From assembly GCF_001544015.1 (NCBI RefSeq), contig NZ_AP014924.1, forward strand, positions 2,604,001 through 2,668,000: a stretch of DNA of 64,000 bases, read 5' to 3'. The translations under genes were made by a program, and so were the position numbers. The stretch comes from Limnochorda pilosa. Lineage in GTDB: Bacteria; Bacillota; Limnochordia; Limnochordales; Limnochordaceae. The notes below the pieces were generated by a model. It did no database searches, was not told where the DNA came from, and worked only from the letters and a program-made list of their open reading frames with translations. Shown here one piece after another: positions 1 through 64,000 of the stretch (the first letter of the stretch is position 1; each line of letters begins with the position of its first letter).

Positions 1-446
1 CAGCCGCCCAGCCCCACCGCCCGCAGCGCCTGGTTGAAGGCGCCCCAGGTGGGATTGAGGAGCATGAGCCAGAGGAAGCCCACCACCACCATGGAGAGGG
101 TGTAGGGGACGAAGTAGACCGTCTGGAAGAAGCCGAAGCCCCGCCACTTCTTCCGGAAGAGGGCGGCCAGGGCGAGCCCCACCGTGCTCTGGATGGCCAG
201 GGTGCTCACGAAGAAGAGGGCGTTGTGGCCCAGCGCACCCCAGAAACGCTCCTGGTAGGGCGAGCGGGTGAGCACCGCCCTGAAGTTCTCCAGCCCCGCG
301 AACGAGCCCCGCACCAGCCCGTCCCAGTGGAAGAAGCTGTACCCCAACGAGGAGCCCAGCGGGTAGACCATGAAAAGCCCGTAGAGCACCAGCCCCGGCA
401 CCAGGAAGAGGACGTACGCGTGGCGCTCGAGCCAGCTCCGGTTCAC
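1..446 (-). CDS. Sugar ABC transporter permease, MalF/UgpA type (partial, C-terminus off the left edge)
   Basis: I translated this by hand: a GTG start at 446 has GGGAGGTGA a few bases upstream. The visible ~148 residues hold a first membrane helix (YVLFLVPGLVLYGLFMVYPL), the periplasmic stretch typical of CUT1 permeases (SFFHWDGL, then FAGLENFRAVL), and two further helices ending LWLMLLNPTWGAFNQ. This is the usual start of the MalF/UgpA/LacF family, which forms half of the inner-membrane channel for sugars or sugar derivatives. It lies downstream of the binding-protein gene at 636-1892 and is probably in the same operon. Beside murQ and a NamZ-type enzyme, the substrate could be MurNAc or a MurNAc-containing fragment, but that is inference. 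The rest of the gene, and probably a second permease, lie outside the window. Confidence 0.9.
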   Translation of the reverse strand, partial: MNRSWLERHAYVLFLVPGLVLYGLFMVYPLGSSLGYSFFHWDGLVRGSFAGLENFRAVLTRSPYQERFWGALGHNALFFVSTLAIQSTVGLALAALFRKKWRGFGFFQTVYFVPYTLSMVVVGFLWLMLLNPTWGAFNQALRAVGLGG

Positions 447-487
447 GGCTTCACCTCCCCCACGCACCCACGCAGGGCGTCCCATGC

Positions 488-570
488 GGCCGCGCGGGAC
501 CTCTGCGGTTGCTGATTCCCGCGCGGCCCCGATCCGGGGTGCGGAGGGCAGGCCGGCGTCCGGCCTGCCC
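488..570 (-). repeat. Two intercistronic hairpins between binding-protein and permease genes
   Basis: Two perfect inverted repeats sit in the 189-base gap between the binding-protein gene (ends 636) and the permease gene (starts 446). One has 12-bp arms at 488-499 and 517-528. The other has 11-bp arms at 546-556 and 560-570 with a 3-base loop. Neither is followed by a U-tract. In position they resemble the hairpins between malE and malF in enteric bacteria, which protect the upstream message so that binding protein is made in excess. Equivalent hairpins occur in the other two transporter operons at 8627-8662 and 13262-13288. Confidence 0.75.
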
Positions 571-635
571 CCTTCCCTTCCTTCGCCGTCTGGGGCCCCT
601 CGCTTGCCGGGGAGTCCCTTCCAGGCGATGGCTCT

Positions 636-1892
636 TTACTGGAAGGGCTCGTACCAGCTCGCGAGGCCCTTCTGGATGTTGCGGGCCGCCTGTTCCACGC
701 TCAGCTTGCCGGCGAAGACGCCCTGAAGCTCGTTCTGCAGCAGGGTGGAGCCGCTCGGCTGTCCGTAGCGGAAGGCGGTGAGCATCAGGTACGGGGTACC
801 GTGGGCCTCCATGAGCTGAACGAGCTCGGCCAGGACGGGGTCCTGGGGCTGGGTGCCGGGCACGGCCGAGATCTGCTTGAGCGTGTCGGCGAACATCTGG
901 CCGTACTCCCTGGAGGCCAGGAAGCGGATGAACTCCAGTGCCGCCTCGGGATGCTTGGTCGCCGCGTTAACCCCATAGGAGCCGTCCACGTACATCGTCA
1001 TCGCGGCGGGCTCTCCAGCCCGTTCCGGCGGGATCGGGAAGACGCCCACCTGCAGGTTCGGGTTCATCTGGGCGAAAGTGCCCAACTCGTAGGAGCCGGC
1101 CAGCATCATCCCCGCCAGCTCCTGGGCGAACATCACCTGCATGTCGGTGTAGCCCACGCCCATGTAGCTCTCGGGCAGGTAGGGGCGCAGCTCCAGCATC
1201 TTCTCCACCGCGGCCTTGAACCGCGGATCCTCGAAGGTGGTCTCGCCGGCTACGACCTCCGAGTAGAACTCCGGGCCGTAGAAGCTGGGTCCCACCGCAC
1301 CGAAGAAGGTTTCGAGCGTCCAGCCCTCCTTGGCGCCGTTGGCGAAGGGGATGTAGCCCGCCTTCTTCAGCGCGGCCGCCACCTGGAGCAGCTCATCCCA
1401 GGTCTGGGGCTCCTTCAGCCCCAGCTCCTGGAAGACCCGGACGTTGTAGAGCACCTGGACGGTCTGGAGCGCGAAGGGCACGCCGTAGACCTTTCCGTCC
1501 TTCCGGTTGGTGGCCCCCCGCAGCACGTCGGGGTTGAAGGCCTTGAGCGCCTCCACCTGGTCGTCCATGGGCATCAGGTAGCCGGCGTCGGCCAGCGGCT
1601 CCAAGCCGCCGTACGCCCGCAGGTGGATGATGTCCGGTCCCGAGCCGGCCTGGAGCGCCGTGGCCACGATGGTGTTGTACTCGGTGTTCTTGTAGGGCAC
1701 GAATCGGACGTGGATGCCAGGGTTCTCAGCCTCGAAGGCCTGGATGAACTGGTCGTAGGCGGCCTGGTCTTCGGTGCGCCAGCTCCAGAAGGTGAGGTTG
1801 ACCTCCTGAGCGCTCACCGGGACCGCCGGGGCCAGGATGAGTCCTGCCAGGAGCAGGAGGACCAGGCTTACCGTGATGCGCGGTGCGTGCAC
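636..1892 (-). CDS. Extracellular sugar-binding protein of an ABC transporter (family 1)
   Basis: The protein has 418 residues, the usual length for CUT1 binding proteins. An N-terminal signal peptide (hydrophobic core about residues 7-22) ends in a VSA-QE signal-peptidase-I site near residue 28, with no lipobox cysteine. The mature protein starts with the family pattern (LTFWSWRTE, then DQFIQAFEAENPGI) and keeps GPDIIHLRAYGG and GKVYGVPFALQTVQVLYN. It captures a sugar outside the cytoplasmic membrane and delivers it to the permease. The GTG start at 1892 follows AAGGGAGGGAACGAT. It lies 36 bases downstream of the hydrolase-NamZ fusion and upstream of the permease at 1-446, so murQ, fusion, binding protein and permease read as one operon. 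Substrate unknown; a MurNAc-type sugar is suggested by context only. Confidence 0.9.
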   Translation of the reverse strand: MHAPRITVSLVLLLLAGLILAPAVPVSAQEVNLTFWSWRTEDQAAYDQFIQAFEAENPGIHVRFVPYKNTEYNTIVATALQAGSGPDIIHLRAYGGLEPLADAGYLMPMDDQVEALKAFNPDVLRGATNRKDGKVYGVPFALQTVQVLYNVRVFQELGLKEPQTWDELLQVAAALKKAGYIPFANGAKEGWTLETFFGAVGPSFYGPEFYSEVVAGETTFEDPRFKAAVEKMLELRPYLPESYMGVGYTDMQVMFAQELAGMMLAGSYELGTFAQMNPNLQVGVFPIPPERAGEPAAMTMYVDGSYGVNAATKHPEAALEFIRFLASREYGQMFADTLKQISAVPGTQPQDPVLAELVQLMEAHGTPYLMLTAFRYGQPSGSTLLQNELQGVFAGKLSVEQAARNIQKGLASWYEPFQ

Positions 1893-1928
1893 ATCGTTCC
1901 CTCCCTTTGAAGAAGTCCAGCCTTCCGC

Positions 1929-4364
1929 CTATCGGTCTTGGTAAATCAGATACCGGTCACGGATCTGCTTGAACGCCTCCAGGTCGCGCTGCCACGCGGC
2001 CTCGATGATGTCCGCCGATGCGCCGTTTTCGATGCCGAGCCGCACAGAAGGATCACCCGTAAGCAGGTCGAAATGCTCGGGCCGGTCGATCTGGAAGCGG
2101 TCAGGGTAAAGCCGGCGGGCCGCCACCAGGATCTCGATACCCGCCCGAACCGGATCGAAGCGGTCCCGATCGGTGACGTGGAGCTGCACCCCGTGGACGA
2201 CCTCCCCTGGGTACTTGGAGAAGGTGGGGGTGAAGCTCGTGGGACGGAAGACGACGCCCGGAAGCCCGCGCCCATTGAGGTAGCGCGCGAAGGCTTCGGC
2301 GTCCACGAAGGGCGCCCCGATCAGCTCGAAGGGCCGGGTGGTCCCTCGCCCCTCGGAGAGGTTGGTCCCCTCCAGGAGCGCCGTGCCAGGGTAAACGATG
2401 GCGGTGTCGAGGGTGGGCATGTTCGGCGAGGGCATCACCCATGTGGGGAGCCCCGTCTGATCGTACCACTCCCCCCGGCGCCAGCTCTTCATAGGGACCA
2501 CGGTCAACTCGGCATCGATGTCGAACGCGTCGTTGAAGTACCAGGCCAGCTCCCCCACCGTCATGCCGTGCCGGATCGGCATGGGGTACACTCCGATGAA
2601 GGACGTGTACCCTTCCTGGATGACCGGCCCCTGGACGTCCAGGCCCCCGATGGGGTTGGGACGGTCCAGCACCACGAACTCCAGGCCGTGCTCGGCCGCA
2701 GCCTCCATGGCGTAGGCCATAGTCGAGACGTACGTGTAGAAGTGGACGCCCACGTCCTGGATGTCGAAGACCAGGACATCGAGCCCCTCCAGCATCTCCG
2801 CCGTGGGTTTCCTGGTCTCGCCGTAGAGGCTGTAGACAGGCAGCCCTGTGACGGGGTCGGTCTGGTCCCCCACGCGCGCGCCTGCCTGCTCGGCACCCCG
2901 GAAACCGTGCTCGGGTCCGAAAACGGCCGCCAGGTCGATGTCCGGGTGCTCGTGCAGGAGGTCCACCACGCTGCGGAACACCCGGTTGATCCCCGTGGGG
3001 TTGGTGATGACACCCACGCGTTTGCCCTTCAGAATGGACGGATCCTCGAGGAGGACGTCGATGCCCAGGGTCACGATCTCACCTTCGGGGGCTTCCTCTT
3101 GGGGGCGCCGGAGGCTGCCGATGAGCCCCGCCGCGCGGGCCACCAGGTCGGCTACACCCCTCCGCCAGGGGTTGATGCTCCCGTTCTCGCGGGTCGGGTG
3201 GACGCGGTTGGTTAGCACGATCACGAGGGTCCCGGTGGACCGGTCGGCCACCACGCTGGTCCCCGTGTATCCCGTGTGGCCGAAGGCTCCGCCGGTGTCG
3301 GCGAAGGCTCCCATGTACCAGGGCTCGCTCAGCTCCCAGCCGAGACCGTGGGGGCCCAGCTCGCTTCCCAGCTGGTCGCGAAGCATCTCCTCTACGGTCG
3401 CCGGTTGCAGGATCCGGCGTCCGGCGTAGGTCCCGCCGTTGAGCAGAGTTTGGAGGAAGACGGCCAGATCCCGGGCCGACGAGAAGAGCCCGGCGTGCCC
3501 GGACACGCCGGACAGGCTCCAGGCATTCTCGTCGTGGACCTCACCCCAGATCATGGGCCTGCCGGTCCACGGCTGGGCTTCGGTGGCCGCGATCCACGGG
3601 CGCCACTCGCTTGGAGGGTTGTACCGGGTCTGTCGAAGCCCCAGAGGCTCCGCGATGTGCTCCGCCACGTACCGGTCCAGCGGCTGGCCGCTCGCAGCCT
3701 CTACCAGCAGGCCGAGGGTGACGAAGCCCAAGTCGCTGTAAACATACTTCGTCCCGGGGTCGCTTTCCAGACCGGCTTCCAGCAACGAGCGGATCCGGGC
3801 CTCCGGGTCTGGCTGGTCCTTGTAGAAAGGCGCCCAGGCAGGCAGGCCGGACGTATGGGTGAGGAGTTGACGCACCGTCACCTCCTCCTTCCCGCGGGAC
3901 CCAAAGGTGGGAAGGTACGTGGCCACGGGGGCGTCCAGGTCTACCTTGCCCCGTTCCACCAGCTGCATGACGGCGGTAGCCGTGAAGAGCTTGGTGAGGG
4001 AGGCGAGGTCGAAGACGCTGTTGCGGGTCATGGGTAGGGACCAGGCCATGGGCTCTCCGTCCGGTCCGTAGGTGTAGGCGTCGCCGTAGGCCTCCCACTT
4101 GAGGACCGCCCCATCGCGAGCCACGAGCACCACGGCCCCAGGGAACTTGGCCTGGCGGATTCCGTCGGCGATCAGTGCATCGATGTCTTCGAGCGCGTCG
4201 AGGTCCAGGGTGTTTAGGGTCGCCCGCGAAGCGGGACGCAGAACTGGGGGCAGGTCGGCCGGCGACTCGGCCGAACCGGTCCTCGTCGCCTTCGCGGAGA
4301 GCAGGAGGATGCCCAAGACGATCAGAGCCGAGAGAGGACGCACGCGTCGACGTTGTGCGCTCAC
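1929..4364 (-). CDS. Secreted two-domain enzyme: beta-lactamase-fold serine hydrolase fused to a NamZ-type exo-N-acetylmuramidase (DUF1343)
   Basis: 811 residues. A signal peptide (about 1-32, no lipobox) is followed by a class C beta-lactamase/transpeptidase-like domain (about 50-415) with nucleophile motif SLTK at 122-125, YSD at 209-211 and HTG at 363-365. From about 431 to the end is a DUF1343/NamZ domain with GVITNPTG (451-458), PEHGFRG (484-490), FDIQDVG (533-539), DRPNPIGG and PSPNMPT. In Bacillus subtilis, NamZ (YbbC) releases MurNAc from cell-wall chain ends, and the neighbouring YbbE/AmiE has this serine-hydrolase fold; here the two are one chain. The GTG start at 4364 is preceded by GGAGGTGA and lies 6 bases after murQ, so the genes are surely cotranscribed. 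It probably acts outside the cytoplasmic membrane on muropeptides. The domain calls are firm; the hydrolase activity (amide or ester bond) is inferred. Confidence 0.88.
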   Translation of the reverse strand: MSAQRRRVRPLSALIVLGILLLSAKATRTGSAESPADLPPVLRPASRATLNTLDLDALEDIDALIADGIRQAKFPGAVVLVARDGAVLKWEAYGDAYTYGPDGEPMAWSLPMTRNSVFDLASLTKLFTATAVMQLVERGKVDLDAPVATYLPTFGSRGKEEVTVRQLLTHTSGLPAWAPFYKDQPDPEARIRSLLEAGLESDPGTKYVYSDLGFVTLGLLVEAASGQPLDRYVAEHIAEPLGLRQTRYNPPSEWRPWIAATEAQPWTGRPMIWGEVHDENAWSLSGVSGHAGLFSSARDLAVFLQTLLNGGTYAGRRILQPATVEEMLRDQLGSELGPHGLGWELSEPWYMGAFADTGGAFGHTGYTGTSVVADRSTGTLVIVLTNRVHPTRENGSINPWRRGVADLVARAAGLIGSLRRPQEEAPEGEIVTLGIDVLLEDPSILKGKRVGVITNPTGINRVFRSVVDLLHEHPDIDLAAVFGPEHGFRGAEQAGARVGDQTDPVTGLPVYSLYGETRKPTAEMLEGLDVLVFDIQDVGVHFYTYVSTMAYAMEAAAEHGLEFVVLDRPNPIGGLDVQGPVIQEGYTSFIGVYPMPIRHGMTVGELAWYFNDAFDIDAELTVVPMKSWRRGEWYDQTGLPTWVMPSPNMPTLDTAIVYPGTALLEGTNLSEGRGTTRPFELIGAPFVDAEAFARYLNGRGLPGVVFRPTSFTPTFSKYPGEVVHGVQLHVTDRDRFDPVRAGIEILVAARRLYPDRFQIDRPEHFDLLTGDPSVRLGIENGASADIIEAAWQRDLEAFKQIRDRYLIYQDR

Positions 4365-4370
4365 CGTCGT

Positions 4371-5282
4371 TCACCTCCGGTCGGATGGGCCGCTGCACCC
4401 CTCGATCGCCCGGCGGACGAACCCTCCGACCTGCTCCAACCGCCTCTGGGCCGCCTCGCGGTCCAGGCCGCAGTGGAGCATCACGATCGCGACCTTCACC
4501 TGGTGGCCGGACTCCTGGAAGGCCTGCTCGCACGCCTCGCGTGGGGCGCCGGTGGCCTCCTGCAGTGTGCGCACCGCCCGGTCGCGCAGCTTGCTGTTGG
4601 TGGCGCGCAGGTCCACCATCAGGTTCTCGTACACCTTGCCCAGGCGGATCATGGCACCGGTGGAGAGCATGTTGAGCACCATCTTCTGGGCGGTGCCGGC
4701 CTTCAGGCGGGTGGAGCCGGTGACCACCTCCGCCCCCACCACGGGGGCGATGGTCCAGTCGGCGGTCTCCTCGAGCACCGACGGCCGGTTGCAGGTGACG
4801 CCCAAGGTCGTTGCGCCCAGCCGGCGTGCTGCCGTGACCGCGCCGATCACGAAGGGCGTGGCACCGCTCGCGGTGAGGCCCACCACCAGATCCCCCGGCT
4901 GCGCCCGGCGAAGAACCTGGGCGGCTCCCCCTTCGGCGTCGTCCTCCGCTTCCTCGGCCGCCTGCAGGATGGCGTCGAGGCCGCCGGCCAGGATCACCTC
5001 CACCGCCTCCTGGCCCACCCCGAAGGTGGGGAGCCACTCCACCGCGTCCAGGAGCCCCAGACGGCCGCTGGTGCCCGCCCCCACGTAGAGGACCCGGCGC
5101 CCTGCGGCGAGGGTCTCGGTCATCATCTCGATGCCCCGGGCGATGCGAGGCAACTCGGCCTCCACCGCCTCCACCACGCGCCGGTCCTCCCGGTTCATCA
5201 GACGAGCGATCTCCAGGGGACTGAGACGGTCGATCTCCATGCTCTGCAGGTTCCTCGACTCGGTCGTCAGGCGATCCACCAT
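4371..5282 (-). CDS. murQ: N-acetylmuramic acid 6-phosphate etherase
   Basis: MurQ cleaves the lactyl ether of MurNAc-6-phosphate, giving GlcNAc-6-phosphate and D-lactate in peptidoglycan recycling. The 303-residue protein has the SIS fold with GAGTSGR at 68-74, the DAVEW segment holding the first expected active-site Glu (about 82), an EEAEDD segment near 111-116 matching the second, and LTASGATPF near 136-144. The open frame continues upstream, but the ATG at 5282 has GGGAGGT at the right distance and gives the family length. The protein begins MVDRLTTESRN, close to the usual LTTE(S/R)RN start of MurQ. It is the first gene of the operon; the shared promoter block at 5346-5395 lies 63 bases upstream. 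MurQ needs a phosphorylated substrate, yet no kinase or PTS gene is visible here. Confidence 0.96.
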   Translation of the reverse strand: MVDRLTTESRNLQSMEIDRLSPLEIARLMNREDRRVVEAVEAELPRIARGIEMMTETLAAGRRVLYVGAGTSGRLGLLDAVEWLPTFGVGQEAVEVILAGGLDAILQAAEEAEDDAEGGAAQVLRRAQPGDLVVGLTASGATPFVIGAVTAARRLGATTLGVTCNRPSVLEETADWTIAPVVGAEVVTGSTRLKAGTAQKMVLNMLSTGAMIRLGKVYENLMVDLRATNSKLRDRAVRTLQEATGAPREACEQAFQESGHQVKVAIVMLHCGLDREAAQRRLEQVGGFVRRAIEGCSGPSDRR

Positions 5283-5345
5283 GGCTGGGACCTCCCGGTT
5301 CCGCCGTCGGCGCGGCAGGCCGCTCCAGGGTCCTACTTCGTGCCC

Positions 5346-5395
5346 GCGGAGAATAATCCTTCTTTCGTGATGCGTTACCAGGAAACTCTTGTTTC
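5346..5395 (-). promoter_or_regulatory. Conserved promoter/operator block A, upstream of murQ
   Basis: Read on the minus strand, this 50-base stretch starts GAAAC, has AACG at positions 20-23 and ends CTCCGC at 45-50. The same three elements, with AACG to CTCCGC at exactly the same distance, recur upstream of the two other transporter operons (10564-10613 and 14616-14662). At its start is an inverted repeat GAAACtcttGTTTC (plus-strand reading, 5382-5395). If AACG is part of a -35 box (GTAACG) and TATTCT the -10, the spacer is 17 bases. kduD is divergent from here and could share the site. The regulator is unknown. Confidence 0.6.
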
Positions 5396-5538
5396 TATGG
5401 GCCCGACGGGCGCCACCCCGCCGGCCGGTACCCGCGCCCGCTGTGGCGCAGGAGTCGAGGGACCGGCGTGGAACCCTGGTCCCTCGGAAGCGGGCCGGCG
5501 ACCTTTGGCGCCGGATGCCACCCATGAGGAGGCAGACG

Positions 5539-6297
5539 ATGCAGACCCTCTTCGACCTCTCGGGGAAAGTGGCGATCGTGACCGGAGCGAGCCGCGGCAT
5601 CGGCCAGGCGCTGGCCGTCGGGCTGGCCGAGGCCGGTGCGGACATCGCGGGCGTCTCCCGGGGTGCCCTGCGGGAGACAGAGGAGCAGGTGACCGGAAGG
5701 TATGGGCGGTGCTTCGAGCCGGTCCAGGTCGACCTGCGCCATCCGGATGCAGCCGAGCGTATCTTCGCCCAGACGCTCGAACGGTTCACCCAGGTCGACA
5801 TCCTGGTGAACAACGCCGGGATCATCCGAAGGAACCAGGCCATCGACGTCACGGACGACGAGTGGGACGAGGTCATGCTTGTCAACCTCAAGCAGGTGTT
5901 CGCCCTGAGCCGTCAGGCTGGGCGGTACTTTCGAACCCGAGGCCGGGGAAAGATCATCAACATCGCCTCCATGCTCTCCTTCCAGGGAGGGATCCTCGTT
6001 CCGTCGTACGCCGCGAGCAAGAGCGGCGTCCTGGGTCTCACCCGCGCCCTGGCCAACGAGTGGGCCCCCCTCGGCATCAACGTCAATGCCATCGCCCCCG
6101 GCTACGTCGAGACGGAGGCGACCCGCCCGATTCGTGAGGATCCCCAGCGCAACGCCAGCATCCTCGAGCGGATCCCCGCCGGACGCTGGGGCCGGCCCGA
6201 GGACCTGAAGGGTGCAGCCGTCTTCCTGGCGTCCCATGCGTCGGACTACGTCCACGGCGCGGTCATCCCGGTGGATGGCGGATGGTTGGCCCGGTAA
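5539..6297 (+). CDS. kduD: 2-deoxy-D-gluconate 3-dehydrogenase-type short-chain dehydrogenase
   Basis: A 252-residue short-chain dehydrogenase/reductase with the NAD(P) motif TGASRGIG (15-22), NNAG, the catalytic serine in IASMLSFQGG and YAASK. Several stretches are diagnostic of KduD rather than a generic SDR: NNAGIIRR, ALANEWAPLGINVNAIAPGY, ILERIPAGRWG and the end HGAVIPVDGGWLAR. KduD interconverts 2-dehydro-3-deoxy-gluconate-type keto sugars in uronate breakdown, in the cytoplasm. An upstream in-frame ATG exists at 5524, but AGGAGG at 5527-5532 lies correctly only for the ATG at 5539, which also gives the family length. It is the only plus-strand gene in the first 14 kb, divergent from murQ, and might be co-regulated through the region at 5346-5395. 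No partner kduI or kdgK is visible, so the true substrate is open. Confidence 0.88.
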   Translation: MQTLFDLSGKVAIVTGASRGIGQALAVGLAEAGADIAGVSRGALRETEEQVTGRYGRCFEPVQVDLRHPDAAERIFAQTLERFTQVDILVNNAGIIRRNQAIDVTDDEWDEVMLVNLKQVFALSRQAGRYFRTRGRGKIINIASMLSFQGGILVPSYAASKSGVLGLTRALANEWAPLGINVNAIAPGYVETEATRPIREDPQRNASILERIPAGRWGRPEDLKGAAVFLASHASDYVHGAVIPVDGGWLAR

Positions 6298-6372
6298 CAG
6301 GGGCCCCGGGGCCGGGGGTGGCTGCGCGAGGCCTTCGGGCCCGTTTCATGCTCAGCCGCACCGCCCTGCCCG

Positions 6373-7509
6373 TCAATCCCGCGCGTACGGATCGAAGGCG
6401 TCCCGCACCGCGTCGCCCAGGAAGTTGAAGGCGAGCACCGCGACCACGATGAAGAGCCCCGGAATCAGGAACCACGGGTAGAGCTTCAGGGCCTGGAGGG
6501 TCTGCGCGTCGCGCAGGAGGAGCCCCCAGCTCGTCATGGGCTCCTTGATGCCCAGGCCCAGGAAGCTGAGGGACGACTCCCCCAGGATCATCCCGGGCAG
6601 GGCCAGCGTGGCCGAGACGATCAGGTACGAGGTGATGTTGGGAAGGATGTGGCGGAACATCACCACCGAGTCGGTCGCCCCCAGGGCCTGGGCCGCCACC
6701 ACGAACTCCTTCTCGCGCAGGGCCAGGTACTGCCCCCGCACCACCCGGGCGAGCCCCGTCCATCCGATGAGCGAGAGCACCGTCACCACCCCGAAGTAGA
6801 CCTTGGCCGAAGACCAAGAGGGCGGGAGGATCATGCTCAGCGCGAGCCAGAGGGGCAGGGTGGGAAAGGAGCGGAGCAGCTCGATGAAGCGCTGGATCAG
6901 GTTGTCCAGGCGGCCCCCGTAGTACCCCGAGATGCCCCCCATCACGACGCCGATGGCGGTGCTGAGCAGGATGCCGAAGATGCCCACCGAGAGCGTCACC
7001 CGCCCGCCCAGCAGGATCCGCCCCCACAGGTCCCGCCCGAAGCGGTCGGTGCCGAAGAGGAAGAGGCGCCCTTCGCTTGCGGGGTCGAGGCCGAAGAGGC
7101 GTACCCGGGCGGGGAGGAGGCCAAGGAAGCGGTAGGGCTCCCCGGCCACCAGGAAACGGATGGGGTGGATTTGGCTCCGGTCCTCCTGGTAGCGGAACTG
7201 GAAGGTGACCGGGTCCCGGGTGCGCTCGATGCCGTAGACGAAGGGCCTTGCGTGGAAGCGCCCCTCGGCGTCCATGAAGTGGATGGGCGTGGGCGGCGCG
7301 TAGCGGTGGTCGCGGTGCATCTGGTCGAAGGGATAGGGCGCGAGGAAGGGGCCCAGGGCGATGATCAGGTAGAGGACGGCCGCGACCGCAAAGCCCGCCA
7401 CCCCCACCCGGTGCCGGAGGAAACGCCGGCGCACCCGCTGGGCGCGGGTGAGGGTCCGCACCTCTGCTTCGCCCGGTGCGCGGGTCACCGGCGCTTCGAC
7501 CGTCGCCAC
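6373..7509 (-). CDS. ABC transporter permease, OppC/DppC type
   Basis: 378 residues. An N-terminal cytoplasmic arm and first helix (about 37-58) are followed by an unusually long extracytoplasmic insert (about 60-165), then the core with FGTDRFGRDLWGRILLGGR, typical of OppC/DppC/YejE, and the EAA loop EFVVAAQALGATD that contacts the ATPase. It pairs with the OppB-type protein at 7591-8562 to form the channel of a peptide- or oligosaccharide-class importer. The GTG start at 7509 has GGAGGTGA six bases upstream. It is the last gene of its operon and no OppD/OppF ATPase follows; the next gene, kduD, converges from the other strand. The long insert resembles permeases of carbohydrate-linked Opp-type systems, so the substrate may be a glycan or glycopeptide; this is not proven. 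Confidence 0.92.
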   Translation of the reverse strand: MATVEAPVTRAPGEAEVRTLTRAQRVRRRFLRHRVGVAGFAVAAVLYLIIALGPFLAPYPFDQMHRDHRYAPPTPIHFMDAEGRFHARPFVYGIERTRDPVTFQFRYQEDRSQIHPIRFLVAGEPYRFLGLLPARVRLFGLDPASEGRLFLFGTDRFGRDLWGRILLGGRVTLSVGIFGILLSTAIGVVMGGISGYYGGRLDNLIQRFIELLRSFPTLPLWLALSMILPPSWSSAKVYFGVVTVLSLIGWTGLARVVRGQYLALREKEFVVAAQALGATDSVVMFRHILPNITSYLIVSATLALPGMILGESSLSFLGLGIKEPMTSWGLLLRDAQTLQALKLYPWFLIPGLFIVVAVLAFNFLGDAVRDAFDPYARD

Positions 7510-7590
7510 GCAGCCTCACCTCCGAACCGTCCTTCGCCGGCCGCTGCGCCCCGAGCGCCCCGGCGGCCCCCCGGGCCCCACGGCCGTCCC

Positions 7591-8562
7591 TCAGTCGTAG
7601 CGGATGGTCGGGTCGACCCACACCAGCAGCACGTCGGCCAGCAGGTTCCCCACCAGCATCAGGAGGGCCGACATCATGAGAAACGTCATCACCAGGTACT
7701 GGTCCTGGTTGATCAGCGCGTCGTAGAAGAAGGGGCCCATGGTGGGCAGGTTGAGGACGATAGAGGTGATGATGGTGCCCGAGAGCAGCTCAGGCAGCTG
7801 CATCCCGAAGATGGAGACCAGCGGGTTCACCGCGTTCCGCACCGCGTGCTTGTAGATCACCACCCGCTCGCTCAGCCCCTTGCTGCGGGCCGTGGTGACG
7901 TAGGGCATCCCCAGCACGTCCAGCAGGTTCCCCCGCATGAGTCGCAGGAGCCCAGCGGTCCCCGAGGTGCCGATGGCGATCACCGGCACCCAGACGTGCT
8001 CGAGGAGATCCACCAGTTTGGCCGCTCCCCACGGCGCGCCGATCATCTCGGGCGAGAAGAGGCCGCCCACTGAGCTGGCCCCAGCCCGGAGCATCAGGTA
8101 CATGAGCACCAGCGCCAGGAAAAAGTTGGGAATGGACAGGCCCACGAAGCCCACGAAGGTCAGCAGGTAGTCGAGGGCTGAGTACTTGTGGACGGCCGAA
8201 TAGATGCCGATGGGCAAGGCGACCACCCAGGTGAAGAGGATGCTGGCTCCGGCCACCACCACCGTCCACCCCAGCCGCTCCCAGATGAGGTCGGCCACGG
8301 GCCGCTTGTAGGCGAAGGAGTAGCCGAAGTCGCCCCGGGTGACGATCCCCTGGACCCAGAGGAGGTACTGCATCCAGGGCGGCTTGTCGAGGCCGAGCTG
8401 GGCCCGCATCTGGAAGACCATCTCGGGAGAGACCCGGGGGTTCGCGAAGTACTGGGACCCGAAGTCGCCGGGCTGGGCCTGGATGACCGCGAAAGAGACC
8501 ATGGAGATGAGCACCATGAAGGGCAGCATGAGGATGAGGCGGCGGGCCACGTAGCGCTTCAT
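7591..8562 (-). CDS. ABC transporter permease, OppB/DppB type
   Basis: 323 residues with six predicted helices. The start MKRYVARRLILMLPFMVLIS and the following PGDFG and QLGLDKPPWMQYLLW are standard for OppB/DppB permeases. The EAA loop is visible as YVTTARSKGLSERVV, and the chain ends VLLVWVDPTIRYD, as in the family. The ATG at 8562 follows GAGGAGACCACC. It lies between the binding-protein gene and the OppC-type gene, 81 bases before the latter. Together they would import a peptide, glycopeptide or oligosaccharide. The energising ATPase must be encoded elsewhere. Confidence 0.94.
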   Translation of the reverse strand: MKRYVARRLILMLPFMVLISMVSFAVIQAQPGDFGSQYFANPRVSPEMVFQMRAQLGLDKPPWMQYLLWVQGIVTRGDFGYSFAYKRPVADLIWERLGWTVVVAGASILFTWVVALPIGIYSAVHKYSALDYLLTFVGFVGLSIPNFFLALVLMYLMLRAGASSVGGLFSPEMIGAPWGAAKLVDLLEHVWVPVIAIGTSGTAGLLRLMRGNLLDVLGMPYVTTARSKGLSERVVIYKHAVRNAVNPLVSIFGMQLPELLSGTIITSIVLNLPTMGPFFYDALINQDQYLVMTFLMMSALLMLVGNLLADVLLVWVDPTIRYD

Positions 8563-8626
8563 GGTGGTCTCCTCTCCCCTTTCTTCCCTTCCCCTGCGCC
8601 GGCGGAAGGACCGGTCGCGGGCGTGA

Positions 8627-8662
8627 CCGCCCCGGGGGGCGAGCCATCCACCCCCGGGGCGG
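8627..8662 (-). repeat. Intercistronic hairpin between binding-protein and OppB-type genes
   Basis: A perfect 12-bp inverted repeat (8627-8638 and 8651-8662) with a 12-base loop fills the middle of the 111-base gap between the binding-protein gene (ends 8674) and the first permease gene (starts 8562). No U-tract follows. It occupies the same place as the hairpins at 488-570 and 13262-13288 and may protect the upstream message or thin out transcription into the permease genes. Confidence 0.75.
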
Positions 8663-8673
8663 CGCGAGCCCGG

Positions 8674-10452
8674 CTACCGGCGGTAGGCCGTGTAGGGCGT
8701 GCCCACGTTCACGCCGTCCTCGCTCTGGAAGTAGTTGCCGACGCTCTTCTGCACCGCGAGGAGGTTCATCCCCTTGGCGATGAAGATCACCGGCAGCTCC
8801 CGGGCGTAGATCTCCTGCCACTCGTCGTAGTAGGCCTTGCGCTCGGCCGGGTCCATGGCCACCTGGCCCTTCTCGAAGAGCTCGTAGACCCGGCGCTCCC
8901 AGTCGAACATCTCGCCGAAGACGGGCTTTTGCTCCTTCCCCTCCATGGTGGAGAGGTGCCAGTAGTAGAGGGGCCGGCCCGGCTGCCAGATGGCCTTGCG
9001 CAGCTGCGGATCGGCCTGGTTGCCGAAGGCCATGATGATCGACTCGAAGTCGCCAGCCAGCGCCTTGTCGAAGGCCAGGCCGAACTTGATGAGCTGCAGG
9101 TTCACCTTCACGCCGGCCTGGAGCAGCTCCTCCCGCAGGAGGGCGGCCATGTCGCTCATCGGCTGCGAGTCGACGGCGGCGGTGAGGGTGAACTCCAGGT
9201 CCTTGCCCGAGGGCAGCTCCCGGATGCCGTCCCCATCCACGTCCCGGAGCCCCATCCCGTCCAGGGTCTGCCGGGCCGCCTGGGGATCGAAGGGCCGGCG
9301 CATCTCGGCCACCTTCGGGTTGTAGAAAGCCTTGTTGGAGGGCAGCACCGGCGCGCCCGGCAGGATGGCCAGGGTGTTGTAGACCTGGTCGATGATGCGT
9401 TCCCGGTCCACCAGCTGCTCCATGGCCGCCCGGAAGCGCGCGTCGCGGAAGAGGGCCCGCAGCTCGGGGTCCTTCGCGTCGAAGTTGAAGGCCCAGTGGG
9501 GCGGCGAGGGCGTGGGGGTCACGGGGTTGCCGGCGAAGACCTGGATCGGGGCGCCCGCCACCTCTTCGCTCTTGAGGCCCGGGAAGTCCGCGGCGCTGAT
9601 GGTGAGCACGTCGATGGCGCCCGCCTGGAACTGCGCGAGCTGCACCTGCTCATTCTGGACAATGAGGTAGACCAGCCGGTCCATGTAGGGCAGCGGGTTC
9701 CCCTGGGGGTCGACCTTCCAGAAGTGGGGGTTCCGTTCCAGCACCACCCGCTGGTCCACGTCGTAGCGGGCCAGCCGGAAGGGGCCGGTGCCCACGATCT
9801 GGTCCAGGGGCGTGTCGGTGGTCCAGGCCTTGTTGAAGCTGCCGGCCTCCAGGGCCGGGTTCGCCCCTTCGGTGAGGTCGGCCAGCCGGTGCTCGGGCAG
9901 CATGAGCGCGTGGGAGAGCACCCGGAAGAAGGCGCCGTAGGGCTCGGGCAGGAGGGCCCGCACCGTGCGGGCGTCCACCTTCTCCCAGCGGACCACCTGG
10001 TCGCCGAAGGTGTACCGGGCCCGCTCGTTCCCCTCGGCGTTGGGGTTCATCACCACGTGCCGCATGGTGTAGATGACGTCGTCCGCGGTGAAGGGCTCGC
10101 CATCGGACCACGAGACGGGCCGCAGGTGGAAGGTCACCGTGCGCCCGTCCTCGGAAACGTCCCATGACTCGGCAAGGCCCGGCTCCAGCTCGAAGGTGGC
10201 CGGGTTCTCCTCCACCAGCGGGGTGAGGACGTTGGCCATGATCGCGTAAGCGGTCGCGTCGATGACCCCGTAGTAGTTGAACGACTTGGGCGAGGAGGTG
10301 AGCGACAGGGTCAGCGTTCCGCCGGGGCGACCGATCTCCTGGAAGAGGGCGGGATCGACGGTCTTGGCGTGCGGCGGGGCCTGGGCAAGGGTGGTGCCGG
10401 CCAAGGCCAGTGCCAGGGCCACCACCAGCCCCCACCGGACGGTGCGGTGCAT
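8674..10452 (-). CDS. ABC transporter substrate-binding protein, family 5 (Opp/Dpp type)
   Basis: 592 residues, as usual for family 5 binding proteins. The signal peptide (core about 8-20) ends near TLAQA without a lipobox cysteine, so it is probably soluble or periplasmic rather than a lipoprotein. Family features follow: GGTLTLSLTSSPKSFNYY, LTPLVEENPATFELEPGLAESW, TVTFHLRPVSWSDGEPFTADDV and GTGPFRL. The frame is open upstream, but the ATG at 10452 has AGGAGGGAGA six bases before it and is followed directly by the signal peptide. It is the first gene of a three-gene operon with the two Opp-type permeases. Promoter block B (10564-10613) lies 111 bases upstream. Because the same block precedes murQ, a muropeptide or cell-wall fragment is a reasonable but unproven substrate. 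Confidence 0.93.
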   Translation of the reverse strand: MHRTVRWGLVVALALALAGTTLAQAPPHAKTVDPALFQEIGRPGGTLTLSLTSSPKSFNYYGVIDATAYAIMANVLTPLVEENPATFELEPGLAESWDVSEDGRTVTFHLRPVSWSDGEPFTADDVIYTMRHVVMNPNAEGNERARYTFGDQVVRWEKVDARTVRALLPEPYGAFFRVLSHALMLPEHRLADLTEGANPALEAGSFNKAWTTDTPLDQIVGTGPFRLARYDVDQRVVLERNPHFWKVDPQGNPLPYMDRLVYLIVQNEQVQLAQFQAGAIDVLTISAADFPGLKSEEVAGAPIQVFAGNPVTPTPSPPHWAFNFDAKDPELRALFRDARFRAAMEQLVDRERIIDQVYNTLAILPGAPVLPSNKAFYNPKVAEMRRPFDPQAARQTLDGMGLRDVDGDGIRELPSGKDLEFTLTAAVDSQPMSDMAALLREELLQAGVKVNLQLIKFGLAFDKALAGDFESIIMAFGNQADPQLRKAIWQPGRPLYYWHLSTMEGKEQKPVFGEMFDWERRVYELFEKGQVAMDPAERKAYYDEWQEIYARELPVIFIAKGMNLLAVQKSVGNYFQSEDGVNVGTPYTAYRR

Positions 10453-10563
10453 CCAGTCTCCCTCCTGTGCGGCGGTCCCGGGCGCCGGATCGGGCAACCC
10501 CTCCGCGCCCGCGGCCAGCCGTGGGTAGGCGCGCGGTTGCGCTCCACCCCTCCCTTTCGCCTT

Positions 10564-10613
10564 GCGGAGTAGTGATCCTTCTTCAAGCGACGTTGATTTC
10601 CTCACGAAGTTTC
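10564..10613 (-). promoter_or_regulatory. Conserved promoter/operator block B, upstream of the Opp-type operon
   Basis: Minus-strand reading: GAAAC at 1-5, AACG at 20-23, CTCCGC at 45-50, the same numbering as block A. The candidate -35 is TCAACG and the candidate -10 ACTACT, with a 17-base spacer. The upstream (GAAAC) part overlaps the last codons of vapC, whose stop TGA is at 10602-10604. Blocks A and B also share GAAGGAT just before the -10 region. Confidence 0.6.
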
Positions 10614-11084
10614 TTGCTTGGTGGAGGGAGAGGCCTTGGGTGAGCGGGCGAAGCTGCGCTGCGGGAGGCGCGTGCCGCGCAACACCCGGGGGATGGCCTC
10701 CGCCAGCACGCCGTAATGGCCGTCGCTCAGATGCCAGAGCTCGCATCCCGATCGGGCCGCGGCGACGGCGATCATCGCGTCCACGGTCGGTACGCGCTGG
10801 CCTCGCGTGTCCAGATCCGCGAGCACCCGCCCTGCATCAAAGCCTGTTTCCATCGTCAGCGGAAGCACATCGAACGCCTGGAAGTCTGAAGTGATCGCCC
10901 GGAGGTCCTTTTCCCGCCGGGCGCCCCGAAGGACCTCGGCGGCGATGATGCTTACGGTGGCCACCCGATCCTGTGCGATCGCCTCCTGGATCGAAGTCCT
11001 CACGGCCTCGTCACCCCGCGGGTGATAGTACTCGACCCAGAGCGATGAGTCGACGAGGATGCGGCCGGCCGGGCTCATCTTCAT
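10602..11084 (-). CDS. vapC: PIN-domain ribonuclease toxin, VapC family
   Basis: 160 residues (158 if the ATG at 11078 is used). The PIN-domain acidic residues are in place: D12 in ILVDSSLWVEYY, E50 in AAEVLRG, D102 in VPTVDAMIAVAAA and D121 in LSDGHYG. VapC toxins are Mg-dependent RNases that usually cut tRNA or rRNA and are held inactive by VapB. Its ATG overlaps the antitoxin stop (ATGA at 11081-11084), so the two are translationally coupled. The C-terminal tail after about residue 132 (rich in R, S, P, K) is longer than usual and runs into promoter block B of the downstream transporter operon. The pair sits between two transporter operons with no sign of an associated mobile element. Confidence 0.92.
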   Translation of the reverse strand: MKMSPAGRILVDSSLWVEYYHPRGDEAVRTSIQEAIAQDRVATVSIIAAEVLRGARREKDLRAITSDFQAFDVLPLTMETGFDAGRVLADLDTRGQRVPTVDAMIAVAAARSGCELWHLSDGHYGVLAEAIPRVLRGTRLPQRSFARSPKASPSTKQETS

Positions 11085-11287
11085 CGCCTGTCCCTTTGCT
11101 CCCAGATCTCTTCGGCAGTGATATCGAGGGCGATCTTCCCCGCGTGGGCAATGGCCTGCCGCTGCCTGAGGCTGCGCACGAAGAGCTCCAGGGCCATCTC
11201 CACCGCCTGGCGCTTGCTCGAGGCGCCGGAGAGATCGACCGCCTCTTCGATCAGGTGCGGATCCAGGGTCAGGGTGAGGCGCTTCAC
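11081..11287 (-). CDS. vapB: VapB-family antitoxin
   Basis: 68 residues starting VKRLTLTLDPHLIEEAV, a ribbon-helix-helix N-terminus of the VapB type common in actinobacterial and high-GC Bacillota pairs, followed by the GASSKRQAVEMALE segment and a C-terminal arm (about 45-68) that would bind the toxin. Of two nearby GTG codons, the one at 11287 is 8 bases from AAGGAGG and is preferred; the GTG at 11293 would be only 2 bases away. It would bind and neutralise VapC and repress the pair. An 8-bp inverted repeat at 11307-11328 just upstream is the likely operator. Confidence 0.9.
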   Translation of the reverse strand: MKRLTLTLDPHLIEEAVDLSGASSKRQAVEMALELFVRSLRQRQAIAHAGKIALDITAEEIWEQRDRR

Positions 11288-11306
11288 CGACACCACCTCC
11301 TTGCAC

Positions 11307-11328
11307 CATCTGCGGATGTACGCAGATG
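11307..11328 (-). promoter_or_regulatory. Candidate VapBC operator (inverted repeat)
   Basis: CATCTGCG at 11307-11314 and CGCAGATG at 11321-11328 form a perfect 8-bp inverted repeat with a 6-base spacer, 20 bases upstream of the vapB start and just before its Shine-Dalgarno sequence. Antitoxins with ribbon-helix-helix domains usually bind such repeats to control their own promoter. Confidence 0.6.
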
Positions 11329-11405
11329 ATGTCTCCGCCCTCATGATGCTTCGGAGCACCCACCCCGTCAAGAGGGAAGCCCCACAATGGGAACCCTCGG
11401 GTCCC

Positions 11406-12269
11406 CTACTGCTTCACCGCTCCCCGGGTGAGCCCGGCGATGATCTGGCGCTGGAAGACCAGGAAGAGGGCGACGATGGGCAGCGCCGAGATGGCCGCCG
11501 CCGCCATTTGATGCACATAGTCGACGCCGAAGCGCCCCTGGTAGAGCGCGAGCCCGAGGGTGAGGGTGCGGGTCTCGGCGGACGAGGTGAGGATGAGCGG
11601 CATCAGGAACTGGTTCCAGGTGGTGAGGGCGGTGTTGATGAGCACCACGGCCAGGGCGGGCCGGGCCAGGGGCATCAGCACCCGGAAGAGGATCTGGAAG
11701 TCCCCCGCCCCGTCCACCCGGGCCGCCTCGTCCAGGGAGCGGGGCAGCCCGTCGAAGTACTGTTTCATGAGGAAGATGCCGAAGCCTTCCACCAGCGAGG
11801 GGAGCATCAGGGCGGCCAGGGTGTCGTAGAGCCCGATCCGCTGGATCAGCACGTAGATGGGGATCATCAGCACGTGCACGGGGATCATCATCCGGGCCAG
11901 GATCAGGGCCAACACCAGCCCGGACCCCCGGAAGGGCTTGCGTGAGAGGGCGTAGGCCACCATGGAGTCGAAGAGGAGGTTGGCCGCCAGCACCACCACC
12001 GTCACCAGCGCCGAGTTGAGGAAGTAGCGGTCGAAGCGGTCGGCCACCCACACGTCCCGGTAGTTCTGGAAGGTGATCGTCTCGGGAATGAGGTCGCCCA
12101 GCTGGTTGACCAGCGCGCCCCCGGTCCGCACCGAGGTGGAGAGCATGAGGAGGAAGGGAAAGAGGGTGCTGAGCGCCACCAGGCCCAGCACCAGGTAGAG
12201 CCCGGCCCGCCCGGCCACCTGCCGGCCCGGCGGCCGCCTGCGTCCCACCCCGCCCCGGCCTCCCCTCAT
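11406..12269 (-). CDS. Sugar ABC transporter permease, MalG/UgpE type
   Basis: 287 residues with six predicted helices. The EAA loop is clear in LPRSLDEAARVDGAGDFQIL, and FPFLLMLSTSVRT after the first helix and MKQYFDGLP are family features. It is the second membrane subunit of a CUT1 importer in the cytoplasmic membrane. The ATG at 12269 overlaps the stop of the upstream permease (ATGA), so the two are coupled, and GGAGGGG precedes it. It is the last gene of the operon that starts with the binding protein at 14529. No ATPase gene is present; CUT1 systems in Bacillota often share one MsmX-type ATPase encoded elsewhere. Confidence 0.94.
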   Translation of the reverse strand: MRGGRGGVGRRRPPGRQVAGRAGLYLVLGLVALSTLFPFLLMLSTSVRTGGALVNQLGDLIPETITFQNYRDVWVADRFDRYFLNSALVTVVVLAANLLFDSMVAYALSRKPFRGSGLVLALILARMMIPVHVLMIPIYVLIQRIGLYDTLAALMLPSLVEGFGIFLMKQYFDGLPRSLDEAARVDGAGDFQILFRVLMPLARPALAVVLINTALTTWNQFLMPLILTSSAETRTLTLGLALYQGRFGVDYVHQMAAAAISALPIVALFLVFQRQIIAGLTRGAVKQ

Positions 12270-13231
12270 CCGTGGATCCCCTCCCTCTGAACGAGCCGGT
12301 ACTGGACCAGCGAAAAGACCAGGATGATGAAGAAGAGCACGTAGGCCACCGCCGAGGCGTACCCCATGTCGAACTTCTGGAAGCCCATGGTGTAGAGGTG
12401 GTACACAACGGTCGTGGTCCGCCCCAGCGGGCGCCCCTGGGTCATGACGAAGATCTCCGAGAAGATCTGGAAGGACCGGATGGTGTTGATCACCAGCACG
12501 AAGACCAGGGTGGGCCGCAGGAGCGGCAGGGTGATGCGGAAGAACCGCCGGGCAGGCGTGGCGCCGTCCACCGCCGCGGACTCGTAGAGCTCCTCGGGGA
12601 TGCTCTGGAGCCCCGCCAGGAAGAGGATGGTGTAGTACCCGAAGCTGGCCCAGACGTCCATGAGCATGATCGCGGGCAGCGCCCAGCGGGTGCTGAGGAG
12701 CCAGTTGGTCCGCTCCACGCCCACCAGGGCCAGGAGCCCGTTGAGCGGCCCGTAGGGTGCGTACAGGTAGACGAAGATGGTGGAGATGACGATCACCGAC
12801 GTGACCGAGGGCAGGAAGTAGGAGGCCCGGAAGAAGTCCCGCAGCCGCAGCCGCTGGTTGAGGAAGACGGCCAGGGTCACGGCGATACTGGTGGTGAACG
12901 GGATCGTGCCCACCACGAAGAAGAGCGTGTTCTTCAGGGCCAGGGCGAAGCGCCGGTCGCCCAGGAGGCGGGCGTAGTTCTCAAGCCCCACCCACTGGGG
13001 CGGCAAACCGCTCAGCGGGTTGTACTGGGTGAAGCTCAGGTATAGGGAGTAGAGGATCGGGTAGAGGCTGAAGACCAGGAAGCTGAGCACCCAGGGCGAG
13101 AGGAGCACGCCCGTGGAGCCCGCGTCCCGCGCCCGCAGCCACCGGAGCGACCCGGCGGCGGCCGGGCGCGCCCCCAGGACCCGGCTCACCCCTTCGGTCC
13201 CCGTGGGGACCGCACCCCGGTTGCCTGCCAT
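12266..13231 (-). CDS. Sugar ABC transporter permease, MalF/UgpA type
   Basis: 321 residues from the ATG at 13231, which has GGGGAGG upstream; the frame is open further upstream without a comparable ribosome site. The first helix (LLSPWVLSFLVFSLYPILYS) is followed by LSFTQYNPLSG, WVGLENYARLLGDRRF and the EAA loop IPEELYESAAVDGATPARRF, all typical of MalF/UgpA-type permeases. It ends in a four-base overlap with the MalG-type gene. With the binding protein at 13327-14529 it forms the importer for an unidentified sugar. Confidence 0.94.
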   Translation of the reverse strand: MAGNRGAVPTGTEGVSRVLGARPAAAGSLRWLRARDAGSTGVLLSPWVLSFLVFSLYPILYSLYLSFTQYNPLSGLPPQWVGLENYARLLGDRRFALALKNTLFFVVGTIPFTTSIAVTLAVFLNQRLRLRDFFRASYFLPSVTSVIVISTIFVYLYAPYGPLNGLLALVGVERTNWLLSTRWALPAIMLMDVWASFGYYTILFLAGLQSIPEELYESAAVDGATPARRFFRITLPLLRPTLVFVLVINTIRSFQIFSEIFVMTQGRPLGRTTTVVYHLYTMGFQKFDMGYASAVAYVLFFIILVFSLVQYRLVQREGIHG

Positions 13232-13261
13232 GCACCTGCCTCCCCTGGGACCGGCGGAACT

Positions 13262-13288
13262 GGCCGGGCGCCTCATGGGCGCCCGGCC
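13262..13288 (-). repeat. Intercistronic hairpin between sugar-binding protein and permease genes
   Basis: A perfect 11-bp inverted repeat (13262-13272 and 13278-13288, 5-base loop) lies in the 95-base gap between the binding-protein gene and its first permease gene. It is the third instance of such a hairpin at this position in the window (see 488-570 and 8627-8662). Confidence 0.75.
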
Positions 13289-13326
13289 GTCCCCGCGTGC
13301 CCGGTGTCACGCCTCAGGTCTGCTTC

Positions 13327-14529
13327 TCAGAGCAGCGGCTCGATGGCGTCCTGTGCGTACTCGAGGGCCTCCTGGGGCGAGCTGAACTGGCCCAGGAGCA
13401 ACCCCTCCACCGCTTCGGTGACCGCGGTGGCCATCTCCTCCCACGCCGGGTGCATGGGCGGGTGGGTGGCTTCCGCCATGGCCTCGATGAAGAGGGCGAT
13501 CCCCGGGTTCGCCCGCAGGTGCGCCTGCTGGTCCGACCGGCTGAACGAGATGAGGCTCGGGATGTGGCTCGAGATGAGGTTCCCCGTCACCAGCGCCTTG
13601 GCCAGCTCGCCGGCGAGTGCCTTCTGCTTCGACCCGGACCAGACCACCAGGTAGTCCGCCCCCGAGAAGACGACGCTCTTCGCCCCCGCGGGCGCGGGGA
13701 GGAGGAACACGCCGTACTCGAGGCCCGGCGCGTCCTTCTCCAGGTTGAGGGTACCGTCGAAGATCATCCCCACCTTGCCCAGGTAGAAGGCCTGGCGGAC
13801 CTCCTCCTGGGTACCCACCAGGGAGGAGGCGGCCAGCTCCTGGTAGTAGGCCAGGGCGTCGACGAAGGGCTTCTCGGTCACCCGAGCCTGGGTCCAGTCG
13901 TCGTTCAGCGTCCGCCCGCCGTTGGACCAGACGAAGGGATAGAACTTCTGCCAGGTGGTGAAACGGCCGCCGATCTTGATGGAGTAGCCGTAGAGGTCCG
14001 GATCCAGCGCGTGGATGCGCCGGGAGGCGTCCAGGAGCTCGTCCCAGGTGGTGGGCACCTTCTCGATGCCCGCCCGGGCGAAGAGGTCCTTGTTGTAGTA
14101 GACCACGTTGGCGGTGCCGAACCAGGGCAGCCCGTAGACTTCACCGCTCTTGGTGACGGGATCGAGCCCCGTCAGATCCGAGGCGAGCTCGCCCGCGTCG
14201 ATGGGCGCCAGGGCCCCGGCGCCCATGAACTGGGGCATCCACGTGGAGCCCAGCTCCACCACGTCCGGACCGTTGCGGGCGGCGATGGCCACGGTGATCT
14301 TGTCGAGGCCGTTCTCCCAGGTGAGCTGCTCGTGCTTCACCTTCACGCCGGGATGGGCCTCCTCGAAGGCGTCCAGCGCGGGCCGCAGCCACTCCTCGCT
14401 CCAGAAAGTCCAGATGGTGAGCTCCTGGGCCGCGGCAGGGACCGCCAGGACCACCGGTGCCACCAGCAGCGCGGCCGCCAGCCCCATCGCGACCGCGCCG
14501 GCCTTCCCTCTTCGAACCCGTTGGAACAC
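13327..14529 (-). CDS. Extracellular sugar-binding protein of an ABC transporter (family 1)
   Basis: 400 residues from the GTG at 14529, preceded by GGGAGGGAAGGT; the open frame continues far upstream without a second credible start. A signal peptide (core about 14-30) ends VPAAAQE with no lipobox cysteine. The mature protein has LTIWTFWSEEWLRPALDAFE, NGPDVVELGSTW and GEVYGLPWFGTANVVYYN, the signature pattern of CUT1 family 1 binding proteins. It is the first gene of a three-gene operon with the permeases at 12266-13231 and 11406-12269. Promoter block C (14616-14662), the relative of the blocks before murQ and the Opp-type operon, lies 86 bases upstream. Substrate unknown. Confidence 0.94.
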   Translation of the reverse strand: MFQRVRRGKAGAVAMGLAAALLVAPVVLAVPAAAQELTIWTFWSEEWLRPALDAFEEAHPGVKVKHEQLTWENGLDKITVAIAARNGPDVVELGSTWMPQFMGAGALAPIDAGELASDLTGLDPVTKSGEVYGLPWFGTANVVYYNKDLFARAGIEKVPTTWDELLDASRRIHALDPDLYGYSIKIGGRFTTWQKFYPFVWSNGGRTLNDDWTQARVTEKPFVDALAYYQELAASSLVGTQEEVRQAFYLGKVGMIFDGTLNLEKDAPGLEYGVFLLPAPAGAKSVVFSGADYLVVWSGSKQKALAGELAKALVTGNLISSHIPSLISFSRSDQQAHLRANPGIALFIEAMAEATHPPMHPAWEEMATAVTEAVEGLLLGQFSSPQEALEYAQDAIEPLL

Positions 14530-14615
14530 GACGGACCTTCCCTCCCCTGGCGTGCTCGGTGACGGGTGCGCGCGCCGTGACCCGTCCTGCACGCTGCTTC
14601 TCACCTTCGATGCCG

Positions 14616-14662
14616 GCGGAGTGATTTCCTGGTATGGGATCTCGTTCCAGAAGGAAAGTTTC
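14616..14662 (-). promoter_or_regulatory. Conserved promoter/operator block C, upstream of the second sugar transporter
   Basis: Minus-strand reading: GAAAC at 1-5, AACG at 17-20 and CTCCGC at 42-47. The AACG-to-CTCCGC distance equals that in blocks A and B; only the GAAAC-to-AACG gap is 3 bases shorter. The candidate -35 is GGAACG and the candidate -10 ATCACT (17-base spacer). GAAAC here is part of a perfect 6-bp inverted repeat, GGAAAGtttCTTTCC, at 14653-14667, a plausible repressor operator. Confidence 0.62.
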
Positions 14663-14747
14663 TTTCCCCTTCGGGAGACCTGGCTTTCACCTGCTGAGGC
14701 CGTCCTGGTGCCCATGCGGTACCCATGCGCCGGAGTCGGCCGTGTGG

Positions 14748-14753
14748 TACGAT
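14748..14753 (+). promoter_or_regulatory. Weak candidate -10 for the GNAT gene
   Basis: TGGTACGAT is an extended -10-like sequence 32 bases before the ATG at 14786. No good -35 is visible at 16-19 bases upstream. Confidence 0.35.
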
Positions 14754-14785
14754 CGAGTTGAGGGCATAGGTCCGGGGGGGTCCGC

Positions 14786-15781
14786 ATGCCGTACGAGCGA
14801 GGGGAGCTGGAAGCCATCACGCGCCGGGCACGCCCCGGGGATGAGGAGACGATCCTCACACCCTGCGTGGCGCCGCCTCCGGAGGGCGTCGAACCTGGGG
14901 CGTGGCAGGCCGCGGTACGCGCGCGCCGGGAGTGGCTCCACCACGGCCTGGCATCGGGACGCCTGCGGGTGATGCTTGCCCTGGTGCCGGCCCAAGAGGG
15001 GCCGCTGATGGAGTATCCGGGGGTCGGCCGCGTTCCCGTGGCATCGCTGGCGCACGATGGGTTGATCCCAGCCGGAATCATCGAGTACGCGCCCCTGGCT
15101 CATGCCGCGGAACCCGTCCGGGGAGGGGACCACTGGATCATCCACTGCATGTGGGTGATCCCGCCCTTTGCACGCCGGGGCGTGGGCAGCGCGCTGCTCA
15201 CCGCGGCGGTACGGGACCTGCGGGAGGACCCAGAGGTCGCGCCTGAAGCGGGCCTGGCGGTGGTGGCCTACCGGGGCGAGCAATGGTGGGGCTTCTTCGA
15301 CTACATGCCCGAGGCCTTCTTCGCCCGCCACGGTTTCCGACCCGTGGATCGGGACGGTTCCCGGGTTCTCATGTACCGTCCCGTGGCGGCCACACCCATG
15401 GACCTCTTCGAACGCTGCGACGAGCCGCCCGGGGCCGGCCAGCCTCTGTACCTCATCCCGCCGCGGCAGAACCTCGAGGGAACGGGGGTCCCGGGCACCA
15501 TCCCCTTGCCCGGAGAAGAAGCCGGTGCTGCACGGCCCCAAGGAACCCACGTCCGCTTCCTCTATCACAGTCGTTGCCCTGCCGCCGCCGCGGTCTGGGA
15601 GCGTCTGAAGGCCGAGGCGGGTTCGCGGCCGGGCCTCCACCTCGAGGCGGTGGACACCCGGGACCCGGGTGCGATGCGCTGGTACGGGGTGGCCAACGGC
15701 CTCTTCGTCAACGGTCGCCTGGTGCTTCACAAGGTCCCGTCGCCCGGTGAGGTCCGGGCTGCGGCCGGCATCGGCCCTTGA
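14786..15781 (+). CDS. GNAT-family acetyltransferase with a C-terminal thioredoxin-like/YoaP-type region
   Basis: 331 residues. The N-terminal half (about 5-205) is a GNAT fold: the acetyl-CoA loop is visible as [18 protein letters not shown] (about 129-146), after the strand WIIHCMWV and before [10 protein letters not shown]. The second half (about 240-331) contains [20 protein letters not shown] and ends [20 protein letters not shown], which resembles a thioredoxin-fold region with a single cysteine, as in YoaP-type GNAT proteins. The substrate is unknown. It stands alone between a divergent transporter operon and a tRNA gene. The start ATG at 14786 is preceded only by a G-rich run, so it is less secure than the domain call. 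Confidence 0.75.
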
Positions 15782-15849
15782 GCGGCGCCGTTCACCGGCC
15801 GCCTGGCTTGGCCCCGCCCATCCGACCTGACACCAGCCTTGCCCGCCCG

Positions 15850-15879
15850 TTGACCTCCCCTGCCCGCCGGAGGTATACT
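15850..15879 (+). promoter_or_regulatory. Promoter of the tRNA-Ile(UAU) gene
   Basis: TTGACC at 15850-15855 and TATACT at 15874-15879 are separated by 18 bases, 66 bases before the tRNA. This is a near-consensus housekeeping (sigma A) promoter. Confidence 0.8.
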
Positions 15880-15945
15880 GGCGCCGGGCCGGAGGCCCTG
15901 CACCTCGGAAGCGCCGGAAGAGGGCTCGATCCACCGCACACACCC

Positions 15946-16020
15946 GCCCCTGTAGCTCAACGGTCAGAGCGGGCGCCTTATAAGCGCCTGATCCTGGTTC
16001 GATTCCAGGCAGGGGCACCA
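15946..16020 (+). tRNA. tRNA-Ile, anticodon UAU
   Basis: 75 bases including an encoded CCA. The cloverleaf folds fully: acceptor GCCCCTG/CAGGGGC, D stem GCTC/GAGC, anticodon stem GGCGC/GCGCC with loop CTTATAA, and T stem CCTGG/CCAGG with loop TTCGATT. The anticodon is therefore 5'-UAU-3', reading the AUA isoleucine codon directly. Most bacteria instead read AUA with a CAU-anticodon tRNA modified to lysidine by TilS, so this is a rare type. The usual tRNA-Ile(GAU) is in the rRNA operon at 37957-38033. Confidence 0.93.
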
Positions 16021-16043
16021 CGCGTCGCTGATGGGATCGGACC

Positions 16044-17147
16044 CTACTCGAGGAAGTCCTTCAGCTTCTTGCTGCGGCTGGGATGGCGCAGCTTGCGGAG
16101 GGCCTTGGCTTCGATCTGGCGGATCCTCTCCCGGGTGACGCCGAAGACCTGTCCCACTTCCTCCAGGGTGCGGGCGCGCCCGTCGTCCAGGCCGAAGCGG
16201 AGACGCAGTACCTTCTCCTCCCGGGGGGTGAGGGTGTCGAGGACGCCCTCGAGCTGCTCCCGGAGCATGGTGAAAGACGCGGCTTCGGCAGGCGCAGGCG
16301 CCTCCTGGTCCTCGATGAAGTCGCCCAGGTGGCTGTCTTCCTCCTCGCCGATGGGCGTCTCCAGTGAGACGGGCTCCTGGGCCATCTTCTGGATCTCCCG
16401 CACCCGCTCGGGCGACATCTCCATGTGCTCGGCGATCTCTTCCGCGGTGGGCTCCCGGCCCAGCTCCTGCAGCAGGTTGCGGGAGACCCGCATCAGCTTG
16501 TTGATGGTCTCCACCATGTGGACCGGGATGCGGATGGTCCGGGCCTGGTCCGCGATGGCGCGGGTGATCGCCTGGCGGATCCACCAGGTCGCGTACGTGC
16601 TGAACTTGAACCCCTTCCGGTACTCGAACTTCTCCACAGCTTTGATAAGGCCCAGGTTCCCCTCCTGGATCAGGTCCAGGAAGGGCATGCCCCGCCCCAC
16701 GTACCGCTTGGCGATGCTCACCACCAGCCGGAGGTTCGCCTCGGCCAGCTTCCGCTTGGCCAGCTCGTCGCCCTTCTCGATCCGCTTGGCGAGCTCGATC
16801 TCCTCCTCGGCCGTCAGGAGGGGTACCCGGCCGATCTCCTTCAGGTACATGCGGACCGGGTCGTCGAGCCCCACGCCCTCGGGAACGCTCAGGTCGATGT
16901 TCTCGGGCGAGTCGGGCGCGCCGTCCTCTTCGGGCTGGGCGGCTTCCTCGTCCTCGGGCGCATCGGGCACCACGCGAATCCCCTGCTCGGCGAATCGTTC
17001 ATAGATCTCATCGATCTGCTCGGGGGCCAGATCCACGTGCTGGAGCGCGTCCATGATCTCCTCGTAGTTGAGGCTGCCCGCCTCCTTGCCGCGCTTGATC
17101 AGCGCCTGGACGCTCTCCAGTTGAAGGATCTCGTTCGTCTGGGACAT
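16044..17147 (-). CDS. sigA: RNA polymerase housekeeping sigma factor (sigma A/RpoD)
   Basis: 367 residues, the compact Bacillota length. An N-terminal region 1.1-like part and an acidic linker (about 62-85) are followed by region 1.2 ([16 protein letters not shown], about 96-111), region 2 ([19 protein letters not shown]; then [17 protein letters not shown], about 182-198, which reads the -10), region 3, and region 4.2 ([19 protein letters not shown], about 335-353), which reads the -35. It directs RNA polymerase to the TTGACA/TATAAT promoters seen at several places here. The ATG at 17147 follows GGGGGGAGACCCG. It is downstream of dnaG with a 99-base gap, the conserved macromolecular-synthesis order, and converges on the tRNA-Ile(UAU) gene. 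Confidence 0.98.
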
Positions 17148-17246
17148 CGGGTCTCCCCCCTTTCCTGGCCCGGCTCCCTGCTGGGCCCCACCGGGGCGGC
17201 GTCGTACCGCACTTCCCAGCCCCACCGGTCCCACCGTGCCCGGCCC

Positions 17247-19244
17247 TCATGCCCGCTGCCTTCCGGCACGGGCGCCCCCTGGGCGCGCCCCTCGGGCACG
17301 AACCTTATGGTACCGCATCAGCAGCCCGTTTAGCCTTTCCAGCGCCCTAACCCCGTCTTCGTCGGATGCCGCCAATTCCCTTTCAATGGTTCGCAACTCC
17401 AGGAGCCCGCGGAAGCGCCCCATCTCCTCCACGAGCTCCGTCACCTCCAGCGCGGCGGCGACCGGGCTGAGGACCCCTGCCGGGGGCTCGGGCACCGGCA
17501 TGCGCGCCAGCACCCGGGCAGCCGGCTCGCCTGCCTCCATGGCGGCCTGGAGCGCCGTCGCCCAATCGGCCAGCCCGGGGCCCACGAAGAGCGGGTGCCC
17601 GAGGGTGCGCTCCAGCACGGGCAAGAGGCCGTGATCACGCTCCAACCGCCGGGCCAGCTCCCACTCGAGGCGCTGCCACCGGCTCACAGCTTGACGTTGC
17701 AACCGGGGAGACTTCGAGGGCCGTTCCCTAGAAGTATGATGCGCGATCGGCGAATGATTCCTGCCGGGTACCCTTGGGCCGGGGTCGCCTTCCGCGCCCC
17801 GAGGGCCGCCGGCCTCGCGCCGGCTGCCTGGGTGGGACCCCCGCGGCCCGGGGACCACATCCGCGGTCCGCTGCGCCCCTGCCAGGTACCGCTCCAGCTC
17901 CGCCGCAACGGCGGACGCCGAAACCCCAATGTCGTTCGCCACCCGTTCGACATATCCTTCCCGAGCCACACGGTTTTCTACTCGCGCCAGGACCGGCAAG
18001 ACGCGGGTCACGGCCCGGGCTTTCCCCTCCACCGTGGTGGGCTCCTCCCCGGCCAGGATCCGAACCAGGAGGAACTCCACCAGGGGAAGGGCCCCTTCGG
18101 CCACCCGGCGGAACGCGGCCGGGCCCCCACGCCGGACGAGGCTGTCGGGATCCTCGCCCTCGGGCAGCGTGGCCACCCGCACCGAGACCCCGTGACGGGC
18201 CAGGATCTCCAGGCCCCGCAGCGTGGCCCGGTCACCCGCGGCGTCGCCGTCGTAGGCGATCACCGCCCGATCCGCATACCGGCGCAGCAGGGCGGCCTGA
18301 TCCTCAGTGAGGCTGGTACCGAGGGAGGCGACGGCCTGGGTGAAGCCCGCCTGATGAAGGGCGATGGCGTCCATGTACCCCTCCACCACCAGGGCCTCCG
18401 TGCTGGGGGCCGCTTCCGTGAGCGGGTGCCCTACGGGCCCGGGCCCCGGTGCCTGGCCCCGCCCGGCCGATCGCAGCACCGGCCCTGCCACGTCCAGCGC
18501 GTAGAGGATCCGCCCCTTGTGGAAGAGCGGGCTCTCGGGGCTGTTGAGGTACTTGGGACCCTGGGCCTCGCCCAGGAGCCTGCCGCCGAACCCGATCACC
18601 TGGCCCGAGGCGTCCCGGATGGGAAAGATGAGCCGGTCCCGGAAGCGCTCGTAGGGCCCCCGCTGGCCCTCGAGCACCAGGCCCAGCACGTGCGCATCCT
18701 CGAGCAGGCTATTCCGCCTGGACGAGGGTTGCTCCGCGAGCATGCGCAGCAACCCGCCGTCGCCCGGGGCATACCCCAGGCCGAAGCGCTCCACCACCTC
18801 CGAGGCCATGCCCCGTCGCTCCAGGTAGGCGCGGGCCCGGTTTCCGGCCGGTCCGGCCAGTTGGACCCGGAAGTAGCGGAGGGCCAGGTCGTTCAGCGCC
18901 ACCAGGCGGGCCCGCTCCGCGGCCCGGCGCCGGGCGTCGGCCGAGGGGGCCAGGTCTTCCTCGGGCACGCCCACCCGGCGGGCGAGGCGCCGCACCGCCT
19001 CGGGGAAGTCGATGCCTTCCCGCATCATAAGAAAGCGAAAGACGTCCCCCCCGGCCCCGCACCCGAAGCAGTGGAAGAACTGCCCCTCGGAGCTGACCGA
19101 GAACGACGGCGTCCTCTCCTGGTGGAAGGGGCAGAGGCCGATGAGGTTCCGGCCCTGCCGCCGGAGCTCGACGTGGTCCGCGATGACCTCGACGATGTCG
19201 GCCCGGCGGCGGATCTCTTCCACGGCCTCCTGGTTCCAGGGCAC
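17247..19244 (-). CDS. dnaG: DNA primase
   Basis: 665 residues. Order: zinc-ribbon domain with CPFH (38-41) and CFGC (59-62), RNA-polymerase/TOPRIM core with [16 protein letters not shown] and AYDGDAAGD, and a C-terminal helicase-binding domain after a low-complexity G/P/R-rich linker (about 455-525). It makes RNA primers for replication with DnaB. An upstream in-frame GTG (19256) lies inside the Shine-Dalgarno sequence GAGGTGA. The GTG at 19244, 7 bases after that site, is the better start and gives [20 protein letters not shown]. Just upstream is the end of ppdK, whose reading frame fails to stop and overlaps the first ~540 bases of dnaG. Confidence 0.96.
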
Positions 19245-19252
19245 GGCAGACG

Positions 19253-21900
<2,648 letters not shown>

Positions 21901-22218
21901 GCCCCCTCATGCAGTAGGCGCTCGAGCAGCATGGGTAAGCGGCGCCTCCCTTCACCGGCCCGTGCCGGTCCAGGCGCCTGCTTTCAGAAGAAGGGTCCCC
22001 AAAGGGTTCGGCTCCCCTGCGTGCCCGTTCTTGCACGGTGCTTCGCCACCTGGACAAGGCATCCTGCCGGCCGGGGAGCGCCGGGAAGGAGTCGGGACAT
22101 TCCGGCTACTCCTCGGGACGCCACGCGTCCCACTTCACCGGCTCCCACCGGGCGGTCCGGCCCGAGGCCCGGGCCGCCCAGCCGGCCGCGGGCCTCCCCG
22201 CCTGCTCCACCCCGCCCG
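21901..22218. other. Intergenic region glyS-ppdK with no recognised feature
   Basis: 318 bases between the ppdK start and the glyS stop, both genes on the minus strand. It must hold the ppdK promoter if ppdK is not cotranscribed with glyS. A TTGTCC (minus strand) near 22058 has no convincing -10. A short repeat GGCGCC...GGCGCC brackets a GC hairpin around 21941-21979. I see no riboswitch or small gene. Confidence 0.5.
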
Positions 22219-24324
22219 CTACGCCTCCACCACCCGTCGCCAGTCGCAGACCTGGTCGAAGAAGGCGGTCATCTGACCCAGCAGGTTCAGTCGGTTGGCC
22301 TGGAGCTCGGGCTCGGGGGCCATCACCAGGACCTCGTCGAAGAAGCGGTCCACCAGCGGCCGCAAGGAGGCCATGGCTTCCAGGGCCGGGCCGTAGCTGC
22401 GGGCCGCCAGGAGCGGCGTCACCTCCCGCCGGGTCTCCCCGAAGGCCCGGGCGAGCTCGCGCTCGGCCGGGTCCTGCAGAAGCTCCGGGACCACCTCTCC
22501 GGGTACGGCGCCTGCCTTCCCCTTGGACCGGGCCTGGGCCACCAGGTTGGCCACCCGGCCGAAGGCGGTGCGCACCGCGTCGAAGCTCTCGCCCCCGGCC
22601 CAGCGCTGGAACGCCTCGAGCCGGGCCAGCACCTCGGGCACCTGCTCGAAGCGGGCCGACAGCACCGCATCGACCAGGTCGTAGCGGTAGCCCCGCTCCA
22701 GGAGCACGCCCCGCATCCGCTGGCGCAGGAAGTCGAGGATCTCGGCCTCCAGGGCGTCGATGCGCTCCAGGCCGAGACCTTCGACGCGCGGCCCGTACCC
22801 TTCCAGAGCCCGGCGCACCAGGCGGGGCAGGGCCAGATCGAGGCCGCGGGCCTCCAGGATCGCCAGGATCCCCAGGGCGGCCCGCCGGACCCCGTAAGGA
22901 TCCTGCGAGCCCGTGGGCGTGAGCCCGGCCACGAAGGCGCCGGCCAGGCTGTCCGCCCGGTCGGCCACGGCCAGGAGCGCGCCGGGGCGCGTCTCGGGCA
23001 GGGGCTCCCCCGCCCCCCGGGGCCGGTACTGCTCCTCCAGGGCCACGGCCACGGGCTCGGGCTCCCCCTGGGCCCGGGCGTACTCCCGGCCCATGACGCC
23101 CTGGAGCTCTGGGAACTCGTAGACCATGTGGGTGACCAGGTCCGCCTTGCTCAGGTGGGCCGCCCGGAGGAAGTGGGCCTGCTCCTCCTCAGGGAGGTCC
23201 AGCGCCGCAGCCAGGCCCTGGGCCAGCGCCTCGAGGCGGGCGGTCTTCTCCAGGAAGCTTCCCAGGCCGCCGTGGAAGCTCATGCCTGCGAGCTCCGCCA
23301 CCCGCTCTTCCAGCGACCGCTCCAGGTCCTCCCGGTAGAAGAAGGCCGCATCGGCCAGGCGGGCCTTCAGCACCCGCTCGTGCCCCCGCACGATGACGGC
23401 GGCCTCGCCGGGGTCACCGTTGGACACGGCCACGAACCGGTTCTGGAGACGCCCGTCGGGCCCCGCCACCGGGAAGTACCGCTGGTGGGCCTCCATGGGG
23501 GTCACCAGGACAGGGTCCGGCAGCTCCAGGTACGCCTCGGGGAAGTGCCCTTCCAGCGCCGAGGGCCACTCTACCAGCCCTGCCACCTCGTCCAGCAGGC
23601 CCTCCCGGGCCAGGAGCCGCCCGCCGGCCCGGGCGGCCACCGCCTCCGCCTGGCGGCGCACCTCCTCCCGGCGCTCCTGGGGATCGGCCAGCACCCGCCG
23701 CTCCCGCAGCCGCTCCAGGTACGAGGCGGCGTCCACCTCCACGACTCCCGGGGCCAGCAGCCGGTGACCCCGGCTGGCCGTTCCCGCGCGCAGGCCGGCC
23801 GCCTCCACGGGCAAGGGCCGCCCGTCGAGGACGGCCACCAGCCAGCGGATGGGCCGGGCGAAGCGAAGCCCGCTCTGGTCCCACCGCATGCTCTTGGGAA
23901 AGCGCAGCCGCTCCACCAGGCCCCGCAGCAGCTCGGGAAGGACCTGGCCCGCCTCCACGGAGGGCTCCTCCACCCGGGCGAAGACGTACTCCCCCTGGTC
24001 GGTCTGGCGGCGGACCAGCGCGTCCGCCGTCACGCCCCGGGATCGGGCGAAGCCCTCGGCCGCCCGGGTGGGCCTGCCCTCCGCGTCGAAGGCGGCCGCC
24101 GCGGCCGGGCCTCGCACCTCGGTCACCCGGGGCGCCTGGCGGTCGGCTAGACCTGCGACCACCAGGGCCAGCCGGCGCGGGGAGCCGTACGCACGGACCT
24201 CGCCCACCCGGAGCCGGGCGTCGGAGAGGGCCCGCTCGGCCTCGTGCCGCAGGGTCTCCAGGGCCGGCTGGATGAAGCTCGCCGGGAGCTCCTCGCACCC
24301 GATCTCGAAGAGGAGGTCGGCCAT
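22219..24324 (-). CDS. glyS: Glycine-tRNA ligase beta subunit
   Basis: 701 residues, normal for bacterial GlyS. Starts [22 protein letters not shown], the hallmark of the subunit, then GSPRRLALVVAGLA, RFPKSMRW and MEAHQRYFPV, and ends with the DALR anticodon-binding region. It charges tRNA-Gly as an alpha2beta2 enzyme with GlyQ. The frame runs open upstream through glyQ in another register, but the ATG at 24324 has GGAGGTGA upstream and overlaps the glyQ stop by one base (TGATG). Expression is set by the glycine T-box before glyQ. Confidence 0.98.
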   Translation of the reverse strand: MADLLFEIGCEELPASFIQPALETLRHEAERALSDARLRVGEVRAYGSPRRLALVVAGLADRQAPRVTEVRGPAAAAAFDAEGRPTRAAEGFARSRGVTADALVRRQTDQGEYVFARVEEPSVEAGQVLPELLRGLVERLRFPKSMRWDQSGLRFARPIRWLVAVLDGRPLPVEAAGLRAGTASRGHRLLAPGVVEVDAASYLERLRERRVLADPQERREEVRRQAEAVAARAGGRLLAREGLLDEVAGLVEWPSALEGHFPEAYLELPDPVLVTPMEAHQRYFPVAGPDGRLQNRFVAVSNGDPGEAAVIVRGHERVLKARLADAAFFYREDLERSLEERVAELAGMSFHGGLGSFLEKTARLEALAQGLAAALDLPEEEQAHFLRAAHLSKADLVTHMVYEFPELQGVMGREYARAQGEPEPVAVALEEQYRPRGAGEPLPETRPGALLAVADRADSLAGAFVAGLTPTGSQDPYGVRRAALGILAILEARGLDLALPRLVRRALEGYGPRVEGLGLERIDALEAEILDFLRQRMRGVLLERGYRYDLVDAVLSARFEQVPEVLARLEAFQRWAGGESFDAVRTAFGRVANLVAQARSKGKAGAVPGEVVPELLQDPAERELARAFGETRREVTPLLAARSYGPALEAMASLRPLVDRFFDEVLVMAPEPELQANRLNLLGQMTAFFDQVCDWRRVVEA

Positions 24325-25280
24325 CAGCCCCTCACCTCCGCGTGACCGGCGACGGCCGCCGGGGACAGGGCGGTTTCGGCTTCCCCGGGGGCTGAGGGAG
24401 CGCCGCCCTGCGCCTCTCTCAAGAGGGGGAAGCCCAGCTCCCGGCGATGCTCCAGGTAGCGCTGGGCCGTGCGCCGGGCCAGCTCTCGCACCCGGCCGAT
24501 CATGGCCGCCCGCTCGGTCACGCCCAGGGCACCTCGGGCGTCCAGCAGGCCGAAGGTGTGCGAGCACTTGAGCACGTAGTCGTAGGCCGGCTGCACCACT
24601 CCGGCCCCCAGCAGGCGCACCGCCTCGCGCTCGAAGTCGTCGAAGTGGCGCCGCAGGAGGGCGCGGTCCGAGAGCTCGAAGTTGAAGCGGGAGTAATGGA
24701 CCTCGTTGGCGTGGAAGAGCTCGCCGTACCGGATCCCCCGGGTCCACTCCAGGTCGAAGACGTTGTCGACCCCCTGCAGGTACATGGCGATGCGCTCCAG
24801 GCCGTAGGTGATCTCCGCTGAGATGGGCTCCAGGTCCACGCCGCCCACCTGCTGGAAGTAGGTGAACTGGGTCACCTCCATCCCGTCCAGCCAAACCTCC
24901 CAGCCCAGGCCCCAGGCGCCCAGGGTGGGCTGCTCCCAGTCGTCCTCCACGAAGCGGACGTCGTGGCGGGCGGGCTCGATCCCCAACGCCTGCAGGCTCT
25001 TCAGGTAGAGGTCCAGCACGTCGGCCGGCGCCGGCTTGAGGATCACCTGGTACTGGTAGTAGTGCTGCAAGCGGTTGGGGTTCTCGCCGTAGCGGCCGTC
25101 GGTGGGCCGCCGGGAGGGCTGGACGTACGCGGTCCGCCACGGCTCGGGGCCCAGCACCCGCAGGAAGGTGGCCGGGTGCATGGTGCCCGCCCCCACCTCC
25201 ATGTCGTACGGTTGCTGCACGATGCACCCCTGATCCGCCCAGTAGCGGTTCAGGGCGAAGATCATCTCCTGAAGCTGCAT
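24324..25280 (-). CDS. glyQ: Glycine-tRNA ligase alpha subunit
   Basis: 318 residues with the strongly conserved GlyQ sequence: [59 protein letters not shown] and [14 protein letters not shown]. It is the catalytic subunit and pairs with GlyS. The ATG at 25280 follows GGGAGGATTCGGGA. The T-box leader and promoter at 25323-25594 precede it, so transcription continues only when tRNA-Gly is uncharged. Confidence 0.98.
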
Positions 25281-25322
25281 TCCCGAATCCTCCCATCGCC
25301 GCCGGCTGGGCCGGGCAGGAAA

Positions 25323-25362
25323 CAGAAAAAGAGACCTCGCCCACTCAGGGACGGAAGGTCTC
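25323..25362 (-). terminator. T-box-controlled terminator before glyQ
   Basis: Stem GAGACCT (25331-25337) with AGGTCTC (25356-25362), followed on the minus strand by a T-run (T5 then CTG). The 5' arm overlaps the end of the T-box antiterminator core, as expected for mutually exclusive structures. Confidence 0.85.
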
Positions 25363-25506
25363 CGCGGTCCCACCCTGATTGGCCCGCCGGTGCGGGCCCG
25401 CTCCTTTTTCGGGCTCGGAAGTGCCCTCGCAAGGCCCTCCCCCCGGCTTCCACCCGCCCGGGGTCGCTACGTGGAGAGCAATCCTGCGATTGGCTCCCTC
25501 ATCGCC
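25323..25506 (-). ncRNA. T-box riboswitch, glycine specifier (glyQS leader)
   Basis: On the minus strand the antiterminator core is AGGGTGGGACCGCGG (about 25361-25375), followed by a terminator. Upstream, a stem-I start resembling GATGAGGGAG (about 25496-25505) and the specifier-loop context GCGAGGGCACTTCCGAGCC place the specifier GGC (glycine) at 25423-25425. The context matches the pheS leader at the equivalent position. T-boxes bind the cognate tRNA and let transcription pass the terminator when the tRNA is uncharged. Confidence 0.9.
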
Positions 25507-25588
25507 CCACCCGGCCGCGCGGGCCGGGTCTTGCTTGTCGGTTCGGGGCTCACCGGCCTGCCTGCGCCGCCGGGCCCTCGGTGCGGAC

Positions 25589-25594
25589 ATTATA
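25589..25594 (-). promoter_or_regulatory. Promoter (-10) of the glyQS transcription unit
   Basis: TATAAT on the minus strand, preceded by TGG so that it is an extended -10. No good -35 is visible upstream, which an extended -10 can tolerate. It lies about 85 bases before stem I of the T-box. Confidence 0.7.
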
Positions 25595-25635
25595 CCACAG
25601 CGCCCCGGCGGCCGGTAGCCCCGGATCGCCCGGGA

Positions 25636-26055
25636 TCAGTCGACCTCCACGGGGACCAGCCGGCTGCGGCTCCCCTTGGTGGAGGGCTCCTTCCGCTCCA
25701 CCTCGATGCTGCAGCGGCCCACCAGGCAAGCCGCGGCGGCCAGGGCCGAAAGGCGCGGCAACAGCAGCGCGGAGGCGACGCCGGCGGTCACCGGGAAGTC
25801 CAGCAGGACCCGGTCCTCGCGCCGGATCCGCACGCGGGTGATGTTGCCCTGGCGGATCAGGTCCACGAGGCGGTCCCAGGCGGCGCGGCCTCGAGCCTCC
25901 CAGCGCATGGCCGCGCCTTCCTCCTTCTGCCGGTTCTCGAAGCGCACCAAGGCCTCCACCACGTCGCCCCCGGCCTCGTCCAGGAGCTGCTTGGCTTCCG
26001 CGTATCCCAGGCCCGTGCGCTGCCGGAGGATGTCAATCCGGTCCAGCTCGTCCAT
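25636..26055 (-). CDS. DUF4342 protein with N-terminal UBA/TS-N-like motif
   Basis: 139 residues. The first ~45 (RIDILRQRTGLGYAEAKQLL, then DEAGGDVVEALV) form a UBA/TS-N-like three-helix motif as in EF-Ts and NAC proteins. The rest (about 60-125: GNITRVRIRREDRVLLDFPV followed by a hydrophobic alanine-leucine segment) matches the DUF4342 pattern. The function is unknown. The ATG at 26055 has AAGGAGGAGA upstream and overlaps the 3' end of recO by 23 bases. The recO-DUF4342-glyQS order suggests cotranscription with recO; the glyQS promoter lies just downstream of its stop. Confidence 0.8.
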   Translation of the reverse strand: MDELDRIDILRQRTGLGYAEAKQLLDEAGGDVVEALVRFENRQKEEGAAMRWEARGRAAWDRLVDLIRQGNITRVRIRREDRVLLDFPVTAGVASALLLPRLSALAAAACLVGRCSIEVERKEPSTKGSRSRLVPVEVD

Positions 26056-26821
26056 GGGTCTCCTCCTTCCAGGGGGCGAGCTCCAGGCTTTCCAGGAAGG
26101 CCCTTGCCTTGAGCGGCCCCTCCACTCGGGCGTCCAGCAGGTCTTTCAACGCGTCCCGTACCTCCCGGCCGGTTCCCGCCGCGAACCGCAGGACGCCGGC
26201 CCGGGCGGCTGAGAGGCTCCGCAGCCTCCGAAGGCTTTCGACGCTGCCGGGCGAGAGCCGGCGCACCGGGCGGGAGGTCGCGCACTCCGGGCAGAGGAGC
26301 CCGCCCTCCGAGCCGTTCAGGCCCCACCCCGGCCCCGGCTGCCACGCCCGTCCACACCCCAGGCAGCCGTCGAGTTGGGGCTGGTAGCCCAGGTGATCCA
26401 GGAGCGCCAGCTCCAGGTAGCGCGCCAGCCCGAAGGGATCAGCGCCGGCGTCCATCTGCCGCAGCACCTGGAGCACCAGGAAGAAGACGGGCTCGTCGGC
26501 CTCCCGCTCCTCCACCATCCGGTCCACCAGCTCGCACGCGTAGCTGGCGTAGGCCATCCGTTCCAGATCCTCCCGCAGGTTGCGGAGCGACTCGCGGATC
26601 TCTCCCTGGCTCAGGGTTTCGAGGTCGCTCCGGCCGCGTACCAGCAGGTAGGACCCGTAGGTGAAGAGCTGGGTGGGACCCATGAGCCGGCTGCGGGTGC
26701 GCCGCACGCCCCGGGCTGCCGCCCGCACCTTCCCCTCGGACCGGGTGAGGAGGGTCACGATGCGGTCCGCCTCGCCGAACGCCTGGCTGCGGAGCACGAC
26801 GCCCTCGGCGTGGTAGATCAC
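26033..26821 (-). CDS. recO: DNA repair protein RecO
   Basis: 262 residues: N-terminal OB fold (YHAEGVVLRSQAFGEADRIV), helical middle part and a zinc site (CLGCG near 155-159 and CPEC near 178-181). RecO helps load RecA on single-stranded DNA with RecR in gap repair. The start is GTG at 26821. A 20-codon open frame with its own strong ribosome site ends on this GTG (GTGA overlap; see 26818-26880), so recO translation may be coupled to it. Downstream it overlaps the DUF4342 gene. Confidence 0.95.
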   Translation of the reverse strand: MIYHAEGVVLRSQAFGEADRIVTLLTRSEGKVRAAARGVRRTRSRLMGPTQLFTYGSYLLVRGRSDLETLSQGEIRESLRNLREDLERMAYASYACELVDRMVEEREADEPVFFLVLQVLRQMDAGADPFGLARYLELALLDHLGYQPQLDGCLGCGRAWQPGPGWGLNGSEGGLLCPECATSRPVRRLSPGSVESLRRLRSLSAARAGVLRFAAGTGREVRDALKDLLDARVEGPLKARAFLESLELAPWKEETHGRAGPD

Positions 26822-26880
26822 GCAGCGCCTCCGCCTCTGGTGGCTAACGTGCGCCCCGCTGCACGAGCGTATGCCGGCAT
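26818..26880 (-). CDS. Candidate 20-residue leader peptide coupled to recO
   Basis: The ATG at 26880 has AAGGAG 8 bases upstream, one of the better ribosome sites in the area. The frame runs 20 codons, begins MPAYARAAG, is rich in Ala, Arg and Gly, and its TGA overlaps the recO GTG start (GTGA). No homology is recognised. It could be a translated leader that delivers ribosomes to recO, or chance. Confidence 0.35.
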   Translation of the reverse strand: MPAYARAAGRTLATRGGGAA

Positions 26881-26920
26881 CTTGCTCTCTCCTTGGGCCG
26901 CTCCCCGGGTGCCACCGGGC

Positions 26921-27145
26921 TCACCGCCGAAAGATGAGGTTGAGGAGGAGGGTGAGCACCAGGCTGGCGATCAGGGAGCTGGCCAGCGGCACGTAGAGGC
27001 TGAAGCCGCCCCTGCGCACCACGATGTCGCCGGGAAGGCGACCGATGCCCGGGAGGCGCTCCGCCAGGAGGAGCACGCCGCCCAGGACCACCAGTATCAG
27101 GCCGAAGAGGATGAGCGTGCGCCCGAATGGGCCAAGCTCCGGCAA
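26921..27145 (-). CDS. DUF2905 small membrane protein
   Basis: 74 residues with two hydrophobic segments (about 10-27 and 50-70) around a loop with GIGRLPGDIVVRRGGFSLYVP, the DUF2905 signature. The function is unknown; in many Bacillota it lies next to ruvB, as here. The start is TTG at 27145 after a GGGGGGAAAA run. It has its own promoter (27166-27194) although ruvB is only 68 bases upstream. Confidence 0.85.
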   Translation of the reverse strand: MPELGPFGRTLILFGLILVVLGGVLLLAERLPGIGRLPGDIVVRRGGFSLYVPLASSLIASLVLTLLLNLIFRR

Positions 27146-27165
27146 GGCTTTTCCCCCCGCCCTTC

Positions 27166-27194
27166 AGTATACCAGGTTCCGGAGCCCCGGTCAC
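27166..27194 (-). promoter_or_regulatory. Promoter of the DUF2905 gene
   Basis: Minus strand: GTGACC (27189-27194), 17-base spacer, TATACT (27166-27171) preceded by TGG (extended -10). The predicted 5' leader is only about 14 bases. Confidence 0.65.
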
Positions 27195-27213
27195 GAAAAG
27201 GGGGAAGCGCTGC

Positions 27214-28281
27214 TTACGGAAAGAGGGCGCCCTGCTCTCCGGCCGCGGCCTTCCCCTGGGACCCGGGAACCCTGCCCAGGTGGGCGTAGGCCGCCGCCGT
27301 CGCCACCCGCCCCCGGGGGGTGCGCTGCAGCAGGCCCTTCTGCATCAGGAAGGGCTCGTAGACGTCCTCCAGCGTCTCCACGTCCTCGCTCACCGCGGCC
27401 GCCAGGGTCTCCACGCCCACGGGCCCACCCTCGAAGAGGTCGATGATGGCCGCCAGGACCCTCCGGTCGTTTCGATCGAGCCCGGCCTCGTCCACGTCCA
27501 GCAGGGCCAGGGCTTCCCGCGCCATGGGGGCGGTGATGCGCCCTTGGCCGCGCACCTGGGCCACGTCCCGCACGCGGCGCAGCAGCCGCAGCGCCACCCG
27601 CGGCGTGCCTCGCGAGCGGCCCGCGAGCTCCGCCAGACCGCCCGGGTCCGCCTCGACCCCCAGGGCCGCCGCAGCCCGCTCTAGAATCTCCTGCAGCTCC
27701 TGGGGGGAGTAATACTCCAGCCGCCCCAGGACGCCGAAGCGGTCCCGCAGGGGCGAGGTGAGCATACCCTGGCGGGTGGTGGCTCCCACCAGGGTGAAGG
27801 GGGGCAGCTCCAGTCGGACCGATCGGGCCGCCGGCCCCTGGCCGATGACGATGTCGACGGCCCCGTCCTCCATGGCCGGGTAGAGGACCTCCTCCACCGG
27901 CCGGCTGAGGCGGTGGATCTCGTCAATGAAGAGCACGTCCCGGGGCTCCAGGTTGGTGAGGATGGCGATCAGGTCGCCCTGGCGCTCAATGGCGGGCCCG
28001 CTGGTGACGCGGATGCCGACCCCCAGCTCGTTGGCCACGATGTTGGCCAGGGTGGTCTTGCCCAGCCCCGGCGGCCCCGAGAAGAGCACGTGGTCCAGCG
28101 CCTCACCCCGCTGGCGGGCGGCCTCGATGAAGATGGCCAGGTTCTCCTTCACCCGCTTCTGGCCCACGTAGGCGGCCAGGGTGCGGGGGCGGAGCACCTG
28201 GTCCAGCTCGGCCTCGCCCGCGCCGGCCTCGGCCTCAAGCAGCCGGTCGCGCCGGATCGGCCCTCCTGGTTCATGCGCCAT
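27214..28281 (-). CDS. ruvB: Holliday junction branch-migration ATPase RuvB
   Basis: 355 residues. AAA+ ATPase with Walker [14 protein letters not shown], Walker B FIDEIHRL, sensor region [18 protein letters not shown], and C-terminal winged helix ([17 protein letters not shown]). With RuvA it drives branch migration of Holliday junctions. The ATG at 28281 lies inside the 3' end of ruvA (11-base overlap). The ruvC-ruvA-ruvB order is complete and tightly overlapped. Confidence 0.98.
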
Positions 28282-28972
28282 GGCGTTCGCTCCCCATCAG
28301 CTTCAGCGCTCGACGGATCAGGTCCGCGACCGGGGGCAGCGCCGCGCCGTCTCCAGCGGCTCCCGTTCCGGGCGATCCCCCGGCGGTGGCCGTCTCCCCT
28401 TCCCGGCCGGATGTTCGCGGGGCACGTTCCTCCCGCCAGACCGCCAGCGCCCGCTCCACCGCGTCCCGCGCCTCGGCCTCGCGATAGCCCAGGGTCATGA
28501 GGGCCTCCTCCGCCTCCCGGACGGGACCCGCCAACCCACCGGGCCAGGCGGCCGCCGCCGCGGGCAGCTCCCGGTCGAAGGCGCCGGCCAGCTCCAGGAG
28601 GAGCCTCTGCGCCGTCTTCTTGCCGATGCCGGGTACCCGCACCAGCTGCTGCACGTCGCCCGACCGGACCGCCTCCACCAACCGGTCACCCGGCAACGCG
28701 GAGAGGATCTGCAAGGCCATCCGGGGCCCCACCCCCGACACCTGCAGCAACCTCAGGAAGTGGCGACGGTCGCGATCCTCCAGAAACCCGTAAAGCTGGA
28801 GCGCATCCTCCCGGAGGAGAGTGTGGACTTCGAGTTCCACCGTCTCGCCGAGCCGGGGCAGCCGGGCCAGGTCGGACGTGGTGCAGAAGACCTGGTAGCC
28901 CACGCCGCCCGCGTCCACCACCAGCTCGCCCGCGTCGACGGCCGCCAGTCTCCCCCGCAGCCGCCGGATCAC
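28271..28972 (-). CDS. ruvA: Holliday junction branch-migration protein RuvA
   Basis: 233 residues: N-terminal OB domain ([20 protein letters not shown]), two helix-hairpin-helix motifs ([34 protein letters not shown]) and a C-terminal domain ([20 protein letters not shown]) after which a G/T/A-rich linker makes it longer than the usual ~200. It targets RuvB to Holliday junctions. The GTG start overlaps the ruvC stop by four bases (GTGA). Confidence 0.97.
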
Positions 28973-29448
28973 TGCCCGCGCCCTCCCGTGTGCGCGTGAC
29001 AGATGGCCACCGCCATGGCGTCGGCCACGTCGTCGGGGGATGGGTCTCGATCCAGCCGCAGGAGGCCCCGCACCATGTAGATCACCTGATGCTTGTCCGC
29101 AGCGCCGGTCCCCGTCACCGCCACCTTCACGTGCTGCGGGTTGTACTCGGCCACGGGAACCCCCGCCTCGGCCGCGGCCAAGAGGCAGACGCCCCGGGCC
29201 TGGGCCACCTGGATGCCGGTGGTGATGTTGCGGTTGAAGAAGAGCTCCTCCACGGCCATCACGTCCGGGCGCTCCTCCTGCAGGAAGCCGCGGACCTGGC
29301 GGTGGAGCGCGAGGAGCCGGGCGCCCGACTCCTCACCCGGGGGTGTGCGGAAGACCCCGGCCGGCCCCGCCGAAAGCCGGCCGCCCTCGGACAGGACCAG
29401 GGCGAAGCCCGTGGTTCCCAGGCCCGGATCGATTCCCGCGACGCGCAC
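28969..29448 (-). CDS. ruvC: Crossover junction endodeoxyribonuclease RuvC
   Basis: 159 residues with the acidic catalytic set: D7 in GIDPGLGTTGFAL, a Glu in AVEELFFNRN, and two Asp in SPDDVADAMAVAICH. It resolves Holliday junctions. The GTG start at 29448 gives MRVAGIDPG, standard for RuvC. First gene of the ruvCAB group and 27 bases downstream of the BofC-like gene. Confidence 0.97.
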   Translation of the reverse strand: MRVAGIDPGLGTTGFALVLSEGGRLSAGPAGVFRTPPGEESGARLLALHRQVRGFLQEERPDVMAVEELFFNRNITTGIQVAQARGVCLLAAAEAGVPVAEYNPQHVKVAVTGTGAADKHQVIYMVRGLLRLDRDPSPDDVADAMAVAICHAHTGGRGQ

Positions 29449-29475
29449 CGGATCAGCCCCCCCGTCGACCGGCTC

Positions 29476-29877
29476 TTACTTCGACGCCTCGGATCCCAGC
29501 CCTTCCATGATCTGGAGCCGCTCGGTCTCGCTGGTGAAGGGGATCCCCGCCTCCAGGGTCTCTCGCTGGTAGGACGGCAGCTCGCCGGCCGGAAGGCCCA
29601 GATCCTCCCGGAGGACGCTGCACCCGCCCGGCAGGCCGTCGAAGACGGCCACCTTTCCCCGGTGGATCCCCAGGAAGCGGCCCTCGGCGGGCCGGCAGGG
29701 CTGGTTGGACGCGAGGTTCACCGGCAGCCAGGGCCAAGCGCGCCCCACCAGCAGCACCGCCGCCGCCACGCCCAGCACCATCGCCACCACCCGCCGGCGG
29801 GCCCGCCGGCCCCGCCCGCCCGCCGGCCGCAGCAGCCGTCCGAGCCACCGGCGCATCCGACCAAGCTCCCGCGCCAT
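29476..29877 (-). CDS. BofC C-terminal-domain protein (probable sporulation checkpoint factor)
   Basis: 133 residues. A basic N-terminus and one membrane segment (about 29-45: VVAMVLGVAAAVLLVG) precede a domain matching the BofC C-terminal pattern: GRFLGIHRGKVAVFDG, LPSYQRETLEAGIPF and ETERLQIMEGLGSEASK. In B. subtilis BofC is made in the forespore, acts in the intermembrane space on SpoIVB signalling to the SigK checkpoint, and is encoded just upstream of ruvAB, the same neighbourhood as here. The N-terminal BofC domain is missing, as in many clostridial homologues. I chose the ATG at 29877; the frame is open 31 codons further upstream. The call is by motif and synteny. Confidence 0.75.
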   Translation of the reverse strand: MARELGRMRRWLGRLLRPAGGRGRRARRRVVAMVLGVAAAVLLVGRAWPWLPVNLASNQPCRPAEGRFLGIHRGKVAVFDGLPGGCSVLREDLGLPAGELPSYQRETLEAGIPFTSETERLQIMEGLGSEASK

Positions 29878-30032
29878 GCCCTCGCCCCCCGTGCCGCGGC
29901 CCGCCGGCACGCGCCGAACCCGGCCCGCACCGGGTTTCACTAAATGGTAGGCGCGAGCCGGCCCGGACATGCCGGTGCCGCAGCACTTCCGGGCCCCTGG
30001 GCCTTCGGGGCCGAGGCTCCCGCGGGCGGCGG

Positions 30033-30791
30033 TCAGGCTTCGAGCTTCTCGAGGATCTCGTCGGGGATCTCCAGGTTGGTGTACACCTGCTGGACGTCGT
30101 CGTTCTCTTCCAGCGCATCGATGAGCTTCAGGACCTTGCGCGTGCCGGCCTCGTCCAGCTCCACGGTGGTGCGGGGACGGTACGTGAGCTCCGCCGATCG
30201 GATGCGCAGCCCCTGGTCCTCCAGGGCCCGGCGCACCGCGTCCAGCTCCTGGGGGGAGGTGAGGATCACGAAGCGATCCTCCGCTTCCTCCACGTCCTCG
30301 GCGCCCGCGTCGGCCGCCAGGAGCATGACCTCGTCCAGGCCGGGGGCTCCTGCCCGGTCCACCTCCACCAGACCCCGGACGTCGAACATCCAGGCGACCG
30401 AACCAGCTTCGCCCAGGCTTCCGTCGTGGCGCGAGAAGAGGTAACGGACGTCGCCCGCTGCCCGGTTGCGGTTGTCGGTCATGATGTCCACCAGCACCGC
30501 CACTCCGCCCGGCGCGTACCCCTCGTAGGTGAACTGCTCGTACGCCTCGCCGCCCAGCTCGCCCGTGCCCCGCCTGATCGCACGATCGATGGACTCATTG
30601 GGCATGTTGGCATCCTTGGCCTTGTCGATGGCCAGCCGGAGCTGGAAGTTCGCCTCAGGATCGCCCCCGCCGTTCCGGGCCGCCACCGTGATCTGCCGCG
30701 ACAGCTTGGTGAAGACCTGGCCGCGCCGGGCGTCTTCCTTGGTCTTCTTGTGCTTGATGTTCGCCCATTTCGAGTGCCCGGACACCTTCAT
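30033..30791 (-). CDS. YebC/PmpR-family protein (transcription/translation factor)
   Basis: 252 residues with the family start GHSKWANIKHKKTKEDARRG, then FTKLSRQITVAARNGGGDPE and NMPNESIDRAIRRGTGE. YebC-family proteins were first described as DNA-binding regulators, and members have since been linked to relief of ribosome stalling on difficult motifs. The ATG at 30791 overlaps a GGTG; GGAAGG lies 6 bases further upstream. The open frame extends far upstream, but this start fits the family. A promoter with an extended -10 is at 30809-30838. Confidence 0.93.
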   Translation of the reverse strand: MKVSGHSKWANIKHKKTKEDARRGQVFTKLSRQITVAARNGGGDPEANFQLRLAIDKAKDANMPNESIDRAIRRGTGELGGEAYEQFTYEGYAPGGVAVLVDIMTDNRNRAAGDVRYLFSRHDGSLGEAGSVAWMFDVRGLVEVDRAGAPGLDEVMLLAADAGAEDVEEAEDRFVILTSPQELDAVRRALEDQGLRIRSAELTYRPRTTVELDEAGTRKVLKLIDALEENDDVQQVYTNLEIPDEILEKLEA

Positions 30792-30808
30792 CACCTGCCT
30801 TCCCGCCC

Positions 30809-30838
30809 ATTCTAGCACAGGCTCCGGGGGGGCCGGAA
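30809..30838 (-). promoter_or_regulatory. Promoter of the yebC-type gene
   Basis: Minus strand: TAGAAT (30809-30814) preceded by TGC (extended -10). A weak -35 TTCCGG (30833-30838) lies 18 bases upstream. Confidence 0.6.
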
Positions 30839-30847
30839 GGGCCCGCC

Positions 30848-30870
30848 GGGATCGCACCCGTTGCGATCCC
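30848..30870 (-). terminator. Possible terminator hairpin after prsW
   Basis: Perfect 9-bp inverted repeat GGGATCGCA (30848-30856) and TGCGATCCC (30862-30870) with a 5-base loop, about 100 bases downstream of the prsW stop and just upstream of the yebC promoter. There is no T-run. Confidence 0.4.
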
Positions 30871-30967
30871 CAGGGCGCGTCGGCGCCGGCTGCCCTGACG
30901 GCAAACGACCTGACGGAGGCTCGGATCCCTGCCGGACCCCGGGGACTGCTTCGCGGCCTCGGCCCCG

Positions 30968-31651
30968 CTAGACCCGGGCGAGCTGGTCGGCGGTCCTGAA
31001 GAGGAAGAACACCAGGAGGAGCACCGTGAGCAGGAGCAGCAGCGGGCTCATGAGCCCCGTGAGGATCACCAGGTTGTATCCAGCATGAAGGAAGGCCGCG
31101 GTCAGGAAGAAGCCGGCGGCCACCACCGGCTCGGGGCCCCGGAACCGGTGCCAGGCGGTGCCGAGCCCCACCATGCCGCTGAAGCCCGCATGAACCCAGG
31201 CCGTAACCAGGGCCCGCAACGGCCCCAGGGACCACCCGAGGGCGGCGCCGTAAAGCAGGTTCTCGGCGGTGGCGAAGCCCAGGCCCGCCACGCCCCCGTA
31301 AACCAGCCCGTCCACCACCTGGCTGAAGGCCCGGCTCCGGAAGGCCCCCTGCCAGGCGGCCAGCCACTTCACCCCCTCCTCGATGAACCCCACGGCCACC
31401 ACACCCACCACAAGCCCGGGCCCCACCGCCGCCGCCTCCACGGTGCGCCAGGGAACCCCGCCGGTGCCGCTCAGCAGAGGGCGCAGGGGAGCCTCCAGGG
31501 CCAGGGCCGGAAACACCGAGGCCGCCCCCAGCACGTACGTCCCCAGGATCACAGGCCACGGCTCCGGCTCCGCCCGGTCGCTCCGGCGGAGCATCCAGAC
31601 CCAGGTCAGGGCCAGCAGGAAGGAGATCAACCCGCCCGTCAGGGCGCTCAC
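30968..31651 (-). CDS. PrsW-family intramembrane metalloprotease
   Basis: 227 residues with about seven hydrophobic segments. Family motifs: GFIEEGVKW (about 88-96, the EE--K motif), VYGGVAGLGFATAENLLYG (about 117-135) and the histidine motifs AWVHAGFSGM and FLHAGYNL. In B. subtilis PrsW makes the first cut in the anti-sigma factor RsiW under cell-envelope stress. No rsiW/sigW pair is in this window, so its target here is unknown. The GTG at 31651 follows a GGGTGGT run. Confidence 0.88.
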   Translation of the reverse strand: MSALTGGLISFLLALTWVWMLRRSDRAEPEPWPVILGTYVLGAASVFPALALEAPLRPLLSGTGGVPWRTVEAAAVGPGLVVGVVAVGFIEEGVKWLAAWQGAFRSRAFSQVVDGLVYGGVAGLGFATAENLLYGAALGWSLGPLRALVTAWVHAGFSGMVGLGTAWHRFRGPEPVVAAGFFLTAAFLHAGYNLVILTGLMSPLLLLLTVLLLVFFLFRTADQLARV

Positions 31652-31691
31652 GAGACCACCCCCGCATCAGCCTGCCCCACCACCGGTGCGG

Positions 31692-32222
31692 CTAGGATGA
31701 ATCCGACGGGGTCGCCCTGCGGGGGCCGAGGGCAAGGACGGCGTAGTGGATCCCGGCCGCCACCGAGAGGAGCACGCCGGCCAGGACCACGGCCGCGCCC
31801 CGGTCCCAGCCCAGTGCCGTCGCCGCAGCGCCGCCGTAGAGGACGACCGTGGCAGCCTTTCCCAGCCCCCGGGCCGGCACCACCCGCCGGCCCCCCCGGA
31901 AGAGCCACGCCGCCGCGAGCACCTGGACAGCCTCCTTCGCCAGCAGCAGGCCGGCGACCCAGGTGGGCAAGAGGCCGCGCCACGCCAGCGCCAGGAGCAC
32001 CGAAACCAGGGTGAGCTTGTCGGCCAGCGGATCCAGGAGGACCCCCAACTCCGACACCTCGCCCCTGCGGCGGGCGACCCAGCCGTCGGCCACGTCGGTG
32101 AGGCCGGAGAGGACCAGCACCGCCAGGGCCCAGCCCGTCGAGCCGGGCACCGGCTCGGCGAGGAAGAGGTAGAGAAAGAGCGGTATGAGTGCCACACGGG
32201 CGAGGGTGAGGGCGTTGGCCAT
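31692..32222 (-). CDS. CDP-alcohol phosphatidyltransferase (PgsA-like)
   Basis: 176 residues with the diagnostic motif D-G-x2-A-R-x8-G-x3-D-x3-D spread over DVADGWVARRRGEVSELG and VLLDPLADK (about 43-69). It has about five membrane segments and probably makes phosphatidylglycerol phosphate from CDP-diacylglycerol and glycerol-3-phosphate. An ATG six codons upstream (32240) lacks a ribosome site; AAGGAG lies 7 bases before the ATG at 32222, giving MANALTLARVALIPLF, the standard start. prsW follows 40 bases downstream. Confidence 0.9.
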   Translation of the reverse strand: MANALTLARVALIPLFLYLFLAEPVPGSTGWALAVLVLSGLTDVADGWVARRRGEVSELGVLLDPLADKLTLVSVLLALAWRGLLPTWVAGLLLAKEAVQVLAAAWLFRGGRRVVPARGLGKAATVVLYGGAAATALGWDRGAAVVLAGVLLSVAAGIHYAVLALGPRRATPSDSS

Positions 32223-32355
32223 CCAGCGGCTCCTTTCCATCTTTGAGGCTGCCCCTTCGCGCGGGCGGATCCTGCCGCCCGCGGCCGTCCCCGCGGTGGA
32301 ACGCGGTCCGCCTCTCCGGGGAAACCTGTGGTCGAGAGGAGCCCGCGCGGGCGCC

Positions 32356-34269
32356 CTACTCTACGGCTTCGGCCCACTGGTCGTAGAGCCGGTCCAGCTC
32401 CCCGGCGACCGCCCGGTACTCGAGGGTGAGTTCCCGTCCGGCGCCTTCCCTGTACGCCTGGGGGTCGGCGAGCCGCTCTTCGAGCTCCGCCTTGCGGCCT
32501 TCGAGTTCCTGGATCCGGCTTTCGAGGGCCTGCAGATCCTGTCTCCCCTTCTGGCGGCCGTCCCGCCGGGAGGCAGGCTGGCGCTGCGGGCGGGTCGCTT
32601 GGGCGTGCGCTCGTGGCTGCGGCTGCGGGGCTGCCTCCCGCAGGGCCTGGATCTCCCGCAACCGCTCCTTCTGGGCCCTGTAGGCCGTGTAGTTGCCTTC
32701 GTACGGGTGGATGCCGTCCGGGCCGAACTCCCAGACCTTCGTGGCCACCTGGTCCACGAAGAAGCGGTCGTGCGAGACGAACAGGATGGTGCCCGGGTAC
32801 TCCCGCAAAGCCTCTTCCAGGACCTCCTTGGAGTCCAGGTCGAGGTGGTTCGTGGGTTCATCCAGCAGCAGCACGTTGGCGTCGCTTGCCGTCAGCTTGG
32901 CCAGGATCAGGCGATTGCGCTCGCCGCCCGAGCACTGGGCGATCTGCTTGCCCGCATCCTCGCCGGAGAAGAGGAACCGGCCCAGCAACGACTGGGCGTC
33001 GTAGCGGGTGTACCCGGGGATCTCCAACATCTCCTCCAGGCAGGTGCGGCCGGGATCCAGCGCATCCAGATCCTGGCTGAAGTAGCCCCGCCGCACCCCC
33101 GCACCCCACCACACCGTGCCGGCCGACGGCTGCAGAAGGCCATGCAGGATCTTGAGCAGCGTGGTCTTGCCCGCTCCGTTCGGCCCCACCAGCGCCACCC
33201 GATCGCCTCGGAAGACGCGCAGGTGCACCCCGGCGAAGAGCGATCGCGAACCGAAAGCCATCGCCACGTCCTGCAGGGTCAAGACCTCGCGGCCCGACGG
33301 CTCCTCCATTCGGAAGGCCAGCCGCATGCGCTTGGAGCGGGTCTTCGGCGGCTGCAGAACGGCCATCTTCTCCAGTCGCTTCTTGCGGCTCATGGCCTGG
33401 CCTTTCCGGTTGGGTGTGCTGCGCCATTTCTCGTAGAACTGGCGCAGCCGCTCCCGCTCCGCCTGGTTTCGCTTGAAGGCCTCCAGAGCGGCCTCCTGGC
33501 GCCGCCGCTTCTCCTCCCGGCTGAAGCTGAAGGCGCCCGCGTAGTGGGACACGTGCCCGTCCTCCAGTTCCACGGTCCGGGTGGTGACCCGGTCGAGGAA
33601 GTAGCGGTCGTGGGAGATGACGATGGCCGCGGAGCGCATCTGGGCCAGGTAGCCCTCCAGCCACTCGGTCGCGGCCAAGTCCAGGTGGTTGGTGGGCTCA
33701 TCCAGCAGCAGCAGATCGGGCTCCTCCAGCAGGAGCCTGGCAAGCCCAAGGCGGACCTTCTGCCCGCCCGAGAGAAGCTCGGCGGTCTTGGCCAGGTCCG
33801 GCTCCGCAAAGCCGAGACCGGTGAGCACGGTCCGGGCGCGGGTCTCGGCCGCGTAGCCGCCGGCTGCCTCGTACTGGGTGGCGAGCCGGCCGTACTGGTC
33901 CAGGACCCGCTGCAGCTCCGCCTCCGGGCCGCCCTGCGCGGCCGTCATCTGTTCCTCCAGGCTGCGCAGTCGTTCCTCAAGCTCGTCCAACACAGCGAAG
34001 GCCATCAGCGCCTCTTGGAGTACGGTGCGCCCGGGTAGCAGCTCCGGATCCTGGCTCAGGTAGCCCAACCTGCAGTGGCTCGGGATGGAAAGATGGCCCT
34101 CGTCGGGATCGAGGCGCCCCAGAAGGACCTTGAGCAGGGTGGTCTTGCCCGAGCCGTTGCGGCCCACCAGCCCTACCTTTTCACCCTCGTGCACCATCAG
34201 GTCGACGTCTTTGAAGAGAAGCTCCGCACCCCAGTACTTGGCGAGCCCCGCCGCCTGAAGGATCACCAT
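32356..34269 (-). CDS. ABC-F family ATPase (ribosome-associated, YdiF/Uup-like)
   Basis: 637 residues with two ATPase domains and no membrane part. Domain 1: GRNGSGKTT (about 36-44), LSGGQKVRLGLAR, LLLLDEPTNHLDL. Then the interdomain P-site linker rich in R, K and E (about 245-310: SFSREEKRRRQEAALEAF and on). Domain 2: GPNGAGKTT, CSGGERNRLILAK and again LLLDEPTNHLDL. A basic linker and C-terminal coiled coil (about 570-637) resemble Uup/YdiF. ABC-F proteins bind the ribosomal E site and assist stalled ribosomes; some protect from antibiotics. The ATG at 34269 follows GGAGGG. A 14-bp inverted repeat lies in its leader (34303-34354), and the rRNA operon ends just upstream. Confidence 0.94.
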   Translation of the reverse strand: MVILQAAGLAKYWGAELLFKDVDLMVHEGEKVGLVGRNGSGKTTLLKVLLGRLDPDEGHLSIPSHCRLGYLSQDPELLPGRTVLQEALMAFAVLDELEERLRSLEEQMTAAQGGPEAELQRVLDQYGRLATQYEAAGGYAAETRARTVLTGLGFAEPDLAKTAELLSGGQKVRLGLARLLLEEPDLLLLDEPTNHLDLAATEWLEGYLAQMRSAAIVISHDRYFLDRVTTRTVELEDGHVSHYAGAFSFSREEKRRRQEAALEAFKRNQAERERLRQFYEKWRSTPNRKGQAMSRKKRLEKMAVLQPPKTRSKRMRLAFRMEEPSGREVLTLQDVAMAFGSRSLFAGVHLRVFRGDRVALVGPNGAGKTTLLKILHGLLQPSAGTVWWGAGVRRGYFSQDLDALDPGRTCLEEMLEIPGYTRYDAQSLLGRFLFSGEDAGKQIAQCSGGERNRLILAKLTASDANVLLLDEPTNHLDLDSKEVLEEALREYPGTILFVSHDRFFVDQVATKVWEFGPDGIHPYEGNYTAYRAQKERLREIQALREAAPQPQPRAHAQATRPQRQPASRRDGRQKGRQDLQALESRIQELEGRKAELEERLADPQAYREGAGRELTLEYRAVAGELDRLYDQWAEAVE

Positions 34270-34302
34270 GAGACGTACCCTCCATCCTCGGCAAACGCGC
34301 CA

Positions 34303-34354
34303 CGGCCTCGATCCGGAACCCCATCTGTGGGATCCTTTCGCCGGATCGAGGCCG
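34303..34354 (-). repeat. 14-bp inverted repeat between 5S rRNA and the ABC-F gene
   Basis: CGGCCTCGATCCGG (34303-34316) and CCGGATCGAGGCCG (34341-34354) are perfect complements with a 24-base loop. It could be the rRNA operon terminator (no T-run follows) or a leader structure controlling the ABC-F gene, which starts 34 bases further on. Confidence 0.55.
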
Positions 34355-34403
34355 CGACCTGTGCTTTCGGAGCTGTCCCGGGCGGTTACCCGCCCTCAAA
34401 GGC

Positions 34404-34522
34404 TTCCCGGCAGCGTGCTACTCTCCCACGGGGCTACCCCCGCAGTACCATCGCCGCAGGAGGGCTTAACGACTGTGTTCGGAATGGGAACAGGTGGGGC
34501 CCCTCCGCCATGGCCACCGGGA
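34404..34522 (-). rRNA. rrf: 5S ribosomal RNA
   Basis: About 119 bases on the minus strand. Conserved 5S segments are present: CACCTGTTCCCATTCCGAAC, AGTCGTTAAGCCC, GGTACTGCGGGGG and GGGAGAGTAG. The ends (TCCCGGTGG and CTGCCGGGA) pair. It is the last gene of the rRNA operon. Confidence 0.95.
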
Positions 34523-34545
34523 AACGTTGCGCTGCAGGTCTCTGG

Positions 34546-34620
34546 TTCGGGCGGTGGGATCACCCGCCTCACTTGTGCGCCTTCGGCGAATACGTTCGGC
34601 GGGTGATCCCGCCGCCCGAA
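34546..34620 (-). repeat. Long hairpin in the 23S-5S spacer, 5S side
   Basis: Arms 34546-34568 and 34598-34620 (23 bases each) are complementary except at one position, which could be a wobble pair in RNA. The loop is 29 bases. It lies 23 bases upstream of the 5S gene in transcript order and is probably an RNase III-type processing site. Confidence 0.7.
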
Positions 34621-34762
34621 AAGGACCCTCAGCAAAAGTTTCCGCTACAGGTTGTCAGGTACCCCGGAGGACCGGTGTCCTCCAGGTGGAACAGCCAGTG
34701 CTCGCCGCTCGCTCGGGCCTTCCGCCCATCCAGCCCCGCGCCGCCCCTCCACCGAGACGGCT

Positions 34763-34838
34763 GCGGGTTCCGGGGCATCCCCCGGCGAGCGGGTTAGCCT
34801 CCGGCGCTTAGCGAGCCGGGGGATGCCCCGGAACCCGC
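34763..34838 (-). repeat. Perfect 24-bp hairpin in the 23S-5S spacer, 23S side
   Basis: Arms 34763-34786 and 34815-34838 are perfectly complementary over 24 bases (28-base loop). The hairpin follows the pre-23S processing stem by only 8 bases. The rest of the 360-base spacer holds no gene. Confidence 0.75.
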
Positions 34839-34846
34839 CAGCGGCG

Positions 34847-37917
<3,071 letters not shown>

Positions 37918-37956
37918 TTCGTAGAAGCGCCGGGCTGAGGCCCGGAGCTCCGACGA

Positions 37957-38033
37957 TGGTGGGCTTAGGTGGACTCGAACCACCGACCTCACGCTTATCA
38001 GGCGTGCGCTCTCACCGACTGAGCTATAAGCCC
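37957..38033 (-). tRNA. tRNA-Ile, anticodon GAU
   Basis: 77 bases with encoded CCA. Acceptor GGGCTTA/TAAGCCC, anticodon loop CTGATAA. It lies in the 16S-23S spacer, the classical place; the partner tRNA-Ala found there in many bacteria is absent. Confidence 0.97.
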
Positions 38034-38070
38034 ACGCACTTCCCCATCTGGGGAAGCAGGGTCCGAGGAC

Positions 38071-39796
<1,726 letters not shown>

Positions 39797-39829
39797 TCCG
39801 CTCCGGCTCTCGTGCACCGGCAAGTGTCA

Positions 39830-39858
39830 ACTTTATCACGTAGCCGGTACCGTTTCAA
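39830..39858 (-). promoter_or_regulatory. rRNA promoter P2 (candidate)
   Basis: Minus strand: TTGAAA (39853-39858), 17-base spacer, TAAAGT (39830-39835). It lies downstream of P1, giving the tandem arrangement usual for rrn operons. Confidence 0.5.
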
Positions 39859-39920
39859 CCGGAAAGATCTGGCTCCAGGTGCGGACTCCGGTGTGGCGCC
39901 CTTCCCTCGAGCCGCAACCG

Positions 39921-39950
39921 ATTATAGCACCCGGCTTCGAGGGATGTCAA
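39921..39950 (-). promoter_or_regulatory. rRNA promoter P1
   Basis: Minus strand: consensus TTGACA (39945-39950), 18-base spacer, consensus TATAAT (39921-39926). The leader to the 16S gene is about 260 bases, with no gene in it. Confidence 0.9.
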
Positions 39951-39960
39951 CGGGCCGCTT

Positions 39961-40680
39961 TCACGGCGCCTCCTTCTGCGGGTCGCCCCACCGGAGCCCG
40001 TCTCCGGGGAGGGTGAGCGGATCTCCGCTCCAGTTCAGGTAGACCAGGGGGACCTGCCCCACCACCACCTGCTCCGCGATGGGCACCTCGGTCTCCACCG
40101 TCACCCGCTCCGGGAAGAAGGGGACCACCACCTCCATCCGCAGGGTCACGTGGAGCAGGATGCGGTGGAGGGTCTGGTTGATGCCGGCCTGGCGGAACTC
40201 GGCCCGGGGAGCGGCCTCCACCGAGCCCACGGGAATCACCCGCACCTCCAGGCGGGGACCCAGGGCCGCCAGGAAGTCGAGCCCCAGCACCTGCCCCACC
40301 GGCATGGGCAGCCGGGCCGAGGTCGAGGCCTGCAGCGCCTCCTGGATGCGGAGGGTCGCCTCGGAAGCGATGCGGTTGATCTCACCGGTCTCGTAGGTGA
40401 TCCCCTGGAGCCGGCCTCCGGCATCGTAGAGCGGGCGGCTCAGCCGCGCGGCGCTGATGGAGGAGGCCAGGTGATCACGCACCGCGGAGGCGACGGCCCC
40501 GGTGGCCAGATTCTCCACCACCGAGCGGGACCACGCCTGGATCGGGCCCCGAAGCTGCCGATCCACGAGCCAGCTTGCGATCACCCCGCCCAGAACCAGC
40601 GCGGTGACGAAGAGGCTGAGTACCGCCCGAGCCCGGAAACCGGCGGGTGCCCTCGGGGGCCCGCCTCCACCGCCTTCCAC
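39961..40680 (-). CDS. yunB: Sporulation protein YunB
   Basis: 239 residues. One N-terminal membrane segment (about 18-37) is followed by an extracytoplasmic domain with YETGEINRIASEAT, MPVGQVLGLDFLAALGPRLE and INQTLHRILLHV, a pattern characteristic of YunB, a SigE-controlled B. subtilis protein needed for normal sporulation whose exact role is unknown. Two GTG codons compete. AAGGGGGTG, close to the ideal ribosome site, lies 6 bases before the GTG at 40680 but overlaps the GTG at 40689, so I chose 40680. The gene ends just before the rRNA promoter region and starts 15 bases after tyrS. Confidence 0.88.
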   Translation of the reverse strand: MEGGGGGPPRAPAGFRARAVLSLFVTALVLGGVIASWLVDRQLRGPIQAWSRSVVENLATGAVASAVRDHLASSISAARLSRPLYDAGGRLQGITYETGEINRIASEATLRIQEALQASTSARLPMPVGQVLGLDFLAALGPRLEVRVIPVGSVEAAPRAEFRQAGINQTLHRILLHVTLRMEVVVPFFPERVTVETEVPIAEQVVVGQVPLVYLNWSGDPLTLPGDGLRWGDPQKEAP

Positions 40681-40694
40681 CCCGTGCACCCCCT

Positions 40695-41963
40695 TTAGGG
40701 GATGCTACGAGGCCGCGGGCCGGAATCTGCCTGGCGGCGCAAGCGGGCGAAACGGCGCCGGCCCACCTGGAGGACGGCACCGTCGCGCACCGTCACGTTC
40801 CGGTCCGTGTCCGCCACGGGCTCGCCGTCGAGCCGGACCGCGCCCTGAGCGATGAGCCGCCGCGCCTCGCTGTTGGAGGCGGCGAGCCCGGCCTGGACCA
40901 AGAGCGCCACGGGCCACATCTCGCCCTCCGGTGCCTCGGAGGCCACCACCAGGACCTCGGCCATGTCGGCAGGAGCCTCGCGCCGGGTGATGACCTGGTC
41001 GAAGTGCTCCTCAGCCCGGGTGGCCGCTTCGGCACCGTGCAGGAGGCGTACCACCTCGCGGGCCAGGCGCTTCTTGGCCTCTTTCGGGTGGAGATCGCCT
41101 CGCTCCACCGCGCTCCGCCAGGCGGCCAGGTCGCTCAGGGGGAGGAGGGTGAGGAGCTCCAGGTACGGCCAGGTGAGCTCGTCGGGGATCGACATGAGCT
41201 TGCCGAACTTCTCCTCCGGGGGGGCATCCCAGGGGATGGTGTTGCCCAGGCTCTTGCTCATCTTCTCGTGCCCGTCGGTCCCGAGGAGGAGGGGGTTGCA
41301 GACGCCCACCTGCGGCGGAAGCCCCCGGACCCTCTGCAGGTCGCGCCCCACGGCGATGTTGAACTTCTGATCGATCCCGCCCAGCTCCACGTCGGCGCGC
41401 ACCATCACCGAGTCGTACCCCTGCATGAGCGGGTAGACCATCTCGTGCAGGCTGATGGGCAACTGGCCCTTGAAGCGGCGGCTGAAGTCCTCCCGCTCCA
41501 GCATCCGGGCCAGGGTCATCTGGGAGAGGAGCCACATCACCTCGCTGAAGGTCATGGAGCTGAACCAGTGGCCGTTCCAGGTGATCTCGGTGCGTTCGGG
41601 ATCCAGAAGGCCGAAGATCCGCCGGGTGTAGTCGCGGGCGTTCTCCAGCACCTGCTCGTGGGAGAGCTGGGGCCGCGCTTCGTTGCGCCCGCTGGGGTCG
41701 CCCACGGTGGCGGTGTAGTCTCCGATGATGATCACGGCCTGGTGGCCCAGATCCTGGAAGACCTTCATCTTGAGCACGGGGATCATGTGGCCCAGGTGCA
41801 GGTCGCTCGCGGTAGGGTCGATGCCGAGCTTCACCCGCAGGGGGCGACCCTCGCGCTGGCTCTGGCGCAGCTTCTCCAAGAGCTCGCCCTCCGGGAAGAT
41901 CTCCTCGGCTCCCCTGCGGATCGCCTCCAGCGCCTGCTCCGCGCCGGTATGGGTGGGGTCCAT
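40695..41963 (-). CDS. tyrS: Tyrosine-tRNA ligase, TyrZ (KMSKS) type
   Basis: 422 residues. Class I synthetase with HLGH (the HIGH motif) in DPTASDLHLGHMIP, the tyrosine-site segment VELGGIDQKFNI, the KMSKS motif in GHEKMSKSLGNT, and a C-terminal S4 domain (GLAASNSEARRLIAQGAV). The exact KMSKS spelling points to the TyrZ subgroup rather than the KFGKT form. The frame is open upstream, but the ATG at 41963 has AGGAGG at 41971-41976 and gives the family length. Its promoter is so close (41983-42012) that the transcript should begin about at the ribosome site, so unlike the other three synthetase genes here it has no T-box. Confidence 0.96.
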   Translation of the reverse strand: MDPTHTGAEQALEAIRRGAEEIFPEGELLEKLRQSQREGRPLRVKLGIDPTASDLHLGHMIPVLKMKVFQDLGHQAVIIIGDYTATVGDPSGRNEARPQLSHEQVLENARDYTRRIFGLLDPERTEITWNGHWFSSMTFSEVMWLLSQMTLARMLEREDFSRRFKGQLPISLHEMVYPLMQGYDSVMVRADVELGGIDQKFNIAVGRDLQRVRGLPPQVGVCNPLLLGTDGHEKMSKSLGNTIPWDAPPEEKFGKLMSIPDELTWPYLELLTLLPLSDLAAWRSAVERGDLHPKEAKKRLAREVVRLLHGAEAATRAEEHFDQVITRREAPADMAEVLVVASEAPEGEMWPVALLVQAGLAASNSEARRLIAQGAVRLDGEPVADTDRNVTVRDGAVLQVGRRRFARLRRQADSGPRPRSIP

Positions 41964-41982
41964 GGCTCCGCCTCCTGGCCCG

Positions 41983-42012
41983 ATTATAACCGCCGGTCTC
42001 GCAAAGGAGCAA
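41983..42012 (-). promoter_or_regulatory. Promoter of tyrS
   Basis: Minus strand: TTGCTC (42007-42012), 18-base spacer, TATAAT (41983-41988). The expected start of transcription near 41976 leaves a leader of about 13 bases. Confidence 0.75.
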
Positions 42013-42050
42013 GGGACCGGCACGAGGGCGGGAGAATCGGTTCCAGCCGT

Positions 42051-42079
42051 TTCGGCGGCGCCGGGGGCTGTGGTATAAT
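42051..42079 (+). promoter_or_regulatory. Promoter of the penicillin-binding protein gene
   Basis: TGGTATAAT, an extended -10 with TATAAT at 42074-42079, and a weak -35 TTCGGC at 42051-42056 (17-base spacer). It is divergent from the tyrS promoter. Confidence 0.7.
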
Positions 42080-42115
42080 ACGGGCGGATTGCCTGACCTG
42101 CGAAGGAGGAGGAGC

Positions 42116-44281
42116 GTGGCCCGGCAGCGACATCGCCCGTCAAGGCGACCCTACGCGGTCCTCCTGGTCACCTTCGCGGTCGCCCTCGCCTTCGGCCTGG
42201 CCAGCGGGGGCCTCGCCGCCTACCTACGCAGCGCGCCCAGCCTGGACGAGATCAGATTCGACGCCGAGACCGTCACCTACTTCTACGATCGTTACGGCGA
42301 CGAGATCGCCACCCGCTACCGGGAGCACCGCATTCCAGTCACCATCGACCAGGTGCCCCAGAGCCTCAAGGATGCGGTGGTGGCCATCGAGGACCGCCAG
42401 TTCTACAACCACCACGGCGTGAACGTGGCCGCGATCGTGCGCGCCGTCGTGGCGGACCTCCGGGCGGGAGCCAAGGTGCAGGGCGGCAGCACCATCACCC
42501 AGCAGCTGGCCAAGAACGTCTTCCTCACCCACGACAAGACCTTCACCCGCAAGCTGCGCGAGGTGCTCTGGGCGATCCAGATCGAGCGGAAGTACGCCAA
42601 GGAGGAGATCCTGGAGGCGTACCTCAACGAGATCTACTGGGGACCCGGGATCTACGGGGTTCAGGCGGCCAGCCAGTTCTACTTCGGCAAGCCCGTCTCG
42701 GAGCTGACCCTGGCCGAGTCCGCCCTGCTGGCCGGCATCATTCGGAACCCTGGCACCTACTCGCCCATCACGCGGCCCGAGGCGGCCGTCTCCCGCCGGA
42801 ACCTCGTGCTGGAGGTGATGGCGGAGCTGGGCTACATCACCCCCCGGGAGATGAACCTGGCCAAGGCCCAGCCGGTCGAGCTCGCGGCCGCGGCCACGGC
42901 CCGGACTTCCCAAGCCGAGGGCCGCGCCTCGGACCGGTGGTTCGTCCAGTACGTGATGCGCCAGCTGGTGGACAAGTACCACATCAGCTACGAGGAGATC
43001 TATCAGGGTGGGCTCCGGGTCTACACCACCCTGGACCCGGCCATGCAGCAGGCCGCCGAGCAGGCCATGACCTACGTGGACAGCCTCTCGAACGAGCGGG
43101 ACGCCAACGGCCTCCGCAAGCCCCAGGCGGCCTTGGTGGCCCTGGACCCCGCCACGGGCGCGATCCGGGCCATGATCGGCGGGCGGGACGGCGACGAGTT
43201 CAACCGGGCGTGGCAGGCGTACCGGCAGCCCGGCTCGGCCAACAAGGTCTTCGTCTACACGGCGGCCATCGACTCCCAACGGTTCACCCCGGCGACGATG
43301 CTCGTCGACGAGCCGGTGGAGTACCCCAAGGAGCAGCTGCCCGAGCCGCTGGTGGCCGAGGGCCGCGCGCAGGCGGCCGCGACCGAGGAGCCTGCGGATC
43401 CTGAGATGTGGCGGCCCCGGAACCACGATGATCAGTACCGGGGTCCCGTCACCCTCCGAGACGCGCTGGCGGACTCCATCAACGTGGTGGCCATCAAGCT
43501 CCTGGACCAGCTCGGCATCCCCCGCGCCATCAACCTGGCCCAGAAGATGGGCATCACCTCGCTCAACCCGGAGGACCGGCACCTGGGCTTCGCCATCGGC
43601 GGCCTCACTCGGGGCGTCACCCCCATGGAGATGGCCGAGGCCTATGGGGTGCTGGCCAACCAGGGCATCCACACCGAGCCTTTCGCGGTGGTGAAGGTGA
43701 CCGACGCCTCAGGCATGACCCTGTGGGAAACCCAGCCGCAACGCGAGATCGTGCTCGATGCGGCCACCGCATACCTGGTGACCGACATGCTGCGCGACGT
43801 GGTCGAACGGGGGACGGGCAAGAACGCCCGGATCCCGGGGCGGGACGTGGCGGGCAAGACGGGCACCACCAACGAGTTCACCGACGCCTGGTTCGTCGGC
43901 TACACGCCCGAGCTGGTGGCGGCGGTCTGGATCGGGAACGATCAGGCGTCAGAGCCCATGCTCTACCAGTTCCCGAACAGGGACCCGCTGCGGATCGGCT
44001 CCGCGGGGGCGGCGGAGCTATGGAGGCGCTTTGCCAGCCGGGCGCTCGAGAACGTGCCGGCCTCCACCTTCGCGCGGCCGCCCGGGCTGGTGGACGGGGT
44101 TCCCATCGACGTCAAGACCGGGCTCTTGGTGGACGACGGCTGCGCCGGCATCCCCCGTGCCGAGATCCGGCAGGAGATCTTCCTGCAGGGCACCCAGCCC
44201 GTCGATCCCTCGCCCCGCTGCCAGCCGGCCTCGCCCTTCCACTTCCTGTGGGATTGGTTCACCCGAGGTCGACAACCGTGA
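42116..44281 (+). CDS. Class A penicillin-binding protein (PBP1a type)
   Basis: 721 residues. A short cytoplasmic tail and one membrane anchor (about 12-37) precede a GT51 glycosyltransferase domain with the catalytic Glu in VVAIEDRQFYNHHGVN and the family motifs GGSTITQQLAKN, RKLREVLWAIQIERKY and YLNEIYWG. Then comes the transpeptidase domain with SANK (nucleophile motif, in QPGSANKVF), SIN (in ADSINVVAIK) and KTG (in AGKTGTTNEF). It polymerises and cross-links peptidoglycan at the outer face of the membrane. The start is the GTG at 42116, preceded by AAGGAGGAGGAGC. Its 3' end overlaps the 3' end of mutS2 on the other strand by 23 bases. Confidence 0.96.
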   Translation: MARQRHRPSRRPYAVLLVTFAVALAFGLASGGLAAYLRSAPSLDEIRFDAETVTYFYDRYGDEIATRYREHRIPVTIDQVPQSLKDAVVAIEDRQFYNHHGVNVAAIVRAVVADLRAGAKVQGGSTITQQLAKNVFLTHDKTFTRKLREVLWAIQIERKYAKEEILEAYLNEIYWGPGIYGVQAASQFYFGKPVSELTLAESALLAGIIRNPGTYSPITRPEAAVSRRNLVLEVMAELGYITPREMNLAKAQPVELAAAATARTSQAEGRASDRWFVQYVMRQLVDKYHISYEEIYQGGLRVYTTLDPAMQQAAEQAMTYVDSLSNERDANGLRKPQAALVALDPATGAIRAMIGGRDGDEFNRAWQAYRQPGSANKVFVYTAAIDSQRFTPATMLVDEPVEYPKEQLPEPLVAEGRAQAAATEEPADPEMWRPRNHDDQYRGPVTLRDALADSINVVAIKLLDQLGIPRAINLAQKMGITSLNPEDRHLGFAIGGLTRGVTPMEMAEAYGVLANQGIHTEPFAVVKVTDASGMTLWETQPQREIVLDAATAYLVTDMLRDVVERGTGKNARIPGRDVAGKTGTTNEFTDAWFVGYTPELVAAVWIGNDQASEPMLYQFPNRDPLRIGSAGAAELWRRFASRALENVPASTFARPPGLVDGVPIDVKTGLLVDDGCAGIPRAEIRQEIFLQGTQPVDPSPRCQPASPFHFLWDWFTRGRQP

Positions 44282-46721
44282 CCCCGTCACCGCCCTCCTC
44301 AGGCGGTGCGAGGACGTGCCGCCGCACCTGAGGCACCCCGTCCAGGCGGCGGCGCATCTCTTCCCGCAGCGCACCCGTACCCTTGCCGTGGATGAGCCTC
44401 ACCCGGGAAAGACCGGCCAGGAGGCAGTCGTCCAGGTACTTCTCCACCCGGCTCCACGCCTCGTCCGCCCGCAGGCCCCGCAGGTCCAGCTCGCTCGGGA
44501 GCGTCTGGGCCTTGCTCCGCCCCAGGCTGCCCGCGCCCCCTGGTTCGGGCGTGCGGCGCTCGCGTCCAGGGATCGAGCCCTTCCCGCCAGGTCCCTGGGG
44601 CGGCGCGCCGGGCAGGGCCCGTAGCCGCTCCACCCCCACCCGCACCCGTAGCGCCCCCACCTGCACCTCGGCCTCGCCCCCCGCGCCAGGCGCGGTGAGC
44701 AGGACGCCTTCCTGCCCGAGGCCAGCCACGCGCACCCGCACGCCTGGCCGCAGGCTCGCCGGCTCTCCTGGGGCCGGCCCCGGGGCGGCCTCCGGCGCGG
44801 GCGCGCCGCCCGCCTCCCCGGGAGCTCCGGGTCCAGGCCGCCTGGCCTCGGCCTGCGCCTCCACGAACGCCAGGGCTTCCACCAGCTCGTCCCGCCTCCG
44901 GCGGGCCTCCTCGGCCTTCGCCTGATCCTGAAGCCGGCGAAGCTCGCCCAGGAGGCGGTCGGCCTCGCGACGGGCCTCCCGCAGCACCGCCTCGGCCTGG
45001 CGGCGCGCGTCCTCCACGAGCCCCGACCGCCGTTCCTCCAGCTCGCGGACGAGGGCCTCGTAGCGTTCCCTTAGCACCTCGGCCTCGCGCCGCTCGGCGG
45101 CGGTGCGGCTCTCGTGCTCCCGGGCCGCCCGGCGGCTGCTCTCCATCTCGATGATCAGTTCGTCCGCACGTCGCGCGTGGGAGGGCCGCTTGCGACGGGC
45201 ATTCTCGATCACCTCAGGGGGCGCGCCCAGCCGGGCGGCGATCTCCAGCGCGTTGGAGCGCCCGGGCAGGCCGATCTGGAGCCGGTAGGTCGGCCGCAGG
45301 CTCTCGGGATCGAACTCCACGCTCGCATTCTCCACGCCCTCGGTGAGGTACGCGTACCCCTTGAGCTGGCTGTAGTGGGTGGTGGCCACCACCCGGGCGC
45401 CCCGGGCCCGCAGGTGCTCCAGGATCGCCTCGGCCAGCGCGGCCCCCTCGTCGGGGTCCGTGCCGGCGCCGATCTCGTCCAGCAGCACCAGGCTCTCGGC
45501 CCGGGCCGCCTCCAGCACCGGCACCACGCGGCGCATGTGGGAGGAGAAGGTGGAAAGGCTCTGCTCGATGGACTGCTCGTCTCCGATGTCGGCGTAGATC
45601 GCCTGGAAGACGGGCAGCTCCGCCTGGGCCGCGGGCACGGGCAGGCCGGCCTGGGCCATGAGGGCCAGGAGGCCCACGGTCTTCAGGGCCACGGTCTTGC
45701 CGCCGGTGTTGGGGCCGGTGATCACCAGCACGTGGAAGCCCTCGCCCAGCCAGACGTCGATGGGGACCACGGGCCCGGGCAGGAGCGGGTGCCGGGCGCG
45801 GATGAGGCGGACGCGGCCCTCGTCGTTCAGGACGGGCTCGACGGCGTTCAGCTCGAAGCCCAGGCGGGCGCGGGCGAAGACCAGGTCGAGCCCGGCCAGG
45901 GCCTCCACGGCCGGACCGATGCCCGGCGCCTCCTGCCCGATCCTCTGGCTCAGGGCCGCCAAGATGCGGCGGATCTCCTCGGCCTCGGCAGCCTCGGCCT
46001 GGCGGAGGCGGTTGTTCAGCTCCACCACGGCCATCGGCTCCACGAAGACGGTGCTTCCGCTGGCCGACTGGTCGTGGACCACCCCGGGGAGCTCAGACCG
46101 CCGTTCCTGCCGCACCGGCACCACGTACCGGCCGTTGCGGACGGTCACCAGGCTCTCCTGCAGCACGTCTTGCAGGCGGCTGTCGTGCACCAGCCGCTCC
46201 AGGTGCTGGCGCACCCGGGCCTGGATCTCCCGCTGGTGCTGGCGGATGCGCCGGAGCTCGTCGCTGGCCCGGTCGAGCACCTCCCCGTGCTCGTCGATGC
46301 ACCGGTCGATCTGGGCCTCCAGCTCCGGACGCCGCACGAGGCCGGCGGCCCGTGCGGCCAGGGCCTCCGGTGGCCCGCCCTCCTCCTCCAGGAAGCCGCG
46401 CAGGCGCCGGGAGGCTCCCAGGGTGGAACGCACCTGGAGGATCTCCTCGGGGTGGAGGACCGCGCCGCGCCCGGCCCGGTCCAGCAACCGGCGGACGTCG
46501 AAGATGCCGTCCAGAGGCGGCCGGCGCCCCTTGGCAAGGAGGGCTGACGCCGCCCGTGTCTCTGCGTGGAGGGCGGCGACGGCCTCGAAGCCGGTCAGGG
46601 GTTCCAGGGCCCGGCAGAGGGCCCGGCCTGGTTCCGACTGGGCCTGGGCGGCCAGCCTCTCGCGCACCCGGTCGAACTGCAGGATCCGCAGGGCCTCTTC
46701 GCTCACGGTCGTGCGCTCCAT
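44259..46721 (-). CDS. mutS2: Endonuclease MutS2
   Basis: 820 residues. MutS-like core without the mismatch-recognition domain: clamp/lever helices, ATPase with GPNTGGKTVALKTVGLLALM, LLDEIGAGTDPDEGAALAEA and THYSQLKGYAY, a long K/R/E-rich coiled coil (about 500-630), a KOW-like segment (VRVAGLGQEGVLL) and a C-terminal Smr nuclease domain (LDLRGLRADEAW, then HGKGTGALR). MutS2 proteins act on recombination intermediates and, in B. subtilis, on collided ribosomes. The ATG at 46721 has GAGGAG upstream. It belongs to the zapA-cvpA-polX-mutS2 group, here interrupted by the amidase gene. Confidence 0.97.
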   Translation of the reverse strand: MERTTVSEEALRILQFDRVRERLAAQAQSEPGRALCRALEPLTGFEAVAALHAETRAASALLAKGRRPPLDGIFDVRRLLDRAGRGAVLHPEEILQVRSTLGASRRLRGFLEEEGGPPEALAARAAGLVRRPELEAQIDRCIDEHGEVLDRASDELRRIRQHQREIQARVRQHLERLVHDSRLQDVLQESLVTVRNGRYVVPVRQERRSELPGVVHDQSASGSTVFVEPMAVVELNNRLRQAEAAEAEEIRRILAALSQRIGQEAPGIGPAVEALAGLDLVFARARLGFELNAVEPVLNDEGRVRLIRARHPLLPGPVVPIDVWLGEGFHVLVITGPNTGGKTVALKTVGLLALMAQAGLPVPAAQAELPVFQAIYADIGDEQSIEQSLSTFSSHMRRVVPVLEAARAESLVLLDEIGAGTDPDEGAALAEAILEHLRARGARVVATTHYSQLKGYAYLTEGVENASVEFDPESLRPTYRLQIGLPGRSNALEIAARLGAPPEVIENARRKRPSHARRADELIIEMESSRRAAREHESRTAAERREAEVLRERYEALVRELEERRSGLVEDARRQAEAVLREARREADRLLGELRRLQDQAKAEEARRRRDELVEALAFVEAQAEARRPGPGAPGEAGGAPAPEAAPGPAPGEPASLRPGVRVRVAGLGQEGVLLTAPGAGGEAEVQVGALRVRVGVERLRALPGAPPQGPGGKGSIPGRERRTPEPGGAGSLGRSKAQTLPSELDLRGLRADEAWSRVEKYLDDCLLAGLSRVRLIHGKGTGALREEMRRRLDGVPQVRRHVLAPPEEGGDGVTVVDLG

Positions 46722-46737
46722 CGCCTCGCGCTCCTCG

Positions 46738-47463
46738 TTACCGGCCCAAGACCTCGGCCACTCCCTGGGCGATGCCCCGGGCGACCCTGGCTCGATAGGC
46801 GGGGTCGCTCAGCCGGTAGGCCTCCTGGCGGTTGCTGACGAAGCCCGTCTCCACCAGAACCGCCGGGCCGGGCGTGTGGCGGAGGACGTAGAAGTCTTCC
46901 GCGTGCACGCCCCGGTCCTGCGCGCCTGTGGCCGCCGCCATCCCCCGCTGGATCGCCTCGGCCAGGCGCCGGGAGGCGGCGCTGTAATGGAAGCTTGCCA
47001 CGCCCTCCTGCCGGGGGTCGTCGCTCCAGTCGTTGTGAACGGAGATGAAAGCGTCGGCGTTCACCTGCCGGGCCGTCTCCACCCGGGCCTTCAGCTGCCC
47101 CAGCGGGTCGGACCGGTAGGGCCCGTCGTCGGCGGGACTGCGGTCGCTCTCCCGGGTCATCACCACCCGGGCCCCCAGGGCTTCCAGCTCGCGCTTCAGG
47201 GCCAGGCCGATGGCCAGGGCGTTCTCCTTTTCGGGAACGGGCCCCACGCCCTCGGCCCCGAAGTCGCCCCGGTTCCGGTCGTTTCCCCCGTGCCCCGGGT
47301 CCACCACGATCACCCGGCCACTCAGGCTCCCCCCGTCCGGCTGGGGCCGGGGCGTGTGCTCCTTCCCCCCCGAGATGAGCAGGAGCAGCAACACCAGCAA
47401 GGTCGCGAGGGGGCTCGCCGCGAGCCGATCCCGGCCCCAGAGCCCCTTCCGCACGCGAGACAC
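46738..47463 (-). CDS. N-acetylmuramoyl-L-alanine amidase (amidase_3, CwlD-like)
   Basis: 241 residues: signal anchor (about 17-32) then an amidase_3 domain with the zinc ligands in VVDPGHGGND (His), EKENALAIGLAL (Glu) and ISVHNDWSDD (His), and the catalytic Glu in LVETGFVSN. It cleaves the bond between MurNAc and the stem peptide outside the membrane. With its single domain and membrane anchor it most resembles CwlD, which makes muramic lactam in spore cortex; a vegetative role is not excluded. The GTG at 47463 follows GGGAGGACGGGCG. It sits between polX and mutS2, where this gene is not usually found. Confidence 0.9.
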   Translation of the reverse strand: MSRVRKGLWGRDRLAASPLATLLVLLLLLISGGKEHTPRPQPDGGSLSGRVIVVDPGHGGNDRNRGDFGAEGVGPVPEKENALAIGLALKRELEALGARVVMTRESDRSPADDGPYRSDPLGQLKARVETARQVNADAFISVHNDWSDDPRQEGVASFHYSAASRRLAEAIQRGMAAATGAQDRGVHAEDFYVLRHTPGPAVLVETGFVSNRQEAYRLSDPAYRARVARGIAQGVAEVLGR

Positions 47464-47611
47464 CGCCCGTCCTCCCCCCGTCGCCCGGAAGCGACACCTC
47501 TAGGCCATTGGACGGGCTCGCGCTCGTTCCTTCCGGTACTTCCCGGGGTTGCTGCCGCCCACTGACAGCACCCCCGGCGCCTGCCATCCCTCGCCCGCGG
47601 GCGGGGTCGCC

Positions 47612-49354
47612 TCAAGCCGGCGGCGGCCGGCGGGCGGCCTCCCGGCGGGCGCGGATCCAGCCCAGGAGTTCCTTCTCGTCCCAGGCATTCACCACCTGCG
47701 CCGGGCCCAGGCCCGCCCGGCGGGCGATGCCTACGCCGTACTCGATGAAGTCCAGGTGCTCCGGGTGGTGGGCGTCGGTGCTCACCACCAGCCGGACCCC
47801 CGCCTGGGCAGCCACGCGCGCCCAGCGGCTGTCCAGGTCCAGGCGCTCGGGCGAGGCGTTGATCTCCAAGGCGGCGCCTCGCCGGGCGGCCAGCTCCACC
47901 AGGCCCTCCACGGGGACCTCCATCGCGTCGCGGCGCCCCAGGAGCCGGCCCGTGGGGTGGCCCACCGCATCCACCCAGGGCGACTCCAGCGCCCGGCGGT
48001 AGCGGGCCAGGAGCGTCTCGGCGTCTTGCCCCATACGGCTGTGGATGGAGGCCACCACCCAGTCCAGGCGCTCCAGCAGCTCGTCGGGGTAGTCGAGGGT
48101 GCCGTCGGCCAGGATGTCACACTCGGTGCCCACCAGCACCCGGAACCCCTCCAGGGTCCGGTTCAGCCGCTCGATCCGCTCGATCTGGGCCAAGAGTCGC
48201 TCGGGCGAGAGACCGCCAGCCACCCGCACCGCCGGCGAGTGGTCGCAGACGGCCAGGTAGCGGTAGCCCCGGGCCCGGGCCGCCTCCACCATCTGCTCGA
48301 GCGACGCGCGCCCGTCGGACCAGTCGGTGTGGACGTGGAGATCACCCTTCAGATCGTCGCGCCCCAGGAGGACGGGCAGGGCCCCCTGCTCGGCCAGCTC
48401 CAGCTCCTCGTGCCCCTCCCGCAGCTCAGGCGGCACGAAGGCCAGACCCAGACGCCCGTAGAGCTCCTCCTCGGAGGCCAGCGGGTCGGGCGTGCCGCCG
48501 TCCCGCGCGAGGCCGTACTCGCTCACCGACAGCCCCATGCGCCGGGCCCGCTCCCGCAGGAGCACGTGGTGCTCCTTGGAGCCCGTGAAGTGGTGGAGGG
48601 CGCTGGGGAAGTGGACCGCCTCCACCAGGCGGAGGTCCGCCTTGAGGCCCGTGGGCAGGACGACGGCCACCCGGTCTTCGCCCCCGCCCACCTCCTGTGC
48701 CAGACCCTGCGCGCGGAGCGACGCCACCAGCTCGGCCGGCGTGGAGGTGACCACCACCAGGTCCGCGTCCTTCACCGTCTCCTTCCACCGGCGCAGGCTG
48801 CCCGCCACCACCGCCCGCTCCACCGCGGGCAGCCGCTCGAGGCCGGCCTGCAGCCAGCGCGCCTGGGGAAGGACCTCGCCGATGCTACGACGGGCCCCCT
48901 GGCGGCGCAGGGCCTCGATGCCCGCCAGGATCTTCTCCTCGGCGCGGGGGCCCATGCCGCGCAGGGTGCGGAGTCTCCCGTCGCGGGCGGCTTGCTCCAG
49001 GTCGTCCAGGCCCCCCACGCCCAGCTCGCGGTGGAGGCGCTCCGCCAGCCTGGGTCCCAGGCCCGGCACCTTCAGGAGGTCCAGCACCTGGGCCGGGTAC
49101 TCGGCCAGCAGCCGCTGGTGGGCCTCCACGCGGCCCGTGGCCACGAACTCCCGGGCTTTCGCCACCAGCGCCTGGCCAAAGCCGGGGAGGCGCTCGATCC
49201 CGCCCGAGCGGACCACGTCCGCCAGGTCCTCGGGGAGCTGTTCGAGCTGCTCCGCCGCCCGGCGATAGGCCCTCACCTTGAAGACGCTCTCCCCCTTCAC
49301 CTCCAGGAGGTCGGCCATCTCCCGGAAGATGGAGGCGAGCCGCAGGTTCTGCAC
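47612..49354 (-). CDS. polX: DNA polymerase/3'-5' exonuclease PolX
   Basis: 580 residues. N-terminal family X polymerase part with helix-hairpin-helix segments (PGFGQALVAKA; VPGLGPRLAERL; LRGMGPRAEEKIL) and the catalytic pattern GSLRRWKETVKDADLVV plus ADLRLVE; C-terminal PHP nuclease domain with GDLHVHTDWSDG, CDHSP, GTECDIL, HSRMGQD and STDAHHPEHL. It fills small gaps and trims 3' ends in repair. The GTG start at 49354 follows an AAAGGGG run. It lies in the conserved cvpA-polX-mutS2 order. Confidence 0.96.
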   Translation of the reverse strand: MQNLRLASIFREMADLLEVKGESVFKVRAYRRAAEQLEQLPEDLADVVRSGGIERLPGFGQALVAKAREFVATGRVEAHQRLLAEYPAQVLDLLKVPGLGPRLAERLHRELGVGGLDDLEQAARDGRLRTLRGMGPRAEEKILAGIEALRRQGARRSIGEVLPQARWLQAGLERLPAVERAVVAGSLRRWKETVKDADLVVVTSTPAELVASLRAQGLAQEVGGGEDRVAVVLPTGLKADLRLVEAVHFPSALHHFTGSKEHHVLLRERARRMGLSVSEYGLARDGGTPDPLASEEELYGRLGLAFVPPELREGHEELELAEQGALPVLLGRDDLKGDLHVHTDWSDGRASLEQMVEAARARGYRYLAVCDHSPAVRVAGGLSPERLLAQIERIERLNRTLEGFRVLVGTECDILADGTLDYPDELLERLDWVVASIHSRMGQDAETLLARYRRALESPWVDAVGHPTGRLLGRRDAMEVPVEGLVELAARRGAALEINASPERLDLDSRWARVAAQAGVRLVVSTDAHHPEHLDFIEYGVGIARRAGLGPAQVVNAWDEKELLGWIRARREAARRPPPA

Positions 49355-49406
49355 GGTGCGCGCCCCTTTCCCGGCGCGGTGGGGCTGTGCGGGCTCCGCC
49401 GCGGCC

Positions 49407-49895
49407 TCAGAGGACGTTCGATCCGCTCAGGAAACGGTGCAGGGCAGGGAGGAAGCGAAAGGCGAGCCGAGCCAGGTCCGAGCCTCCCAGGAGCCCGACC
49501 AGCTCGGGCCCGGACCACTGGAGCAGGAGCGCCACGCCTGCCGAGAAGAGGAGCCACCCTTCTACGAGGCCCACCACGCCGCCGCCGGTCACGTCGGCCA
49601 GGACCGCCCCCTGGCTCGTCGGTCGCTCCCCCACGCGGGCGGTCGCGGCGGCCACCAGCCCCGACACCAGCAGCATCAGGACCAGGAAGGCCGCCGCCTC
49701 CCAGATCCACAGGGGCACCTGGGCGCCCACCCGCGCAGCCAGCCACGCCCCCAGGGGAACCCGCGCCTTGAGGGCCACGAGCACGGCCACCAGGATGCCC
49801 CCCAGACCCCGCATCTCCCGGCCGAAGCCGCGCACCATCCCCCGCAGCATGGCGGCAGCCAGAAGGGCGACGCCTGCGGCGTCCAGGGTGTTCAC
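49407..49895 (-). CDS. cvpA: CvpA-family membrane protein
   Basis: 162 residues with four hydrophobic segments; NTLDAAGVALLAAAMLRGM, a glycine-rich GFGREMRGLGGI and LADVTGGGVVGLVEGWLL fit the CvpA/YshB family. In Bacillota it regularly lies between zapA and polX, as here. Its exact function is unclear (linked to envelope robustness and colicin V export in other bacteria). The GTG at 49895 has GGGAGGAGGGGC upstream and overlaps the zapA stop by four bases. The frame is open upstream but has no better start. Confidence 0.85.
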   Translation of the reverse strand: MNTLDAAGVALLAAAMLRGMVRGFGREMRGLGGILVAVLVALKARVPLGAWLAARVGAQVPLWIWEAAAFLVLMLLVSGLVAAATARVGERPTSQGAVLADVTGGGVVGLVEGWLLFSAGVALLLQWSGPELVGLLGGSDLARLAFRFLPALHRFLSGSNVL

Positions 49896-50254
49896 GCCCC
49901 TCCTCCCTCGCCGCCGGCGGGTCCGACCTCCCCAGCCGGATCGGAGAGGGATCGCTGCCCGTCGACCGAGCCGGCCCTGCGCCCGCCGGGAACCGCGGCC
50001 GCCACCTCGGCCTCCGCGTCCCGGGCTTCGAGCTCGTGGGCCAGGTGGATCGCGGCCAGGATCGCGGCACGGTACCGGGGCATGGAGGGATCGTGCGCCA
50101 GCACCGACTGGAGCACCGCGTCCACCCGGACCGCAAGGCGCTCCAGGTGGGCACGGGGTGCGTCGCCCTTCAGCCAGAACTCCTCGCCCCCGATGCGAAC
50201 CTGCACCCGCTGCTGGTGCGGGTCTCGGCCCTGGGGGGGGTTCGCCTGAGCCAC
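49892..50254 (-). CDS. zapA: Cell division protein ZapA
   Basis: 120 residues from the GTG at 50254 (GGGAGGG, 6 bases upstream). The ZapA domain is RVQVRIGGEEFWLKGDAP followed by HLERLAVRVDAVLQ and a helix ending HLAHELEARDAEAE. ZapA binds FtsZ and stabilises the division ring. A long, low-complexity C-terminal tail (about 85-120, G/A/P/E) is atypical. First gene of zapA-cvpA-polX; the next gene overlaps by GTGA. Confidence 0.85.
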   Translation of the reverse strand: MAQANPPQGRDPHQQRVQVRIGGEEFWLKGDAPRAHLERLAVRVDAVLQSVLAHDPSMPRYRAAILAAIHLAHELEARDAEAEVAAAVPGGRRAGSVDGQRSLSDPAGEVGPAGGEGGGA

Positions 50255-50440
50255 CGGACGCCCTCCCTTCCCGCGCCTCCCGGATCCATGGGGCCTTCCG
50301 GCGGGCTTCCGACCCTTCCCACCCGGGCCGGCCCCAGGCTCCGCGGGCACCCTGCCTACAGATTACACGTCGCGTCCCGGGCTCCCTGCCAGGCGGCCGC
50401 ACCCCCTCTCCGGGGAACGCGCCCGCTCGCGCGGTCGGAC

Positions 50441-52879
50441 TCACCGCACGCGTACACCCACCCCTTCCAGGGCGTCCAGGATCGCCCGAATCCGGTCGTT
50501 CACCTCGGCGTCGGTGAGGGTCCGGTCGGCCCGGAAGCTCAGGCGGTACGCCAGGCTGACCCGGCCGCCTCCCACCTGCTCGCCCTGGTAGCGGTCGAAG
50601 AGCTCGAGGCTTTCCAGAAGCGGCCCACCGGCCTCCCGTACCGTCTCGGTGACCCGGGCCGCTGGCAGCTCGCGGGGCACCAGGAGCGCCAGGTCGCGGG
50701 TGACGCTGGGGAAGGTGGAGGGCGTCCGGGCCAGGGGTGGACCCGCGAGCCCAACGAGAGGCGCCACCCTCACCTCGGCCGCATAGATGGGCCGGGGCCA
50801 GCGGCCCGCCAGGTCGAAGCGCTGCTGGGCCCGGGGGTGGAGGGCGCCCAGCCGGCCGATGAGGCTGCCGTCCAGTACCCAGCGGGCGGATTGGCCGGGG
50901 TGGTAGGGGTAGCCGGCGTCGGGCTCCAGCACCAGGGCCACGCCCAACAGGTCCGCGACCGCCTCCAGCAGTCCCTTGAGGTCGAAGAAGTGGACGTCGC
51001 GCCGCCCCTGCCACGAGCGGACCGGATGGCGTCCCGTCAAAAGGAGGCCCAGGCGCTCCTCCTCGGGTGCCTCCCGGTGGAAGACGCGCCCCAGCTCGAA
51101 GAGGGCCACCCCGCCCTCCTCCCCGTACTGGGACCGGCTAAGGTTGAGCCGGGCGGCCAGGATCAGGCCGGGCAGGAGGCTGCCGCGCATCACCGACTGC
51201 TCCCGGGAGAGGGGGTTCTCCAGGCGGAGCCAGTCCTCTTCGGGAACCTCCAGGCGGCGCAGGTCCTCGGGGTCGACGAAGCTGTAGGTGACGGCCTCGC
51301 TCAAGCCCGCGGCCACCAGCACGTCGCGGATGCGATCGCGCCCGTGGTAGGTCGTGCCAGGGCCGCCCACCTGGGTGCTGGCGGGAATGGTGGGCTCGAT
51401 GCGGTCGTAGCCGTACAGGCGGCCGATCTCCTCCACCAGGTCGGCCTCCCGCTCCACGTCCACCCGGCCCACGGGGGCGCGGGCCCGAAGCCCGCCGGGC
51501 GCCTCCCGCACCTCGAAGTCCAGCGCCCGCAGGCTGGCGGCCATCTCCTCCGGCGCCAGGCGGGTCCCCAGGAGCCGGTTGACCCTCTCGGCCGAGAGGG
51601 AGACCCACGCCCGTTCTTTCGGGACCGGGTAGACGTCGATGCGGCCCCTGGCGACGCGCCCGCCCGCCAGCTCGGCCACGAGGGCGGCCGCCCGGTCGAG
51701 GGCCAGGGGCACCAGGTCAGGGTCCAAGCCCTTCTCGAAGCGGAGGGACGACTCGGAGCGGAGCCCCAGCAGGCGGGAGGTCCGGCGAATGGACGGCCCG
51801 TGGAAGTGGGCGGACTCGAGCACCACCTCGCTGGTCCCCGGGTGCACCTCGGCCTCTTCGCCGCCCATGATGCCTGCGATCACCAGGGGCTGGCACCGCC
51901 CGGCGATCAGGAGCATCTCCGGGGTGAGGCTCCGCTCGGCCCCGTCCAGGGTGACGATCCGCTCTCCCTCCCGGGCCCGGCGGACCACCAGGGCCGCCTT
52001 CCCGCCCGACCCCGCCCGCACCCGATCGGCGTCGAAGGCATGGAGGGGTTGGCCCATCTCGAGCATCACGTAGTTGGTCACGTCCACCACGTTGTTGATG
52101 GGCCGCATGCCCGCCTGTAGGAGCCGCTCCTGCATCCACGGCGGCGATGGGGCGATCCGCACCCCCTCCACCACCCGCGCCGCGTAGCGCGGGCAAAGGT
52201 CCGGCGCCTCCACGATCACCTCCACCCGCTCCTCCACCGGGGAGGGCCCTTCCTCCAGCCGGATGCGGGGCTCGCGCAGGGGCGCGCCCGAGACGGCGTG
52301 CCACTCCCGGGCGAGGCCCAGCACGCTCAGGCAATCGGGGCGGTTGGGGTAGATCTCGAACTCCAGCACTTGCCCGGCCAGGGGGAGCGCGTCCGCGAGG
52401 GCAAGGCCCTCCGGCGGGCGCCCGGGCAGGATCCAGAGCCCCGAGGCATCCGGCCCCACACCCAGCTCCGCCTGGGAGCAGAGCATCCCCTCCGAGCGCA
52501 CCCCGCGGACCTCCCGCACCTCCACCGTCCGGGTCGCAGGGGCCCCTTCGCGCGCGCCCCCGCCCCGCCCGTCGGTCTCCGGCAGTCGGGTCCCTGGCGG
52601 GGCGTAAGGCACCCGGATGCCCTCCCGGGTGTTGGGCGCGCCGCTCACCACCTGGCGGCGCCCGTCGCCGGCCTCCACCTGGCAGACCCACAGGTGGTCC
52701 GAGCCGGGGTGGGGGCGGGCCTCCAGGATGCGGGCCACCCGAACCTGTTCCAGCACGCCTGCAGGCGCCCGGTGAACGCCCTCCACCTTGGGTCCGGCCG
52801 CGGTCAGCCGCCGGGCGACGGACTCGATGGGCTCCGCCACGTCCACGTACTCGGCCATCCAGTCCAGAGGAAGCCTCAT
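50441..52879 (-). CDS. pheT: Phenylalanine-tRNA ligase beta subunit
   Basis: 812 residues in the standard order: N-terminal segment (LPLDWMAEYVDV), tRNA-binding EMAP-like domain (VARILEARPHPGSDHLWVCQ), B3/B4 editing domain (NVVDVTNYVMLEMGQPLHAF), B5, the inactive synthetase core and the C-terminal anticodon-binding ferredoxin fold (TFPSVTRDLALLVP). With PheS it charges tRNA-Phe. The ATG at 52879, after AGGAGGTGGCGCC, overlaps the pheS stop (ATGA). Confidence 0.97.
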   Translation of the reverse strand: MRLPLDWMAEYVDVAEPIESVARRLTAAGPKVEGVHRAPAGVLEQVRVARILEARPHPGSDHLWVCQVEAGDGRRQVVSGAPNTREGIRVPYAPPGTRLPETDGRGGGAREGAPATRTVEVREVRGVRSEGMLCSQAELGVGPDASGLWILPGRPPEGLALADALPLAGQVLEFEIYPNRPDCLSVLGLAREWHAVSGAPLREPRIRLEEGPSPVEERVEVIVEAPDLCPRYAARVVEGVRIAPSPPWMQERLLQAGMRPINNVVDVTNYVMLEMGQPLHAFDADRVRAGSGGKAALVVRRAREGERIVTLDGAERSLTPEMLLIAGRCQPLVIAGIMGGEEAEVHPGTSEVVLESAHFHGPSIRRTSRLLGLRSESSLRFEKGLDPDLVPLALDRAAALVAELAGGRVARGRIDVYPVPKERAWVSLSAERVNRLLGTRLAPEEMAASLRALDFEVREAPGGLRARAPVGRVDVEREADLVEEIGRLYGYDRIEPTIPASTQVGGPGTTYHGRDRIRDVLVAAGLSEAVTYSFVDPEDLRRLEVPEEDWLRLENPLSREQSVMRGSLLPGLILAARLNLSRSQYGEEGGVALFELGRVFHREAPEEERLGLLLTGRHPVRSWQGRRDVHFFDLKGLLEAVADLLGVALVLEPDAGYPYHPGQSARWVLDGSLIGRLGALHPRAQQRFDLAGRWPRPIYAAEVRVAPLVGLAGPPLARTPSTFPSVTRDLALLVPRELPAARVTETVREAGGPLLESLELFDRYQGEQVGGGRVSLAYRLSFRADRTLTDAEVNDRIRAILDALEGVGVRVR

Positions 52880-53955
52880 GGCGCCACCTCCTCGTGCAGC
52901 TCGGGGATCCCTGGCCTGGCCGGTTCCACCAGGCGGTCGGGGAAGGAGGCCAGGAAGCGCAGGTCGTTGTCGTAGAAGAGCCGGATGTCCTCCACGCCGT
53001 ACTTGAGCATGGCGACCCGCTCCACCCCCATGCCGAAGGCGAAGCCGCTCACCTGCCCGGGGTCGTAGCCCACCATCTCCAGCACCCGGGGGTGAACCAT
53101 GCCCGACCCCAGGATCTCCAGCCAGCCTTCGCCCCCGCAGAGGCGGCAGCCCTCGCCCCCGCAGGCCCAGCAAGAGATGTCCATCTCCGCACTGGGTTCG
53201 GTGAAGGGGAAGTAGCTGGGGCGGAAGCGCACCCTCCGGTCCGGCCCGAAGAGGGCGCGGGCGAAGGCGACCAGGGTGCCCTTCAGGTCGCCCAGGCTCA
53301 CGGACCGGTCCACCAGGAGGCCCTCCACCTGGTGGAACATGGGCGAGTGGGTGGCGTCCGCGTCGCGCCGGTAGACCTTGCCCGGCACCACCACCCGCAC
53401 CGGCGGGCGCCGCGCCTCCATGGTGTGCACCTGCACGGGGGAGGTGTGGGTGCGCAGGAGCAGCCCGCCGGGAAGGTAGAAGGTGTCCTGCATGTCCCGG
53501 GCCGGGTGCTCGGGTGGGATGTTCAGGGCCTCGAAGTTGTAGTAGTCGGTCTCCACCTCGGGTCCTTCCACCGTCTCGAAGCCCAGGCCGGTGAAGAAGC
53601 GCAGGATCTCGTCCAGGGCCAGGTTGACCGGGTGGCGGTGCCCTGCAGGGGGCCGCCAGCCGGGCAGGCTCACGTCCAGCCGCTCGGCCTCCAGCCGGCG
53701 GGCTTCCTCGGCTTCGGCCAGCAGCCGGCCGCGCGACCCCAGCGCGGCCTCCAGCGCCTTCTTCGCCTCGTTCACCTCGGCGCCCCGGCGGGGGCGCTCC
53801 TCGGGGGGCAGGTCACCCATGCTGCGGAGAAGCTGGGTAAGCCTCCCCTTCCGGCCCAGGTAGGCCACCCGCACCCGATCCAGGTCGTCCAGGCTCCCGG
53901 CCCGGTCCACCTGGGCCAGGGCTTCTTCCTGAATCGAACGGACCTCCAGGTCCAC
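52876..53955 (-). CDS. pheS: Phenylalanine-tRNA ligase alpha subunit
   Basis: 359 residues: N-terminal coiled coil, then the class II core with HPVNLALDEILRFFTGLGFE, THTSPVQVHTM, RRDADATHSPMFHQVEGL and GFAFGMGVERVAMLKYG. A Cys pattern CWACGGEGCRLCG is present in the insertion loop and may bind zinc. The GTG at 53955 (GGGAGGGAGTGCC upstream) gives MDLEVRSIQEEAL; the upstream in-frame extension lies in the T-box terminator. Regulated by the T-box at 53984-54257. Confidence 0.97.
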   Translation of the reverse strand: MDLEVRSIQEEALAQVDRAGSLDDLDRVRVAYLGRKGRLTQLLRSMGDLPPEERPRRGAEVNEAKKALEAALGSRGRLLAEAEEARRLEAERLDVSLPGWRPPAGHRHPVNLALDEILRFFTGLGFETVEGPEVETDYYNFEALNIPPEHPARDMQDTFYLPGGLLLRTHTSPVQVHTMEARRPPVRVVVPGKVYRRDADATHSPMFHQVEGLLVDRSVSLGDLKGTLVAFARALFGPDRRVRFRPSYFPFTEPSAEMDISCWACGGEGCRLCGGEGWLEILGSGMVHPRVLEMVGYDPGQVSGFAFGMGVERVAMLKYGVEDIRLFYDNDLRFLASFPDRLVEPARPGIPELHEEVAP

Positions 53956-53983
53956 GGCACTCCCTCCCTCGACACATGCAAAC

Positions 53984-54020
53984 GAAAAAGGCCACCTCCC
54001 GTCCAAGGACGAAAGATGGC
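53984..54020 (-). terminator. T-box-controlled terminator before pheS
   Basis: GC-rich stem with GCCATC on one side and GGTGGC on the other, enclosing CGTCC/GGACG, followed by a T5 run on the minus strand. Confidence 0.85.
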
Positions 54021-54257
54021 TTCCGCGGTACCACCCTGGTTAGCCGCGCGCGCGGCTCCCTTTGCCGGGGACGAACCCCGACCCGCATAACGGGCGGGCA
54101 TCCGGCGCCGCCTACCCAGCCCGCGGGAACGCTGCTCCGCGGCCTTCAGCGGCCGGCTCGGGAGTGAACTTCGCTCCGGCGCCTCCCCGGGGGGCTTCCA
54201 GTCGCTGGCCCTCCCTCCCTGGCGGGGACGCTCTCCGGGCTACTCTCTCCGTCATCG
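53984..54257 (-). ncRNA. T-box riboswitch, phenylalanine specifier (pheST leader)
   Basis: Minus strand: stem I begins GATGACGGAGAGAGTAG (about 54240-54256), the specifier context GCGAAGTTCACTCCCGAGCC puts UUC (Phe) at 54166-54168, and the antiterminator core AGGGTGGTACCGCGG is at about 54023-54037, followed by a terminator. All parts of a class I T-box are present. Confidence 0.95.
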
Positions 54258-54271
54258 CCCTTGGGGCGTGG

Positions 54272-54367
54272 CTAGTTGGCCATCGCCTTCGATTGCCGGT
54301 ACAGCAGATAGGCGGCGATGGACCCGGTTCGTTCGAAGAGCCTCCAGAAGAAATCGGCGGCGAGCAC
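54272..54367 (-). CDS. YqzL-like microprotein (31 residues) in the pheST leader
   Basis: Read by hand between the pheST promoter and the T-box. The GTG at 54367 has AAAGGTGA six bases upstream and an in-frame stop just before it, so the start is well fixed. The product begins MLAADFFWRLFERTGSIAAY and continues LLYRQSKAMAN. The segment DFFWRLFERTGS plus AYLLYR closely follows the YqzL-family pattern (DFxWKxFxxTGxIxxYLLxK), tiny conserved Bacillota proteins of unknown function that in B. subtilis are encoded next to recO. It would be made from every pheST transcript, including those ended by the T-box. Confidence 0.72.
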   Translation of the reverse strand: MLAADFFWRLFERTGSIAAYLLYRQSKAMAN

Positions 54368-54404
54368 CCGGCATCACCTTTCCTGACCCGCTGTGGACGG
54401 CCCC

Positions 54405-54434
54405 ATTATACCACCATCCTTCAGGGCCGGGCAA
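54405..54434 (-). promoter_or_regulatory. Promoter of the yqzL-like/pheST unit
   Basis: Minus strand: TTGCCC (54429-54434), 18-base spacer, TATAAT (54405-54410) preceded by TGG (extended -10). Confidence 0.8.
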
Positions 54435-54538
54435 GGAAAGGCTCCAGAACCGGCTTTCCATTCTCAGGCGTTCCCGGAGCCGGCTGGCGCGCCCGGGGAC
54501 ACCCCGGTGCGGCGCGCGCGACCCTCAGAAGGGTGAAG

Positions 54539-55069
54539 GTGACCTCCCGCCGAAGCTTCGAGTCTGTGCGGTCCGGCGAGGGCCGACCTCTGGAAGCCAG
54601 GAGCGTGGTGGCGACGGTGAGCCGGTGGGCGATGCTGGTGGGCGTGACCTTGGTGCCCTGGATCGAGCTCCGGGGAAGCATCCCGCTGGGGTTGGCCTGG
54701 AACCTGCCCTGGTACGGCGTGGCCCTGGTGGCCGTGGCGGCCAACGTGCTCGTCTTCGTGCCCACCTACGCCGCCCTCGCGCTTCTCTACGACCGCTGGC
54801 TGTCGCGGACCTTCGTCCGCGCCCTGGTGGAGAGGGCCCGGCGGCGCGGGCAACCCCTCATCGCCCGCCACGGCACGTGGGGACTGGCGCTCTTCGTGGC
54901 GGTGCCGCTCCCGGGCACGGGAGCCTACTCGGGCACAGCCCTGGCCTTTCTCCTGGGCCTCCCCGCGAACCGGGCGTTCGGGGCCGTGGCCGCGGGCGTG
55001 GTTCTCGCGGGCATGGTCGTGACCCTGGTGAGCACGGGGGTGCTGGCAGGCGTCAGGAGCCTGATGTAG
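54539..55069 (+). CDS. COG2426 (small multidrug export) membrane protein
   Basis: About 176 residues. The core (LVPWIELRGSIPLGLAWNL near 38-56; then VPLPGTGAYSGTALAFLLGL near 121-140) is the signature of the Sm_multidrug_ex/COG2426 family, with four or five membrane segments. The family name reflects an old annotation; transport activity is not established. Start uncertain: the GTG at 54539 has AGAAGG six bases before it, while the GTG at 54608, after AGGAG, would give a product 23 residues shorter. It is divergent from pheST, and its 3' end overlaps the trmH-type gene by 17 bases. Confidence 0.8.
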   Translation: MTSRRSFESVRSGEGRPLEARSVVATVSRWAMLVGVTLVPWIELRGSIPLGLAWNLPWYGVALVAVAANVLVFVPTYAALALLYDRWLSRTFVRALVERARRRGQPLIARHGTWGLALFVAVPLPGTGAYSGTALAFLLGLPANRAFGAVAAGVVLAGMVVTLVSTGVLAGVRSLM

Positions 55070-55829
55070 CGCCCCTCCTCCGCCCCTGCTGGCGCACCCG
55101 CTCGTAGAGCAGGATGGCGCCGGCCATGGCCACGTTGAGCGACTCGGCTCCTCCGGGCATGGGGATGGTCAACGGCCGGGCCATCCGCCTCGAGACCGGC
55201 GAGGCGCCCCGGGCCTCGCTGCCCAGGATGAGCGCCCCCGGGCCGGTCAGGTCGGCCTGATCGGGGGAAGGGCCCTGGGCGGCCTCGGCCACCCAGAGGG
55301 AGAGGCCCGCGCCCTGCAGCGTCTGCAGAAGCGCTTCCGGCTCGGGCGCCCACAGGTGGGGGAGGCGGAAGAGGGCTCCGGCTGAGGCACGGAGCGCCTT
55401 GGTCTGGTAGGGGTCGGCGGTTCCGGGGAAGAAGACCGCGCCGCTCACCGCCGAAGCCCACCCGGCCCGCAGCAGCGTGCCCACGTTCCCCGGTTCCTGG
55501 ATGCCGTCCAGCACCAGCACGAACGGCTCCGGTGCCTCCAGCAGCGACTCGAGGGACCAGGGCCGCCGCCGCACCACCGCCACCACGCCCTGGGGCGTGG
55601 CCGTCTCGGAAAGGGTCCGGAGAACCCGGTGCGCCACCGGGTGGAGCTGGCAACCCGCCTGCTTCAGAGCGCGGAGAAGCGTGGCGTCCACCGCCTCGTC
55701 GCGGTAGAAGCACCGCTCCAGCACCGCCCCCTGCCGGAGCGCTTCCTCCACCAGCCGCCGTCCTTCGACCAGGGAGGCCCGCGCCTTGCGGCGGCCGTGG
55801 GGCGTCAGGAGGGCCCGGGCCGCCCGCAC
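55053..55829 (-). CDS. TrmH/SpoU-family RNA 2'-O-methyltransferase
   Basis: 258 residues as given from the GTG at 55829. The SPOUT motifs are present: LDGIQEPGNVGTLLRAG (motif 1), GALILGSEARG (motif 2) and IPMPGGAESLNVAMAGAILLYE (motif 3). An N-terminal substrate-binding part (ASLVEGRRLVEEALR) is also family-like. It probably methylates a ribose in 23S rRNA or tRNA. The reading frame extends nine codons upstream to a CTG at 55856, adding IESPDNPL, which matches the usual N-terminus (I-x-S-x2-N-P). That CTG overlaps the stop of the upstream gene as CTGA, so it may be the true, non-standard start. Confidence 0.92.
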   Translation of the reverse strand: MRAARALLTPHGRRKARASLVEGRRLVEEALRQGAVLERCFYRDEAVDATLLRALKQAGCQLHPVAHRVLRTLSETATPQGVVAVVRRRPWSLESLLEAPEPFVLVLDGIQEPGNVGTLLRAGWASAVSGAVFFPGTADPYQTKALRASAGALFRLPHLWAPEPEALLQTLQGAGLSLWVAEAAQGPSPDQADLTGPGALILGSEARGASPVSRRMARPLTIPMPGGAESLNVAMAGAILLYERVRQQGRRRGATSGS

Positions 55830-55852
55830 CAGAGGGTTGTCGGGGCTCTCGA

Positions 55853-56536
55853 TCAGCCGATCGCCTGCTCCTCCTCCAGCCGTTCCATGTCCTCCTCCCG
55901 GCCGATCAGGATGATGATGTCCCCCTTCTCGAACCGATAGTTCCCCCCGGGCAGCGTCTCCGTCTCCTTACCCGGACGGTGCACCGCCAGTACCGAGACC
56001 TGGTAGCGGCGGCGCAGATCCAGCTCGGAGAGGGTCTGCCCCACGAAGGAGTCGGGCACCATCAGGTCGCCCACCGCGTAGTTGGCCTGCAGCTCCAGGA
56101 TCTCCCGCAGGTGCGGGAAGGTGAGGTTGCGCGCCACCCGGCGGGCCATGTCGGCCTCGGGGTGCACCACCTGGTCGACGCCCAGGCGCTCCAGGACCAG
56201 GCTGTGGGCCCGGCTCGTCCCCTTGGCCACCACCTTGGGGACGTTCAGGTCCTGGAGGCAGGAGACGGCCAGGATGCTGTCCTCGATCCTCCCGATGGCC
56301 ACCACGGCCAGCTCGAAGTTGCCCAGCCCCAGGTTCCGGAGCTGCTCCTCGTCGGTGGCGTCGCAGACGGCCGCATGGGTCACGTACTCGGTGATGTCCT
56401 GGACCTTCTCCTCGTCCTTGTCGAGGGCCAGGACCTCGTGCCCGAGCTGGTAGAGCTCCACGGCCATGGTGTAACCAAAGTCGCCCAGGCCGATGACGGC
56501 CACCTGCTTCGCCTTCCGCACCCTCCGGCGCAGCAT
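55853..56536 (-). CDS. KtrA/TrkA-type potassium-channel regulatory subunit
   Basis: 227 residues. RCK_N (TrkA-N) domain with the nucleotide motif AVIGLGDFGYTMAVEL and later ALDKDEEKVQDI, then an RCK_C domain (QTLSELDLRRRYQVSVLAV; FEKGDIIILIG). Such proteins gate a KtrB/TrkH potassium channel in response to ATP/ADP or c-di-AMP; the channel gene is not in this window. The ATG at 56536 follows GGGGAGGTTAGGCGGAG. It is directly upstream of the trmH-type gene. Confidence 0.92.
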   Translation of the reverse strand: MLRRRVRKAKQVAVIGLGDFGYTMAVELYQLGHEVLALDKDEEKVQDITEYVTHAAVCDATDEEQLRNLGLGNFELAVVAIGRIEDSILAVSCLQDLNVPKVVAKGTSRAHSLVLERLGVDQVVHPEADMARRVARNLTFPHLREILELQANYAVGDLMVPDSFVGQTLSELDLRRRYQVSVLAVHRPGKETETLPGGNYRFEKGDIIILIGREEDMERLEEEQAIG

Positions 56537-56557
56537 CTCCGCCTAACCTCCCCGAGC

Positions 56558-56590
56558 GCAAAAAGAAACCCCGGGCCGAGCGGTCCGGAG
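56558..56590 (-). terminator. Terminator of the infC-rpmI-rplT operon
   Basis: Minus strand: a 9-bp stem with one mismatch (56582-56590 with 56569-56577, loop GCTC) followed by TTTCTTTTT. One of few classical intrinsic terminators in the window. Confidence 0.8.
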
Positions 56591-56661
56591 CCCCTGCTGG
56601 ATGCCGTTGGTGAACGTCCCGTGCCGCGAAGGGTCCATGCCCGCCACGCGCCCGGCGGCGC

Positions 56662-57018
56662 CTAGGCCCTTGCCGCGCGGGCGGTCTCGCTCAGCTTCGC
56701 GAAGGCGGCTGCGTCGTTCATGGCCAGGTCGGCCAGGACCTTTCGGTCCATCTCCACGCCCGCCTTGCGCAGCCCGTCCATCAGCTGGCTGTAGGTGAGC
56801 CCGTTCAGCCGCGCCCCCGCGTTGATCCGGGCGATCCACAGGCGCCGGAAGTCGCGCTTGCGGTTGCGCCGGTCGCGGTAGGCGTAGGTCAGGGACTTCA
56901 TCACCGCCTGCTTCGCGGAGCGGAAGAGCGTGCTCTTGCGGCCCCAGTACCCCTTGGCCTGCTTCAACACCCGCTTCCGGCGACGACGCGTCACCGGCCC
57001 TCCCTTGACCCGTGCCAT
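56662..57018 (-). CDS. rplT: 50S ribosomal protein L20
   Basis: 118 residues, full length, with [40 protein letters not shown] and [20 protein letters not shown], all universally conserved in L20. It binds 23S rRNA early in 50S assembly. It follows rpmI, in the conserved infC-rpmI-rplT order, and is followed by a terminator. Confidence 0.98.
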
Positions 57019-57093
57019 CCTCTTACCCCTTCCTGCGACGATCCGCGGCCCACGTGCTCCGGGGCGCCCTGCCCGCCCCGCGGCCGTGCGTGC

Positions 57094-57297
57094 TCATTGA
57101 TAGGGCAAAAGCTTCTGCAGGCGCCGCGCGTCCCCGCCGTCGACGGTCCCGCCCTGCCGGAGGTCGCGCTTGCGATCCATGGGCTTGTGCTCCAGAAGGT
57201 GGCTCCGAAAGGCCTTCTTGTGGCGGAGCTTGCCGCGCGCCGTCATGTGGAAGCGCTTGGCGGCGCCCCGATGCGTCTTCATCTTGACCTTGGCCAT
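57094..57297 (-). CDS. rpmI: 50S ribosomal protein L35
   Basis: 67 residues: MAKVKMKTHRGAAKRFHMTA, RGKLRHKKAFRSHLLEHK and a C-terminal LLPYQ, as in L35. The ATG at 57297 follows GAGGAGGATCGGC. It lies between infC and rplT. Confidence 0.98.
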   Translation of the reverse strand: MAKVKMKTHRGAAKRFHMTARGKLRHKKAFRSHLLEHKPMDRKRDLRQGGTVDGGDARRLQKLLPYQ

Positions 57298-57326
57298 GCC
57301 GATCCTCCTCGGCCCCGCCCAGGCCC

Positions 57327-57887
57327 CTACTGCTGGACGGGAGCGCCGGCACCGGGCTTCTGAACGGGAGCGCTGTTGCCGGGTTTGGGCGCCAGCATCA
57401 TGATCATGTGCCGCCCCTCGAGACGGGGCTTCAGCTCCACCTGACCGTGCTCGCCCAGCTGTTCCGCAAGCTGGTTGAGCATGTTCCGCACCAGGTCCGA
57501 GTGGACGATCTCGCGGCCTCGAAACCGGACGCTGATCTTGACCTTGTCGCCTGACTGGAGAAAGCGCTGGGCGTTGCGGCTCTTCACCTCGAAATCGTGA
57601 TCCTCGATCTTCGGGCTCATCCGCACTTCCTTGATGGTTACCGTCTTCTGGCGCTTGCGGTTCTCCCGCTCACGCTTCTGCTGCTCGTAGCGGAAGCGCC
57701 CGAAGTCCATGATCCGGCAAACCGGCGGCGTTGCGTTGGGAGCGACCTCCACCAGGTCCTGGTCCTGCTCCTCCGCAAGCCTGAGCGCATCGCGTGTGCT
57801 CATGATGCCGAGCTGACTCCCGTCGGGTCCGATGACACGCACCTCGCGCGCGCGGATCTGCCGGTTCTGGCGCAACTCCCTGCTGAT
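57327..57887 (-). CDS. infC: Translation initiation factor IF-3 (apparent AUC start)
   Basis: 186 residues from the ATC at 57887. IF-3 N domain (RQNRQIRAREVRVIGPDGSQ; LVEVAPNATPPVCRIMDFG) and C domain (MSPKIEDHDFEVKSRNAQRF; VKISVRFRGREIVH), plus a short P/A/G-rich tail. An in-frame TGA lies three codons before the ATC, so the only possible starts are this ATC, which has GGTGA six bases upstream, or a TTG at 57875 with AGGGAG directly abutting it. IF-3 genes of E. coli and many other bacteria start with AUU or a similar weak codon, by which IF-3 represses its own translation. Own promoter at 57954-57983. Confidence 0.95.
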   Translation of the reverse strand: MSRELRQNRQIRAREVRVIGPDGSQLGIMSTRDALRLAEEQDQDLVEVAPNATPPVCRIMDFGRFRYEQQKRERENRKRQKTVTIKEVRMSPKIEDHDFEVKSRNAQRFLQSGDKVKISVRFRGREIVHSDLVRNMLNQLAEQLGEHGQVELKPRLEGRHMIMMLAPKPGNSAPVQKPGAGAPVQQ

Positions 57888-57953
57888 AGACCGTCACCAC
57901 CCCTAGAAGATGTCGTCGCAACGGCGACGGGCCGCACGGTGGCGGCCTGCCTG

Positions 57954-57983
57954 AGTATATCACACCGCTGGGACGCGCCGCAA
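57954..57983 (-). promoter_or_regulatory. Promoter of the infC operon
   Basis: Minus strand: TTGCGG (57978-57983), 18-base spacer, TATACT (57954-57959) preceded by TGA (extended -10). The leader to the infC start is about 60 bases, and I see no clear L20-type autoregulatory structure in it. Confidence 0.75.
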
Positions 57984-58020
57984 GGTCCTCCCCGGCGGGC
58001 ACTCGCTTCGGCCATCGACC

Positions 58021-58148
58021 GCGCCGCCAGCCCCTCCCCGGCGAGCGCTCGCTTCGGCCCTCCAGGCCTTCGCTCGCTCTGCACGGGCCTGGCTCCGCCC
58101 TCCTGGCTCCGCCAGCCCGTGAGGTCGCCGGGGAGGGGCTGGCGGCGC
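58021..58148. repeat. 24-bp perfect inverted repeat between thrS and infC
   Basis: Arms 58021-58044 and 58125-58148 are perfectly complementary. The 80-base interior contains a second, smaller inverted repeat (CACGGGC near 58082 with GCCCGTG near 58115). A related copy of part of the left side, around CTCCCCGGCG and CTCGCTTCGGCC, occurs just before it (about 57988-58013). No gene is visible in the 242-base gap from the infC promoter to the thrS stop. It may be a thrS terminator, though without a T-run, or a repeat element. Confidence 0.7.
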
Positions 58149-58225
58149 TGGGTGGGTGGTTCGAGCGGGCGCCGGCCGGAGGCGGCCACAGCGCGCTGCC
58201 GGGCGGGAGCCTGCGGGCTGCGTGG

Positions 58226-60151
58226 CTACCTTCGGGCGGCTGCCTCCTCCCTCAGGCGGGCGATGAGGGACTCGACGGGTTCGGAGTGCTGCTCGTGCTC
58301 ACCGCGGCGGCGCACGGCCACCTGGCCGGACTCGGCCTCGCGGCCGCCGGTCACCAGCATGTAGGGCACCTTTCGGACTTCGGCCTGGCGGATCCGGTAG
58401 CCGAGCTTCTCCTCCCGGTCGTCGAGCTCGGCCCGCAGCCCTGCCTCCCGCAGTTGGTCCCGCACCTGGCGGGCGTACGCGGCGTGGGCGCCGGCCACGG
58501 GCAGCACCACCGCCTGCACCGGGGCGAGCCAGAGGGGGAAGGCGCCGGCGAAGTGCTCGATGAGAATGCCCATGAAGCGCTCCAGGGAGCCGTAGATGGC
58601 ACGGTGGACCATCACCGGCCGGTGCCGGGAGCCGTCGGAGCCCACGTACTCCAGCTCGAAGCGCTCGGGCATCGCGAAGTCCACCTGCACCGTGCCGCAC
58701 TGCCAGGTCCGCCCGATGGAGTCCCGCAGGTGGAAGTCGATCTTGGGACCGTAGAAGGCGCCGTCCCCCTCGTTCACCTTGTAGGGGCGGCCCTGGGCCT
58801 CGAGCGCGCCGGCGAGGGCGCGGGTGGCCTGCTCCCACATCGCGTCGGTGCCGATGGAGTTCTCGGGCCGGGTGGAGAGCTCCACCTGGTAGCTGAAGCC
58901 GAAGACCGAGTAGATGCGGTCCATCAGGTCCAGGACCCCCTCCACCTCCTGCTGGATCTGGTCCGGACGCACGAAGAGGTGGGCGTCGTCCTGGGTGAAG
59001 GCTCGCACCCGCAGGAGGCCGTGGAGCACCCCCGAGAGCTCGTGGCGGTGCACCAGCCCCAGCTCGCAGTACCGGAGCGGCAGGTCGCGGTAGCTCTTCA
59101 CGCCCTCCCGGTAGAGCAGGATGTGGCCCGGGCAGTTCATGGGCTTCACGGCGAAGGGGCGCTCGTCGATCTGGGTGAAGTACATGTTCTCCCGGTAGTG
59201 GTCCCAGTGCCCCGAGCGAAGCCAGAGCTCCTGGCTGAGGATGATGGGCGTCCGGATCTCCTGGTACCCCCGGCGGACGTGCTCTTCCCGCCAGAACGTC
59301 TCCAACTCGTTTCGGATCACCATCCCCTTGGGGTGGAGGAAGGGGAAGCCGGGACCCTCCTCGTGGAGGCTGAAGAGGTCCAGCTCGCGGCCCAGCCGCC
59401 GGTGGTCCCGTCGCTCGGCCTCCTCCAGGAGCTTCAGGTACGCCTCCAGCTGCTCCTGCCGGGGGAAGGCGGTTCCGTAAAGCCGCTGGAGCTGCTTGTT
59501 GGAGGCATCGCCCCGCCAGTAGGCGCCGGCCACGTTGAGCAGCTTGAAGGCCCGGTGGCGACCGGTGGAGGGCACGTGCGGGCCGCGGCAGAGGTCGACG
59601 AACTCACCCTGGCGGTAGACGCTCACCGTGGGGTCCTGGATCTCATCCAGGATCTCGAGCTTGTACCCTTCGCCCCGTTCCTGGAAGAGCCGGCGGGCCT
59701 CGCCGGCGGGCAGCACCTCCCGCTCGATGGGCAGGTCCTCGGCCACGACGCGCCGCATCTCCTCTTCGATGTGCGCGAGATCCTCGGGGGTGAGGCTGCG
59801 GTCCAGGTCCACGTCGTAGTAGAAGCCGTTCTCCACCGGAGGGCCGATGGCCAGCTGCGCGTCCGGGTGGAGCCGTTTCAGTGCCTGGGCCATCAGGTGG
59901 GCGGTGGAGTGGCGCAGCACCTCCAGCCCGTCGTCGCTGTCGGGGTCCACCAGCTCCAGGCGACCGCTCGCCTCCAGCGGCCGGTCCAGGTCGACCAGCT
60001 CACCCTCGAATCGGGCACAGATCACTTGACCTGCCTGCTCACCGAGCTCCTCGGCCACCTGCCGGGGCGTGACCCCCGCCGGGTACCGCCGGACCGAGCC
60101 GTCGGCCAGGGTGATGGAGAGCTCCACCGGCTGAATCTCTGCCTTTGCCAC
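58226..60151 (-). CDS. thrS: Threonine-tRNA ligase
   Basis: 641 residues: N-terminal TGS domain (ELSITLADGSVRRYPAGVTP), editing domain with the HSTAHLMAQAL motif, class II core (MNCPGHILLY; LRVRAFTQDDAHLF; the Cys/His zinc set) and C-terminal anticodon-binding domain. Charges tRNA-Thr and edits Ser-tRNA-Thr. Of two close GTG codons, the one at 60151 is 7 bases from GGAGGT, while the one at 60160 lies inside that site. T-box regulated (60205-60470). Confidence 0.98.
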   Translation of the reverse strand: MAKAEIQPVELSITLADGSVRRYPAGVTPRQVAEELGEQAGQVICARFEGELVDLDRPLEASGRLELVDPDSDDGLEVLRHSTAHLMAQALKRLHPDAQLAIGPPVENGFYYDVDLDRSLTPEDLAHIEEEMRRVVAEDLPIEREVLPAGEARRLFQERGEGYKLEILDEIQDPTVSVYRQGEFVDLCRGPHVPSTGRHRAFKLLNVAGAYWRGDASNKQLQRLYGTAFPRQEQLEAYLKLLEEAERRDHRRLGRELDLFSLHEEGPGFPFLHPKGMVIRNELETFWREEHVRRGYQEIRTPIILSQELWLRSGHWDHYRENMYFTQIDERPFAVKPMNCPGHILLYREGVKSYRDLPLRYCELGLVHRHELSGVLHGLLRVRAFTQDDAHLFVRPDQIQQEVEGVLDLMDRIYSVFGFSYQVELSTRPENSIGTDAMWEQATRALAGALEAQGRPYKVNEGDGAFYGPKIDFHLRDSIGRTWQCGTVQVDFAMPERFELEYVGSDGSRHRPVMVHRAIYGSLERFMGILIEHFAGAFPLWLAPVQAVVLPVAGAHAAYARQVRDQLREAGLRAELDDREEKLGYRIRQAEVRKVPYMLVTGGREAESGQVAVRRRGEHEQHSEPVESLIARLREEAAARR

Positions 60152-60204
60152 GCCTGCCACCTCCGGATCCGAGCGTCACGGGACGGGCCTTCCGCCCCCG
60201 CAAA

Positions 60205-60235
60205 CAAAAAAAGCCCTCGTCCCAAAGGACGAGAG
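60205..60235 (-). terminator. T-box-controlled terminator before thrS
   Basis: Stem CTCGTCC/GGGACGAG with a short T-rich loop, followed on the minus strand by GGC and a T7 run. Confidence 0.88.
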
Positions 60236-60470
60236 AAGACCCTCGCGGTTCCACCTTCGTTGGCATGGGCCCAGAGGCCCACACCCACTCGCTGCGGCGC
60301 TATCGGGCCGCGGCCGCCCGGCTTCTCCCCGGGGTCCGGCCCTCGCGCACCCGGTCCCGCGGGCTTCGACGGGGGCTCCGAGGGGGTCTTCGGTCCGGGC
60401 GGCCGGGGTGCCTTGCAGCCTGAGGCACCCTCTCTGAACGGCCCTTCCGGCCTACTCGCCTCTTCATCGC
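60205..60470 (-). ncRNA. T-box riboswitch, threonine specifier (thrS leader)
   Basis: Minus strand: stem I starts GATGAAGAGGCGAGTA (about 60451-60468). AGAGAGGGTGCC follows. The specifier context CGAAGACCCCCTCGGAGCC puts ACC (Thr) at 60385-60387, aligned with the specifier of the pheS leader. The antiterminator core GAAGGTGGAACCGCGAGGG is at 60241-60259, then a terminator. Confidence 0.93.
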
Positions 60471-60498
60471 CGCACGATCGTTCATCGGCTGTGCTCGC

Positions 60499-60528
60499 AT
60501 TATAGGCCGGCTGCTCGCGGGGTGTCAA
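60499..60528 (-). promoter_or_regulatory. Promoter of thrS
   Basis: Minus strand: consensus TTGACA (60523-60528), 18-base spacer, consensus TATAAT (60499-60504). Confidence 0.9.
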
Positions 60529-60541
60529 GCCGTTCCGGCCG

Positions 60542-61135
60542 TCACCGCAGCGCGGCGAGCACCGCCGCCTGCCCCAGGCCGATGGCGAAGCCCAGGATGG
60601 CGCCCAGGTACTCGATCCAGCGGAACTCGTGGCCGGCCACCTGCCAGAGGAGGCGCTCGAGCTCATCGGTGCGCAGGCGCGCCATCTGGCTCTCCACCAG
60701 GGGGGCGAGCTTCACCCGGCTCCGCAGGTCCTCGGTCAGGCGCACCCCCACCTCGTCCAGCACCAGGGCCGTCTCGCGGGCCGCGGTGGAACGGGCGTAG
60801 GTGACAAGGCCCCGCCGGATCGATTCGGGGAGGTACCGGGACCAGCCGTTGGCCAACCGCTCGTCCACCTGGCCGACCACGTGCTCCAGCACCTGCTCCC
60901 GGTAGCGGTCCAGCTCGAGGAGGGCCAGAAGCTCGTCGACGGGCAGCAGGTCCCGCTCCACCACCTCGCCCACGCTGCGGGCCAGGTCCGCCTGGCGCTT
61001 GGGCAGCAGCCCCTGGACCCGCATCCCCAGGAGAGGAATGCGCACCGGGTCACGGGGGCGGAAGATCATCCGCACCGCCAGCAGGTTGGTGATCCAGCCG
61101 ATCAGCGCCCCCGCCAGGGGAAGGAGGATCCACAT
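60542..61135 (-). CDS. DUF445-family membrane protein
   Basis: 197 residues. An N-terminal membrane helix with LPLAGALIGWITNLLAVRMI (the DUF445 signature GAxIGWxTNxxAIxMxF), a helical soluble part (VEERL-type repeats: VGEVVERDLLPVDELLALLE; VDERLANGWSRYLPESIRRG), and a C-terminal membrane helix (YLGAILGFAIGLGQAAVLAA). The function is unknown; B. subtilis YheB is a relative. The ATG at 61135 has AAGGTGGCC upstream, better placed than for the GTG at 61141. It ends at the thrS promoter. Confidence 0.87.
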   Translation of the reverse strand: MWILLPLAGALIGWITNLLAVRMIFRPRDPVRIPLLGMRVQGLLPKRQADLARSVGEVVERDLLPVDELLALLELDRYREQVLEHVVGQVDERLANGWSRYLPESIRRGLVTYARSTAARETALVLDEVGVRLTEDLRSRVKLAPLVESQMARLRTDELERLLWQVAGHEFRWIEYLGAILGFAIGLGQAAVLAALR

Positions 61136-61253
61136 GGCCACCTTCGCCTGCCCCCTTTCCGCCCCGCCGCCTCCCGGCCGCGCTGGAGCGTCTGCTCAGG
61201 CGCGCGGCCGCCCGGCACCGGGGCGCGGACCCCGCGGGCCGGCACACACAGAA

Positions 61254-61275
61254 GGGCACCGCCTCTGCGGTGCCC
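61254..61275 (-). terminator. Terminator-like hairpin after the tRNA cluster
   Basis: Perfect 9-bp stem (61254-61262 with 61267-61275, loop of 4) directly abuts the CCA end of tRNA-Val(GAC). It is followed by TTCTGTGTGTG rather than a pure T-run. Confidence 0.6.
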
Positions 61276-61351
61276 TGGTGGGAAGGCAGGGACTCGAACC
61301 CTGGACCCCGTGCACGTCAAGCACGTGCTCTACCAGCTGAGCTACCTTCCC
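61276..61351 (-). tRNA. tRNA-Val, anticodon GAC
   Basis: 76 bases with encoded CCA. Acceptor GGGAAGG/CCTTCCC, anticodon stem CGTGC/GCACG, loop TTGACGT. Last of five tRNAs in one unit. Confidence 0.96.
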
Positions 61352-61359
61352 AGAAGAGA

Positions 61360-61435
61360 TGGAGGCGGCACCCGGATTCGAACCGGGGAATAGGGGTTTT
61401 GCAGACCCCCGCCTTAGCCACTTGGCTATGCCGCC
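61360..61435 (-). tRNA. tRNA-Cys, anticodon GCA
   Basis: 76 bases with encoded CCA. Acceptor GGCGGCA/TGCCGCC, anticodon stem GGGGT/ACCCC, loop CTGCAAA. Confidence 0.96.
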
Positions 61436-61476
61436 CCGCGTCTCCGGAACGCTGCCGCCGCCGTGAACGACGAAAC

Positions 61477-61552
61477 TGGAGCGGGCGACGGGACTCGAAC
61501 CCGCGACCCCAACCATGGCAAGGTTGTGCTCTACCAACTGAGCTACGCCCGC
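61477..61552 (-). tRNA. tRNA-Gly, anticodon GCC
   Basis: 76 bases with encoded CCA. Acceptor GCGGGCG/CGCCCGC, anticodon stem CAACC/GGTTG, loop TTGCCAT. It matches the GGC specifier of the glyQS T-box. Confidence 0.96.
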
Positions 61553-61559
61553 CCGCTCC

Positions 61560-61635
61560 TGGTGCCAAGGCCCGGAATCGAACCGGGGACACCGGGATTT
61601 TCAGTCCCGTGCTCTACCAACTGAGCTACCTTGGC
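61560..61635 (-). tRNA. tRNA-Phe, anticodon GAA
   Basis: 76 bases with encoded CCA. Acceptor GCCAAGG/CCTTGGC, anticodon stem CGGGA/TCCCG, loop CTGAAAA. It matches the UUC specifier of the pheST T-box. Confidence 0.96.
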
Positions 61636-61638
61636 GTA

Positions 61639-61715
61639 TGGCGGAACCGACGGGACTCGAACCCGCGATCTCCGGCGTGACAGGCCGGCGTGTTAACCAG
61701 CTACACCACGGCTCC
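61639..61715 (-). tRNA. tRNA-Asp, anticodon GUC
   Basis: 77 bases with encoded CCA. Acceptor GGAGCCG/CGGTTCC, anticodon stem CCGGC/GCCGG, loop CTGTCAC. First tRNA of the five-gene unit. Confidence 0.95.
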
Positions 61716-61738
61716 ACGTCACCAAGCCAGCGAAGGCC

Positions 61739-61767
61739 ATTATAGCATGGCTCCCCCCGGCGGTCAA
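61739..61767 (-). promoter_or_regulatory. Promoter of the tRNA Asp-Phe-Gly-Cys-Val unit
   Basis: Minus strand: TTGACC (61762-61767), 17-base spacer, TATAAT (61739-61744). Confidence 0.88.
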
Positions 61768-61786
61768 CGGGGGGAACCACGCGTTC

Positions 61787-61863
61787 TGGTGCGGGGTGAG
61801 GGGCTCGAACCCCCGACTTCTACCTTGTAAGGGTAGCGCTCTGACCAGCTGAGCTAACCCCGC
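61787..61863 (-). tRNA. tRNA-Val, anticodon UAC
   Basis: 77 bases with encoded CCA. Acceptor GCGGGGT/ACCCCGC, anticodon stem CTACC/GGTAG, loop CTTACAA. It has its own promoter and is separated from the five-tRNA unit by another promoter. Confidence 0.96.
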
Positions 61864-61899
61864 CCGCGAGCCCTGATCCGGTTCACCGACCGCGTGCTC

Positions 61900-61929
61900 A
61901 TTATAAGGGGAGCGCCCTCGGGCCGTCCA
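61900..61929 (-). promoter_or_regulatory. Promoter of tRNA-Val(UAC)
   Basis: Minus strand: TGGACG (61924-61929, weak -35), 18-base spacer, TATAAT (61900-61905). Confidence 0.6.
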
Positions 61930-61988
61930 GCCCCTTCCTGCGAGCCAGTCGCCTCGCCGGTTCAGACTAGCTCCGGGAGGGTCGGCCC

Positions 61989-62780
61989 GTGCGCAGCATC
62001 TGGAAGGGTGCCATCAGCTTCGGCTTGCTGCACATCCCCGTCAAGCTCTACCCCGCCACCCAGGAGCGCAGGCCCCACTTCCGTCTCCTCCACCGGGAGT
62101 GCCACACGCCCGTCGAGTACCGGCGGACCTGTCCCGCGTGCGGGAAGGAGCTGGAAGGGGAGGAGATCGTCCGGGGCTACGAGCTCGCCCCAGGCTCCTT
62201 CGTCACCGTGGAAGACCGGGACCTGGACGAACTTCCCGTTCCCTCGGCCCACACCATCCGGCTCTTGAGCTTCGTGCCCATGACCGAGATCGATCCCCTC
62301 TACTACCAGAAGGGGTACTACGTCGAACCGTCGGAGGGCGGCGGGCGGGCGTACCGTCTCCTGAGCCAAGTGCTGGAGGAGTCCACCCGAGCGGGGCTGG
62401 CCCGGGTGCTGCTCCGCTCCCGGGAGTGGCTGGCGGCGGTGGCCAGCCGCGCGGGGATCCTCAGGCTCCACACCCTCTACGAGGCGGCCGAGATCCGCTC
62501 CCCGGAGGGGCTGGCCCTGGCGCCCGGCGAGGCGCCCGAGCCCCGCGAGAAGGAGCTGGCCCTCCACCTGGTGGACCAGATGACCCAGCCCTTCCGCCCC
62601 GCCGACTTCCCCAATCGGTGGCAGGAGGCCTTCGACGAGTTGCTCCGGCGGAAGCTCCAGGGTGAGGAGGCGGTGCGGCCGGCCGCGCGAGAGGCGGAGC
62701 CGGCCGTCTCGGACCTCCTTTCCGCCCTGGAGAAGAGCCTGCAGGAGCTGGAGCCGGAGCCGGCGGGAAGGGGAAACTGA
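61989..62780 (+). CDS. ku: Non-homologous end-joining protein Ku
   Basis: 263 residues. Bacterial Ku core: MRSIWKGAISFGLLHIPVKL, HRECHTPVEYRRTCPACGKE (with a short Cys pair), ELAPGSFVTVEDRDLDELPV and YYQKGYYVEP. It forms a ring on broken DNA ends and recruits the ligase. The GTG start at 61989 follows GGGAGGGTCGGCCC. The following ligase gene starts at its stop (TGATG overlap). The C-terminal tail is acidic and short. Confidence 0.97.
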   Translation: MRSIWKGAISFGLLHIPVKLYPATQERRPHFRLLHRECHTPVEYRRTCPACGKELEGEEIVRGYELAPGSFVTVEDRDLDELPVPSAHTIRLLSFVPMTEIDPLYYQKGYYVEPSEGGGRAYRLLSQVLEESTRAGLARVLLRSREWLAAVASRAGILRLHTLYEAAEIRSPEGLALAPGEAPEPREKELALHLVDQMTQPFRPADFPNRWQEAFDELLRRKLQGEEAVRPAAREAEPAVSDLLSALEKSLQELEPEPAGRGN

Positions 62781-63742
62781 TGGGCGCGCTCCCGCTCCTG
62801 CGGCCCATGCTGGCCAGCCCCGGCGAGCCTCTGTCGTCCCCCGACTACCTCTACGAGGTGAAGTGGGACGGCTTCCGCTGTCTGGCCTACCTGGAGGAGG
62901 GAACGCGCCTCCTCAGCCGCCGGGGCCACCTGCTCAACGAGGCCTTCCCCGAGCTGGCCGGCCTGGACCGCTGGTTGCCCCAGGGCCAGCCGCTGATCCT
63001 GGACGGGGAGCTGGTGGTACTGGAGGGGGCACGCCCCGCCATCCACGCGCTGCAGGAGCGCCTCGCCCGGCATGGGCCCGTTCCCGGGGCGCCGCCTGCC
63101 AGCCTGGTGGTCTTCGACCTCCTCTACCTGAAGGGCCGGCCGCAGATGGATCGGCCGCTGGAGGAGCGGCGGCGCGCGCTGGAGGAGCTTCTCGCCCAGG
63201 TCGCGGCCAGGGCCCCGGTGCACCTGTCCGCGCCCCTGCCGGCCGCGGGCCGCCGGTTGCTGGAGGCGGCCTCCGCCCGGGGGTTGGAGGGCGTGATGGC
63301 CAAGCGCCTGGCCAGCCCCTACCGCCCCGGGCGTCGTTCGCCCGACTGGCTCAAGATCCGGCGCCGGCCCGGGCTGGAGGCCGCCGTGGTGGGATACACG
63401 CAGCAGGCGGGCGAGGTCCGTTCGCTCGCCATCGCCCGCCCGCAGGGGGATGGCTGGCGCTATGCGGGCCACGTGGCCAGCGGCCTCTCCCCCCGCCTGG
63501 GACGGCAGCTCCTGCCGCTCCTGGAGCGATGGCGCACCCCCCGGGCGCCCGTCCCCCTGCCGCTCCCCCGCGGGGCGCACTTCGGGCCGCCCCCCGAGGT
63601 CGGCACCCTCTGGGTGACGCCCCGGCTGGTGGTGGAGGTGGAGTACCTGGAGGTCACGTCGGCCGGGCTCCTCCGCCACCCGAGCCTCAAGGGCCTCCGG
63701 CCCGACAAGGCGCCCGAGGAGCTGAGGGATGACCGTGGCTGA
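62780..63742 (+). CDS. ATP-dependent DNA ligase (LigD-type ligase domain, stand-alone)
   Basis: 320 residues. Adenylation domain with the nucleotidyl-transfer lysine in YEVKWDGFRCLAYL (about 24-37), then ILDGELVV, VVFDLLYLKGR, EGVMAKRLASPYRPGRRSPD and WLKIR, followed by an OB domain ending VEVEYLEVTSAGLLRHPSLK. This is the ligase module that in Pseudomonas and Mycobacterium is fused into LigD; here it is a separate protein. It seals breaks held by Ku. It overlaps ku by one base and the polymerase gene by 14 bases, so the three are coupled. Confidence 0.95.
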   Translation: MGALPLLRPMLASPGEPLSSPDYLYEVKWDGFRCLAYLEEGTRLLSRRGHLLNEAFPELAGLDRWLPQGQPLILDGELVVLEGARPAIHALQERLARHGPVPGAPPASLVVFDLLYLKGRPQMDRPLEERRRALEELLAQVAARAPVHLSAPLPAAGRRLLEAASARGLEGVMAKRLASPYRPGRRSPDWLKIRRRPGLEAAVVGYTQQAGEVRSLAIARPQGDGWRYAGHVASGLSPRLGRQLLPLLERWRTPRAPVPLPLPRGAHFGPPPEVGTLWVTPRLVVEVEYLEVTSAGLLRHPSLKGLRPDKAPEELRDDRG

Positions 63743-64000
63743 GGCCGTCGAGCTGGAGGCGGGAGGGCGCCGGGTTCGCCTGACCCATCCCCGGAAGCTC
63801 CTCTGGCCGGACACCCACCCCGCGTCCCAGGGAGGCATCACCAAGCGCGAGTTCGCCCGCTACCTGCTCGAGGTGGCCCCGGCGCTGCTTCCCCACCTGG
63901 AGGGCCGCCCCCTCTCCCTGACCCGGTACCCGGACGGGATCGAGGGCAAGGCCTTCTACCAGAAGCGGACTCCCGAGACCGCGCCCGCCTGGCTCGAACG
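63729..64000 (+). CDS. LigD-type polymerase/primase (partial, C-terminus off the right edge)
   Basis: The first ~90 residues are visible from the ATG at 63729: RRVRLTHPRKLLWPDTHPAS, ITKREFARYLLEVAPALLPH, LEGRPLSLTRYPDGIEGKAF and YQKRTPETAPAW. These match the N-terminus of the archaeo-eukaryotic-primase-type PolDom of LigD, which adds nucleotides at broken ends during end joining. It overlaps the ligase gene by 14 bases. Whether it carries a 3'-phosphoesterase domain cannot be seen. Confidence 0.92.
   Translation, partial: MTVAEAVELEAGGRRVRLTHPRKLLWPDTHPASQGGITKREFARYLLEVAPALLPHLEGRPLSLTRYPDGIEGKAFYQKRTPETAPAWLE

Follow-up and report, generated by a model that had tools for sequence, protein, structure and literature searches.

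Three described systems come closest to the locus considered here. In pheST operons such as that of Bacillus, the leader is a T-box RNA (Rfam RF00230), composed of a stem I with a UUC specifier, the T-box sequence and a terminator located before pheS. The pheST leader peptide of Escherichia coli is a leader-peptide attenuator, i.e. a short Phe-containing frame which precedes a terminator and pheST. The canonical YqzL protein, again as in Bacillus, is encoded next to recO and is characterised by the core [FL]W..F..TG....YLLY. Both the YqzL family and the T-box are known kinds of element. The pheST leader of Limnochorda pilosa shares features with all three: it has the stem I, specifier, T-box sequence and terminator of the first, the short Phe-containing frame of the second, and, encoded by this frame, the core of the third with a profile match above the Pfam cut-off. 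It differs from the usual pheST T-box in that a predicted translated cistron is placed between the promoter and stem I, so that the attenuated leader RNA would also be an mRNA.

The window, which designates the whole stretch of DNA analysed (64,000 nucleotides of contig NZ_AP014924.1, positions 2,604,001 to 2,668,000), contains this locus on the reverse strand (Table 1). The product of the small frame matches the YqzL profile of Pfam (PF14006) with residues 5-25 at 33.4 bits (E 5.4e-8), the curated cut-off of the family being 27 bits; the match covers positions 1-21 of the 44 positions of the profile, the second half of which is unmatched. It is the sole YqzL match in the 3.82-Mb genome. The core motif W..F..[TS]G....Y[LI].Y is present as WRLFERTGSIAAYLLY, and a search of NCBIfam with the frame product returned no matching model. 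Most of the yqzL copies surveyed are preceded by a ribosome site of the AAAGG/GGTG type. Upstream of yqzL in the window and in L179-L244, the ribosome site is longer than a plain AGGAGG and takes the form of a conserved AAAGG(G/T)TGTGG-like sequence.

Table 1 Features of the yqzL-T-box-pheST locus in the window (positions counted from the first nucleotide of the window)
Feature	Position	Strand	Evidence and remarks
SpoU/TrmH-type RNA 2'-O-methyltransferase gene	55053..55829	-	Pfam SpoU_methylase, 101.5 bits
Sigma-70-type promoter	54405..54434	-	TTGCCC-18-TATAAT, TG before the -10 element; 10/12 consensus bases
Shine-Dalgarno sequence	54374..54381	-	AAAGGTGA, 6 nt to the GTG; from sequence
pheS-linked yqzL, 31 codons + TAG	54272..54367	-	GTG at 54367-54365, TAG ending at 54272; product MLAADFFWRLFERTGSIAAYLLYRQSKAMAN
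T-box leader, specifier UUC (Phe)	54002..54264	-	RF00230, full model 1-219, 55 bits, E 2.7e-11
Intrinsic terminator of the T-box	53984..54020	-	13-bp stem (54020-53991) + T tract; only terminator-like site found
pheS	52876..53964	-	Pfam tRNA-synt_2d 339.7 bits, Phe_tRNA-synt_N 83.4 bits; start approximate, GTG near 53955
pheT, frame after pheS	50441..52932	-	ORF list; assigned by sequence and position; start approximate

In the region 53900-54700 only one promoter-like site was found, the one listed in Table 1, with 0.0 expected in shuffled sequences. The T-box of the window has a UUC specifier loop, the T-box sequence GGUGGUACCGCG and a competing terminator followed by the cognate pheS, yet its score lies below the Rfam gathering score of 93 bits, which is a curation cut-off and not a mechanistic feature, and a scan of the whole window at the gathering score did not list it. 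Leaders of the same layout in many relatives score low as well (42-92 bits with RF00230), which means that standard annotation misses the G+C-rich T-box of the window together with many related leaders. The gap between the yqzL stop codon and the start of the T-box match is 7 nt. A separate promoter cannot fit into it, and transcription of the T-box RNA must therefore begin at a promoter that lies upstream of the small frame or inside it. It follows from this anatomy that yqzL is transcribed independently of the transcription of pheST, and its expression would probably be constitutive. The SpoU/TrmH-type gene directly precedes yqzL in several relatives (e.g. L154/L158); in the window, a divergently oriented gene for a small membrane protein (54608-55069, plus strand; COG2426-like by eye) is located between the two.

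An earlier note, made from the sequence of the window, had described a GTG frame with a good ribosome site at a distance of six bases and a YqzL-like product, situated between the pheST promoter and the T-box and hence ahead of the regulated terminator. The profile match and the signals collected in Table 1 bear out this description in each of its parts, and the existence of a real gene for a protein of 31 amino acids between promoter and T-box is confirmed. The note had also held the frame to be too short for routine gene calling. It is indeed short, but this statement was too strong, because gene callers usually have their length limits at about 96 nt including the stop codon, and the frame, with exactly this length, is not clearly under them.

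A pheS-linked yqzL is not special to the Limnochorda genome. Within the class Limnochordia, which has few cultured members (PMC11456536), a YqzL match was obtained in 59 of 61 genomes; pheS is located just downstream and on the same strand in 28 of 30 loci, the remaining two being cut by contig ends, and additional copies in the class likewise stand before pheS. In a sample of 101 genomes drawn evenly across the phylum, a PF14006 match lies upstream of pheS on the same strand in 70, at a distance of 234 to 1707 nt (in most cases below 670 nt), and a search with a pheS-linked-type profile recovered five further genomes (G132, G137, G146, G171, and G176), which brings the number to 75 of the 101. 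About 0.04 such neighbours of pheS would be expected by chance, as estimated from the number of matches and the genome size. The frame was also found before pheS in Moorella thermoacetica, Tepidanaerobacter, a Desulfotomaculaceae bacterium, and a Syntrophomonas; it was not found before pheS at the loci of Pelosinus, Desulfosporosinus, and Bacillus, where the T-box stands alone. At 57 of the 66 loci surveyed in detail, a T-box can be recognised in the interval from yqzL to pheS, and at 65 of them a TATAAT-like -10 element lies 33-74 nt upstream of the yqzL start codon (19.6 expected). The order yqzL-T-box-pheST, for which the earlier note had suggested looking in relatives, is thus conserved in the class and far beyond.

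The pattern of substitutions in the frame is that of a protein-coding gene. Averaged over an alignment of 40 sequences, synonymous differences (pS) amount to 0.78 and nonsynonymous ones (pN) to 0.18, whereas the corresponding values (pS/pN) for the two alternative reading frames are 0.22/0.32 and 0.16/0.34. A strong synonymous bias, which had been named beforehand as a check, is thus present in relatives, and as it is confined to the frame itself, selection acts on the protein. The W, F, and G of the core are invariant in the 66 surveyed sequences and the Tyr is invariant or nearly so; conservation of amino acids extends over the whole peptide and not over the core alone. RNA folding around the start codon, compared with shuffled sequences at 105 loci, showed no excess (mean z 0.07), and a conserved RNA structure at this position is thereby ruled out as the reason for the conservation. 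As the frame is short and lies in a leader close to conserved RNA elements, it might also be a chance frame or conserved non-coding leader RNA, but this reading is refuted by the codon-level substitution pattern, and the profile match, the ribosome site, the occurrence in 75 of 101 genomes, and the lack of unusual RNA structure at the start also speak against it; we give it practically no credence.

Two kinds of YqzL can be distinguished by size, charge, and neighbourhood. The pheS-linked proteins have 27-39 amino acids, a mean net charge of +1.1, and the signature A[DE]FFW[RK][IL]FE.TGS[IV].AY..Y[RK], whereas the recO-linked proteins have 44-60 amino acids, an acidic tail, and a mean net charge of -4.9. 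With the exception of G116 and G158, the examined copies away from pheS stand immediately upstream of recO. Since both kinds occur together in 27 of the 101 genomes, the pheS-linked YqzL is a second subfamily and not a displaced canonical yqzL, and the frame of the window is assigned to it and not to the recO-linked orthologues: with about 31 residues, a net charge of about +1, and no acidic tail, it differs from canonical YqzL in the protein as well as in its position before a T-box and pheST instead of next to recO. An AlphaFold2 model of the YqzL encoded in the window predicts, with confidence, a compact two-helix hairpin (H3-14/H17-30; mean pLDDT 93.5). Solved structures gave only chance matches when searched by sequence and nothing below E 6 when searched by fold.

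Phe residues preceding the core Trp raise the question of a regulatory leader peptide, i.e. that ribosomes stall at the Phe codons (FFW..F) under Phe shortage, alter the folding of the leader and so contribute to the control of pheST, either together with the T-box or in its place. Tandem Phe before Trp is found in many members, and the pheS-linked type is richer in Phe at this place than the recO-linked one. An obligatory run of cognate codons, as expected of an attenuator, is nevertheless absent, since most members have FF..F but in whole branches the core contains a single Phe codon (VVW.IF types; L115, L117, L119, L124-L128). The conservation of the entire peptide and the lack of excess RNA structure around the start likewise argue against such a role.

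Further evidence on this point comes from lineages in which yqzL, the T-box, and pheST have come apart. In the G155 family, G113 and G183 possess yqzL and a T-box, whereas six others have lost the T-box, so that yqzL is followed there by a short spacer, the former terminator, and pheS. The pheS ribosome site is situated almost directly after the retained terminator in L166 and L253-L257, and RNA polymerase could pass the terminator there by leader-peptide attenuation. In T-box-less leaders, yqzL is followed by a terminator with its stop codon 47-79 nt before the T tract (L179, L209, L230), which is the architecture of a classical attenuator; in the six T-box-less leaders, however, no conserved antiterminator or alternative pairing was found. 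A classical Phe attenuator was rejected as the main role on this ground and because the Phe codons are not conserved in all branches. Promoter-like sites were seen by eye between terminator and pheS in L199, L225, and L234, which suggests that yqzL and pheST have come to be transcribed separately in these cases.

In G116 and G158, a pheS-linked yqzL is located after a trmH-like gene and pheST has disappeared from this place; both use a divergent PheS (45% identical), encoded elsewhere and provided with its own T-box. This arrangement is seen at the loci L154 and L158 (with L245 and L246), where yqzL is at the trmH site and the divergent pheS elsewhere has a T-box of its own. The yqzL genes of G116 and G158 differ by eight synonymous and one nonsynonymous substitution, and their 3' flanks have diverged beyond good alignment, a pattern which indicates that yqzL stayed under purifying selection after pheST had left. 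This retention speaks against a leader peptide, and the frame differs from the E. coli example in its conservation as a whole protein, its family fold, the single Phe codon of some members, the persistence without pheST, and the presence of a separate tRNA sensor; altogether we consider this explanation unlikely. The survival of yqzL without a T-box and without a linked pheST favours a protein acting in trans.

Conceivably, PheRS or even the T-box is the target of the microprotein, which would serve as a small subunit, chaperone, or autoregulator and for this reason stay in the pheST leader. The linkage of yqzL to pheST is very strong, and the basic net charge (mean +1 versus -5 in the recO-linked copies) would agree with such a partner, whereas the persistence of yqzL where the T-box or the linked pheST is missing does not, nor does the occurrence of pheST with a T-box but no yqzL at this place, e.g. 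in Pelosinus, Desulfosporosinus, and Bacillus. We regard this possibility as doubtful.

Our preferred explanation, which we hold to be quite probable, is that the pheST transcript begins with a cistron for a two-helix microprotein of about 31 residues which acts in trans, and that the T-box gates pheST only. A single promoter would read yqzL, then the tRNA-Phe T-box, and then pheST. With charged tRNA-Phe, transcription would end at the T-box terminator, and the attenuated RNA would serve as yqzL mRNA; with uncharged tRNA-Phe, transcription would continue from the same yqzL into pheST. Synthesis of the microprotein would thus follow the strength of the promoter in either state, and the protein would act in trans, with only the synthetase being gated by the T-box. 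Translation, constant expression and action in trans are inferred from the conservation of the gene and the anatomy of the locus. Our guess is that YqzL has its partner in the translation apparatus or in the PheRS machinery, and the near-fixed place beside pheST could reflect a role in cis as well. A more far-reaching version, to which we attach little probability, would be that of a phylum-wide microprotein in the T-box leader which has the attenuated transcript as its dedicated mRNA and works with PheRS or the translation machinery, and whose own translation took over the control of pheST in lineages that had lost the T-box.

In a partial search of the literature, we found no paper on a fixed yqzL-T-box combination, on a separate subfamily, or on its breadth, and some copies may already be annotated by name in databases; the search returned no relevant paper on YqzL, the text matches to PF14006 being malaria gene numbers. 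The usual view of a T-box leader is that of a sensor RNA which is not translated. The leader described here also contains a protein gene of ancient conservation, found in about three quarters of the phylum-wide sample, and the deletion or transplantation of such T-box "leaders" would remove a protein too. The YqzL family is split into two subfamilies with different neighbours, and the linkage to pheST, the predicted compact two-helix fold, and the lineages in which protein, T-box, and synthetase are separated offer a handle on the function of YqzL.
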